This document shows, piece by piece, positions 1-46,344 of a DNA stretch of 46,344 nucleotides. This DNA comes from an uncultured Acidobacteriota bacterium (GTDB lineage: Bacteria; Acidobacteriota; Thermoanaerobaculia; UBA5066). The notes beneath the pieces are model-generated. The model searched no databases. It saw only the letters and a list, made by a program, of their open reading frames with translations, and had not been told where the DNA came from. The translations under genes and the position numbers were made by a program. Location: NCBI GenBank assembly GCA_903845115.1, contig CAIMWE010000239.1, forward strand, positions 1-46,344, in the 5' to 3' direction. Each line of letters begins with the position of its first letter. Position 1 is the first letter of the stretch.

Positions 1-1769
1 ACCTGGTCGTTGATGACGGCGTAGGCGAAGTAGGGGCCGGAGCCGGAGACGACGGCGATGGAGGCGTAGCCCTGGGAGAAGCCGGTGCCGGTGAAGACGT
101 CGTCCAGCTGGGACCACTGGCCGCTGGCGAGGGTGACGTCCTGGAGAACGACCTTCTGGGAGGAGCCGTCGCCGTTGAAGAGGGTCAGGCGGAGGGTGAT
201 CGAGGAGGAAGTGGAGGCATTGGCGAAAGCCACGTTCGTCCGGTCCTGGCTGGACGAACGGAGGCCGTGGAGCCAGGAAGTGGCGGCGGAAGGAAGGTTC
301 TCGAGGCGGGGGGCCACGTAAGCGACACCGGCGCGGCCGTTCTCCGAGGGGGCGGTGATGCGGACCATTGCGGAGGCGGTGTCGGAAGAGGAGATGCCTG
401 CGAAGGTGACGCGGAGGGAGCCGCCCTGGTTGCCGGAGGGGATGGCGAGGCCCTTCGTGCGGAGGAAGGCGATGGCGTCGTCCACGACGAGCTGACGGCC
501 GGCGGCGAGGGAGAGGGAGGCGGAGCCGGTGCCGAGGCCGCCAAAGGCCGGGGCTGCGGTGTAGAGAAGAGTCACCGTCGCCTCGGTCGTCCCGCGGTTG
601 GCCAGGGAGAGCTCCGAGACGTACCGGGCGCGTCCCGTCACGTCCAGCACGATCGGGAGGAAGCGAACCGCGGAGGTGGCCGAGTCCCGCCGAACCGGCC
701 GGAACCCGACGTGGTAGTAGGGGTGGTTCGGATCCTGCGGGCCGCGATAGTAGGAGGGGTCGCGGTTGGAGACTCGAGAGTGCCCGTCGTCCACACCGCC
801 GATGTTGTCGCCGTTGTACCAGTTCCCGCCGCGCAGCACCCTGTAGGGCTTGCCGTCGGGCATGGGGGTCCCGGTCGCCGGGCCGGTCGGGTCGACGCCG
901 GGGCTCGAGGCGTAGTAGGTCTGGCCGTACCAGTCGTTGCACCACTGCCAGACGTTGCCGGCCATGTCGGTGAGGCCGAAGCCGTTCGCTCCGTCGGAGG
1001 TCTGGTAGCTCTCGGCGCTCCCTGGCCAGCCGAAGTCTGCCTTGTGCCGGAGAGTCCCGTCATAGAAGCCGACCGGCGTCGTCCAGGGGAGAGCCCCCGC
1101 CTCGTAGGGGTCGCCCGAGGAGGGGAAGTTGGCGCGGGTCCTGTCGGGCGTGTCGCCCCAGGGGTAGACCGTGTACGGGGAGGTGCGCCCGCCGCGCCCC
1201 GCGTACTCCCACTCGGCCTCCGTCGGGAGGCGGTAGCCGTCCTTCGTGAAGTCGCATGTCCAGGTCACGGGGTCGTAGCAGGGGGTGTGCCCCTCGCGGG
1301 CGCTCAGCCAGTTGCAGTAGGCGGCGGCCCCGAACCAGAGGACGCTCGTGACCGGGTGGTCGCCGCGCGCGTCGAGGACGGTGAACGCGCTTCCGTCCCA
1401 GCCGATCCGGCTGTACTGATCGGCCGCGCGGGTCAGAAAGAGCGGATCGCTCCCGGCGGCGAGATAGACGGTGCCGGAGGAGACGCGGATCGTCCCCTGA
1501 GAGAGAGCGGAGGCCAGGAAGTCGCGGTACTGCGCAACCGTGACGGCGGTCTTCCCGATCAGGAACGCGCTGAGCTGGACCTGGTGGACCGGGACCTCGT
1601 CGCTCGGATGGCTCGGGTCGACGAAGCCGGCGTGGTCGCCCATCTGGAAGGTCCCGGCGGGGACGGACGTCATGGTGGGCTGCGCCTGTGCCCCGAGGGT
1701 GAGGAAGAGAGAAGAGGCCAGGATTGCCCTCCTCGCTCTCTCCAGGGTCGCGGTCGCTTCGGTGGTCAT
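1..1769 (-). CDS. Exported FGE/SUMF-like protein with C-terminal beta module (3' end outside window)
   Basis: The gene is cut by the left edge; 589 codons are visible from the ATG at 1769, which has GGAGGGA about 7 nt upstream. A signal peptide (about residues 1-29) precedes a formylglycine-generating-enzyme-sulfatase domain (about 32-345). Its hallmarks are visible: GTFQMG, LPTEAEWEYAGRGG, YPWGD, DMAGNVWQW and VLRGGNW. Known members either oxidise a sulfatase cysteine or are non-catalytic relatives with other roles. No sulfatase is present here, so the substrate is unknown. Residues from about 355 on form a beta-rich module resembling the C-termini of the two phosphoesterases at 3511-7859; the last visible residues (YAVINDQ) align with their YA(S/A)(V/L)IDATTNDP ends, so probably only about ten residues are missing. 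Sure of the family, not of activity. Confidence 0.88.
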   Translation of the reverse strand, partial: MTTEATATLERARRAILASSLFLTLGAQAQPTMTSVPAGTFQMGDHAGFVDPSHPSDEVPVHQVQLSAFLIGKTAVTVAQYRDFLASALSQGTIRVSSGTVYLAAGSDPLFLTRAADQYSRIGWDGSAFTVLDARGDHPVTSVLWFGAAAYCNWLSAREGHTPCYDPVTWTCDFTKDGYRLPTEAEWEYAGRGGRTSPYTVYPWGDTPDRTRANFPSSGDPYEAGALPWTTPVGFYDGTLRHKADFGWPGSAESYQTSDGANGFGLTDMAGNVWQWCNDWYGQTYYASSPGVDPTGPATGTPMPDGKPYRVLRGGNWYNGDNIGGVDDGHSRVSNRDPSYYRGPQDPNHPYYHVGFRPVRRDSATSAVRFLPIVLDVTGRARYVSELSLANRGTTEATVTLLYTAAPAFGGLGTGSASLSLAAGRQLVVDDAIAFLRTKGLAIPSGNQGGSLRVTFAGISSSDTASAMVRITAPSENGRAGVAYVAPRLENLPSAATSWLHGLRSSSQDRTNVAFANASTSSSITLRLTLFNGDGSSQKVVLQDVTLASGQWSQLDDVFTGTGFSQGYASIAVVSGSGPYFAYAVINDQ

Positions 1770-1837
1770 CGGTGCTTCCCTCCGGTCGTAAGTTAGGGCG
1801 GCCGGCGTTCCCGCGCTTCACCCCGATGCAAGTTCTT

Positions 1838-1852
1838 TGTAAGAGGTGTAAG
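1838..1852. promoter_or_regulatory. TGTAAG direct repeat between the FGE-like and adenosine deaminase genes
   Basis: TGTAAG occurs at 1838-1843 and again at 1847-1852 (9-bp period), in the 150-bp divergent gap. On the minus strand it reads CTTACA-N3-CTTACA. A related element, CTTTACA-N3-CTTGCA, lies upstream of the histidine kinase gene at 10327-10341. It may be a response-regulator or other operator site. This is seen by eye only and is short. Confidence 0.3.
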
Positions 1853-1919
1853 CGTGACGATCGCGCTCCGGCGGCCCGCCGGGCGTCCCGGCCGGAATAA
1901 GATCCGGACGGAGGGAAAC

Positions 1920-3488
1920 GTGACCGTTGAACTGTTTCCCCGGCAGGCCCTGAGCCCTCGTCCCCGACCGGAGGGGCTTCCGGCGGGGACGCGTCTGGAG
2001 CCGCTCCTCTCCGCCCTGGCCGCAGCCCTCCTCCTCGCGGCCTTCCTGGCCGGGTCCGCCATCGCCGAGGAGCCCCGCGGGCGGGACCTGCGCGAACGCC
2101 TCATCCAGGCCGACTCGGTCTTCGCCTTTTCGGCGGACGTGCACCTCTCCCCGGAGGAGAAGGACGCGGACGCCGTGCTGAACGCCCTCCGGGCGTCCTA
2201 CCTGAAGAGGTTCGCGGCGCAGCCCGACCTTCCGTTCCGGACCCCCTTCGCCTCCTCGCGGCAGGAGATCCGGGAGACCGGGCTTCACCGTGCCCTCCGC
2301 GCCATGCCCAAGGGAGGGATGCTCCACATCCACGCGACCGCCACCGGGCGGGTCGAGTGGATCGTGGACCGGGCGCTTTCGATGCCGGAGTGCCAGATCT
2401 TCTGGGAGGAGACGAACGAGACGAACGTCCACGGGCAGCTCGGCGTCTTTCCGGCGGGCCCCGCGCCGAAGGGCTGGATCCTCCTCTCGGGCCTGAAGGC
2501 AAGAAGGCCCGACCTCCGCCGGGAGCTGGTGGAGCTCTACACGCTCGGCCCGGAAGAGCTCGGCGTCCCGGACGTCTGGAAGGAGTTCGAGGCGATCTTC
2601 TGGCGAATCGACGGGTTCGTCTCGTACCGTCCCGTGTTTCTCGCCTACTACCTGGACGCGTTCGAGACCCTGGCGAGGGACGGCGTCCAGTTTCTGGAGC
2701 TCAGGACCAGCCTCGACCCGGTCCAGGCCGAGGACGGGACGCTGGTGGAGAGCCGGGGGGTCGTCGAGATGTACCGCTCGATCCTGGACCGGGTCCGGAA
2801 GAGCCACCCGGGGTTCGACCTGGCGATCATCGTGTGCGGGTCCCGCGGGGCCGACGCGTCCGAGGTGCGGGGAAAGATGGACCTCGAGAGGAGGCTGGCC
2901 GCGGAATACCCGGACCTGGTCGTCGGCTTCGACCTCGTGGGCGAGGAGGACCGGGGGAGGACGACCGAGTACTACGCGGCGGCGCTCGGAAGCCGGCCGC
3001 CCGTGCCGCTCTACCTCCACGGGGGGGAGAGCCTTTCCGCATCCAATTACAACGTCCTGGACGCCTGGCTGCTGGGCGCGCAGCGGATCGGACACGGAGT
3101 GAACCTGGTCAATTTCCTGCACCTCGAGCGGAAGGTCCGGGAGACGGGCACCGTCCTGGAGATCTGCCCGATCAGCAACCAGGCACTCGGCTACGTCCCC
3201 GACCTTCGCCTCCACCCGGCCCGCGGCCTGCTGATGCGGGGCGTCCAGGGAGTCCTCTCTTCCGACGATCCCGGAATCTTCCGGAGCGAGGGGCTCACCG
3301 ACGAATTCTGGCAGGCCTACGTCGCCTGGGGTCTCGACCTGCGGGATCTCAAGCAGCTGGCCAGGAATTCCATCGTCCACAGCGGCCTCTCGCCCGCGCG
3401 AAGGCACCGCCACCTCGAAAGTTTCGACGCGCGCTGGCGGCGGTTCATCCGGTCGGTCACCGAGACCTGGCCGCGGGAAGCGCCGTAG
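1920..3488 (+). CDS. Secreted adenosine deaminase, ADGF/ADA2 type
   Basis: Predicted to deaminate adenosine (or deoxyadenosine) to inosine outside the cytoplasm. I chose the GTG at 1920 because GGAGG lies about 6 nt upstream and because it leaves a short n-region before a clear signal peptide ending SAIA-EE; a longer in-frame opening exists from 1854. The protein is 522 aa. Zinc and substrate motifs of the adenosine deaminase superfamily are all visible: HIH at residues 136-138, the LHGGE motif with H367 and E370, RIGHG, CPISNQALGY and SSDDPGIF. The length and the extra N-terminal helical segment fit the extracellular ADGF/CECR1 branch better than cytosolic Add. It is divergent from the FGE-like gene and convergent with the phosphoesterase operon. 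Pairing with exported phosphoesterases suggests extracellular purine breakdown (inference). Confidence 0.9.
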   Translation: MTVELFPRQALSPRPRPEGLPAGTRLEPLLSALAAALLLAAFLAGSAIAEEPRGRDLRERLIQADSVFAFSADVHLSPEEKDADAVLNALRASYLKRFAAQPDLPFRTPFASSRQEIRETGLHRALRAMPKGGMLHIHATATGRVEWIVDRALSMPECQIFWEETNETNVHGQLGVFPAGPAPKGWILLSGLKARRPDLRRELVELYTLGPEELGVPDVWKEFEAIFWRIDGFVSYRPVFLAYYLDAFETLARDGVQFLELRTSLDPVQAEDGTLVESRGVVEMYRSILDRVRKSHPGFDLAIIVCGSRGADASEVRGKMDLERRLAAEYPDLVVGFDLVGEEDRGRTTEYYAAALGSRPPVPLYLHGGESLSASNYNVLDAWLLGAQRIGHGVNLVNFLHLERKVRETGTVLEICPISNQALGYVPDLRLHPARGLLMRGVQGVLSSDDPGIFRSEGLTDEFWQAYVAWGLDLRDLKQLARNSIVHSGLSPARRHRHLESFDARWRRFIRSVTETWPREAP

Positions 3489-3489
3489 A

Positions 3490-3510
3490 CGGCGGGGCCG
3501 GCGGCCGCCG
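3490..3510. terminator. GC hairpin between convergent genes
   Basis: CGGCGG (3490-3495) pairs with CCGCCG (3505-3510) across a 9-nt loop in the 22-bp gap between the convergent deaminase and phosphoesterase genes. There is no T tract on either side, so it is only a candidate shared terminator. Confidence 0.25.
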
Positions 3511-5688
3511 TCACCGCGGCAGGAGCGTCCTCGGGTCGTTCGTCGTGGCGTCGATGAGGGCGGCGTAGGCGGCCAGGGCGCCGGAGGCGGTCGGGGTGGA
3601 GAGGACGAGCCGCCCGGCGGTGTCGGCGGCGACCCCGAGGTCCCGGACGACGCGCGTCACCTGGGTCATGCCGAGGGGAGGGAGCGTGTAGCGCTTCGAG
3701 GCGAGGACGGCTCCGCTCGCGTCGACGAGGGAAACGTCTGCGTAGAGGGGCGACGTGGTGCCGTTCGTCAGGATCAGGTTCGTCCGGAAGGCCCCGTCCT
3801 CGCGGACGCCGAGGATCGTCCTGGTCGAGCCGGAGCGGATCAGGTCGGCGTCGGCGAACGCCGGGACGCTCTGGCCGAAGGTCCCGCCTCCCGGCGCCGG
3901 CGTGGAGGTCTGGCCGGAAACGGCGAGCGCCGTCGTGGACGAGGCGACGCGGAGGGCTCCGTAGCCGGAGGAGAGGCCGAAGACCGAGCCGAGGACGTCC
4001 GCGTAGGTCGCCCCCTTGCCCGCGGCGAGGGTGAAGCTCTTCTCCGTCCCGGCGGTGCCGTCGGCGTCGTGCCCGAGGAACTTCAGCGTGAGGGTGGCGT
4101 CGGACGTTCCCGTGTTCGCGATGGCGAGATCGGTCGTGTAGAAAGCGCCCCCGGCGCCCGAGGCCCGGGCGCTCGAAGGGAGGAGCCACGTGGCGGCGGG
4201 CGGCGGGACAGGAGGGGCCGCCACGGTGTAAGAGAAGGCGACCTGGCCGCTCACCTGCGTGGCGTTCTCGTCCTTCGGAAGGAACTCGCGGACGTACTCG
4301 ACCTTCACTCCCGTGGACGCCACCGTCACCCGCAGGTAGCCCGCGTTGGGGAGGACGTCCCCTGACGTGTAGGCGTCGGCGTTGAACGCGGTGTAGGTGT
4401 AGTCGGCCGGGATCGGAACCTCCTGGTAGGTCACACCGTCGAGCTGCTGGTGGGCGAAGAGGTGGTCGTGCCCCTGGAAGAAGATCGTCACGTGGTTGGC
4501 GACCATCAGCTGGTGGAGCGGGACCGGCCACGTCGGGCGGCGCGTGGGGAATCCCCAGCTGCCGTCGGCGTCGTGGCCGCCCCACTCGTACTGGCCGGCG
4601 ATCTCGATGCCGCCCCGCCCCGTTCCCATCACGTGGTGGGCGAAGACGAACTTCCACTTCGCCGTGCTCTGCTCGAGGGTCTGCTGGAGCCACTGATATT
4701 GCGTGTCGCCGTGCGAGATGAGCCACCGGTCGGCCGTCTTCCCGGACGAGCTGCCGATCCCGTTGTCGACCATGGCGGGCGAGCTCCAGTAGGGGTCGAT
4801 GACGACGAAGAGGGCGTCCCCGTTCTGCCAGGCGTAGGAGTTCCGGAGCGGCCCGATGCCGGAGAGCGGGCTGGCGTTTCCCGAGTAGAAGGCGCCGGTC
4901 GAGGCGTCGTTCGGCGCCGGCATCGGGTAGTAGAGGTTCCGCGCGTTCTGGGCCCAGACGGGGACCTGGTTGCTGTTCGTGCCGTCGGAGGGGAGGTTGT
5001 AATTCCAGAGCGACGCCTGCTCGTGGTTTCCGTTCACCAGGAAGAGCGTGGAGCTGCGCGAGACGAGGTCGAGCCAGGGGAGCTGGAGGGTGTACCGCCC
5101 GGTGACGGAGGGCTGCGTGTAGGGGGTGGGAAGGGTGTCGACGCTGAAGTCGTCGCCGCTCAGGATGTAGAAGTCGGGCTGGTCCTTCGAGGCGGCGGTC
5201 AGCGTCTGAACGTAGAGGTCCGGGTCGAACATCGATTTCGCGCGCTCGGGGTGGGAGTCCCCCTGGATGCAGAAGACGAAGGAGCTGCCCGCCGGGCGCA
5301 TCGTGTGGAAGGTCCGCTCGGAGCCCGCCGTGAAGGCGCCGGTCGTGCCGGCCGTGCGGTACTGGAGGCGGTAGTAGTAGCGGGTGTCGGCGGCGAGGCC
5401 CGGGATCACCGTCTGCGAGGCGAAGAAGCCGGTCGCGTACGGGTCGGCCGGCAGGACGGCGGCCGGCGTGGCGCCGGTGTAGGCGCCGGAGGAGACGCCG
5501 TACTGGAAGGAGATCTCGAGGGCCGCGTCGGCGCGCGCGCCGATCGTCACCGAGCGGTCGGTCAGCTGCCCGGCAACGAGCGTGACCGTCGGAGCCGCTT
5601 CGAGCGGGGCCGGGGCGAGCGAAGTGACCGCAAGGAGGAGGGCGGGGGCCAGGCGGTTCAATGCGGAGAAGGGCGGGAAGTTCTTCAT
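3511..5688 (-). CDS. Exported metallophosphoesterase with FnIII-like N-domain and C-terminal beta module (copy 1)
   Basis: 725 aa. The signal peptide spans about residues 1-32. A fibronectin-like domain of the purple-acid-phosphatase type follows (about 34-130, with the strand motif YYYRL). The calcineurin-like catalytic domain carries the metal-binding motifs GDSH (D144, H146), SGDD (D179), GNHE (N221, H222), HH in FAHHVMG, and GHDH. A proline-rich linker leads to a C-terminal module (about 490-725) nearly the same as in the upstream paralogue. It should hydrolyse phosphomono- or diesters outside the cytoplasm; the substrate is unknown. The ATG overlaps the stop of the upstream gene (ATGA at 5685-5688), so translation is probably coupled. 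The longer in-frame opening up to 7869 is antisense to nothing but runs through the neighbour in the wrong frame, so it was not used. Confidence 0.9.
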   Translation of the reverse strand: MKNFPPFSALNRLAPALLLAVTSLAPAPLEAAPTVTLVAGQLTDRSVTIGARADAALEISFQYGVSSGAYTGATPAAVLPADPYATGFFASQTVIPGLAADTRYYYRLQYRTAGTTGAFTAGSERTFHTMRPAGSSFVFCIQGDSHPERAKSMFDPDLYVQTLTAASKDQPDFYILSGDDFSVDTLPTPYTQPSVTGRYTLQLPWLDLVSRSSTLFLVNGNHEQASLWNYNLPSDGTNSNQVPVWAQNARNLYYPMPAPNDASTGAFYSGNASPLSGIGPLRNSYAWQNGDALFVVIDPYWSSPAMVDNGIGSSSGKTADRWLISHGDTQYQWLQQTLEQSTAKWKFVFAHHVMGTGRGGIEIAGQYEWGGHDADGSWGFPTRRPTWPVPLHQLMVANHVTIFFQGHDHLFAHQQLDGVTYQEVPIPADYTYTAFNADAYTSGDVLPNAGYLRVTVASTGVKVEYVREFLPKDENATQVSGQVAFSYTVAAPPVPPPAATWLLPSSARASGAGGAFYTTDLAIANTGTSDATLTLKFLGHDADGTAGTEKSFTLAAGKGATYADVLGSVFGLSSGYGALRVASSTTALAVSGQTSTPAPGGGTFGQSVPAFADADLIRSGSTRTILGVREDGAFRTNLILTNGTTSPLYADVSLVDASGAVLASKRYTLPPLGMTQVTRVVRDLGVAADTAGRLVLSTPTASGALAAYAALIDATTNDPRTLLPR
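3515..4195. repeat. Long direct repeat, copy A (C-terminal module DNA)
   Basis: This stretch matches 5689-6372 closely at the DNA level by eye (offset 2174 to 2177 bp, so at least one 3-bp indel). It encodes the C-terminal module of phosphoesterase copy 1. Similarity falls off sharply once the catalytic domain begins. Confidence 0.75.
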
Positions 5689-7859
5689 CGCGGCAGGAGC
5701 GTCCTCGGATCGTTCGTGGTGGCGTCGATGACGGAGGCGTAGGCGGCGAAGGAGCCTCCGGCCGTGGGGGTCGAGAGGACAGCGCGTGCGCCGCTGACGT
5801 CGGACGAGACCCCCAGGTCGCGTGCGACGCGGGTCACCTGGGTCATCCCGAGGGGCGGCAGGGAGTAGCGTTTGGTGGCGAGCGCCGCCCCGCTCTCGGC
5901 GACGAGCGCGACGTCGACGTCGAGGGGCGAGGTCGTCGCGTTCGCGAGGATCAGGTTCGTCCGGAACGCGGAGTCCTCCCGGACGCCCAGGATCGTCCGA
6001 GGCGTCCCGGCCAGGACCAGATCGGCCGCGCCGAAGCCGGGGACGCTCTGGCCGAACGTCCCGCCTGCGGGCGCCGGGGTCGAGGTCTGGCTCGAGACGG
6101 CGAGGGAGGCGGTGGACGAGGCGACCCGGATCGCGCCGTAGCCGGAGGAGAGGCCGAAGACGGAGCCCAGGACGTCCGTGTACGCGGCCGACCTCCCGGC
6201 GGCGAGCGTGAAGCTCTTCTCGGGGCCGGCCGTCCCGTCCGCGTCGTGCCCGAGGAACTTCAGCGTGAGGGAGGCGTCGGCGGTCCCCGTGTTCGCGACG
6301 GCGAGATCGGTCGTGTAGAAGGCGCCGCCGGCGCCCGAGGCGTGCGCGCTGGACGGGAGGATCCAGGTCGCGGCAGCGGCGGGGCCTGTTCCCTTCCCCG
6401 TCACCGTGTACGAGAAGACGGTGTCTCCGTTGTGGCGGGTCGCGGTCTCGTCGGTCGGGAGGAGCGAGCGGACGTAGTCGACGGTCGCCTTTCCGCCTTC
6501 CACCTTGACCCGCAAGTGGCCGGAGCTGCCGTAGAGCACCCCGGTCGTGTAGCCGTAGTCGGCCGCGCTCGAGGTGCTGTCGGGGCGGGGGAAGCCCGGC
6601 TGCGGGACCTCGTGGTAGACGATCCCGTCGAGGTCCTGCTTGACGAAGAGGTGGTCGTGTCCGTGGAAGAGGGCGGTGACGCCGGTCCGGACGAACAGAG
6701 CGTGAATCGGTTCGGCCCAGCCGGGCCGCTTCGCGGCGAAGCCGGGGGAGCCGTCGGCGTTGGCCCCGCCCCACTCCCAGAGGCCGGCGGCCTCCACGCC
6801 GCCGCGGCGGTCCTTCCCGAACCCCCCCACGAGGTGGTGGACGAAGACGAACTTCAGCTTCGCCGGGCTCGTCTCGAGCGTTCTCTTCAGCCACGCGTAC
6901 TGGTCGGCCCCGAGCGTCCAGCTCCAGTTGTCGGTCCCGTTCCCCTGCGCCCGCGTCGGCCAGAAGGGGTCCAGCACCACGGTCAGGACGTCGCCCCAGG
7001 TGAAGGCGTAGTAGTTCTGGAGCAGCCCGACGCTCGGCTCGGGTGTCGAGTTCCCCGTGTAGAACGAGTCCGGGACCGGGTTCGGGAAGAGCTGGGTCCG
7101 CAGGAGCGCGGACCACTCGGGCATACTCGTGGTTTGGCCGTCGGCCAGCCAGCCGAGCTCCCCGTCGTGGTTCCCGAGCGTGAAGAAGAGGGGGGCCGAC
7201 GAGCAGACCAGCCCGAGGTAGTAGCGCTGGGCGTAGTACTGCGGCAGGGCGTCGGTGAAGACCGGGTACTTCTCCGTCATGAAGGTGTCGCCGAGGTCGA
7301 CGTGGAAATCGGGGAGGTCCGCGGCCGCGTTCGCGAGCGTCCGGGCGTAGAGGGCGGTCGACGTGTTGCTGTCCAGGTGCGAGTCGGCCTGGATCGTGAA
7401 GGTGAAGCTCGCGCCCGGGGGGCGCGCGGTCCGGAAGCGCTGCGAGGTGGTGGCGGTGTAAGCGCCGCTCGTCCCCGACCGCCACCAGAGGCGGTACGTG
7501 TAGGCGGTGTCGGCCTGGAGGGAGTCGAGGAGGAACTCGACCCCCTGCTCCTTCGGGAGCGGCTGGACCGCGGTGGAGGTCGGAGCGCCTCCGGACGCGG
7601 GTGAGAACTCGGCGAACCCGTCCCCGTCCTGGTACGCGACGACGCTGACGACGACGCTGCGGCCGGTGGGCCTCCCCAGGATCACGTCGACCGGGTGCGC
7701 CGGGACGTCGAAGGCAGCGGCCGCAGGGAGGGCTCCGAGGAGAGCGACGATCGCGAGCATCCGGTACCGCGCTCGTACGCCGGCTCCAGCCGGGCGTGCA
7801 GGAAAGGTCTGTGAGGAACGTAGACCGCCGGGAATCGCGCCGGAGCCGTTCGTTGCCAT
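5685..7859 (-). CDS. Exported metallophosphoesterase with FnIII-like N-domain and C-terminal beta module (copy 2)
   Basis: 724 aa from the ATG at 7859, which lies 10 nt after the response-regulator stop. An internal ATG at 7760 would put the hydrophobic signal segment (LAIVALLGALPAAAA) right at the N-terminus but has no Shine-Dalgarno sequence, so the start is open. The order is signal segment, FnIII-like domain (about 56-145, TYRLWW), then a calcineurin-like domain with ADSH (D159, H161), LGD (D191), GNHD (N230-D232), VHH and GHDH. The C-terminal module is almost the same as in copy 1, while the catalytic domains look only about one-third identical by eye. The two enzymes probably share location but differ in substrate. 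The stop overlaps the next ATG. Confidence 0.9.
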   Translation of the reverse strand: MATNGSGAIPGGLRSSQTFPARPAGAGVRARYRMLAIVALLGALPAAAAFDVPAHPVDVILGRPTGRSVVVSVVAYQDGDGFAEFSPASGGAPTSTAVQPLPKEQGVEFLLDSLQADTAYTYRLWWRSGTSGAYTATTSQRFRTARPPGASFTFTIQADSHLDSNTSTALYARTLANAAADLPDFHVDLGDTFMTEKYPVFTDALPQYYAQRYYLGLVCSSAPLFFTLGNHDGELGWLADGQTTSMPEWSALLRTQLFPNPVPDSFYTGNSTPEPSVGLLQNYYAFTWGDVLTVVLDPFWPTRAQGNGTDNWSWTLGADQYAWLKRTLETSPAKLKFVFVHHLVGGFGKDRRGGVEAAGLWEWGGANADGSPGFAAKRPGWAEPIHALFVRTGVTALFHGHDHLFVKQDLDGIVYHEVPQPGFPRPDSTSSAADYGYTTGVLYGSSGHLRVKVEGGKATVDYVRSLLPTDETATRHNGDTVFSYTVTGKGTGPAAAATWILPSSAHASGAGGAFYTTDLAVANTGTADASLTLKFLGHDADGTAGPEKSFTLAAGRSAAYTDVLGSVFGLSSGYGAIRVASSTASLAVSSQTSTPAPAGGTFGQSVPGFGAADLVLAGTPRTILGVREDSAFRTNLILANATTSPLDVDVALVAESGAALATKRYSLPPLGMTQVTRVARDLGVSSDVSGARAVLSTPTAGGSFAAYASVIDATTNDPRTLLPR
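5689..6372. repeat. Long direct repeat, copy B (C-terminal module DNA)
   Basis: Partner of 3515-4195. Both begin with the CGCGGCAGGAGCGTCCTCGG stretch and both contain GCGAGATCGGTCGTGTAGAA near the far end. It encodes the C-terminal module of phosphoesterase copy 2. Confidence 0.75.
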
Positions 7860-7869
7860 CGTCAGCCAT

Positions 7870-8577
7870 CTATCCGTCGAACCGATAGCCGAGACGGTGG
7901 ACCGTGACGATGTGGACCGGGTGCGAGGGGTTCGGCTCCACCTTCGACCGGAGCGAGGCGACGTGGACGTCGACCGTCCGGGAGACCGGGGTGGCGTCGT
8001 ATCCCCACACCTCGTCGAGGAGGCGGTCGCGGGAGAGCAACTCGCCTCGGTGCTCGACCAGGTATCGAAGGAGCCGGAGCTCCATGCTCGAAAGCGGGAC
8101 GGGAGCCCCGGCGCGGGTCACCTCGGCGCGCCGGAAATCGGCCCGGACCTCCCCGAACGTGAACATGTCCGGGGCGGCGCTTCCCGAGAGGCGCCGCCGG
8201 AGGAGGGCCTCGAGGCGCGCCAGGAGCTCGATCATCTCGAACGGCTTCGTCAGGTAGTCGTCAGCCCCTAGCCTCAGGCCCACCACCTTGTCCACCACCT
8301 GGGACCTCGCCGTGAGCATGAGGATGGGGAGCGAAAGGCCGCGCTGGCGGAGCTCGCGGCAGACCGCGAAGCCGTCCATCCCGGGGAGCATGACGTCGAG
8401 GATCGCGACGTCGAACACCCGTTCCGATGCGAGGACGAGGGCCGACTCCCCGTCGCCGCGCGACTCCACCTCGTAGCCCTCGGCCTCGAGCCGGTCGCTC
8501 AGCGTGAGGACGAGGCTCTCCTCGTCCTCGACGAGGAGCACGCGGGGCGCGATTCTCTTCGGCGACGACGTCTTCAC
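7870..8577 (-). CDS. OmpR/PhoB-family response regulator
   Basis: 235 aa from a GTG at 8577 that overlaps the kinase stop as GTGA; an AAGGGG-type ribosome site lies in the end of the kinase gene. The receiver domain (about 12-125) has the acidic pair D18/E19, phospho-acceptor D61 (ILDVMLPGMDG), a conserved T in MLTAR, and K111 (LTKPFE). The winged-helix DNA-binding domain (about 140-235) ends with the usual VHRLGYRF strand. The protein therefore looks fully active. It is the second gene of a four-gene leftward operon (kinase, regulator, two phosphoesterases) and is 10 nt from the first phosphoesterase, so control of phosphoester hydrolysis is the natural guess. The sequence does not show which signal it answers to. 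Confidence 0.95.
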   Translation of the reverse strand: MKTSSPKRIAPRVLLVEDEESLVLTLSDRLEAEGYEVESRGDGESALVLASERVFDVAILDVMLPGMDGFAVCRELRQRGLSLPILMLTARSQVVDKVVGLRLGADDYLTKPFEMIELLARLEALLRRRLSGSAAPDMFTFGEVRADFRRAEVTRAGAPVPLSSMELRLLRYLVEHRGELLSRDRLLDEVWGYDATPVSRTVDVHVASLRSKVEPNPSHPVHIVTVHRLGYRFDG

Positions 8578-10286
8578 GCGCCCCTTCCCTTCCCGGCGGC
8601 GGTCGGCAGGTGGACGGTGAACGTGCTCCCCTGGCCCGGGACCGATTCCGCGGTCACGCGTCCGCCGTGCGCCTCGACGATTCCCCTCACGACGGCAAGA
8701 CCCACTCCGCTCCCGGGGATGCCCGCCGCCGACGGGTCGGCGCTCCGGAAGAAGGGATCGAACAGGTGCGGCAGGTCGCTCCGGCGGATGCCGATGCCGT
8801 GGTCCGAGACCGACAGCAGCACTTCCTCCCCGCCGGAGGTGGCCGCCAGTCTCGCCCCCACGCCGATCCACCGTGCGCTGCCGCCGTACTTGAGGGCGTT
8901 GTCCACGAGGTTCCCCAGCGCCTGACGCAGGGCCGCGGCGTCGCCGCGCACCTCGGGAAGCCCCTCGGCGACGTCCCGCTCGACGGCGACTCGCTTCTCG
9001 TCGAGCACCCAGCGGCAGTCGGCCAGGACCCCGTCGACGAGCGAAGCGACGTCGACCGGCTCCGCCTGGAAGGTCTGCGCCCCGGACTGGATCCCGGCGA
9101 AGGTGAGGACCCGGCCGACCATCTCGGTGAGGCGGCGGCCCTCCCTCTCGATGAGAGCCCCGTACTTCTTCACCTTCTCGGGGTCGGAGACGATCCCGTC
9201 CGCGAGGTTCTGCCCCGCGGAGCGCATCGCGGTCAGCGGCGTCCTCAGCTCGTGCGACACCCCGGCCACGAAGTCCATCTGCTGCCGGGCGAGCCGCTGG
9301 GCGCGCCGGGTCGACGACACCAGGACCACGACGGCCGCCCCGAGCAGCACGAGGACCGCGAGGCTGATCGCGAGGTTCCGCCGCCGCGCGCCGGTCACGG
9401 CGTCCTCGAGCGAGCCCGCGGGGTGGTGGACCGCGACGACCCACCTTCCCGGATCGGGCTCGTCGCCCGGGCGCTGGAGCGCGAAGAGGTTCCGGACGGC
9501 ATCGGCCGTCCTCGCCGTCGCGTCCTCCACCCGGGGCCCGCCCCGGAAGATGACGACCCTGGGATCGGCGGCGACCGCCACGGTCACCGCGTACGCCAGG
9601 CCCTCCCGCCCGCCGAACTCGCGCTCCGCCAGCCGGGGGAGCATCTCCTTCCCGAGATACTCCAGGTCCAGCCGGACGACGACGTGGTGACGGGGCGGGC
9701 GCCGGTCGGCGCCTCCACCGGGCTCCTCGCCGCGCGGCGCGGGCCCTCTCTCGGCCTTCTCGGTCCCGTCCTGCCTGGGGGGGCGAGCGTTCCGGGGCGC
9801 GAGGACGAGGCCGGGAAGGCGTTCGTCCAGGAGGGGAACCCTCCCCCGCGCCTCGAAGATCCGCCGGACCGATTCGAGGTCAGGCTCCCACGAGCCAGGG
9901 ACCAGACGTCCGGCCGGTTCGTCGAGCCTCCGGAGCTCCACCTCGCCCCGCTCGAGCCTCGTGACGACGAGCAGCTCGCGGACGAGCTTCGGACCGGCCG
10001 CCGTCGACCGCCACCGGGCCAGCCGGTCCACGAGGTCCCGTTCCAGGTCGGCGTCGCCGAGGTCCTCGGCAACCTCGAACGATCGGGACGTCCGGACCAG
10101 CTCGCGGTCGAAGTCGGCGCAGAAGCGCTCCGCGGCGGAATCGAGGCTCGCCTTCAGGCGGTCGCGCTCGGCCTCGCTCACCCTGGCGATCCACCGGTAT
10201 TGCAGGGCCGCCAGCGCGACGAGAGCGACGATCAGGCCCGCGACCAACACCACGGGAAGGAGGGCTCTCTCAGAGGGTCGGGGCAC
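8574..10286 (-). CDS. Membrane sensor histidine kinase
   Basis: 570 aa, GTG start at 10286 with only a weak ribosome site. Transmembrane helix 1 is at about residues 8-30 and helix 2 at about 300-322. Between them is a large periplasmic sensor region of roughly 265 residues with a charged, proline/glycine-rich stretch near its middle. HisKA carries the autophosphorylation site H345 in GVSHELRTPL. HATPase_c shows the N box (NLVDNALKYG), SDHGIGI, and G2 box (GSGVGLAVV), so the catalytic set is complete. There is no obvious HAMP domain. I do not recognise the sensor domain. The 3' end overlaps the response regulator by 4 nt, and both are followed by exported phosphoesterases. Confidence 0.93.
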   Translation of the reverse strand: MPRPSERALLPVVLVAGLIVALVALAALQYRWIARVSEAERDRLKASLDSAAERFCADFDRELVRTSRSFEVAEDLGDADLERDLVDRLARWRSTAAGPKLVRELLVVTRLERGEVELRRLDEPAGRLVPGSWEPDLESVRRIFEARGRVPLLDERLPGLVLAPRNARPPRQDGTEKAERGPAPRGEEPGGGADRRPPRHHVVVRLDLEYLGKEMLPRLAEREFGGREGLAYAVTVAVAADPRVVIFRGGPRVEDATARTADAVRNLFALQRPGDEPDPGRWVVAVHHPAGSLEDAVTGARRRNLAISLAVLVLLGAAVVVLVSSTRRAQRLARQQMDFVAGVSHELRTPLTAMRSAGQNLADGIVSDPEKVKKYGALIEREGRRLTEMVGRVLTFAGIQSGAQTFQAEPVDVASLVDGVLADCRWVLDEKRVAVERDVAEGLPEVRGDAAALRQALGNLVDNALKYGGSARWIGVGARLAATSGGEEVLLSVSDHGIGIRRSDLPHLFDPFFRSADPSAAGIPGSGVGLAVVRGIVEAHGGRVTAESVPGQGSTFTVHLPTAAGKGRGA

Positions 10287-10326
10287 GCCTCAGTCTAGGG
10301 CGAACGAACTAGCCTGAACTCAACAC

Positions 10327-10341
10327 TTTACATTTCTTGCA
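10327..10341. promoter_or_regulatory. TTACA-N4-TTGCA element upstream of the kinase operon
   Basis: CTTTACA (10327-10332 region) and CTTGCA (ending 10341) form an imperfect direct repeat with 9-bp period in an AT-rich patch of the divergent gap. It is 42-55 nt upstream of the kinase start. It resembles the element at 1838-1852 read on the other strand. It could be an autoregulatory site for the response regulator or a promoter element. Confidence 0.3.
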
Positions 10342-10487
10342 ACTGATTTTCGTCGTCCTGATCTCCCGGTGCGCCGGGGAGCGAGGAGCGCGCCCTCCTC
10401 GATCCTGCTCGCTGGCCTCTGGATCTTCCAGGTGAAGTCCAGGGAAGAGGGAATCGAGAAGATAATCGACGGGAATCAGTCCCCCCC

Positions 10488-10494
10488 GAGGAGG
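10488..10494 (+). promoter_or_regulatory. Strong Shine-Dalgarno sequence in front of a possible ATC start
   Basis: GAGGAGG ends 6 nt before an ATC codon at 10501. The codons that follow encode an ideal signal peptide. No ATG, GTG or TTG sits at that spacing. This decides the preferred start of the HEAT/cyclophilin gene. Confidence 0.55.
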
Positions 10495-10500
10495 TTCCCC

Positions 10501-12558
10501 ATCCACAGACCGATTGGAGCGGCCCTCTGCCTCCTGCCGGCGATCGCGATGGCAGCCCTCGACCCCGTCACGGACGCCGCCGACCGGCTCGACCCGGAGG
10601 CCCCGGCCCTCGCGGCCGCGGCCCGCTCGCCGGAGCCCGCCCTGCGTGCCCGAGCCGCCGAGGCGTTCGGCCGGATCCAGAAGCCGGCGTGCGTCGACCC
10701 GCTCCTCGGCCTCGTCCACGACCGCTCGCCGCTCGTCCGCGAGGCCGCCCTCTTCGCGCTGGGGCAGCTGGCGTGGAAGGCCGGCTTCGCAGCCGGGCGC
10801 GAGCCCGAGATCGTCCGGGCGATCGCCCCGATGCTCACGGATCGGGATCGGGGCATCCGGCTGGCGGCCATCGAGGCGACCGGAAAGCTGGGGATGGAGC
10901 GCGCGCCGGAGTCCCTGGCCCCGCTTCTCTCCGATCGCGACGGCGCGATCCGGGCGGAGGCGCTGCTGGGCCTGTTCCGCTACCGCTTCGTCTTCAGGCA
11001 GCGGAACCCCGGCGAGACCCCCGCGCCGCTTCCTCAGCCGGTCCTGGACCGGATGCTCCCCCTCGCGCGCGACCGGCGAGCGGAGGTCCGCCGCGCGCTC
11101 GTCTACGGCTTCGCCCGTTTCAAGGACGAACGGGCGCTCTCTCTCGTGGCGGCGCTCTCGGACGACCCGGACGAGTGGACCCGCCTCTTCTCGCTCCTCG
11201 CTCTGACGAGGATCGGGGACCCGTCCTCGGCCGAGGCCGTCGAGGCGCGCCTCCACGACCGGAGCGCGAACGTGAGACGGGCGGCCGTCCAGGCGGCCGC
11301 GGCGGTGGGTTGGGCGGAGGCCGCCGGGGTCCTCCGGCACGACCCGGACCTCCACGTCCGGTCGGCGGTCGCCGAGGTCCTGGCCGGGGCCGTGCTCCTC
11401 CCGGGGGACCGGGTGCCGGACTGGCTGAGGGAGCTGGCGCGGGACTGCCAGGTCGAGGTCCGGTCCGCCGCCGTCAGGGCGCTCGCATCCCGGTTGAAGG
11501 GCGCCGCCCGGGAGGACCTCCGCGCGGCCTTCTCGGACGCGGCCGACTCCGTCCGGGCGGCGGCCGTCGAGGCGATGGCGTCGCTCCCCGCGGGGGACCG
11601 CGACGCACTTTTCCCGCTCGTCCTCGCGGACGGCTCGGTCGCCGTGAGGGGCGCGCTCGTCGCGCTCGTCGCGGCGGACCCGCGGCCCGAGGCGCTCGCC
11701 CTGATCGAGCGGGAGCTCTCCTCCGCGCGGGTGGACGTGCGGGCGGCGGCCATCACGGCCCTGGCTTCCCGGAAGGAGCCCCGGGCGCTCGACCTGGCGT
11801 GGCAGGCCTACCTCGAGAACCCTGGGATGCGCCTCGTGGCTCTCCGCGAGGCCGTCGTCGGGGCGCTCGCCGCCTTCGAGGGCGAGGCCAGCACCGGTCG
11901 GCTTCGCGAGGTCGTCCACGATCCCGCGTACCCCGTCGCGGTGGCAGCCCACCAGCTCCTCGTGAAGCGAGGCGTCCGGGACGTCACCCCGCCCGAGGAG
12001 TTGCTGACCTTCTCCCCGTATCGCGACCTCGCCCTCCCCGAGCGCCCGGTCGTCACGCTCGAGACGACGAAGGGGGCGATCGTGATGGTCCTCTACCGCG
12101 ACCTCGCTCCCGTCCACGTGGCCAACGCCGTCGGACTGGTCCGCCAGGGCTTCTTCGACGGCAAGACCTGGCAGCGGGTCGTTCCCAACTTCGTGATCCA
12201 GGGGGGATCGCCCAGCCCGCTCGGCGAGGAAGGCCAGGAGTGGCTCCTTCGCGCCGAGGTGAATCGGGCCCGCTTCGGCCGAGGCGCGGTCGGGATGTCG
12301 CGCGGCGACCTCTTCGGCACCGGCGATTCCGAGTTCTTCGTCGACCACGTCCCGGCCCCGCACCTGGACGGCCAGTACACCTGCTTCGGCCAGGTCGTCC
12401 GGGGCCTTCGCGTCCTGGACCGGATCGAGGCCGGCGACCTGATCCTCCGGGCGACGGAGGGAGGGGACGCGGCGGCTGCCGGTGGGTGGTCGACTCTCAC
12501 GGACGGGATCGAGGCTGGAGCCCACGCCGGGCCCGTCATCCCCGCACGCCGTCCTTGA
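10501..12558 (+). CDS. Exported HEAT-repeat protein fused to a cyclophilin-type peptidyl-prolyl isomerase
   Basis: 685 aa if translation starts at ATC 10501 (strong ribosome site, then HRPIGAALCLLPAIAMA as signal peptide). Conventional in-frame alternatives are GTG 10432 and GTG 10369, neither with a Shine-Dalgarno sequence. Residues about 20-500 are tandem HEAT/PBS-lyase-like helical repeats with the recurring pattern D-x3-VR-x-AA-x2-AL. The C-terminal 180 residues are a cyclophilin: WQRVVPNFVIQGG with the catalytic arginine, FFV, and LDGQYTCFGQV; the usual FHR is WQR. Role: probably a periplasmic folding catalyst or scaffold that docks clients on the HEAT solenoid. It is divergent from the kinase operon and 94 nt upstream of the sugar transporter. 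Confidence 0.9.
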   Translation: MHRPIGAALCLLPAIAMAALDPVTDAADRLDPEAPALAAAARSPEPALRARAAEAFGRIQKPACVDPLLGLVHDRSPLVREAALFALGQLAWKAGFAAGREPEIVRAIAPMLTDRDRGIRLAAIEATGKLGMERAPESLAPLLSDRDGAIRAEALLGLFRYRFVFRQRNPGETPAPLPQPVLDRMLPLARDRRAEVRRALVYGFARFKDERALSLVAALSDDPDEWTRLFSLLALTRIGDPSSAEAVEARLHDRSANVRRAAVQAAAAVGWAEAAGVLRHDPDLHVRSAVAEVLAGAVLLPGDRVPDWLRELARDCQVEVRSAAVRALASRLKGAAREDLRAAFSDAADSVRAAAVEAMASLPAGDRDALFPLVLADGSVAVRGALVALVAADPRPEALALIERELSSARVDVRAAAITALASRKEPRALDLAWQAYLENPGMRLVALREAVVGALAAFEGEASTGRLREVVHDPAYPVAVAAHQLLVKRGVRDVTPPEELLTFSPYRDLALPERPVVTLETTKGAIVMVLYRDLAPVHVANAVGLVRQGFFDGKTWQRVVPNFVIQGGSPSPLGEEGQEWLLRAEVNRARFGRGAVGMSRGDLFGTGDSEFFVDHVPAPHLDGQYTCFGQVVRGLRVLDRIEAGDLILRATEGGDAAAAGGWSTLTDGIEAGAHAGPVIPARRP

Positions 12559-12560
12559 CC

Positions 12561-12585
12561 GCACCGCGCGTGTGCACCGCGCGTG
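12561..12585. repeat. Tandem 12-bp direct repeat upstream of the sugar ABC operon
   Basis: GCACCGCGCGTG occurs perfectly at 12561-12572 and 12574-12585 (13-bp period), just after the HEAT/cyclophilin stop and 68-92 nt before the transporter start. Each copy is an imperfect palindrome (CAC...GTG). It may be an operator for a sugar-responsive regulator. Confidence 0.4.
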
Positions 12586-12652
12586 AAGAGAACCTCCCCG
12601 CTGTGTGTTACTTTCTTCCTCCCTCTCACGACCTTCAGCCAGAGGAGATCCC

Positions 12653-14224
12653 GTGGCGACATTCCTCGAGATGCGCGACATCACCAAGGAATTCCCTGGG
12701 GTGAAGGCGCTCGACCGTGTCTCGATGACGGTCGAGCAGGGCGAGATCCACGCGATCTGCGGCGAGAACGGCGCGGGCAAGTCGACCCTGATGAAGGTGC
12801 TCTCGGGGGTGTACCCGTTCGGCAGCTATTCGGGCGAGATCCTCTACAAGGGCGGGCCCGCCGCCTTCCGGGACATTCGCGCCAGCGAGCGGGCCGGCAT
12901 CGCCATCATCCACCAGGAGCTCGCCCTCGTTCCCGAGCTGTCGATCACCGAGAACCTCTTCCTCGGCAACGAGGTGGCGCGGCGGGGCGTGATCGACTGG
13001 GTCGCGGCGAAGGCCCGTGCCCGGGCTCTGATGGCCCGGGTGGGCCTCGACGAGGACCCCGGGACCGCCATCGGGACCATCGGCGTCGGCAAGCAGCAGC
13101 TGGTGGAGATCGCCAAGGCGCTCAACAAGAACGTCGAGCTGCTGATCCTCGACGAGCCCACGGCGGCGCTCAACGAGGAAGACTCCGCACACCTGCTCGA
13201 CCTCATGCGCGACCTGCGGGGCCGGGGCATCACCTGCATCATGATCAGCCACAAGCTGAACGAGATACGGGCGATCGCCGACGCCATCACGATCCTCCGC
13301 GACGGCCAGTCGGTCGAGACCCTGCGCGTCGACGCGGGCCTGGACGAGGACCGGATCATCCGAGGCATGGTGGGCCGATCGCTCGGCTCCCGCTACCCCG
13401 AGCGCCATCCCGCCGTCGGCGACGTCTTCTTCGAGGTGAGGGACTGGACCGTGCGGCACCCGCAGATCCCCGACCGGCTCGTCTGCAAGGGGTCGAACTT
13501 CTTCGTCAGGCGCGGCGAGATCGTCGGCTTCGCCGGGCTGATGGGCTCCGGCCGCACCGAGCTCGCCCGTTCGCTGTTCGGCCGCTCCTACGGCCTCTTC
13601 GTGCGCGGGTCGATCCTCAAGGACGGGCGGGAGCTCCGCCTGCGCCGCGTGGCGGACGCCATCCTCGAGGGCATCGCCTACGTCACCGAGGACCGCAAGA
13701 CGCTGGGGCTCAACCTCCTCGACGACATCAAGACCACCATCGTCTCCGCCGACCTCGACCGGGTCTCCCGGCACTCGGTGATCGACCCGAACCGCGAATT
13801 CTCGGTGGCGGAGAGCTTCCACCGCCTCCTCAATATCAAGACCCGGACGGTCGACGAAGGGGTCTCCAAGCTCTCCGGCGGCAACCAGCAGAAGGTCGTC
13901 CTCGCCAAGTGGCTGTACACCGAGCCCGATCTCCTGATCCTCGACGAGCCCACCCGCGGTATCGACGTCGGCGCCAAGTACGAGATCTACGGCATCATCA
14001 ACAAGCTCGCCGAGTCGGGCAAGGGGGTCGTCGTCATCTCCTCCGAGCTTCCCGAGGTGCTGGGCATCTCCGACCGGATCTACGCCATCTGCGAGGGAGC
14101 GATCACCGGAGCGCTCGACCGGGCCGAAGCCAGCCAGGAGAAGCTGATGAAGCTCATGACCCTCACCGGGGCGGGCGGGCGTCCTGCCGACAAGCCAGGG
14201 CAGCAGAGCGGGAGCGTTCGATGA
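12653..14224 (+). CDS. gguA: Multiple-sugar ABC transporter ATPase (GguA/XylG type)
   Basis: 523 aa from GTG 12653, with AGAGGAG 5 nt upstream; a longer opening from 12605 lacks such a site. There are two fused ABC domains as in all CUT2 sugar transporters. The first has Walker [10 protein letters not shown] (37-45), the variant signature [14 protein letters not shown], and Walker [12 protein letters not shown]. The second has the usual degenerate P-loop ([10 protein letters not shown]), [14 protein letters not shown] and [12 protein letters not shown]. It powers uptake of monosaccharides through the permease encoded next. Its stop overlaps the permease ATG (ATGA, 14221-14224). The receptor gene at the end of the operon is ChvE-like, which is why I prefer the GguA name over XylG; the sugar could be xylose, glucose, galactose or arabinose. 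Confidence 0.93.
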
Positions 14225-15522
14225 AGCAATTGAAGGACATCTTCGTGGGTGATCTCCGCCGGTTCGGCATGCTGTTCACCCTGGTCGCCCTCGTCGCGTT
14301 CTTCCACGTGCGGACCGGCGGCTACGTGCTGACCCCGGCCAACGTGATGAACCTTCTCAACGGCAACTCCTACATCCTCGTCCTGGCGATCGGCATGGTG
14401 CTGGTGATCATCGCCGGACACATCGACCTCTCCGTCGGGTCGGTTGCCGCCTTTGCCGGGATCGTCATGGCGCTGGCCATCCGCGACTGGGGCTTTCCCC
14501 CCTGGGCGGGCGTCCTGCTCTGCCTCGCCGTCGGCGCCGCCATCGGCGCCTGGCAGGGGTTCTGGGTGGCCTACGCCGGGATTCCCGGCTTCGTCGTGAC
14601 GCTGGCCGGGATGATGCTCTTCCGGGGAGCCAACCAGCTGGTCGGCCATTCGAACACCATCCCCGTCCCCGACGCGATCCAGTTCCTGGGCGGCGGCTAC
14701 CTCCCCGAGGTCGGACCTGACACCGGCTACAACAACCTGACCCTGGCCCTGGGCCTGACCGCCATCCTGTGGCTCGTCGTCGGGTCCCTTCGCGCCCGTC
14801 AGGCGGCCCGGCGGGCAGGGGGCGAGGTGCGTCCGCTCTGGATGGTCGCTGCCCGCCTGGCGCTCCTCGGCGGGGTCGTCGCGTATTCGACCTACCTGTT
14901 CGCCACCGGCCGCCCCGGCACGTCCTTTCCCATCCCCGGCCTGATTCTCTTCAGCCTGGTGATCCTGTACTCGTTCGTCTCCGGGCGGACCATCGTCGGC
15001 CGCCACGTCTATGCGGTGGGAGGCAACAGGCAGGCCGCCGAGCTGTCCGGTGTCGACACCCGCGGCGTCACCTTCCTCGTGATGATGAACATGTCGGTCC
15101 TCGCCGCGACCGCGGGCCTCATGTTCGTCGGGCGCTCGACCGCCTCCGGCCCCTTCGACGGGTTCAACTGGGAGCTCGACGCCATCTCGGCGGTGTTCAT
15201 CGGCGGCGCTGCGGTCTCGGGCGGCGTGGGAACCGTGATCGGTTCGATCATCGGGGGCTTCGTGATGGCGGTACTCAACAATGGCCTGCAGCTCCTGGGC
15301 GTCGGCGCCGACATGACGCAGGTCATCAAGGGGCTGGTGCTCCTGATCGCGGTCGCCTTCGACGTCCTCAACAAGACGCAGGGCAGGCCGTCCATCCTCG
15401 GGCTGCTCCTGCGGGACCGCCGGGGGGGCGGGCAGGCGCCGGCGGCCGCCTCCGCAGCTTCTCCCGCAGCTCCTGCCGGCGGCCCCGGCAAAGACGGCAC
15501 CGACGCCGCGAAGCGGAGCTGA
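14221..15522 (+). CDS. gguB: Multiple-sugar ABC transporter permease (GguB/XylH type)
   Basis: 433 aa integral membrane protein of the BPD_transp_2 family with about ten to twelve hydrophobic segments. The family motif [15 protein letters not shown] is visible near residue 65, and [14 protein letters not shown] and the [16 protein letters not shown] stretch come later. The C-terminal tail (about 395-433) is an Ala/Pro/Gly-rich cytoplasmic extension. It forms the channel for the sugar ABC transporter and starts inside the stop of the ATPase gene, so it is translationally coupled. The central extension between two segment groups (about 165-235) is typical of the XylH/GguB subgroup rather than RbsC. 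Confidence 0.93.
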
Positions 15523-15528
15523 GAGCCC

Positions 15529-16629
15529 GTGCGCGGCGTGGCGACCCTGCTCGTGGTCTTCGGTGCCGCCGGAGCGCTGGCGCTGGCCGGGTGCGGCGGG
15601 GGCCGCAGAAGCCGAGCGGCCGCGCGACCCGGCGCCGAGGCCCAGGGCTTCGAGAAGGGCGCGACGATCGGTGTCGCGCTCCCGCAGAAGACCTCCGAGA
15701 ACTGGGTCCTCGCCGAGAAGCTCTTCCAGGAGGGGCTCGAGGAAGCCGGCTACAGGGCCGACGTCCAGTTCGCCAACGGCGGCGTGCCGGAACAGCAAAA
15801 TCAGGTCCAGACGATGGTGATCAAGGGAGCCAGGGTCGTCGTCGTGGGCGCGATCGACGGCTCCCAGCTCGGCGCGCAGGTCAAGGAGGCCAAGGCCTCG
15901 GGCGCCACCGTCATCGCCTACGACCGCCTGCTCCTGAACACCAGGGCGGTCGACTATTACCTGGCCTACGACAACTTCAAGGTCGGCGAGCTCCAGGGGA
16001 GGTCCCTGCTCGAGGGGCTGAAGAAGCGCAAGGGCCAGGCGCCCTGGAACGTCGAGCTCGTGGCTGGCTCGCCCGACGATTCCAACAGCAAGGTCTTCTT
16101 CGACGGAGCCATGAGCGTGCTCCGGCCCGGGATCGACGACGGCACCCTGGTGGTGAAATCTGGCCAGACGTCGTTCTCGCAGGCCTCGACGCAGGGCTGG
16201 AAGAGCGAGAACGCGCAGAAACGGATGGACACCCTCCTCGCCGGCACCTACTCGAAGGCGGAGCTCGCGGGAATTCTGGCCCCGAACGACACTCTCGCCC
16301 GCGCCGTCCTCACCGCGGCGAGAGCCGCCGGCAAGGAGCTGCCGGTGGTGACCGGGCAGGATTCCGAGGTCGAGTCCGTGAAGTCCATCCTGAAAGGCGA
16401 GCAGTACTCGACGATCAACAAGGACACGGCGAACCTCGTCAGGCACGCCATCGAGATGGTCAACGACCTCCAGCAGGGCAGGACCCCCGCGGTGAACGAC
16501 ACCAGGAGCTACGGCAACGGCGCCAAGATCGTCCCCGCGTACCTGCTGGAGCCCAGGATCGTCACCCTGGAGAACGTGAGGGAGTCGTACGCCAACGACC
16601 CCGTCCTGAAGCACGTCGTCATCCCGTGA
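15529..16629 (+). CDS. chvE: ChvE-like multiple-sugar-binding lipoprotein
   Basis: 366 aa; GTG start 6 nt after the permease stop. A lipobox (LALAGC, C22) predicts a membrane-anchored lipoprotein rather than the soluble periplasmic protein of Agrobacterium. The periplasmic-binding fold (Peripla_BP_4) shows the ChvE/XylF-like stretches IGVALPQKTSENW, GAIDGSQLG, VIAYDRLLLN and YYLAYDNFKVG. The ligand-contact Asp/Arg residues of AYDRL and the Asn/Asp of APNDTLARAV and TGQDSE are kept. It delivers aldose monosaccharides to GguAB. In Agrobacterium the homologue also feeds a sensor kinase; no such partner sits beside it here. The order ATPase-permease-receptor is the reverse of chvE-gguAB. Confidence 0.92.
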   Translation: MRGVATLLVVFGAAGALALAGCGGGRRSRAAARPGAEAQGFEKGATIGVALPQKTSENWVLAEKLFQEGLEEAGYRADVQFANGGVPEQQNQVQTMVIKGARVVVVGAIDGSQLGAQVKEAKASGATVIAYDRLLLNTRAVDYYLAYDNFKVGELQGRSLLEGLKKRKGQAPWNVELVAGSPDDSNSKVFFDGAMSVLRPGIDDGTLVVKSGQTSFSQASTQGWKSENAQKRMDTLLAGTYSKAELAGILAPNDTLARAVLTAARAAGKELPVVTGQDSEVESVKSILKGEQYSTINKDTANLVRHAIEMVNDLQQGRTPAVNDTRSYGNGAKIVPAYLLEPRIVTLENVRESYANDPVLKHVVIP

Positions 16630-16944
16630 CCCTGCCCGCCCGCGAGCCAGGGCGGTGGTTGAAGGCGCCACGAAGGCGCCGCTTGCTGTCTCGCTGGAGT
16701 CGAGCAAGGGCCGGAACGGGGCCAGTTCGGCGAAAAGACCCAATGAGGATTGACTGTATTGACTGATTGACTTCCCGACGATGCACGCCCGATGTTGCGC
16801 GAGGAGCCACCGGGAAATCCGGGAGTTCGGCTTCGACGCGAACGGCGAAGGTGCCGATGGTATATTTCTACAATTGCGACAGCGGACATTGAAGGGGTTC
16901 CGCTCGTCGTCCGGATATCGGACCCAGAAGAGAAGGAGCTTCGG
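16630..16944. other. 315-bp intergenic region between the sugar operon and the TonB receptor
   Basis: No gene is evident. It contains a perfect 9-bp direct repeat GAAGGCGCC (16661-16669, 16672-16680), an imperfect hairpin CTTGCT/AGCAAG (16682-16708) that could end sugar-operon transcription but lacks a T tract, three ATTGACT copies (16749-16772), and a -10-like TACAAT at 16869-16874 within an AT-rich patch. A longer in-frame opening of the receptor gene covers part of it but lacks a ribosome site. Confidence 0.6.
16749..16772. repeat. Three ATTGACT direct repeats upstream of the TonB receptor
   Basis: ATTGACT lies at 16749-16755, 16758-16764 and 16766-16772 (9- and 8-bp steps), about 173-196 nt before the receptor start. 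The stretch is AT-richer than its surroundings. It could be an activator or repressor array; short direct repeats like this also arise by slippage. Confidence 0.35.
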
Positions 16945-18927
16945 ATGGGGAGATCGTGGGTCGCCGCCCTGCTCGCGATCGGGTTGAGCCTCGTGGCAAA
17001 CGCCCAGGAATCGAGCCCGCCCGACCTCTCGACGCTCTCGCTTGAACAGCTCATGAACGTCGAGGTAGTCCAGGCCGCCTCCCGGTTCGAGCAGAGTTCG
17101 CGAGAGGCTCCGGCGACCGTCACGGTCGTGACGGCAGCCGAGATCCGCCAGTTCGGCTGGCGGACGCTGGACGAGATCCTCAGGGCGGTCCGGGGGATCT
17201 ACCTCACGAGCGACCGGACCTACTCCTACGTCGGCATCCGCGGCCTCAGCAGGCCCGGCGACTTCAACTCCCGCCTCCTCGTCCTGGTCGACGGCCACCA
17301 CCTCAACGAGAACGTCTACGAGTCCGTCCAGGTGGAAGGGGGGTTCCCCCTCGACGTCGACCTGATCGACAGGATCGAGGTCGTGAGGGGCCCGGGCTCC
17401 TCGCTCTACGGCGCCAACGCCTTCTTCGGCGTCGTCAACGTGATCACGCGGCCGCCCCGGGACGTCCGGACGGTCGAGGTCGCGGCGTCGGCCGCGAGCT
17501 TCGGGACCTTCGGGGGGCGCCTGACCGCCGGGGGCGCCGTGCCGGACGGCCCGGAGGGGATGGTCTCGGGCAGCATCCAGTCCTCGAAGGGGCAGACCCT
17601 CTACTTTCCGGAGTTCGACTCCCCGCAGACGAAGGGCGGAATCGCCGAGGGGATCGACGGCGAGAGGTTCTCGAGCCTCTTCGGGAAGGCCTCGTGGAAG
17701 GGGGTGACCCTGGAAGGGGCGTGGGTGAGCCGCGAGAAGACGATCCCGACCGCTTCCTTTTGGACCCTCTTCGGCGACTCCCGCAACCGGACGGTGGACG
17801 GGGGCTGGTACCTCGATCTCTCGACGGAGCGAGACCTCGGGGGAGGCTGGGACCTCTCGGCTAGGGCTTCCTACCAGCGAAGCTCGACCGACGGCGACTA
17901 CGTCTACCCCGAGGCGCCCGGCGTCGTCAACCGCGACTTCGCCCGCGGCACCTCGTGGGGAGGCGAGGCGGTCGCCGGCTACTCGGGTCTCGCCGGCCAC
18001 CGGCTCCTCGCCGGGGCCGAGTTCCAGGACAACAACCTCCAGGCGTTCGGGAACTACGATCTCTCCCCGTATGCCGGCTACCTCGACGTGAGGGGCTCGT
18101 CGACCCGCTGGGCGGTCTTCGCGCAGGACGAGTGGCGTCTCTCGAGGGTTCTCCTCCTGAGCCTGGGCGCCCGGTGGGACCAGTACTCGACGTTCGGGGG
18201 GCACGCGAGCCCGAGGCTCGGCGCCGTCCTGATGCCGGACGCCGCGACGACCGTGAAGCTGGTCTTCGGAACGGCGTTCCGCGCCCCCTCCGCCTACGAG
18301 CGGCTCTACGAGCTCCCCTCCGGAGGCCAGAAGGGGAACCTCGACCTCCGGCCGGAAACGATCCGGTCCGGCGAGCTGGCCGTCGAACGCCTTCTCGGCG
18401 AGAACTTGCAGGTTCGCGTGATGGGCTTCGCATACCGGGTTGACGGCCTCGTCTCGTTGGTCGTCGACCCCACGGACGGAATGCTCCAGTACCAGAACAC
18501 CGACCGGGTCGACGGCACGGGCGTGGAGGCTTCGATCGTCGGACGGTGGCCCTGGGCCATGGCGAGCCTGAGCCTGACCTCCCAGGACGTGCGCAACGAG
18601 GCAACCGATGCCTGGCTCACCAACTCGCCCCGGACCCTCGCGAAGCTCCACGTGACCGTGCCGCTCCGCGGGGAGCGCCTCTCGGCGGGCCTCGAGGCGC
18701 TCTACACGGGGCGGCGCCTGACGCTCGGGGGAGAGATCCTCCCGGGCTTTCTCCTGACGAACCTGACGCTTCTCTCCACCTCCCTCCTGCCGGGTCTTTC
18801 GGTCTCGGCGACCGTCACGAACCTCTTCGACGAGAAGTACTCGGAGCCTGCCTCGGCGGAGTTCGTCCAGGACGCGATCATGCAGAACGGGCGGGCCTTC
18901 CGACTTCACGCCGTGATCCGGTTCTGA
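16945..18927 (+). CDS. TonB-dependent outer-membrane receptor
   Basis: 660 aa. The start at 16945 is supported by AAGGAG 6 nt upstream and by the signal peptide it leaves (ends VANA-QE). Residues about 45-155 are the plug domain: APATVTVVTAAEIRQFG, LDEILRAVRGI, GIRGLS, LLVLVDGHHLNE, IEVVRGPGSSLYGANAF. The rest is a beta-barrel that ends with an aromatic residue (AVIRF), as the Bam machinery expects. A sequence resembling a TonB box is not clear; DLSTLSLEQLMNVEV at the mature N-terminus is the conserved acidobacterial/proteobacterial version. Ligand unknown (siderophore, cobalamin, sugar or peptide). It is followed after 5 nt by yfiR and then a c-di-GMP enzyme, so it may act as a ligand sensor as well as a transporter. 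Confidence 0.95.
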   Translation: MGRSWVAALLAIGLSLVANAQESSPPDLSTLSLEQLMNVEVVQAASRFEQSSREAPATVTVVTAAEIRQFGWRTLDEILRAVRGIYLTSDRTYSYVGIRGLSRPGDFNSRLLVLVDGHHLNENVYESVQVEGGFPLDVDLIDRIEVVRGPGSSLYGANAFFGVVNVITRPPRDVRTVEVAASAASFGTFGGRLTAGGAVPDGPEGMVSGSIQSSKGQTLYFPEFDSPQTKGGIAEGIDGERFSSLFGKASWKGVTLEGAWVSREKTIPTASFWTLFGDSRNRTVDGGWYLDLSTERDLGGGWDLSARASYQRSSTDGDYVYPEAPGVVNRDFARGTSWGGEAVAGYSGLAGHRLLAGAEFQDNNLQAFGNYDLSPYAGYLDVRGSSTRWAVFAQDEWRLSRVLLLSLGARWDQYSTFGGHASPRLGAVLMPDAATTVKLVFGTAFRAPSAYERLYELPSGGQKGNLDLRPETIRSGELAVERLLGENLQVRVMGFAYRVDGLVSLVVDPTDGMLQYQNTDRVDGTGVEASIVGRWPWAMASLSLTSQDVRNEATDAWLTNSPRTLAKLHVTVPLRGERLSAGLEALYTGRRLTLGGEILPGFLLTNLTLLSTSLLPGLSVSATVTNLFDEKYSEPASAEFVQDAIMQNGRAFRLHAVIRF

Positions 18928-18932
18928 GGACC

Positions 18933-19538
18933 GTGAAAACGCCGATCGACACTTCGCGCCTGCGAGTCGCCGCCAGGGTCCTCCTCCTCGTGGCGTCGGG
19001 CAGCGCTGCGGCGGTGCCGCTCCCGGCCCCCGCTCCCACGCCCACGCCGGTCGCGCGCGCCCCCGAGCCCACGCTCAAGGCGGCGTTCCTCTACAACTTC
19101 GCCCTCTTCGTCGAGTGGCCCGAGGAGGCCCGGAAGGGTCCGCTCCTGATCTGCGTCCTGGGGACGGACCCCTTTGGAGAGGTTCTTCCAGCCACGCTCC
19201 GGAGCAAGACGGCGAACGGCAGGAAGCTGCGGTCGGCGGTCGCTGTCACCGCCGCCGAGATCGCCCCGTGCTCCGTCCTCTACGTCCCGGCGGCCGAGAG
19301 CGCCACCCATCGACGCATCCTCGACACCCTCGCCGGGCGACCGATCCTGACCGTCGGAGAGTCGGAGGAATTCCTCGACGCCGGTGGGATCATCCGGCTC
19401 TTCCTCGACGGCGGTCGCCTCCGGTTCGAGGTGAACGCGGCGGCGGCCGAACGATCGAGGCTGAAGGTCAGCGCGCAGCTCCTGGAGCTCTCCCGCAAGG
19501 GAACGAAGGGCCCGGGGGAAAGGGCAGCAGACCGTTGA
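18933..19538 (+). CDS. yfiR: YfiR-family periplasmic repressor of a diguanylate cyclase
   Basis: 201 aa, GTG start 5 nt after the receptor stop with GAGG just upstream. The N-terminal hydrophobic segment and a proline/threonine-rich spacer suggest export. The family core is clear: LKAAFLYNFALFVEWP, ICVLGTDPFG, LTVGESEEFLDAGG and the RFEVN...ERSRLKVSAQLLELS ending. In Pseudomonas, YfiR binds the periplasmic part of YfiN and keeps it inactive until envelope or redox stress releases it. Two cysteines (in LICVLG and APCSVLY) are present that could be redox-sensitive. The stop overlaps the TTG start of the next gene, tying its dose to the enzyme it should restrain. Confidence 0.92.
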   Translation: MKTPIDTSRLRVAARVLLLVASGSAAAVPLPAPAPTPTPVARAPEPTLKAAFLYNFALFVEWPEEARKGPLLICVLGTDPFGEVLPATLRSKTANGRKLRSAVAVTAAEIAPCSVLYVPAAESATHRRILDTLAGRPILTVGESEEFLDAGGIIRLFLDGGRLRFEVNAAAAERSRLKVSAQLLELSRKGTKGPGERAADR

Positions 19539-21679
19539 AGCACCTCCGCGAGTTGCCCCTCCGCTGGAAGCTGACGATCGTCATCACGGCCGCGGTCGAG
19601 GTCTTCCTGGCCGCGAGCTTCCTCGCCTTCTTCGCCTTCGACCTGAGCAGCACGCGCGCGGCCATGACCCGCGAGGTGACGGCGCTGGCGGACGTGGTGG
19701 GGTCGGCCAGCGGAGCCGCGCTCGCGTTCCGGGACGCCGAGGCCGCTCGCCAGACCCTGGAAGCGTTCGGCGTCCGTCCGAACATCGTCGCGGCAAGCCT
19801 CCACGACCTCTCGGGCGAGCCGCTCGCGGGATTCCGGCATGACGGGAAGAAGGCGGAGCCTCTCGGAACCCGGGTCGTCGAGTCCGCCGAGTTCCGGGGC
19901 GGGAGGCTCCTCGTCCGCCGGCCCGTGCGGTACCGGGGAAGCCTGCTCGGATCGGTCGCCCTCGAGGCCGACCTGAGCGAGATGAACGCCCGGACCATGC
20001 GCTTCGGCTCGACGTCCCTTCTGCTGTTCGCGGCAGCGGCCGGCGCCGGGATCCTCCTCGCCTCCCGGCTCCAGAGGGTCGTCTCCGTGCCGATCCTCGC
20101 CCTCGCGGGGGCGGCCCAGAAGGTGACCCGGGAAAAGGCCTACGGCGTGCGGGTCGCCAAGAGCGAAGACGACGAGATCGGGGGACTGACCGACGCCTTC
20201 AACGGGATGCTCGAGGAGGTTCAGTCCCGCGACCAGGCGCTCCAGCAGGCCCAGGGAAAGCTGACCAGCCACGTCGTGGAGCTGCAGGCCGAGGTGGCGG
20301 AACGCGTGAAGGCACAGGACGCGCTCCGGCAACGGGAGGAGGAGTACCGGCACCTCGCGTTCCACGACCCGCTGACCTCTCTCCCGAACCGGGCGCTCTT
20401 CCACGACCGCCTCTCCGTGGCCCTGGCTCGGGCCACGAGGGCCCGGACGCGGATGGCCGTCCTCTTCCTCGACGTCGACCGGTTCAAGGTGGTCAACGAC
20501 TCCATGGGTCACAAGGTGGGAGACGAGCTCCTCCAGGCCTTCGCTCGCCGGCTGAAGGGCTCCCTGAGGGAAGAGGACACCCTTGCCCGGCTGGGGGGCG
20601 ACGAGTTCGTCATCCTGCTCCCGCAAATCGTCGCGATCAGCGATGCCGTGCTCCTCGCGCAGCGGATCCTGGCGAGTCTCGATGAGCCCTTCCCCGGCCC
20701 GGGGGCGGACATCTTCGTCTCGGCCAGCATCGGGATCAGCTTCTACCCGGACGACGGCCAGGACGCGGGCACCCTCCTCAGGAACGCCGATACGGCGATG
20801 TACCGGGCGAAGGAGCTGGGGCGCGGCACCTACCAGCTCTACGAGGTCGTCCTACACAAACGGATGCTCCATCGCATCACGCTGGAGCGCGAGCTCCGCC
20901 TGGCGATCCAGCGCGAGGAGCTGACGCTCCTCTTCCAGCCCGTCCTCTCCGTCGCGACGGGACGGATCGTCGCCGCCGAGGCGCTGGCTCGCTGGAAGCA
21001 CGCCGACCTGGGTGACGTCTCGCCCGACGTGTTCATCCCGCTCGCCGAGGAGACCGGGCTGATCTTCCCGCTCGGGGCCTGGGTGCTCGAGTCCGCGTGC
21101 CGCGAGGCGGTCCACTGGCGGACCCAGGGGCTGCAGTGGGTCCGGGTCCTGGTCAACATTTCCACCCGCCAGTTCCTCCAGAAGGACTTCCTCGGCAGCG
21201 TGACGGGCACCCTGGAGCGGACCGGGCTCCCCCCGTCCCGGCTCGAGCTGGAGCTGACGGAGAGCGTCGTGATCAACGACGTGGAGACGACGATCGACAG
21301 GATGAAAGCCCTTCGCGAGCTGGGTATGCGGGTGGCGATCGACGATTTCGGAACCGGGTACTCCTCCCTCAGCTACCTTCGTCGCCTTCCGTTCGACACG
21401 GTCAAGCTGGACCGATCCTTCGTGGCGGACCTTTCCGAGGGGGGCCGGGACGCCGCGATCGCCCAGGCCATCGTCGCGATGGGCCACAGCCTGGGCGCCG
21501 ACATCGTGGCCGAGGGGGTGGAAACCGAAGAGCAGCGGGCGGCGATCTGCGCCCTGGGCTGCGACATGGCCCAGGGCTTCCTCCTCGGCAGGCCTCTGCC
21601 AGCCCTCGACATGAGGGAGGCGTTTCGCGTGAACGCCCAGCGAAGCCGCCCGATGAGAAGGCTGATCCAGCCGTCCTGA
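19535..21679 (+). CDS. YfiN-like CHASE8-HAMP-GGDEF-EAL c-di-GMP enzyme
   Basis: 714 aa from TTG 19535, overlapping the yfiR stop (TTGA). Transmembrane helices at about 12-34 and 155-178 enclose a CHASE8-type periplasmic domain (ASGAALAFRDAEAA...). A HAMP linker (178-232) and a coiled coil follow. GGDEF is intact at residue 354 with an RxxD product-inhibition site just before it (REED), so cyclase activity is plausible. EAL is also intact: EAL at 482, NIS, ELTESVV, DDFGTGYSSL, AEGVE and QGFLLGRP. It differs from YfiN by the added phosphodiesterase domain, so it may make, break or switch. Probably controlled by YfiR and the TonB receptor. Confidence 0.93.
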   Translation: MKHLRELPLRWKLTIVITAAVEVFLAASFLAFFAFDLSSTRAAMTREVTALADVVGSASGAALAFRDAEAARQTLEAFGVRPNIVAASLHDLSGEPLAGFRHDGKKAEPLGTRVVESAEFRGGRLLVRRPVRYRGSLLGSVALEADLSEMNARTMRFGSTSLLLFAAAAGAGILLASRLQRVVSVPILALAGAAQKVTREKAYGVRVAKSEDDEIGGLTDAFNGMLEEVQSRDQALQQAQGKLTSHVVELQAEVAERVKAQDALRQREEEYRHLAFHDPLTSLPNRALFHDRLSVALARATRARTRMAVLFLDVDRFKVVNDSMGHKVGDELLQAFARRLKGSLREEDTLARLGGDEFVILLPQIVAISDAVLLAQRILASLDEPFPGPGADIFVSASIGISFYPDDGQDAGTLLRNADTAMYRAKELGRGTYQLYEVVLHKRMLHRITLERELRLAIQREELTLLFQPVLSVATGRIVAAEALARWKHADLGDVSPDVFIPLAEETGLIFPLGAWVLESACREAVHWRTQGLQWVRVLVNISTRQFLQKDFLGSVTGTLERTGLPPSRLELELTESVVINDVETTIDRMKALRELGMRVAIDDFGTGYSSLSYLRRLPFDTVKLDRSFVADLSEGGRDAAIAQAIVAMGHSLGADIVAEGVETEEQRAAICALGCDMAQGFLLGRPLPALDMREAFRVNAQRSRPMRRLIQPS

Positions 21680-21680
21680 C

Positions 21681-21715
21681 AGCGCCCGGAGGGCCCGAGC
21701 GCCAGGACCGCCTGG
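21681..21715. terminator. Candidate bidirectional hairpins between convergent genes
   Basis: The 42-bp gap between the convergent c-di-GMP enzyme and the propeller-like gene holds an imperfect GCGC/GCGC stem (21682-21701 region) and a CCAGG-ACCG-CCTGG stem (21702-21715). No T tract follows. Weak support. Confidence 0.3.
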
Positions 21716-21721
21716 GCCAGG

Positions 21722-24190
21722 TCAGTATGTCGTCAGGAGGAGGGTCGCACGGAGGATCCCCGGCCGCGGGTCCAGGTCGTAGCGGGCGAAGCCGCCGTCG
21801 CGAAGCGTGAAGCGAACGGTGTAGGTCGTGCCGGGAGCGAGCGTCGTGGTGCCGGCCGCCCAGCAGGAGCCGCAGCCCGCGCCAGGAATGCTGACGCCCG
21901 ACGGATCGAGGAGCTCGAAGGCCCCCTCGGGCGCGGGAAAGGCGCCCGGGTCGAGGAAGAGCTGCTGGGGCGGTGTCTGGTCGGCGACGCTCCAGAGGCG
22001 GAGCGACGAGGCGGGGATGGCCTTCTCCGCCGTCCACCGGAACTGCAGCTCGGCCCACCCCCCCGAGGGGGTCGTCGCGAAGAGGTCCATCAGGTCGCTC
22101 ACGGCTGTCGGGGCCGGGACGAGGTCGTACCAACCGGCGAGGTCCGCGCCGAGGCTCGGGCGGTGTGCGGAACGGGTCACCGTCACGCCCGGCGTCCTGC
22201 CGGCGGCGACGTCGCTCCCGCCGTCGAACTTCATCAGGGCGCCGCCGCTCCCCGCCATCCAGATCTCGGTCGGCGAGCCGGCCGCGATGGAGAAGAAGGG
22301 GACGCTCGCGGGGGCGCCGGCGGCGTCGGTGAGGAACGTCTCGGTCGGGCCCACCTTCCCGTCCCAGAAGTAGAGGCGCGCGCCCGTGTCGCTGCTGAAG
22401 CCGGGGAGGAAGTAACCCCCGGAGCCAGGGGCGATGCCGAAGAGGAAGACCTGCCCCTCGTTGGGCGCCATGGCGACGCGGGTGAGATGAGTCCCGTCGA
22501 AGACGTGGACGACGCCGAGCTGCGAGTTGTTGTCGTGCCCCACGAGGAGGGTCGTGCCGTCGGGAGCGGGGAGGGTCCCGGAGAAGATGACGTCGGCGAT
22601 GTCCGCCTTCACCGTCCACCCAGACGCCTCCCGGACGTGGATCGTGCAGCGGCCGATCTCCCCGGGGCGGTCCGTCACCTCGAAGCCCGGGAAGGCGACG
22701 CTCCCCTTCCAGGGGAAGAGGAACGAGATCCCGAGGTCGACGTCCGAGGTCCACTCCTCCGTCCACTTCCCGGCGGCGTCGCGCTTCAGGATGTGCGCCT
22801 TCCCGGGCGTCGGCCCGTGCTCCCCCTCGACGTACTCGTACGCCGCCGCGATCGCCCCGTCGGCCATGGGAAACACGTCGACGATCGGGAAGTCGCTCCG
22901 AGTGAGGTCGAGCGTCCAATTCCCGGCGACCCCCCGGTAGACGTACCCGGCCCGGTTCGGGTAGTCGTTCGCGACCGCCCAGAGGGTGCCGTCGGGCCCG
23001 ACCCGGACCCTGTCCACCTTCACGTTTGGCACGGTGAGGAGGTCCGTGAACCGCCCGTCCGTCTCGCGCCTCACGACGCGTCCCTCGCCCGTGAGCGGGT
23101 CCTTCGCGGGGAGGAGGAGAGTCCCGTTGGGCATCCGGACGACGTCGTTGAAATTGTCGTCCCGGAACGTCGGCGTGAGGCTCGTCCACCCCGAGGCGCT
23201 CTTGGCGACGACGGCGTTCGCGAACGTGACGCTGAGGAAGCCGTTCGAGGGGGTGCCGGAAAGGCCCATCAGGAAGTCGGGATCCGCGACCCTCTCGTCG
23301 GTCCAGACTCCTCCCCGGCGCGCCAGGAAGATCCTCTCGTCGTACGAACCCGACGTGGCCGCAATCCCGAGGGTCCCGTCCGGGGTCCCGGAGACGCCGC
23401 GAACGGCGGCTCCGTCGAACGTCTTCGTCACGGCCCAGCCGGCGCTCCCCTTCTCTGCGACGGCCAGCCCGCCTTTCCCGCTGCCGACGAGGATCGGCTT
23501 CCCGGTCCCGCTTCCCCAGAGGAAGGCCGGGTTGATGGTCTTGTCGATGTCCTTGATGCTCTCCTCCGCCCAGGAGACGCCGTCGAACCGGAAGAGCCGG
23601 ACCGCCGCGTCGTTGACGGAGTGCACCAGGGCCCAGACGTCCGACGAGGAGCTGGCCCAGATCCCGACGACCTCCATGTCCTCGCGCTGGTCGAGCTGCG
23701 TCGCCTTGATGGCCGACCCGTCGAAGCGGCCGACCCAGGCGCCCGAGCCGAACGCGTCCTTGCCGCCGACCCAGGCCTCCCGCGCCGACAGGGCCCAGAG
23801 AACCGAGAAGGGGAAGTCGCCCTGGGCGGCCTTCGCCCAGTTTCGGCCGCTCCAGCGGACGAGGGCTCCCGCGTTCTCCCCGGGGACCCGCCCCGCGGCG
23901 AACGTCGAGCCGTCGGCGGCGGTCATGGACGCCTTCACCTCGACGGAGATCTCCGTCGGGAGCGTCTCCCACCCCGTCGCGGTCCGCCGGAGGAAGGCCG
24001 AGTCGGGGCCGGAGGCGAGGACCTCCCCGGAGGCGCTCTGGCAGACGGTCGTGAGGGGCACGCCGAAGGGGACGGGGTTCATCCAGGTCCAGCCGGTGGC
24101 CCCGGCCGGAAGCGAGAGGGAGAGGAGCGCAATGGAGATCGCGGCGAGGGATGCGATGCGCGAGGTGCGGCCGGACGCGGAATTTCTCAA
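21722..24190 (-). CDS. Exported propeller-like repeat protein of unknown function
   Basis: 822 aa from a TTG start at 24190, which is convincing because AAGGAGG lies 6 nt upstream (24197-24203) and a signal peptide follows (ends AGATG-W). The body has many short repeats with the pattern aliphatic-Trp-Ala-x-Ser-x-x-Asp-Val-Trp-Ala, for example IWASSSSDVWAL, LWALSAREAWVGG and PTEIWMAGSGG. This is the signature of blade-like beta-propeller repeats. The last 190 residues look like an Ig-like or jelly-roll domain with a CGSC pair. No catalytic motif is seen. It faces the c-di-GMP operon tail to tail. I do not know its function; a surface binding role is possible. Confidence 0.8.
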   Translation of the reverse strand: MRNSASGRTSRIASLAAISIALLSLSLPAGATGWTWMNPVPFGVPLTTVCQSASGEVLASGPDSAFLRRTATGWETLPTEISVEVKASMTAADGSTFAAGRVPGENAGALVRWSGRNWAKAAQGDFPFSVLWALSAREAWVGGKDAFGSGAWVGRFDGSAIKATQLDQREDMEVVGIWASSSSDVWALVHSVNDAAVRLFRFDGVSWAEESIKDIDKTINPAFLWGSGTGKPILVGSGKGGLAVAEKGSAGWAVTKTFDGAAVRGVSGTPDGTLGIAATSGSYDERIFLARRGGVWTDERVADPDFLMGLSGTPSNGFLSVTFANAVVAKSASGWTSLTPTFRDDNFNDVVRMPNGTLLLPAKDPLTGEGRVVRRETDGRFTDLLTVPNVKVDRVRVGPDGTLWAVANDYPNRAGYVYRGVAGNWTLDLTRSDFPIVDVFPMADGAIAAAYEYVEGEHGPTPGKAHILKRDAAGKWTEEWTSDVDLGISFLFPWKGSVAFPGFEVTDRPGEIGRCTIHVREASGWTVKADIADVIFSGTLPAPDGTTLLVGHDNNSQLGVVHVFDGTHLTRVAMAPNEGQVFLFGIAPGSGGYFLPGFSSDTGARLYFWDGKVGPTETFLTDAAGAPASVPFFSIAAGSPTEIWMAGSGGALMKFDGGSDVAAGRTPGVTVTRSAHRPSLGADLAGWYDLVPAPTAVSDLMDLFATTPSGGWAELQFRWTAEKAIPASSLRLWSVADQTPPQQLFLDPGAFPAPEGAFELLDPSGVSIPGAGCGSCWAAGTTTLAPGTTYTVRFTLRDGGFARYDLDPRPGILRATLLLTTY

Positions 24191-24196
24191 GTAGAA

Positions 24197-24203
24197 CCTC
24201 CTT
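24197..24203 (-). promoter_or_regulatory. AAGGAGG ribosome site deciding a TTG start
   Basis: A full Shine-Dalgarno sequence lies 6 nt before TTG 24190 on the minus strand. A CTTTACA half-element (24213-24219) lies just upstream, similar to the motifs at 1838 and 10327. Confidence 0.7.
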
Positions 24204-24331
24204 CGAACCAGCTGTAAAGAGCTTCACTGCGACATCGGCGCGGCGAGATCATTCTACGGCCGTCGCCAAGCGCCCCGGCGCGTCGAGCCAGGTCGCGGAC
24301 CCGTCGGCCTCCCTCTCGACGGCGGGGAGCG

Positions 24332-26443
24332 TCAGCCGGCCAGGACGGCTCGCAGCTCGGCGGCGTACTGGTCGGCGTTCGACCCGAGCAGCAGGTGCTG
24401 CACTCCGCCTTCCAGCCGGAGGACTCCCAGCACGCCGGCGGCTTCCAGCGCGGCCTCGTCGAGGCAGGCCGGGTCCTTCACCGTGACCCGGACGCGGGTC
24501 TCGGCGCACGCCTCGGCCCCGAGGACGTTCCTGGCCCCGCCGAGCCCCGCGAGGATCTTGCGGGCCCGCTCCGGCGCCAGGGGGTCGCGGTAGCGCGGGC
24601 GCTGGTCGTCGGCCCTGTAGCGGACCTTCGGGGCCGCCGCCCCCTCGGGCAGGTCGGCCTCGGCCCCGGCGGTCTTCAGGTACTCGGACATGTCGGTCAT
24701 GAGGTTCTCGCTGCGCGGCCCGAAAATCGCCTGGATGCTGCTGCCGACGACGACCACCCCGGCGGCGCCCAGGGCCCGGAGCCTGTCCGGGCTGGCTTTC
24801 TCGATCTCCTTGACGGTGATCCGCAGACGGGTGATGCAGGCGTCGAGTTCCTTGATGTTGCTCCGGCCGCCGAAGGCCAGGACCAGCGCCTTCGTGAAGT
24901 CGCTGCCGGTCTCGGCCTGGGCGGGGGCCGCCTCCACGGTCTCGTCCTCTCGCCCGGGGGTCTTGAGGTCGAGCTTCAAGATCAGGGTGCGGAACAGCGA
25001 GTAGTAGACGAGGGCGAAGAGGGGGCCGAGGATCAGGATGACCCAGGGCCGGATGTCGTTGATCCAGTAGAGGGCGTAGTCGATGAAGCCGTGGGAGAAG
25101 GAGTACCCCAGCCGGGCGCCCGCCAGATAGGTGGTCAGGTAGGCCAGGCCGACGAGCCCCGCGTGGACGACGTAGAGGACCGGCGCGACGAACAGGAACG
25201 CGAACTCCAGGGGCTCGGTGATGCCGGTCAGGAACGAGGTGAGCGCCGCGGAGCCCATGATGCCGGCGACCCGGGCCCTGTTCTCGGGCCGGGCGCTCCG
25301 GACGATCGCGAACGCGGCGGCGGGGAGGCCGAACATCTTGAAGACGAAGCCGCCGCCCAGGATCGCCGCGGCGTGGTCGCCGGCGAAGAAGCGGCTCAGG
25401 ACGCCGTGCACCGTCTCGCCGGTCTGCGGGTTGACGTAGGTGCCGACCTCGAAGAAGAACGGGACGTTCCAGATGTGGTGCAGCCCGAACGGCAGGAGCA
25501 TGCGCTCGACGAGCCCGTAGATGGTCACCGCCGCCGCCGGGTTGCCGTAGGCGGCCCAGTCCCCGAAGTCGCGGATCGCCCCGCCGATCGGCGGCCAGAC
25601 GACGGCGAGCACCCCGGCCACGCCGATCGACGCGAACGCCACGACGATGGGAACGAAACGCTTGCCGGCGAAGAAACCGAGGTAGGGGGGGAGCGAGATC
25701 CTGTAGTAGCGGTTGAAGAGCGCCGCCGTGACCAGGCCGATCAGGATGCCGCCGAAGACGCCGGTGTCGATCGACTCCATGCCGAAGATCCGCTTGATGT
25801 CGGCACGGCTGCGAGCCACGGGGAAGGCGGCCTCGCTCCCGCCTCCGGATGGGTAGAAGGCGCGGCCCCCTCCCGTGCCGGCGCGCTCGATCCGGAACGG
25901 CACGGGGACCTCTCGTCCCGCCGCGCCTCGCCAGGTCACCCTTTCCCCCTTCGTCTCGTCGACGCGGACCTTGCCCAGGGTGCGGCCCTGCTCGTCGAGG
26001 AGAACGAAACGGGCGCGTCCCGCGTCGTACTCGACGTAGGCGGGAGGTTGCCCGGCCTCGAGCTTCAGGGGCTGGACCGGCGACAGCCAGGAGATCGCCA
26101 GGAGCCCGAAGACCCCCAGGGCGGCCACGAGGACGAAATAGCCGACCGCCGCCGCCATGGCGGCGACGCCGTCGTTGCCCGTGAAGCCGAGGACCACGCC
26201 GATCGCGAAGATGAGCGGCAGGATCGTGAAGATCGCGTCGCCGGCCGACCTCATCACCTGCCCGATCTCGACGAGCCACGGGGCGAGGCCGTGGGCGCCC
26301 GCAAGGGAGGCGCCGACCCCCAGGAGGATGCCCGCGACCGGCAGGACCGACACCGGCAGCATCAGCGCCTTGCCGATCTTCTGGAGCACCGCGAAGGTCC
26401 CGTCCCAGAGCTTCTTGACCGTCTCGAGCCTGTTGATCTTCAT
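24332..26443 (-). CDS. ptsG: PTS glucose-type EIICB permease with two EIIB domains
   Basis: 703 aa. The EIIC part (about 1-500) is close to PtsG of enteric bacteria: LMLPVSVLPVAGILLGVG, FAGKRFVPI, FGLHHIWNVPF, GFVFKMFGLPAAA, SFLTGITEPLEF and DLKTPGRED. The FGLHHIWN version favours glucose over N-acetylglucosamine. A non-family insertion of about 95 charged residues (about 121-220) interrupts EIIC after the third helix. EIIB1 (about 510-590) has phospho-acceptor C536 in LDACITRLR. A second EIIB-like domain (about 625-703) has C646 in EACAETRVRV. It transports and phosphorylates the sugar using the EIIA-HPr-EI protein made from the gene 14 nt upstream. Confidence 0.92.
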   Translation of the reverse strand: MKINRLETVKKLWDGTFAVLQKIGKALMLPVSVLPVAGILLGVGASLAGAHGLAPWLVEIGQVMRSAGDAIFTILPLIFAIGVVLGFTGNDGVAAMAAAVGYFVLVAALGVFGLLAISWLSPVQPLKLEAGQPPAYVEYDAGRARFVLLDEQGRTLGKVRVDETKGERVTWRGAAGREVPVPFRIERAGTGGGRAFYPSGGGSEAAFPVARSRADIKRIFGMESIDTGVFGGILIGLVTAALFNRYYRISLPPYLGFFAGKRFVPIVVAFASIGVAGVLAVVWPPIGGAIRDFGDWAAYGNPAAAVTIYGLVERMLLPFGLHHIWNVPFFFEVGTYVNPQTGETVHGVLSRFFAGDHAAAILGGGFVFKMFGLPAAAFAIVRSARPENRARVAGIMGSAALTSFLTGITEPLEFAFLFVAPVLYVVHAGLVGLAYLTTYLAGARLGYSFSHGFIDYALYWINDIRPWVILILGPLFALVYYSLFRTLILKLDLKTPGREDETVEAAPAQAETGSDFTKALVLAFGGRSNIKELDACITRLRITVKEIEKASPDRLRALGAAGVVVVGSSIQAIFGPRSENLMTDMSEYLKTAGAEADLPEGAAAPKVRYRADDQRPRYRDPLAPERARKILAGLGGARNVLGAEACAETRVRVTVKDPACLDEAALEAAGVLGVLRLEGGVQHLLLGSNADQYAAELRAVLAG

Positions 26444-26457
26444 GGTCCCGTCTCCCG

Positions 26458-29001
26458 TCACGGTTCGGTCACCAGGGCCCTGACGGCCGCCGCCGTGTCC
26501 TGCTCGAGCGCCCGCCGCGCCAGCTCCCGGCACTCGTCCATCGACCTGGCTCGCACGGCCGCCTTGACGGCCGGGATCGTCGGCACGCTCACCGAGAGCT
26601 CGTCCACCCCCATCCCGACCAGGATCGGCACGGCCTGCGGGTCGCTCGCGATGCCGCCGCAGACGCCGACCCACCGGCCGGCGCCGTGCGCCCCCTCGAC
26701 CGTCCGGGCGATCAGCCGCAGGACCGCGGGGTTCATCGCGTCGGCGAGGGGGGCCAGCTTCGGGTGGCCGCGGTCCATCGCCAGCGTGTACTGCGTCAGG
26801 TCGTTGGTCCCGATCGAGAAGAAGTCGACCTCCCGTGCGAACTGCTCGGCCATGACCGCCGCGGCGGGGACCTCGACCATGATGCCGACCTCGAGGGGAT
26901 CCGCGATTCCGGTCCGCTCCCGCTCCTCGGCGAGCACTCCCTTGACCGCCCGGATCTCGTCCAGCGTCGCGATCATCGGGAACATGACCCGGAGCCGGTA
27001 GCCCCGGGCCGTGCGCAGGATCGCCCGGAGCTGGGTCCTGAGGATCTCGGGCCGGTCGAGGCCGACCCGGATGCCGCGGATCCCGAGGAACGGGTTCTCC
27101 TCCCGGGGCAGCGGAAGGTAGGGGAGCGGCTTGTCCCCGCCGACGTCGAGCGTCCGGATGACGAGGGGGCGCCCCTCGAGCGCCCGGGCGACCCCCTCGT
27201 AGATCCGGGTCTGCTCGTCCTCGTCCGGCGCCGACGCCCGCTCGAGGTAGAGGAACTCCGAGCGGAGGAGGCCGACCCCCTCGCCGCCCAGCTCGACCGA
27301 GCGGCGGGCCTCCTTCTCGCTCCCGACGTTCGCGGCGACCTCGACCCGGTGGCCGTCCGGGGTCACGGCCGGCTCGTGGGCGTGGGCCAGCTCCACCTCG
27401 CGCCGGGCCGCCGCGCGCTTCCGGAGAGTCTCGATCCGCTCCACCTCGGCGGGGTCGGGGTTCAGCCGCAGCCGACCCAGGGAGCCGTCCAGGATCGCCG
27501 GGGTCCCGCTTTCCAGGTCGAGCGCGCGCGGCTCGATCCCGGCGACCGCGGGGATGTCGAGCGCGCGCGCGATGATTGCGACGTGGGAGGTGGCTCCGCC
27601 TCCCACGGTGCAGAAGCCGAGGACGCGCGTCCGGTCGAGCTTCGCCGTGTCCGAGGGGTTCAGCTCCTCGGCGACCAGGATCGAGCCGGCGGGGATCTCG
27701 GGCTCCTCCTCCGGGTGTCCCGTCAGGATCCCGAGGACCCGCCGGCCGACGTCGTTCAGGTCGGCCGCGCGCCCCGCGAGAAGGGGGTTCGAGAGGCCCG
27801 CGATCCGCCCGGCATGGGTCCTGTACGCGCGCTGCCAGGCGAAGGCGGCGCTCTTCCCCTTGGCGATCGCGCTCTCGGCGATCTCGATCAGGCCCGGGTC
27901 GTCCAGCAGCTCCTGGTGGGCGGCGAAGATCGCCGCCTTCGACGGGTCCGCCTGGGCCTGGAGCTGGGCCTGGAGGGCCTGGAGCTGGACCTTCGCCGCG
28001 TCGAGGGCATCGTCGAGGGAGCGGCGCTCCCGGTTCGGCTCCTCCCCGTCCTCCTCGACCCGGATCTCCTCGCGGCGGAGCTGGAAGAGCCGCCCGACGG
28101 CCAGCCCGGGGGAGGCGGAGACGCCCAGCAGCAGGTTCGGATCCGTGGAGCGGGGGCGCGGGGCCGGGGCGGCGTCCGCCCCGATCTCGGTCGTCGCCGG
28201 CGCGGGAGCCGGTCTCGTCCCCTCGTCGCCGAGCCCCGCGGCCAGCTCTGGCGTCAGCTTCGCGATCGCCTCCGCGGCGTCGGGGCCCTCGGCGATCAGG
28301 ACCACCTTGTCCTGGAAACCGACCTCCAGCCCCATCAACGAGACGACGCTCTTGGCGTTGGCCTGGTTCTCGCCCCGCTGAAGGAGGATCTTCGACTGGA
28401 ACCGCTTGGCGAGGTTCGCGAGGACGGCGGCGGGACGCGCGTGAAGGCCGGTCGCGTTCGGGACCACGACGGCTTCCGACGCGACCCTCCGGCTGGGGGC
28501 GGGCGCGGACGCTCCGGGGCCGTCGGGAGAGCCGGCGCGGTCGCCGATGCGGAGCGTCAGGCAGGCTTCCTGCCCGGCGCGAACCCTTCCGGTCGCGGCG
28601 CGGATCTCTTCCACGCCCTCGCCGCCCGTGATGACCATCAGGGTCAGGAGGCTCTTGGCGTGGGTCGCGAGGAAGTCGGCGTCGAACCCGATCAGCGCGT
28701 CTCCCGCACGGACCGCCTGCCCTTCCTTCACCCGCGGGGTGAAGCCCTTCCCTTTGAGCGCGACGGTGTCCAGGCCGACGTGCATCAGGACCTCGATCCC
28801 CCCGGCCGTGGTCACGGTGACGGCGTGGCCGGCGCGGTGCAGCTGCGTGACCGTGCCGTCGCACGGGGCGACCAGGAGCTGGCTCAGGGGGTCGATCGCC
28901 ACGCCGTCCCCGACCATCTTCTGCGCGAACACCGGGTCCGGCACTTGTTCCAGCGGGACGATGACGCCGTCCAGCGGCGCCCTGAGCTCGACGACGGTCA
29001 T
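26458..29001 (-). CDS. ptsI: PTS multiphosphoryl transfer protein EIIA-HPr-EI
   Basis: 847 aa; ATG 29001 with AGGAGG 6 nt upstream (a longer opening to 29097 is not used). A Crr-type EIIA (1-155) has the pair H59 and H74 (LMHVGLDTV). HPr (about 172-260) has H187 in NATGLHARPA; the usual regulatory-serine region reads NAKSVVSLMGLEV. EI (289-847) has active-site H473 in GGGATSHVAIIAR, plus LLRSEFLYL, NPFLGIRGIR, SIGTNDLTQY and VCGGIASDP. It takes phosphate from PEP and passes it internally to EIIA and then to the EIICB. Fusion in this order is known from FruB/NagF-type proteins. With ptsG it makes a complete relay in two genes. Confidence 0.94.
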   Translation of the reverse strand: MTVVELRAPLDGVIVPLEQVPDPVFAQKMVGDGVAIDPLSQLLVAPCDGTVTQLHRAGHAVTVTTAGGIEVLMHVGLDTVALKGKGFTPRVKEGQAVRAGDALIGFDADFLATHAKSLLTLMVITGGEGVEEIRAATGRVRAGQEACLTLRIGDRAGSPDGPGASAPAPSRRVASEAVVVPNATGLHARPAAVLANLAKRFQSKILLQRGENQANAKSVVSLMGLEVGFQDKVVLIAEGPDAAEAIAKLTPELAAGLGDEGTRPAPAPATTEIGADAAPAPRPRSTDPNLLLGVSASPGLAVGRLFQLRREEIRVEEDGEEPNRERRSLDDALDAAKVQLQALQAQLQAQADPSKAAIFAAHQELLDDPGLIEIAESAIAKGKSAAFAWQRAYRTHAGRIAGLSNPLLAGRAADLNDVGRRVLGILTGHPEEEPEIPAGSILVAEELNPSDTAKLDRTRVLGFCTVGGGATSHVAIIARALDIPAVAGIEPRALDLESGTPAILDGSLGRLRLNPDPAEVERIETLRKRAAARREVELAHAHEPAVTPDGHRVEVAANVGSEKEARRSVELGGEGVGLLRSEFLYLERASAPDEDEQTRIYEGVARALEGRPLVIRTLDVGGDKPLPYLPLPREENPFLGIRGIRVGLDRPEILRTQLRAILRTARGYRLRVMFPMIATLDEIRAVKGVLAEERERTGIADPLEVGIMVEVPAAAVMAEQFAREVDFFSIGTNDLTQYTLAMDRGHPKLAPLADAMNPAVLRLIARTVEGAHGAGRWVGVCGGIASDPQAVPILVGMGVDELSVSVPTIPAVKAAVRARSMDECRELARRALEQDTAAAVRALVTEP

Positions 29002-29056
29002 CCTGGGCCTCCTGGGAGAGCGCTCGGAGGGATCGAAAGGAGGAGCGGTACCGGGA

Positions 29057-30424
29057 TCAGAAATCGACGCTGAGCTTTGCACCGACGGCCAGCGCATCGC
29101 CGATGGTGCCCGTGCCCGCCGGCCTCACGACGTACTGGACGTCCGGCTGGATTCCGATTCCCAGCCCGACGAGGAACAGGTGGTTCAGCTCGACGACGGC
29201 CTCGTGGCTCTTCGTGGGGAGTCCCGCTGCCGCGAGCCCGTCGTTGTAGAGGCTGCCGAACCAGCCGGCGGTGACGCCCAGCCCGGTCCGGTCCCGCGGC
29301 CTCCCGGGGAAGAGTCCCTCGTAGACGAGCCCGGCGTTGAAGTAGCTCGACATTGGGTTGGCCCTGTCCGTGAGGCTGAAGACCAGGGCGCCGAAGACCG
29401 AGAGACCGCGCCGGCTGCCGGGGGTCTCCCGGGTGAGCATCTGGTCGGCCAGCAGCCAGAACATGCCGTCGCCCGTCGCCGTGGCATTCCCGGTCTTTCC
29501 GAGATCCTGGAACTGGCCGGTCAGGTAGAAACCGCCGATCTTGTAGACGCCCGGGAGGGCCCGGTCCGAGTCGCGGTTCACGTGGTACTGGATCTCGCCC
29601 GCCAGCGTGACGCCGTTGCTCCCGAACCCCCACCACGTGCCGTGCGGGTTGCGGCCCCCGCTCGCCGGGTCCCCCCACTTCCCTTCCGGGTCGCCGTCGT
29701 AGAGCGCCGCCTGGAGAGTCCAGTCCCGCGCCGGCGTGTCGTAGCGCGCCCGCGCACCCCATGTCGCGAGCGGGTAGGCGGTGAAGGTGAAGGGGTTCTG
29801 GAGGAAGACCGGCTTCGGGCTGCCGCAGAAGGAGTTGTTGGCGAACTGGCAGTAGAGGTCCGACCGGAGGAAGTCGTCGTTGGCCACCAGCCGTCCGTAC
29901 GCCAGGTCGAGCCGTCCGTCCACGAGCCGGGTGGTGAGCTGGACGTTGACCAGCTTGAACGTCTGCCCCCCGTAGAGCTCCTGGACGGGGAATGTGTTGC
30001 CCCCCATCGAAGGGGCGATGAAGCGGGCCGACACGCTCTGGCCGTCGCGCTGGGACATCTTCACGAGGAGCGTGGTGCCGCCGAAGCCGACGAGCCGGTC
30101 CAGGTCGAACCGGAGGTCGAGCGCGAAGTTGTCGGCGTAGGCCCAGCCGGTCCTCTCGCCGCCGGAGACGTTGCCAAGGGTCTCCGTCGCGTAGTTCAGG
30201 TTGACGGAAACGCCCGCGTCCTTCCAGCGGTCCCGCACCCCGCCCCAGCTCCCGGTCAGGAAATCGCGGTCCGGGAAGGCGGTGGCGGCGGCGGCCGGCC
30301 GGTCCGGCGGCGCGTCAGCCGGGGCGGCGGCTCGAGCCGGGGGAGCGGTGGCGACGGTCGCGAGGAGAACGGCCATCGCGATGCTTGCGTAGGAACTCCG
30401 GAGCGGGTGGTCGTCAACCGACAT
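29057..30424 (-). CDS. oprB: OprB-family carbohydrate-selective porin
   Basis: 455 aa; ATG 30424 with AGGGAGG 6 nt upstream, in preference to the longer opening to 30469. The signal peptide ends near PPARA-AA, then an Ala/Pro-rich spacer. The OprB core starts with FLTGSWGGVRDRWKDAGVSVNLNY and contains GNTFPVQELYGGQ, LAYGRLVANDDF, GIQPDVQYVVRPAG and the terminal KLSVDF with C-terminal phenylalanine. It lets sugars, typically glucose, across the outer membrane. It is the first gene of the operon that continues into the PTS relay 55 nt later, so outer- and inner-membrane steps are made together. Confidence 0.93.
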   Translation of the reverse strand: MSVDDHPLRSSYASIAMAVLLATVATAPPARAAAPADAPPDRPAAAATAFPDRDFLTGSWGGVRDRWKDAGVSVNLNYATETLGNVSGGERTGWAYADNFALDLRFDLDRLVGFGGTTLLVKMSQRDGQSVSARFIAPSMGGNTFPVQELYGGQTFKLVNVQLTTRLVDGRLDLAYGRLVANDDFLRSDLYCQFANNSFCGSPKPVFLQNPFTFTAYPLATWGARARYDTPARDWTLQAALYDGDPEGKWGDPASGGRNPHGTWWGFGSNGVTLAGEIQYHVNRDSDRALPGVYKIGGFYLTGQFQDLGKTGNATATGDGMFWLLADQMLTRETPGSRRGLSVFGALVFSLTDRANPMSSYFNAGLVYEGLFPGRPRDRTGLGVTAGWFGSLYNDGLAAAGLPTKSHEAVVELNHLFLVGLGIGIQPDVQYVVRPAGTGTIGDALAVGAKLSVDF

Positions 30425-30445
30425 GTCCAGCCTCCCTCTACGTTC

Positions 30446-30474
30446 GTTACACCGGGAATAACGATACACGACAA
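30446..30474 (-). promoter_or_regulatory. Candidate sigma-70 promoter for the porin-PTS operon
   Basis: On the minus strand TTGTCG (30474-30469) and TGTAAC (30451-30446) are separated by exactly 17 nt, each 4 of 6 matches to consensus. A start near 30439 would give a leader of about 15 nt that contains the ribosome site. No sigma-54 element (GG-N10-GC) was found in the gap. Confidence 0.35.
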
Positions 30475-30585
30475 GCGCCCGCGCTGACGTTCAGCCTCCT
30501 GGCGTGGGCGGGGATGGTCGTCGCTTCGCGGGTTTGATGGGTCGTCGGGGCGGCAGGTATGCTCGTTCCGAGGAGCGCCCACGGC

Positions 30586-32661
30586 ATGACGACGCCCCGC
30601 CGGGAAGACGAGGGAATCTCCGGGGAGGAGCGCCTCCGCGCCCTCCTGCAGGCGTCCCGGAAGCTCGGCGCCCTCCGCGACCCGGAGGAGCTGGTCCGCG
30701 CGCTGGCGAGGGAGATCGGCGGACTCGTCGCCTTCGACTACCTGAGCCTGTTCCTGGTGGACGTGCTCGGGGAGGGGCCCAGCTGGCACATCCTGGACGT
30801 GGACCACCAGTCTCTGCTGACGCCCTTGGCCGAGGTTCCGCTGGAAGAGACGGTCGAAGCGTGGGTGCTGGAGCACCAGAGGGTCGTCAACCACCCGCCC
30901 GGGAACGACGAGCCGGCGTTTCCGGGGCTGGAGGGGATCCTTTCCAGGCACGGGGTCGCCTCCCTCTGCGCCCTTCCCCTGGCGACGGTGAACCGCCGGC
31001 TGGGGACGTTGATCGTCGCGAGCCGGCAGGGGGACGCGTACCCGGCCGGCGAGCGGGACTTCCTCGTCCTCGTGGCCGACCAGGTGGCGCTTGCCCTCGA
31101 CGACGCCGGGAACTTCGAGCGCCTCCGTATCGCGCAGGCCGACCTGACGCGAAGCAACGAGAGTCTCCTCCTCCTCCTCGGCGTCGGCCGGAGCATCCTC
31201 TCGAGCCTCGACCTGGAGCTCGTCCTGCGCTCCGTCGCCTCCAGCGTGAGGAGCGCCTTCCGGTGCGACGTGGCGAGCGTCGTCCTGATCGAGCCGGACG
31301 GGGCGTACGGCCGCGTCTTCGTCCTCGACTTCCCCGACAGCCGGGGATTCGCCCGGGAAGGGAAGCTGATCCCGGTCGTGGGATCCGCCCTCGAGGAGAT
31401 CCTCCGGACCGGAGCGCCGCGGGACCTGAGCCGGATCGCGGCCTCGGATCCCGGGCGGGCGATGGCCGAGGCAGAGGGCCTCTCGACGGGATGGGGCTTC
31501 CCGCTCGTCGGCCGCGGAGCGGCCCTCGGCGTCCTCACGGTCGCGCGAAGGGGGCCGGACGGCTTCGATGGCCAAGAGCTCGACCTCCTCGGGCAGATCG
31601 CGGGACAGCTGGCCATCGCCCTCGACAACGCCCTCGCCTACCGCGAGATCGCCCAGCTCCGGGACCGGCTCGCCGAGGAGAAGCTCTACCTGGAGGACGA
31701 GATCCGCAGCGAGATGAGCTTCGACGAGATCGTCGGAAGGAGCGCCGCTCTCCGCCGCGTCCTGAAGGAGGTCGAGACGGTCGCCCCGACCGATTCGACG
31801 GTCCTGATCCAGGGCGAGACCGGCTCCGGGAAGGAGCTGATCGCCCGGGCGATCCACGAGCGCGGCGCCCGGAGCGGCCAGACCTTCGTGAAGCTGAACT
31901 GCGCCGCGATCCCCACGGGGCTTCTCGAGAGCGAGCTGTTCGGGCACCAGAAGGGGGCGTTCACGGGGGCGATCGCGGACCGTGTCGGCCGGTTCGAGCT
32001 GGCCCAGCGCGGGACGATCTTCCTGGACGAGATCGCCGAGGTCCCGCTGGAGCTCCAGCCGAAGCTGCTCCGGGTCATCCAGGAGCGGGAGTTCGAGCGG
32101 CTGGGGAGCTCGAGGACCCTCCGGACCGACGCCCGCCTCCTCACGGCGACGAACCGCGACCTCGCCGCGATGGTCGAGGCGGGGAGGTTCCGCGCGGACC
32201 TCTTCTACCGCCTGAACGTGTTCCCCATCCAGGTTCCCGCCCTCAGGGAGCGGCCCGAGGACATCCCGCTCCTCGTCCGCCACTTCGTGCAGCAGCTCGG
32301 CCGGCGGATGAACAAGCGGGTGGAGACCATCCCGGCCGAGACGATGGCCACGCTGACGCGGTACGACTGGCCCGGGAACATCCGGGAGCTCCAGAACCTG
32401 ATCGAGCGGGCGATGATCCTGACTCCGGGCCCCGTCCTGCGGGTTCCGCTCGACGACCTGAGGGCGCGGATCACTCCGGGCGCGCCGGCCGGCCCGCCCC
32501 GGACCCTCGTGGAGGCGGAGAGGCAGCACGTCCTCGCCGCCCTCGAGGAGTCGAACTGGGTCCTCGGAGGAGCGAACGGCGCCGCCGTTCGCCTCGGGAT
32601 GAACCGGTCCACCCTCCAGTTCCGGATGAAGAAACTGGGCATCGTGCGGCCGGCAGGCTGA
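30586..32661 (+). CDS. Sigma-54-dependent activator with two GAF domains
   Basis: 691 aa from ATG 30586 (AGGAG 10 nt upstream); ATG 30559 is an alternative that adds 9 residues. Two GAF domains (about 20-165 and 185-345) are followed by a short coiled coil and a full AAA+ domain: Walker A GETGSGKE (410), GAFTGA (457), Walker B GTIFLDEIAEV, and the arginine-finger region ATNRDL...FRADLFYRLNVFPI. A Fis-type helix-turn-helix (GAAVRLGMNRSTLQFRMKKLGI) ends the protein. The layout is like FhlA or NorR. GAF domains bind small ligands. Divergence from oprB-pts suggests that it controls that operon, but no sigma-54 site is visible there, so the target is open. Confidence 0.93.
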   Translation: MTTPRREDEGISGEERLRALLQASRKLGALRDPEELVRALAREIGGLVAFDYLSLFLVDVLGEGPSWHILDVDHQSLLTPLAEVPLEETVEAWVLEHQRVVNHPPGNDEPAFPGLEGILSRHGVASLCALPLATVNRRLGTLIVASRQGDAYPAGERDFLVLVADQVALALDDAGNFERLRIAQADLTRSNESLLLLLGVGRSILSSLDLELVLRSVASSVRSAFRCDVASVVLIEPDGAYGRVFVLDFPDSRGFAREGKLIPVVGSALEEILRTGAPRDLSRIAASDPGRAMAEAEGLSTGWGFPLVGRGAALGVLTVARRGPDGFDGQELDLLGQIAGQLAIALDNALAYREIAQLRDRLAEEKLYLEDEIRSEMSFDEIVGRSAALRRVLKEVETVAPTDSTVLIQGETGSGKELIARAIHERGARSGQTFVKLNCAAIPTGLLESELFGHQKGAFTGAIADRVGRFELAQRGTIFLDEIAEVPLELQPKLLRVIQEREFERLGSSRTLRTDARLLTATNRDLAAMVEAGRFRADLFYRLNVFPIQVPALRERPEDIPLLVRHFVQQLGRRMNKRVETIPAETMATLTRYDWPGNIRELQNLIERAMILTPGPVLRVPLDDLRARITPGAPAGPPRTLVEAERQHVLAALEESNWVLGGANGAAVRLGMNRSTLQFRMKKLGIVRPAG

Positions 32662-32690
32662 CGGCTTCGGGTCGCCCCTTGTGCCAGCCC

Positions 32691-32728
32691 GCTGGCTCCC
32701 GCCAACCGGCTGGCGCCAAACCGCTGGC
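32691..32728. repeat. Three GCTGGC repeats downstream of the sigma-54 activator
   Basis: GCTGGC occurs at 32691-32696, 32709-32714 and 32723-32728, with the palindrome TGGCGCCA at 32711-32718 and an opposing GCCAGC just before the first copy. It may fold as a terminator or act as an operator for the STAS gene. Weak. Confidence 0.3.
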
Positions 32729-32856
32729 ATCGGTGTGCCCCGGCGAAGGGGCCGATTCCCATCCATCCTCTCCATTGGTAAGCTGTTAGACCGTCGAGGG
32801 CCCAGCGGGCCTCCCCGGCATCCGCCTTGCGCTCTGTCAGTTCGAGGCGAGCGCAG

Positions 32857-33195
32857 ATGCTGAAGATCACCGTCGAGCCCGGAGTGAGAGAGGTCAGGCT
32901 GAAACTCGAGGGGGACATCGCGGGGCCGTGGGTGAGGGAGCTCGAGGAGTGCTGGCGAGTGACCGTCGCCTCTCTCGTCGGCCGTTCCATCTCTCTCGAG
33001 CTGACCGGGGTCGACCACATCGACGACGCCGGGCGGTACCTCCTCGCCCTGATCGCCAAGGCCGGCGCCCGGCTGGCCTCCCGGGGCGTCGCGACCAGGG
33101 ACCTCCTCGAGTCGATCCTGCACGACTGGCCTCCGGTGAGCCTCGAAGGCCCGGGATGGAGAGCGACGACGCCTCTGTCGAGCTCGGGCCGATGA
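32857..33195 (+). CDS. STAS-domain protein
   Basis: 112 aa; ATG 32857 with GAGG about 9 nt upstream. It is a single STAS domain of the anti-sigma-antagonist type, with the two beta strands (VRLKLEGDI and ISLELTGVDHIDDAG) and helix RYLLALIAKAGARLASRG. Anti-sigma antagonists are normally switched by phosphorylation of a serine in the IDSSG-like loop. Here the loop reads IDDAG, with D57 in the serine position, so the usual switch is absent or replaced by a permanently charged residue. No partner anti-sigma factor is in the window. The gene sits 83 nt before the RND operon. Confidence 0.85.
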   Translation: MLKITVEPGVREVRLKLEGDIAGPWVRELEECWRVTVASLVGRSISLELTGVDHIDDAGRYLLALIAKAGARLASRGVATRDLLESILHDWPPVSLEGPGWRATTPLSSSGR

Positions 33196-33278
33196 GCGCC
33201 ACGAGAACGTGACGAAGAATTATGGCGCGGTGAGGTCACCCGCCCGACGGACCCCGAATCGTCCCTGATGGAGAGAAC

Positions 33279-34517
33279 ATGAAACCCAGCTGGCGCCCCC
33301 TCGTCGTCCTTTCGTTCTGCTTCGCCGTGACCGCGGCCGCCACCCTCACGGTCGCCTGCAAGAAGGGCCCCTCCGGTCCGCCTCCGGGAGGTCCCGTCGA
33401 GGTCGCCGTCGTGACGGTGAAGCCCGAGAAGATCGTCCTGACGACGGAGCTGCCGGGCAAGACCTCCCCCTACCTCGTCGCCGAGGTGAGGCCTCAGGTG
33501 AACGGTCTGATCCGCTCGCGGGCCTTCGAGGAAGGCTCCGACGTGAAGGCGGGCGACCTCCTCTACCAGATCGACCCGGCCCAGTACCAGGCCGCGTACG
33601 ACCAGGCGAAGGCGGCGCTGGCGATGGCCGAGGCGAACGTCCCGGCGGCGCGGCTGCGGGCCGAGCGCCTCAAGGGGCTCGTCGAGATCAAGGCGACTCC
33701 CCGGCAGAACTACGACGACGCCCTGGCGGCCCTCCAGCAGGCCGAGGCGAGCGTGGAGGCGGCGAAGGCCACGGCCGAGAGCGCCCGCATCAACCTCTCG
33801 TACACGCCGATCCGGGCGCCGATCCCGGGGCGGACGGGCAAGTCGAGCGTCACCGTCGGGGCGCTGGTGACCGCCTACCAGCCCGTCCCCCTGATGGTGG
33901 TCCAGCAGCTCGACCCGATCTACGTCGACGTCACGCAGTCGTCCGCCGAGCTGCTTCGCCTGAGGCAGGGGCTCGAGAGCGGCCGGCTGAAGCGGAGCAG
34001 CGAGTCATGGAGCCGCGTGAAGCTCCTCCTGGAGGACGGCACGCCCTACCCGCTCGAGGGCAAGCTCAAGTTCCGCGACGTCACGGTCGACTCGACGACC
34101 GGCTCGGTCACGCTCCGGATGGTCTTCCCGAATCCCAGCAATCTCCTCCTGCCCGGCATGTTCGTCCGGGCGGTGGTCGAGGAAGGGGTGAGCGGGGACG
34201 CGATCCTCGTGCCCCAGCAGGGGGTCACGCGAGACCAGAAGGGGAACCCCTACGCCCTCGTTGCCGGCAAGGAGGGGAAGGTGGAGCAGCGGATCCTCAC
34301 GCTCGACCGGGCCGTCGGCGACCGGTGGCTCGTGGCGAAGGGACTCGCCTCAGGCGACCGCGTCATCGTGGAAGGGCTGCAGCGGATCCGTCCCGGAGCC
34401 GACGTGAAGGCGGTGCCGTTCGCGGCCGCGGCGAAAGACCAGCAAGTCTCGGCGAAGGCCGATCCGGCGCCAGTCAAGGCCGATCCGGCCACAGCCCCGG
34501 CCCCGGCCGCGAAGTAA
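33279..34517 (+). CDS. RND efflux periplasmic adaptor lipoprotein (AcrA/MexA family)
   Basis: 412 aa; start after GGAGAGAAC. A lipobox-like LTVAC with C27 suggests lipidation. The membrane-fusion order is visible: barrel-sandwich half (AEVRPQVNGLI, RSRAFEEGSDVKAGDLLYQID), alpha-hairpin (about 105-170, ALAMAEANVPAARLRAERLKGL), second sandwich half (INLSYTPIRAPIPGRTGKSSVTVGALV), beta-barrel (VPLMVVQQLDPIYVDVTQS) and membrane-proximal domain. A Lys/Ala/Pro-rich tail ends the protein. It bridges the pump encoded 11 nt downstream to the OprM-like channel. Substrate range (drugs, solvents, metabolites) cannot be told. Confidence 0.94.
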   Translation: MKPSWRPLVVLSFCFAVTAAATLTVACKKGPSGPPPGGPVEVAVVTVKPEKIVLTTELPGKTSPYLVAEVRPQVNGLIRSRAFEEGSDVKAGDLLYQIDPAQYQAAYDQAKAALAMAEANVPAARLRAERLKGLVEIKATPRQNYDDALAALQQAEASVEAAKATAESARINLSYTPIRAPIPGRTGKSSVTVGALVTAYQPVPLMVVQQLDPIYVDVTQSSAELLRLRQGLESGRLKRSSESWSRVKLLLEDGTPYPLEGKLKFRDVTVDSTTGSVTLRMVFPNPSNLLLPGMFVRAVVEEGVSGDAILVPQQGVTRDQKGNPYALVAGKEGKVEQRILTLDRAVGDRWLVAKGLASGDRVIVEGLQRIRPGADVKAVPFAAAAKDQQVSAKADPAPVKADPATAPAPAAK

Positions 34518-34528
34518 GGACGGCGCCG

Positions 34529-37500
34529 ATGTCCCGCTTCTTCCTGGATCGCCCCGTCTTCGCCTGGGTCATCGCGATCGCGATGATGCTGGCCGGAGCC
34601 ATGGCGATCGTGAAGCTCCCCGTCTCCCAGTACCCGCCGATCGCCCCCCCCTCGATCGGGATCCGGGCGATGTATCCCGGCGCGGCGGCCAAGACCGTCG
34701 AGGACTCGGTCGTCCAGATCATCGAGCAGAAGATGACCGGGCTCGACCGGATGCTCTACATCTACTCCACGGCCGACTCGTCGGGGAGCGCGCAGATCAC
34801 GCTCACCTTCGCGCCGGGGACCGACCCGGACATCGCCTGGGCGAAGGTCCAGAACAAGCTCCAGCTCGCCATGCCCGCCCTCCCCGACGTCGTCCAGCAG
34901 ACGGGCGTCACCGTCAGCAAGGCGACCAGGAACTACCTCCTCATCGCCGGCGTCTCCTCCGAGGACGGCAGCATGGACAACGCCGACCTCAACGACTACG
35001 TCGTCTCGAGGATCGAGTCGGTCCTCGGGCGCGTCCCCGGGGTGGGCGAGGTCGAGGTCTTCGGCACCGCCTACTCTATGCGGGTCTGGCTCGACCCGGA
35101 CAAGCTGACGAAGTACTCCATGACCTCGGACGACGTCGTTCTGGCCCTGCGGTCGTACAACGTCGAGGTCTCCGCCGGCCAGCTCGGCGGGGCGCCAGCC
35201 GTTCCCGGCCAGCGCCTCAACGCCTCGATCCTCATCCAGTCGCTCCTGAAGACGCCGGAGGAGTTCGCGGCGGTCCCGCTCCGGACGAACCCGGACGGGT
35301 CGGTCGTGAAGGTGAAGGACATCGGCCGGACCGAGCTCGGGACCGAGATCCCCGACATGAAGTTCAAGTTCAACGGCAAGCCGGCCGGCGTCCTGGCGAT
35401 CCGCCAGGAGGCGGGGGCGAACGCCCTCGAGACCGCAGACCGGGTCAAGGCGAAGATGATGGAGCTCTCGAAGTTCTTCCCGCCCGGGATGAAGCCGATC
35501 TTCATCTACGACACGACCCCCTTCGTGAAGGTGGCGATCGAGGAGGTCTACAAGACGCTCTTCGAGGCGATCGTCCTCGTCTTCCTCGTCATGTATCTCT
35601 TCCTCGGGAACTTCCGGGCGACGCTGATCCCCACGGTCGCCGTCCCGGTCGTCCTCCTCGGGACGTTCGGCGTCCTCGGCGCCCTCGGCTACTCGGTCAA
35701 CATGCTGACGATGTTCGCGATGGTCCTCTCCATCGGCCTCCTCGTCGACGACGCGATCGTCGTGGTCGAGAACGTGGAGCGGATCATGAGCGAGGAGGGA
35801 CTCTCCCCGCTCGAGGCGACCCGCAAGTCGATGGACCAGATCACGAGCGCCCTGATCGGCATCGGCCTCGTCCTCTCGGCGGTCTTCGGGCCGATGATCT
35901 TCTTCCCCGGCTCCACCGGCGTCATCTACCGGCAGTTCTCGGTGACGGTCATCGCCTCGATGCTCCTCTCGGTCCTGGTGGCCCTCATCCTGACGCCCGT
36001 GCTCTGCGCCTCGCTGCTCAAAGCCGTCCCGAAGGGGCACGAGGCGGCCGAGACCGGGGTCGGATTCCTGAGGCCGTTCTTCCTCTGGTTCGACCGCTTC
36101 TTCTACAAGCTCCGCGACCGCTACGTGGGCTCGGTCGGACACGTCCTGAGCAGGAAGGCGCGCTTCGCCGCCGTCTTCGCCGCGATCGTCGCCGTCATGG
36201 TGCTCCTCTACCTGCGGATGCCGACCGGGTACCTCCCCGAGGAGGACCAGGGAACCCTGATGGCGATGGTCCAGCTCCCGGTCGGCTCGACCCTCGAGCA
36301 GACCGAGGTGGTGATGAAGGAGGTGGAGCGCCACTTCCTCGTCGACCAGAAGGACGCGGTGAAATCGTGCGGGGCGGTCGCGGGAATGGGCTTCGCCGGG
36401 CGAGGTCAGAACCAGGGGATGGTCTTCGTCCAGCTCAAGGACTGGAAGCTCCGCGATCGGCCGGGCCTGAAGGCCAAGGACGTGGCGGGGAAGGCGATGC
36501 GGGCCCTCTCGTCCCAGCGCGGAGCCATCATCTTCGCCTTCCCTCCACCCGCGGTCGTCGAGCTCGGCACCGCGACCGGCTTCGACCTGATGGTGCAGGA
36601 CCGGGGATCCCTCGGGCACGAGGGGCTCGCGAACGCGATCAACCAGCTCGTCGGCCTGGCGGCGAAGGACCCGCGGCTCGCGCGCGTCCGGATGAACGGG
36701 ATGACGGACGTCCCCCAGTACAAGGTCGACATCGACTGGGACAAGGCGGGCACGCTCGGAGTCCCCGTCGCGTCGGCGCAGAGCTACCTCTCGGCGGCGT
36801 TCGGCAGCGCCTACGTCGGCAACTTCGTCCAGGGGGGGCGCGTCAAGCGGGTCTACGTGCAGGCCGACGCCCCGTTCCGGATGGTCCCCGAGGACCTCCA
36901 CCGGCTCCACGTCCGCAACGGGCGCGGCGCCCTCGTCAATCTCTCGGCCGTCGCCTCGGGCCGGTGGGTCTACGGCTCGCCGCGCCTCGAGCGCTACAAC
37001 GCCTTCCCCGCGATGAACATCCAGGGGGAGCCGGCGCCGGGCATGAGCTCCGGCGAGGCGATGAACGCGATGGAGGAGCTGATCAAGAAGCTCCCGTCCG
37101 ACGTCGGCTTCGAGTGGACCGGCCTCTCCTACCAGCAGCGGATGTCGGAGTCGCAGGCCGGGCTCCTCTACGCCTTCTCGGTCCTGGTCATCTTCCTCGT
37201 CCTGGCGGCGCTCTACGAGAGCTGGACCGTGCCGATCTCGATCGTCCTGGCCCTCCCGCTCGGGGTCATCGGGGGCGTGATCGCCACCTCCTCGCGCGGC
37301 ATGGCGAACGACGTCTACTTCCAGATCGGCCTCCTCACCGTCCTCGGCCTGACGACGAAGAACGCGATCCTCATCGTCCAGTTCGCCGTCCAGAACCGCG
37401 AGAAGGGGATGGGGCTGATCGAGGCGACGATGGAGGCCGCCAAGACTCGGCTCCGCCCGATCGTCATGACGTCGCTGGCCTTCGGCTTCGGCGTCCTCCC

Positions 37501-37702
37501 GCTGGCAATCGCCTCGGGGGCCGGGGCCGGCGCGCAGATGGCGATCGGCACCAGCGTCCTGGGCGGGATGGTCAGCGGCACCTTCCTGGCCGTCGTCCTG
37601 ATCCCGCTTCTCTACGTCCTCGTCGTCCGGCTCTTCGAGCGGAAGAAGAGCGGCGAGCCGGCCGCCTCCGTCGAAGCCCCGCTCCCCGTGGAGGGAAAGT
37701 GA
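34529..37702 (+). CDS. RND multidrug-efflux pump (AcrB/MexB family, HAE1)
   Basis: 1057 aa; ATG 34529 with AAGGA about 8 nt upstream. It begins SRFFLDRPVFAWVIAI, the standard HAE1 N-terminus. The proton-relay aspartates fall at D407 and D408 in LLVDDAIVVVENVERI, the same numbers as in E. coli AcrB, and the partner lysine is K944 in LTTKNAILIVQ. Two halves of six helices, each with a large periplasmic loop, are evident. The pump is powered by proton flow and expels amphiphilic compounds. Its stop overlaps the ATG of the channel gene (TGATG), so the three parts form one operon. Confidence 0.96.
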   Translation: MSRFFLDRPVFAWVIAIAMMLAGAMAIVKLPVSQYPPIAPPSIGIRAMYPGAAAKTVEDSVVQIIEQKMTGLDRMLYIYSTADSSGSAQITLTFAPGTDPDIAWAKVQNKLQLAMPALPDVVQQTGVTVSKATRNYLLIAGVSSEDGSMDNADLNDYVVSRIESVLGRVPGVGEVEVFGTAYSMRVWLDPDKLTKYSMTSDDVVLALRSYNVEVSAGQLGGAPAVPGQRLNASILIQSLLKTPEEFAAVPLRTNPDGSVVKVKDIGRTELGTEIPDMKFKFNGKPAGVLAIRQEAGANALETADRVKAKMMELSKFFPPGMKPIFIYDTTPFVKVAIEEVYKTLFEAIVLVFLVMYLFLGNFRATLIPTVAVPVVLLGTFGVLGALGYSVNMLTMFAMVLSIGLLVDDAIVVVENVERIMSEEGLSPLEATRKSMDQITSALIGIGLVLSAVFGPMIFFPGSTGVIYRQFSVTVIASMLLSVLVALILTPVLCASLLKAVPKGHEAAETGVGFLRPFFLWFDRFFYKLRDRYVGSVGHVLSRKARFAAVFAAIVAVMVLLYLRMPTGYLPEEDQGTLMAMVQLPVGSTLEQTEVVMKEVERHFLVDQKDAVKSCGAVAGMGFAGRGQNQGMVFVQLKDWKLRDRPGLKAKDVAGKAMRALSSQRGAIIFAFPPPAVVELGTATGFDLMVQDRGSLGHEGLANAINQLVGLAAKDPRLARVRMNGMTDVPQYKVDIDWDKAGTLGVPVASAQSYLSAAFGSAYVGNFVQGGRVKRVYVQADAPFRMVPEDLHRLHVRNGRGALVNLSAVASGRWVYGSPRLERYNAFPAMNIQGEPAPGMSSGEAMNAMEELIKKLPSDVGFEWTGLSYQQRMSESQAGLLYAFSVLVIFLVLAALYESWTVPISIVLALPLGVIGGVIATSSRGMANDVYFQIGLLTVLGLTTKNAILIVQFAVQNREKGMGLIEATMEAAKTRLRPIVMTSLAFGFGVLPLAIASGAGAGAQMAIGTSVLGGMVSGTFLAVVLIPLLYVLVVRLFERKKSGEPAASVEAPLPVEGK

Positions 37703-39159
37703 TGAACCGCAAGCTGTCCCCGCCGGTCCTGGCCGCGCTCCTCCCCGCGGCGCTCCTCCTGGGGGGCTGCACGATGATCCCGGACTACCAGCGACCCGCC
37801 TCGCCGGTCCCCGGCGACTGGGCGAACGGAGTCCCGACGAAGACCGAGTCGGCTCCTGTCAAGGCAGCGGCCGAGGGCCCCGCGACGGAGACCGTCCCGG
37901 CCTCTCCGGCGGTCGAGCTGAAGTGGCAGGACTTCTTCACCGACCCCCGCCTCCGGTCGCTCATCGACCTTTCCCTCGCGAACAACCGCGACCTCCGGGT
38001 CGCGACCCTCAACATCGAGAAGGCGGCCGCCTTCTACCGCATCCAGCGCGCCGAACTGAACCCGACGATCGGGGTCCAGGCCGTGGGAAACAAGTACCGC
38101 ATCCCCGAGAAGCTGGGGGACAACGGCCAGGCCAGCACGGTCTCGGTCTACTCCGTCAACCTCGGCCTCGCCTCGTGGGAGCTGGACTTCTTCGGACGGC
38201 TCCGGAGCCTCTCCGCCGCTTCCCTCGAGCAGTACCTCGCGACGGAGGAAGCCCGCCGGGGCGCGCAGATCGCCCTCGTGTCCGCCGTGGCGGGAACCTA
38301 CCTGGCCCTGGCGGCCGACGGCGAGAATCTGCGGCTGGCCAGTGTGACGCTGGCGGCGCAGCAGTCCTCGTACGACCTGATCAAGGCGACCGCGGACGCC
38401 GGCATCGGCTCCGACCTCGACCTCCGCCAGGCCCAGAGCCAGGTGGAGGCCGCGAAGGTCAACGTCGCGGCGTTCACCGGCGCGGTCGCCGTGGACCGGA
38501 ACGCGCTCCAGGTCCTCGTCGGGTCGCCCGTCTCTCCCGATCTCCTTCCCGGAACCTTTGGCGCCGTGACCGACCCGCGAGGGGTTGCCGCCGGGCTCCC
38601 TTCCGACGTCCTCCTCCGCCGGCCCGACATCCTCGCGGCCGAGCACCGCCTCCGCGGCGCGAACGCGAACATCGGTGCGGCCCGGGCGGCCTTCTTCCCG
38701 CGGATCTCCCTGACGGCGAGCTTCGGCACCCAGGGCCCGCAGCTTTCCGACCTCTTCGGGGGCGGCACCCAGACCTGGAGCTTCGTACCGCAGATCATCG
38801 CCCCCCTCTTCGCCAGCGGCTCGCTGATCGCGAACCTGAAGGTCTCGAAGCTCGACCGCGAGATCGCCGTCGCGCAGTACGAGAAGGCGATCCAGGTCGC
38901 CTTCGCCGAGGTGAGCGACGCGCTGACCCTGAGGACGACGCTCGTCGCCCAGCGCGAGGCTCAGGAGGCGCTGGTCGTGGCGCTCGACCAGACCTGGCGC
39001 CTCTACGACGCCCGTTACCAGGCGGGGATCGACAGCTACCTCGGCGTCCTCGTGGCCCAGCAGGCCCTCTTCAACGCCCAGAAGGGGGAGGTCAGCCTCC
39101 GCCTCGCGGAGCAGGCGAACCTCGTCCTGCTCTTCAAGGCCCTGGGCGGGGGGGTCTGA
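37702..39159 (+). CDS. RND outer-membrane channel lipoprotein (OprM/NodT family)
   Basis: 485 aa; ATG overlaps the pump stop, with GGAGGGAAAG upstream. The lipobox LLGGC puts the lipidated cysteine at C23. The TolC-type fold is seen as two similar halves, each with a WQDFF- or SWELDFFGRLRSL-like start, long coiled helices (for example YLATEEARRGAQIALVSAVA), and the RRPDILAAEHRLRGANANIG motif of the second half. It completes the tripartite pump. A run of Ala/Pro/Lys-rich sequence (about 40-70) follows the lipid anchor. Confidence 0.95.
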   Translation: MNRKLSPPVLAALLPAALLLGGCTMIPDYQRPASPVPGDWANGVPTKTESAPVKAAAEGPATETVPASPAVELKWQDFFTDPRLRSLIDLSLANNRDLRVATLNIEKAAAFYRIQRAELNPTIGVQAVGNKYRIPEKLGDNGQASTVSVYSVNLGLASWELDFFGRLRSLSAASLEQYLATEEARRGAQIALVSAVAGTYLALAADGENLRLASVTLAAQQSSYDLIKATADAGIGSDLDLRQAQSQVEAAKVNVAAFTGAVAVDRNALQVLVGSPVSPDLLPGTFGAVTDPRGVAAGLPSDVLLRRPDILAAEHRLRGANANIGAARAAFFPRISLTASFGTQGPQLSDLFGGGTQTWSFVPQIIAPLFASGSLIANLKVSKLDREIAVAQYEKAIQVAFAEVSDALTLRTTLVAQREAQEALVVALDQTWRLYDARYQAGIDSYLGVLVAQQALFNAQKGEVSLRLAEQANLVLLFKALGGGV

Positions 39160-39181
39160 CGCCCGGGGCGGCGTCCCCCGC

Positions 39182-40828
39182 CTACGACGCCTTCAGGGCC
39201 TCCGTGACGAGAGCGCGCGCCTCCTCCTGGATCAGGCGCAGGTGGTCCCTGCCGCGGAAGCTCTCGGCATAGATCTTGTAGACGTCCTCGGTGCCGGACG
39301 GCCGCGCGGCGAACCAGCCGTCGGCCGTCGTCACCTTCAGGCCGCCGATCGCGGCCCCGTTGCCGGGCGCCTTCGTCAGCGTGGCGGTGATCGGGGCGCC
39401 CGCGAGGCTCGTCGCCTTGACGTCCTCGGGAGAGAGCTTGCCGAGCCGCGCCTTCTGGTCCGGGGTGGCCGGGGCGTCCACCCGCTCGTAGACCGGCTCT
39501 CCGTAACGGGCCGTCAGCTCGCGGTAGACCTCGCCGGGGTCCTTGCCCAGGACCGCCGTGATCTCGGCGGCGAGGAGGCCCAGGATCAGCCCGTCCTTGT
39601 CGGTCGTCCAGACCGTGCCGTCCCGCCGGAGGAACGACGCGCCCGCGCTCTCCTCCCCGCCGAAGCCGAGGTCGCCCGAGAGAAGCCCGGGGACGAACCA
39701 CTTGAAGCCGACCGGCACCTCCACCAGCCGGCGGCCCAGCCCGGCGGCCACCCGGTCGATCAGGCTGGAGCTGACGAGGGTCTTCCCGATCCCGGCATCC
39801 TTCCGCCAGCCGTCCCGCGCTCCGAACAGGTAGTGGATCGCGGTGGCGAGGTAGTGGTTCGGGTTCATCAGCCCGGCCGGGGTGACGATCCCGTGGCGGT
39901 CGGCGTCGGCGTCGTTCCCCTCCGCCACCTGGAACCTGTCGCGGATCGCGATGAGGGAGGCCATCGCGAAGGGGGAGGAGCAGTCCATCCGGATGCGGCC
40001 GTCCCAGTCGAGGGTCATGAAGCCGAAGGTGGGGTCGACGCTGGGGTTGACCACCGTCAGATCCAGTCCGTACTTCTCCGCGATCCTCCCCCAGAAGTCG
40101 ACCGAGGCGCCGCCCAACGGGTCGACCCCGATCCTCACCTTCGCGAAACGGATCGCGTCCAGGTCCACCACGGAGGCGAGGTCGTCGACGTAGGCCGTCA
40201 GGTAGTCGTGGCCGGCCGTCGTGGCGGCCCTCCGGGCCCGGGAGTACGGAATCCGCTTCACGCCGTCGAGCCCGGCCGTGAGAAGCGCGTTGGCCCGGTC
40301 CTCGATCCATTTCGTCGCGCCGGTGTCGGCGGGGCCGCCGTGGGGCGGGTTGTACTTGAAGCCGCCGTCCTCGGGCGGATTGTGGGAAGGGGAGATGACG
40401 ATCCCGTCGGCGCGGTGCCCCGCGTGGCTGACGTCGCGGTTCCATCCGAGGACGGCGTGGGAGATGACCGGCGTCGGCGTGTAGCCGTCGGCCGAGTCGA
40501 TGCGCACCTCGACTCCGTTCGCCGCCAGCACCTCGAGGGCCGTGCGGAAGGCGGGCTCGGAGAGGGCGTGCGTGTCCTGGCCGAGGAAGAGAGGCCCGGT
40601 CGCATCGTGCCCCGCCCGGTACTCGCAGATGGCCTGCGTGGTGGCGAGGATGTGGTCCTCGTTGAAGCTGGACCGGAGCGAGGAGCCCCGGTGGCCCGAG
40701 GTCCCGAAGGCCACCCGCTGCCCTCGTTCCGCTGGGTCGGGCCGCTCGGTGTAGTACGCGGCGAGGAGGCGGGGGACGTGGACGAGGTCCGAGGCCTGGG
40801 CAGGCTGGCCGGCGTGCGGGTGAGTCAT
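39182..40828 (-). CDS. pgm: Phosphoglucomutase (alpha-D-glucose)
   Basis: 548 aa; ATG 40828 with GGAGGG 5 nt upstream; the longer opening to 41143 is not needed because [15 protein letters not shown] matches the start of E. coli Pgm. It interconverts glucose 1-phosphate and glucose 6-phosphate in the cytoplasm. The active-site phosphoserine loop is [11 protein letters not shown] (S148), the metal loop NDADADRHG, the sugar loop GGEESAG, and the phosphate-binding loop ARPSGTED. All are intact. It is convergent with the RND operon (22-nt gap). It would link sugar imported by the PTS to glycogen, trehalose or surface polysaccharide synthesis. Confidence 0.96.
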
Positions 40829-41054
40829 GACAACCCTCCATCCGGCACCGTAAGCGGCCTCGCGGGCCGAGTCAACAGCCAGGACGACGGCGTCGCCGGG
40901 AAAGCGAGGTCCCCCGCGAACCGCCCGGGAGATAAAATCCATCGAGCCAAGGTCGACCGTGATCCGGGGGCGCCGGAAGAGGCCGTCGCCCAGTCCGAAT
41001 TCCTGCTGCTCGGAAGCCCTCGACCGATTCCCGACAACACGGAGGTGCCGAAAG

Positions 41055-41534
41055 ATGAAGAGACCGTTCCTCCCCAGGGTCCTCGTCCTCTGCTGCGTCG
41101 TCGCGGCGCTGTCGACGACGCTCGCGTGGGCCCTCCCCGGCACGAAGAAGAAGGCCGACCCGATCGGCGACCTCCGGGCCGCCGTCGCGAAGAACGTGGC
41201 GGACCCCGACCGGGCGTCGAGGATGTCCTCCTCGGTCGACGAGATGGAGAGGCTGATCCGCGAGGCCGGGGCGCTGGTCGCGAAGCGGCAGCAGGAGCTG
41301 GCCCCGCTCGTCCGGGACTACCGCGCTTCCCGGGAGGCGGTCGAGGCGAAGCTCGCGGAGGGGAACGACCAGCGGGCCGCGCTCGCGCGGAAGGTCCTGG
41401 ACGCTCACCTTGCCTTCAAGAAGGAAGCCACCCCCGCCGAGTGGAAGAAGCTGGCGAAGCTGGAGGAGCGGGCCCTGGCGTACGCCGCGGCCAGCTCGCT
41501 GGGCCAGGAACCGATTCTAGCCAAGGAGAACTGA
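41055..41534 (+). CDS. Small exported helical protein, unknown function (first of pair)
   Basis: 159 aa; ATG 41055 with GGAGGT 8 nt upstream. A signal peptide ([18 protein letters not shown]) precedes a highly charged, almost entirely helical mature part with likely coiled coil. The segment [23 protein letters not shown] resembles the C-terminus of the next gene's product (DSVFALKKTLTEDEWKAVF). No family recognised with certainty. A TAAAAT -10-like box lies at 40933-40938 in the divergent gap with pgm. Probably co-transcribed with the next gene 4 nt downstream. Confidence 0.75.
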
Positions 41535-41538
41535 CGTC

Positions 41539-41919
41539 ATGATCGCAGCAGCAGTCCTCTCCCTGTCTCTCCTCGCGGGCGGAAACGGCGCGCTCGGGGC
41601 GCAGGTCTTCTTCCCCGAGATGGCCGCGGCCATCAAGAAGATCGTGACCGACGGCGCCCGGGCCGACGCGGCCGTGGGGATCGTCGAGCAGTCCCGGAAG
41701 GAGAGCGAGGCGACCGTGAAGCGGGCGGCGGAGGTGGCCAAGCAGTTCCAGAAGGCCGATACGAAGCCCGACACCGTCCTCGCCGACCTCCAGCCCTTCC
41801 TCGACTCGATCGCCGCCGAGCGCCAGCGCGGCCAGAAGGAATCCCTCGACAGCGTCTTCGCCCTGAAGAAGACGCTGACCGAGGACGAGTGGAAGGCCGT
41901 CTTCGCGGGGGCGAAGTAA
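41539..41919 (+). CDS. Small exported helical protein, unknown function (second of pair)
   Basis: 126 aa; ATG 41539 with AAGGAG about 10 nt upstream, inside the end of the previous gene. A short signal peptide (AAAVLSLSLLAGGNGALGA) is followed by charged helices. The C-terminal motif LKKTLTEDEWKAVF aligns with that of its neighbour, so the two are probably diverged paralogues or partners. No known domain recognised. Likely periplasmic. Confidence 0.72.
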   Translation: MIAAAVLSLSLLAGGNGALGAQVFFPEMAAAIKKIVTDGARADAAVGIVEQSRKESEATVKRAAEVAKQFQKADTKPDTVLADLQPFLDSIAAERQRGQKESLDSVFALKKTLTEDEWKAVFAGAK

Positions 41920-42060
41920 GGGAGGCTGGACCTACGGCGCACCGGGTGGTCGCGATTCAGGCGAGGGCTGCCGCGGCGGCGGTGGCCGGTCTGACGGCAC
42001 TGACGACCGGCACCATCGTCGGAACGCCCGGGTCGGCGGCCCGCTGCGGCGGAGGGGAAG

Positions 42061-44142
42061 ATGACCTTGGAAGCCGCTCCCGCTGAGGTCCGGAAGGAAA
42101 TCCGCCGCCAGCGGCGGTTCCCGTCCACCCTCGGCCTGGCGATCGTCGCGGCCTCGGTCGCCGCCCTCCTCGCGGCGGCGCCGGCTGCGGCCTTCGACAG
42201 CAAGGGGCACAACGTCATCGAGGCCCTCGCGTACCGGACCCTCGTCGAGGGGCGCGACGGCCAGCCGCCGCGGCCAGACGTCCTGCGCGACCTGCTGAAC
42301 GACGGGGCGCTCGAGCCCCCCACCTGCTTCGGCGCTCCGAGCCCCAGGTCGCGCCTCTGCGTCGACGCCGACCACGAGAACCCGCTCCTCCTCTGGCCCC
42401 AGCCGCGGACCGACCGCCCGGACGCCTTCTTCCGGCGCCAGTTCAGCGACCCGGGGCAGTGCTTCCACTACATGGCGATGCTCGCGGATGCCCAGTCGGA
42501 TCCGTTCCCGGGGACCGGCATCCCGCGCGCCCTGGCGACCCGCGCGGTGGTCCGCTGCAACGACCTCCTCGACAACCTCCTCCGGCAGGTCGTCGTGGAC
42601 GGCGGCCCTGGAGTGCGCAAGAGCGGGAACGGCCTCTACGAGATGATGCACGCGGTGGCCGACTCGTTCTCGAGGGCCCACACGGAACGCGACGGGAGCG
42701 GGGACGTCGACTACCTGCGCGTCTGGAAACCGATCGAGAAGCTGGTGAAACTCCCGACCGAGCGCTCGAAGGGGATCCCGCCTGCCGTCTTCCACGTCTG
42801 GGACGACCACCGGGACAAGACGTACGTGACGGAAGGGGAGCCGGGCCGCTGCGAGAAGCGGGCCGACCAACCGTACGACGTCCCCTACGAGTGCCTCTCG
42901 GCGGAGGGAGACCGGGCTCGGCGGGCCCTCGCCGAGCTGATCGTCCTCGTCCGCGACCTCCGCCTCGCCCAGCAGGGGGCCACGCCGGGCACGGACACCC
43001 ATCCGGAGAGAGCGGACGTCTGGCAGGCCTACCGGACGAAGTGGTTCACGGCGGTCCACCTCTGCTCGGGGGCCGAGTGCGACGAGCGCCAGCAGGCGGA
43101 CGTCGAGCCGGGGCGCTACTCCCTCCTCGGCCCCTTCCTCCGGACCAACCCGACCGCCCACTACTCCGAGCTGGGCGTGGAGGGGAACGTCCTGAAGTTC
43201 TCGGAGGCCTTCAATCCTTTCGTCTACTCGGTCGTCGCCTCCGCCGCCTGGCGGCGGTACAGGGACGGGAGCGACAGCGGGGTCTTCGGGCTCGGGATCG
43301 GCCTGACGCTGCCCGTCGGTTTCAAGACCGCCATCGGATTCACCCCTGCGGCCGTCCGGATGGTCGCCGGGGGGACCCATTCGGGGCCGGAGTTCGTCTC
43401 CCGGCTCCTCCGCTTCGACGTGAGGATCGGCGACGACCTCTTCGTGACGGTCGACGGGCCGGTCGAGGTCAACTGGCTCGAGCCGCGGGCGGAGTGGTCG
43501 ATCGCCGCCGGAGTGACCTGGGCGCTCCGCTCGTTCCGGATGGCCGGGGGCCCGATCGTCGAGCAGCACTCCGAGAGGGCCGACCGCCACGACGACGGCT
43601 GGACGCCCCCGGCCGCCCCGTACGGCCGGCTGGAGGGCCGCGCCACCACCCTCCGCCTCCTCACCACCTTCACCGTCGACGGGACCCCGGACACGGCGGT
43701 CGAGGGGCAGAAGTACGGCCTCGCCGCGCTCGGCGCCGAGCTGGCGTGGGACCGGGACGCGTGGGGAGGGAAGTTCGAGTGGGTACCGGCCGCCTCCCTC
43801 ACCGTCGGCACGCGGGCGACCTCCGGGGACTCCGCGTACCTGACGGGAGCCCTGGGAGCCTCCGTCCGGTGGTATTTCGCCAGGCCCCTGGGGCTTTCCT
43901 TCACCCCCGTCCGCATCGAGGGAGGACCGAAGGTCCGGGGGAACAGCGAGGCCGACGCCTCCCCCGGCGTCCACGGCGGCGCCGGGAGCCAGTACTACCT
44001 GCAGGCGGGCTCCCGCCTCGGGCTCGCCCTGAACACCGGGATCTTCGACCTCGTCGTGGAGGGGCCGACGCTCGCCTGGACCTCCACCCCGTACGCGGGC
44101 AAGGAGATCTTCAGCGTCCGCCTCGGGATCCAGCTCAACTAG
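42061..44142 (+). CDS. Predicted zinc phospholipase C/S1-P1 nuclease-like domain fused to an outer-membrane barrel
   Basis: 693 aa; ATG 42061 with GGAGGGG upstream. The signal peptide is predicted to be cut before F45. The N-terminal domain (about 45-320) is helical and keeps the ligand spacing of the trinuclear-zinc PLC/S1-P1 fold: GH at H50, VDADH (D104), FHYMAM (H136), H197-x3-D201-x5-H207, and H245-x3-D249. The mature N-terminal residue is Phe rather than the usual Trp. About 330-693 alternates in short strands typical of a barrel and ends FSVRLGIQLN. It may hydrolyse phospholipid or nucleic acid at the cell surface. The family call is from spacing, not overall similarity. Confidence 0.7.
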   Translation: MTLEAAPAEVRKEIRRQRRFPSTLGLAIVAASVAALLAAAPAAAFDSKGHNVIEALAYRTLVEGRDGQPPRPDVLRDLLNDGALEPPTCFGAPSPRSRLCVDADHENPLLLWPQPRTDRPDAFFRRQFSDPGQCFHYMAMLADAQSDPFPGTGIPRALATRAVVRCNDLLDNLLRQVVVDGGPGVRKSGNGLYEMMHAVADSFSRAHTERDGSGDVDYLRVWKPIEKLVKLPTERSKGIPPAVFHVWDDHRDKTYVTEGEPGRCEKRADQPYDVPYECLSAEGDRARRALAELIVLVRDLRLAQQGATPGTDTHPERADVWQAYRTKWFTAVHLCSGAECDERQQADVEPGRYSLLGPFLRTNPTAHYSELGVEGNVLKFSEAFNPFVYSVVASAAWRRYRDGSDSGVFGLGIGLTLPVGFKTAIGFTPAAVRMVAGGTHSGPEFVSRLLRFDVRIGDDLFVTVDGPVEVNWLEPRAEWSIAAGVTWALRSFRMAGGPIVEQHSERADRHDDGWTPPAAPYGRLEGRATTLRLLTTFTVDGTPDTAVEGQKYGLAALGAELAWDRDAWGGKFEWVPAASLTVGTRATSGDSAYLTGALGASVRWYFARPLGLSFTPVRIEGGPKVRGNSEADASPGVHGGAGSQYYLQAGSRLGLALNTGIFDLVVEGPTLAWTSTPYAGKEIFSVRLGIQLN

Positions 44143-44170
44143 TGAGAGCCGGAGGAGGCGGCCGCTCGTC

Positions 44171-44974
44171 TCAGGACGGCGGGGCGAAGCGAGCGTCGCT
44201 CAGGGGCGGGTTCACCTCGACCTTGTCCAGCACGACCCGGATCACCTGTGGCCGGCCGGTGGCCCTGACCTCGACGAGGTGGGAAAAGAGGATCCCGTCC
44301 GTCTTCCTGTAGTCGGTGAAGGTCGTCTCGATCCGGACCTGCTTCCCGCGCACCTGCCGGGTCCCTTCGGTCCGGACCAGGTTCGCGGATTTCACGTCGA
44401 CGTAGGCGGTGAGCACCCCTCCGCTCTTGAGGGTGAGCTTCAGCTTGTAGGTATCGAGGCCGTCGACGGCCTCCCGGCCGACGAACTCGACCTGGCTCCC
44501 CTTGTTCTTCCAGTCGACGAGAGGCCCGTCGATGTCGCCCTGCTCTCTCGTATCGACCAGGACATCGTCTGGCAGGGGCCGGGGGCCCTTCTCGCCTTCG
44601 AGCGGGGAGACCTTCCATCCATGCTGGCCGTCGGAGGCGAGGACGCTGGTGACGCCCTGGTTGGTGAACTCGAATCGAATCTTCCCGGGACGCTTGATCT
44701 CGCGCGTCACGAGCTCCTTCCGGCCCGGTCCCTTGATGACGTGCCCTTCCTGGCGCAGCGTCTGGAGGGCCCTCAGTCTCTCGATCCCACCCCGGGCCGT
44801 CACGTAGCGCTCGACGATCTCGTCGGCCGTCGGCGCGGGAGCGGCCTCCGTTCCGGGCACGGCCGACGCGCTCGACGCGGGAGGGGCAGTGCAGCCGCCG
44901 TGAACGGCCAGCAGGGCCGCGACGAGGGCGGCCGCGGTCAGGGGCCCGCGGGGGGGGCCGCCGCGCGGGCTCAT
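44171..44974 (-). CDS. LolA/LppX-like outer-membrane lipoprotein
   Basis: 267 aa; ATG 44974 overlaps the upstream stop as ATGA, with CGGAG about 8 nt before. A lipobox (AVHGGC, C28) predicts a lipoprotein. The mature part starts with PTADEIVERYVTARGGIERLRALQTLRQEG, the usual start of acidobacterial LolA-fold proteins, and continues as alternating beta strands (KIRFEFTNQGV, DTYKLKLTLKSGG, LVRTEG) expected of a half-barrel that holds a lipid. Proposed role: lipid or lipoprotein handling in the envelope. Coupled to the TPR protein upstream. Confidence 0.82.
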   Translation of the reverse strand: MSPRGGPPRGPLTAAALVAALLAVHGGCTAPPASSASAVPGTEAAPAPTADEIVERYVTARGGIERLRALQTLRQEGHVIKGPGRKELVTREIKRPGKIRFEFTNQGVTSVLASDGQHGWKVSPLEGEKGPRPLPDDVLVDTREQGDIDGPLVDWKNKGSQVEFVGREAVDGLDTYKLKLTLKSGGVLTAYVDVKSANLVRTEGTRQVRGKQVRIETTFTDYRKTDGILFSHLVEVRATGRPQVIRVVLDKVEVNPPLSDARFAPPS

Positions 44975-45684
44975 CTCGGAGCTCCGGCCGGCGGTGCCGG
45001 CTGGTTGATGGCTCCCGCATTGGGCCAGTACGCTCCGCCATAGCCCCACGCACTCCAGATGACGGGGTCGTTATTCATCCGGTCCCGTTCCTCCTGGGCG
45101 CGCTTCGCGTCGTCCTGCGCCCGCAACCGGTCCATGTTGGCCTTGAAATCCGCGTCCGAGGCGCGCTTGGCGGCGTCGTCGCGCGCCTGTTCCCTCGCGG
45201 CGGTGGACTGCGCCAGCTGCACCTCGGCGGGGGTCATCCACTCGCCGTCGTACTTCACGAAACCGCGGGCACGGTAGCTCTCCTCCTCGGTCAGCCATCG
45301 GCCGTTGACCATCACGAAGCCCAGCGCCTGCCTCGCCTCCGCGTCCCCGGGCGAGAGGGCGAGGACCCTCTGGTAGGCCGCGCGCGACTGGTTCGAAAGT
45401 CCCTTCGCCGAGGCCCACAGGGCCAGGTTCCGCCAGCCTTCGACATCCTGCGGTCCCAGCTTGCTCGCTCGCGTGTCGAAGTCTTCCAGGGACGAGGGGC
45501 CCTTCACGACCTGCTCGACCCGGTCCATCGAGACCCCCACGATTCCGTCCCCGACGTCCACGAGCACCTTGTCCGCGGTCTGCTCGACGATCCGGCCGGA
45601 GAGTCTGCCTCCCCCCTTGAGATACACCTCATCCGCGACGAGAAGTCCGGGCACCAGGAGGAGCAGGAGCGGGAGTTTTTTCAC
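44971..45684 (-). CDS. Exported TPR-type protein with N-terminal beta module
   Basis: 237 aa from GTG 45684 (GAGAG about 8 nt upstream); the longer opening to 45822 would bury the signal peptide. The signal segment KKLPLLLLLVPGLLVA is followed by a small beta domain (about 18-60: VYLKGGGRLSGRIVEQTADKV) like those seen at the start of many exported TPR proteins. A TPR-like pair (81-120, WASAKGLSNQSRAAYQRVLALSPGD) follows. Then the motif GxW(L/M)T occurs twice (NGRWLTEEE and DGEWMTPAE), followed by a charged coiled coil (157-205). Function unknown. Its stop overlaps the LolA-like gene. Confidence 0.8.
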   Translation of the reverse strand: MKKLPLLLLLVPGLLVADEVYLKGGGRLSGRIVEQTADKVLVDVGDGIVGVSMDRVEQVVKGPSSLEDFDTRASKLGPQDVEGWRNLALWASAKGLSNQSRAAYQRVLALSPGDAEARQALGFVMVNGRWLTEEESYRARGFVKYDGEWMTPAEVQLAQSTAAREQARDDAAKRASDADFKANMDRLRAQDDAKRAQEERDRMNNDPVIWSAWGYGGAYWPNAGAINQPAPPAGAPR

Positions 45685-45700
45685 GGCAGTCTCTCTCGAT

Positions 45701-45724
45701 CGGGCCGAGTGTGGGATCGGCCCG
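45701..45724. promoter_or_regulatory. Perfect 8-bp inverted repeat upstream of the TPR gene
   Basis: CGGGCCGA (45701-45708) and TCGGCCCG (45717-45724) are separated by 8 nt. The repeat ends 16 nt before the GTG start at 45684. It could be an operator or an mRNA hairpin that controls translation. Confidence 0.4.
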
Positions 45725-45912
45725 CTGGCGCTGTCAACTGGCGCGCGAAAATCACACCCGGACATCGCTTCGAGTCGAGATCCCGGTCGTGGAGAGGCCG
45801 GTTCTCCCCCTGGAGGTGCCATCGGGCCGCGCGACCACCTCTGCGGTTCAGACTCCGCCCGCCGCTCCGCGCGTGAGCCGCTGGCGGTTCTGGAACAAGG
45901 GGACCGGGGTCT

Positions 45913-46338
45913 TCAGGGAACCCAGGCTCCGAAGGGTGAGGTGACCCCGATCTTCACGGCGTAGAGCTGGTCCGTTTCGTTGAGGGCCCCCACCATGTTG
46001 CAGTTGTTGCTTCCCGCCAGGACCCAGAACCTCTCCACGGACCCCGTGGTGTCCCACTTCGTGCTCACGCCGTCCTCGTTGACCACGAAGGTCCCCGTGT
46101 CGCTCGGGGCCCCCGGCGGCAGGTTCGTCGTGGTGTTGTCCCACTTGTTCTGCGTCCATCGCACCTTGTTGCTGGCGTCGAAGTAGTAGTAGAAGGTCTG
46201 TGTCCTCCAGGTCACCGTCCACCAGCCCAGGAGCCACTGGGGAATGGGAAGGGCGGTCCCCGAGCCGAAATAGAGCGCGATGTCCAGCCACCCTACCAGC
46301 GCCTGCCAGTTGTAGGCTGCTCCGCCGTGAACCCGCAT
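45913..46338 (-). CDS. Unrecognised aromatic-rich protein, possibly 5'-truncated by the window edge
   Basis: 141 aa from ATG 46338, but the frame is still open over the last 6 nt of the window, so the true start may be outside. No ribosome site can be seen. The visible product is unusually rich in Trp, Tyr, Asn and Thr (for example WLLGWWTVTWRTQTFYYYFD and KWDNTTTNLPP) and looks like a small beta-rich domain. GC content is visibly lower than in neighbouring genes. No family recognised. The 228 bp between it and the TPR gene hold only the inverted repeat at 45701-45724. Confidence 0.55.
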   Translation of the reverse strand: MRVHGGAAYNWQALVGWLDIALYFGSGTALPIPQWLLGWWTVTWRTQTFYYYFDASNKVRWTQNKWDNTTTNLPPGAPSDTGTFVVNEDGVSTKWDTTGSVERFWVLAGSNNCNMVGALNETDQLYAVKIGVTSPFGAWVP

Positions 46339-46344
46339 CAGGCG

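What the first reader, a model, noticed from the sequence alone, without database searches (positions are those of the whole stretch)
42061..44142. Trinuclear-zinc hydrolase domain on an outer-membrane barrel
Residues 45-320 keep the HxxxDxxxxxH and HxxxD spacing of PLC/S1-P1 enzymes, plus the upstream His and Asp ligands. The predicted mature N-terminus starts 5 residues before the first ligand His, as needed for the N-terminal amino group to bind zinc. The rest looks like a barrel. A self-displayed phospholipase or nuclease of this design is one I do not recognise as described.
Basis: partly seen in the sequence, partly recalled or inferred. Interest (0 to 1): 0.6.

Follow-up and report, generated by a model that had tools for sequence, protein, structure and literature searches.

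The report
Zinc phosphoesterase fused to membrane barrel
A rare gene from an uncultured bacterium of the phylum Acidobacteriota joins what looks like a distant relative of the three-zinc nuclease/phospholipase enzymes to a barrel that would anchor it in the outer membrane; the enzyme half is well supported from sequence, but whether it faces outward or inward, and what it cuts, is unknown.

Summary
The gene at 42061-44142 is real (693 aa) and has 53-55%-identical homologues in only two other genomes of the same order. All are conserved in the full-length homologue. No Pfam, NCBIfam or PDB sequence search finds the family, yet the mature N-terminus beats about 326,000 control 17-mers on an S1/P1 profile, and profile alignment puts the H-D-H motif in register unaided. 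I place the N-half in the S1/P1-PLC superfamily as a divergent branch, nearer S1/P1 than PLC. The C-half has the beta-alternation of a barrel. Both AlphaFold runs failed (pLDDT 35 and 30), so fold and ligand convergence remain untested. 'Self-displayed' is unsupported: eight conserved cysteines, all upstream of the barrel, suggest folding in the periplasm, and PlpD, once thought self-displayed, keeps its enzyme there. Residues that bind nucleobases in S1/P1 nucleases are mostly missing, so the substrate is open. New variant of a known kind.

The parts
42061..44142 (+). whole gene, 693 aa: signal peptide, zinc-hydrolase-like domain, linker, barrel-like domain
   Evidence: ORF; GC3 0.95; homologues L003/L008 55% over full length and L004 53% over the C-terminal two thirds, cut by a contig end
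42061..42192 (+). signal peptide, residues 1-44, predicted cleavage A44|F45
   Evidence: best-scoring site of a matrix trained on 26 same-class S1/P1 signal peptides; same site in the homologue
42193..42243 (+). mature N-terminus F1-L17 (FDSKGHNVIEALAYRTL): proposed zinc ligands are the Phe1 amino/carbonyl group and His6 (H50)
   Evidence: scores above all ~326,000 control 17-mers on the S1/P1 profile, with or without position 1
42421..42423 (+). D121, proposed zinc ligand equivalent to the S1/P1 Asp (15 residues before H136); D118 at 42412-42414 is the alternative
   Evidence: position, conserved in the homologue; the same 15-residue step in the class S1/P1 alignment (D44, H59)
42466..42468 (+). 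H136, proposed zinc ligand; followed by an aromatic (Y137, Phe in the homologue)
   Evidence: global profile alignment puts CFHYMA on the S1/P1 LHYIN/WHYIN segment
42649..42681 (+). H197-x3-D201-x5-H207, core zinc motif
   Evidence: aligned in register with the S1/P1 H-D-H by hhalign, unaided, in two separate S1/P1 subfamily profiles
42793..42807 (+). H245-x3-D249, last two zinc ligands
   Evidence: H245 and D249 are invariant in all three homologues
42193..42990 (+). N-terminal zinc-hydrolase-like domain, residues 45 to about 310; alpha-amphipathic; six conserved Cys
   Evidence: 64% identity to the homologue, alpha periodicity z = 2.4, low-confidence models mostly helical here
42991..43155 (+). 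linker, about residues 311-365, with the conserved pair C335/C340
   Evidence: alignment; Cys conserved in all three
43168..44139 (+). barrel-like C-terminal half, residues 370-693: no Cys, 13.6% Gly, alternating hydrophobicity, last strand SVRLGIQLN
   Evidence: beta periodicity z = 4.1 over shuffles, alpha periodicity not raised; low-confidence model mostly beta

Best explanation
The protein is an outer-membrane-anchored zinc phosphoesterase. Sec exports it; signal peptidase I cuts after A44; the new N-terminal Phe (amino and carbonyl groups) with H50, D121, H136, H197, D201, H207, H245 and D249 binds three zinc ions, as in S1/P1 nucleases. The cluster activates water to cleave a phosphate ester. 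About four disulfides stabilise the part upstream of the barrel, and BAM inserts the C-terminal barrel. The enzyme most likely stays on the periplasmic face, under or beside the barrel, as shown for PlpD, with surface display the second choice (about 60:40). Shown from sequence: gene, homologues, signal-peptide site, ligand pattern, distant S1/P1 profile similarity, barrel-like periodicity, conserved Cys. Inferred: zinc binding, catalysis, barrel fold, disulfides, location. Substrate unknown: an organic phosphate, phospholipid or nucleic-acid fragment.
For: Ligand spacing equals SmNuc1's published set Trp27/His32/Asp71/His88/His141/Asp145/His151/His175/Asp179 (PMC11705217) except the Asp-His step: F45/H50 (+5), D121/H136 (+15; 17 in SmNuc1, 15 in class S1/P1), H197/D201/H207 (+4, +6), H245/D249 (+4). 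All are conserved in the full-length homologue. N-terminal block beats ~326,000 control windows. hhalign against 24 class S1/P1 proteins gives E 0.011 with the H-D-H in register, reached by 1 of 150 shuffles and 2 of 100 in a repeat. Block score z = 4.4, 1 of 1500 shuffles. Barrel periodicity z = 4.1. Genome encodes Omp85/BamA-type proteins. Eight Cys conserved, none in the barrel; large disulfide loops hinder passenger translocation and most autotransporter passengers are Cys-poor (PMC9769942); the PlpD enzyme domain is periplasmic (PMC11116518).
Against: No Pfam hit for this protein up to E = 10, no NCBIfam or PDB sequence hit. hhalign probability is only 0.4-4% on a 3-sequence profile, and against the divergent S1/P1 subgroup 13 of 100 shuffles do as well. 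The S1/P1 hallmark HQPLH is SFSRAH here. AlphaFold gave pLDDT 35 and 30, so no fold evidence exists. The last residue is Asn/Arg, not the aromatic usual in barrel C-termini (own knowledge). The location rests on analogy and Cys content only.
Confidence: 0.62

Rival explanations
1. One reading: the zinc domain is carried through or past its own barrel and displayed on the cell surface, working like the lipolytic autotransporter EstA (type Va: N-terminal enzyme, C-terminal barrel).
For: Domain order is that of type Va proteins; EstA shows that a mainly helical, globular hydrolase can be a type Va passenger (PMC6555100). A surface enzyme would reach phospholipids or nucleic acids outside the cell.
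Against: No autotransporter beta-domain or Omp85 hit. Eight conserved Cys upstream of the barrel, whereas most passengers are Cys-poor and large disulfide loops block translocation, though some disulfide-containing cargo has passed (PMC9769942). The barrel-like stretch of ~325 aa is longer than the 284-residue autotransporter domain of the EstA relative EstPS1 (abstract).
Confidence: 0.3
2. The N-domain descends from the S1/P1-PLC fold but has lost hydrolysis and uses its metal site, or only its fold, as a binding or gating plug for the barrel.
For: Nucleobase-site residues, the GGN motif and the HQPLH signature are missing; barrel proteins often carry plug domains (own knowledge); very few homologues.
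Against: All nine ligand positions are kept in a homologue at 55% identity, and the N-domain is better conserved (64%) than the barrel half (52%), as expected for an active site.
Confidence: 0.12
3. The ligand pattern is coincidence and the N-half is an unrelated helical, disulfide-rich domain.
For: No curated family or solved structure matches; the pattern alone arises in about 1 in 10,000 shuffled sequences, so one such protein per proteome could occur by chance; structure prediction failed.
Against: The N-terminal block, at exactly the predicted +1 position, beats ~326,000 controls; two profile comparisons pick the H-D-H in register; every ligand is conserved.
Confidence: 0.12

Closest known systems
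S1/P1 nuclease family (PF02265), e.g. SmNuc1 of Stenotrophomonas maltophilia, S1 nuclease
   Same: Signal-peptide-generated N-terminus, His at mature position 6, D-x14-H, HxxxDxxxxxH, HxxxD; aromatic after the second His; helical domain with disulfides
   Different: Phe instead of Trp at position 1; HQPLH is SFSRAH; no Asp/Asn three residues after the second His; no GGN; below every family cut-off; carries a C-terminal barrel
Bacterial zinc-dependent phospholipase C (PF00882)
   Same: Same superfamily ligand plan (own knowledge)
   Different: From my own knowledge PLC has the first His at position 14 and a final Glu; here position 6 and Asp. No PF00882 hit in this genome
PlpD / FplA (patatin-like domain + POTRA + Omp85 barrel, 'type Vd')
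   Same: N-terminal hydrolase fused to a C-terminal outer-membrane barrel; enzyme shown to stay in the periplasm (PMC11116518)
   Different: Patatin hydrolase, POTRA domain and 16-strand Omp85 barrel; none of these hit here
EstA (type Va lipolytic autotransporter)
   Same: Domain order; helical globular hydrolase before a barrel (PMC6555100)
   Different: GDSL esterase and a recognisable 12-strand autotransporter domain; no such hit here, many Cys here

Membership tests
S1/P1 nuclease-PLC superfamily | Nine zinc ligands with family spacing, including the mature N-terminal residue | tested here: met
   against the published SmNuc1 ligand set; the Asp is D121 or D118
S1/P1 nuclease-PLC superfamily | Sequence homology beyond the ligands | tested here: inconclusive
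   N-terminal block far above controls and H-D-H in register, but hhalign probability 0.4-4% and no Pfam hit
S1/P1 nuclease-PLC superfamily | Helical-bundle fold with converging ligands | tested here: inconclusive
   AlphaFold pLDDT 35 and 30; only helix content seen
S1/P1 nuclease family (PF02265) proper | Score above the Pfam cut-off | tested here: not met
   no hit up to E = 10 and none in the genome
S1/P1 nuclease family (PF02265) proper | Nucleobase site: aromatic and Asp/Asn after the second His, GGN Asn | tested here: not met
   aromatic kept (Y/F), the others absent
Zinc-dependent phospholipase C (PF00882) | Score above the Pfam cut-off; final ligand Glu | tested here: not met
   final ligand is Asp
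Type V autotransporter (Va or Vd) | Autotransporter beta-domain, or Omp85 barrel with POTRA | tested here: not met
   no hit in the protein; one search finds Omp85 genes elsewhere in the genome only
Type V autotransporter (Va or Vd) | Passenger exposed on the cell surface | not testable with these tools
   needs protease or antibody accessibility
Outer-membrane beta-barrel | Signal peptide plus amphipathic beta-strands over ~325 residues | tested here: met
   strand count and closure not testable

The most novel reading that the evidence does not exclude
A new outer-membrane enzyme type: a trinuclear-zinc phosphoesterase covalently fused to its own barrel, so that substrate passing through or exposed at the barrel is hydrolysed at the membrane, either as a surface enzyme or as a periplasmic 'porin with a built-in phosphatase'.
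Probability: 0.45. Interest if true: 0.6.

Novelty: new variant of a known kind. Interest (0 to 1): 0.42.

Why it matters
S1/P1 nucleases are common in Acidobacteriota as free exported enzymes of about 300 residues. One tied to its own outer-membrane barrel would extend the short list of hydrolase-barrel proteins (EstA, PlpD) to a zinc phosphoesterase, and it would test how a domain that needs its free N-terminus for metal binding, and probably several disulfides, is placed at the outer membrane.

Tried and rejected
The G132 homologue was left out of that alignment because it came from the genome search, which is not on the tool's list of accepted sources. Curated families and PDB sequence searches: nothing. 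First genome-contig scan, plasmids and viral contigs: no relative. Weak class and phylum hits (L005, L006, L015, L016, L063-L070) were short and low-scoring and treated as chance. Conserved gene neighbourhood: none visible among the three genomes. Other S1/P1-barrel fusions in the phylum: none seen among the long PF02265 frames that I read; those followed up were fused to other domains or merely had long upstream open frames. The automatic block search placed the D45/H60 blocks elsewhere than my assignment, so D121 versus D118 is left open.

Full report
What is there. The ORF at 42061-44142 on the + strand encodes 693 residues and has the codon-position GC profile of its neighbours (third position 0.95). 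The window is contig 239 of a 5.85-Mb draft genome. A homologue of 55% identity lies in another genome of the same order, and the same contig is held under the public title 'Acidobacteria bacterium isolate clean263'. A third, 53% identical and cut by a contig end, lies in a further genome of the order. No other member was found in the 149 genomes of the class or in 396 of the phylum, nor in plasmids or viral contigs. The gene neighbourhood is not shared, so it is a stand-alone gene as far as can be seen.

The N-terminal half. Published SmNuc1 zinc ligands are Trp27, His32, Asp71, His88, His141, Asp145, His151, His175 and Asp179 (PMC11705217); S1 nuclease also uses its N-terminal main chain (PMC5201275). 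Here the corresponding residues are F45, H50, D121 (or D118), H136, H197, D201, H207, H245 and D249, with the same +5, +4/+6 and +4 steps and an Asp-His step of 15, which is also the step in the class's own S1/P1 proteins. A signal-peptide matrix trained on 26 S1/P1 proteins of the class puts cleavage at A44|F45 in both full-length homologues, so the mature N-terminus is where a zinc ligand should be. All nine positions are conserved in the full-length homologue; the two covered by the truncated one are conserved there too. Of the histidines before residue 340, the five ligands and H250 are kept in the full-length homologue, while H105, H314 and H333 are not.

Is it more than chance? The bare pattern with loose gaps appears in 2 of 20,000 shuffles, too weak by itself. 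The mature N-terminal 17 residues, scored on the S1/P1 profile, beat every one of about 326,000 control windows, with or without position 1; on the profile of a second, more divergent S1/P1 group 3e-6 of controls do as well. The H-D-H block is reached by 1.6e-3 and 6e-5 of control positions on the two profiles. hhalign against 24 class S1/P1 proteins gives E 0.011 with the H-D-H motif in register, reached by 1 of 150 shuffles and 2 of 100; against the second group E is 0.15 with the same residues aligned, but 13 of 100 shuffles do as well. A five-block search scores z = 4.4 (1 of 1500 shuffles) and ranks this protein next after the recognisable members of the superfamily. Against this, no Pfam or NCBIfam model and no PDB sequence matches. 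I conclude divergent membership of the superfamily, about 0.85, with fold untested.

What the active site suggests. In S1 nuclease the nucleoside site uses Phe81, Asp83 and Asn154; in SmNuc1 Tyr89, Asn91 and Asn161. Here the aromatic is kept (Y137, Phe in the homologue) but the residue three after H136 is Ala139 in both, and no GGN is found after H207. The basic residue three after the Asp (Lys68, Arg74) is Phe124, with R125 and R126 beside it. A zinc phosphoesterase is the sensible reading; a nuclease in particular is not indicated, and neither is a phospholipase.

The C-terminal half. Residues 370-693 have no cysteine, 13.6% glycine and strong two-residue periodicity (z = 4.1) without raised helical periodicity, while residues 45-330 show the reverse. 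The unreliable AlphaFold models agree in being mostly helical over the first half and beta-rich afterwards. The genome has Omp85/BamA-type genes. An outer-membrane barrel is the likely reading, about 0.85, with strand number unknown. It matches no known barrel family.

Location. The protein has eight cysteines, all before residue 341 and all conserved where homologues cover them. Most autotransporter passengers are poor in cysteine and a large disulfide loop blocks their translocation, although some disulfide-containing cargo can pass (PMC9769942). PlpD, long taken for a self-displaying patatin, was shown to keep its enzyme domain in the periplasm beside the barrel (PMC11116518). EstA shows that display of a helical hydrolase is possible (PMC6555100). 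I favour the periplasmic face at about 60:40; this step is inference.

Comparison and novelty. It would work like an S1/P1-PLC-type zinc phosphoesterase and has the domain order of hydrolase-barrel proteins, but it meets neither the PF02265 nor the PF00882 cut-off, nor any type V family model. In the held literature I found no S1/P1- or PLC-barrel fusion, which is a limited search. S1/P1 proteins in the class and phylum are otherwise mostly free enzymes of about 300 residues. I call it a new variant of a known kind, of moderate interest because the two strongest tests (fold, location) remain open.

Noticed in passing
L047:1774-4008, L048:1251-3521, L050:1450-3585 (three other genomes of the class): Proteins of about 710-760 aa join a trypsin-like Nal1_C domain (PF25819, E 1e-11 to 1e-13) to an S1/P1 domain whose WGxxGH start is internal. 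The N-terminal zinc ligand would exist only after a cut before that Trp, which suggests a protease-nuclease zymogen, perhaps self-activated.
   Followed up: partly
L079:2048-4738 (genome G347): S1/P1-like domain fused to a type I phosphodiesterase/nucleotide pyrophosphatase domain (PF01663, E 2e-27) in one 976-codon frame.
   Followed up: partly
L081, - strand frame of 874 codons (genome G378): Good S1/P1 domain (E 9e-57) followed by a stretch that looks like a beta-propeller; that part was not tested.
   Followed up: no
L071-L088 (many Acidobacteriota genomes): A divergent S1/P1-like group of exported proteins with HxxxE as the last ligand pair, as in phospholipase C, and HYVxDxxxPLH; it seems to bridge the S1/P1 and PLC patterns.
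   Followed up: partly
window 40959-41534 and 41539-41919 (+): Two small exported-looking proteins directly upstream and co-oriented; the first has a sub-threshold hit to Metal_resist (PF13801, E 0.004). Not seen beside the homologues.
   Followed up: no
window 5685-7859 (-): Exported calcineurin-like metallophosphoesterase (PF00149, E 1e-6) whose AAAFDVPAH stretch superficially resembles the mature start of the gene studied; unrelated.
   Followed up: yes
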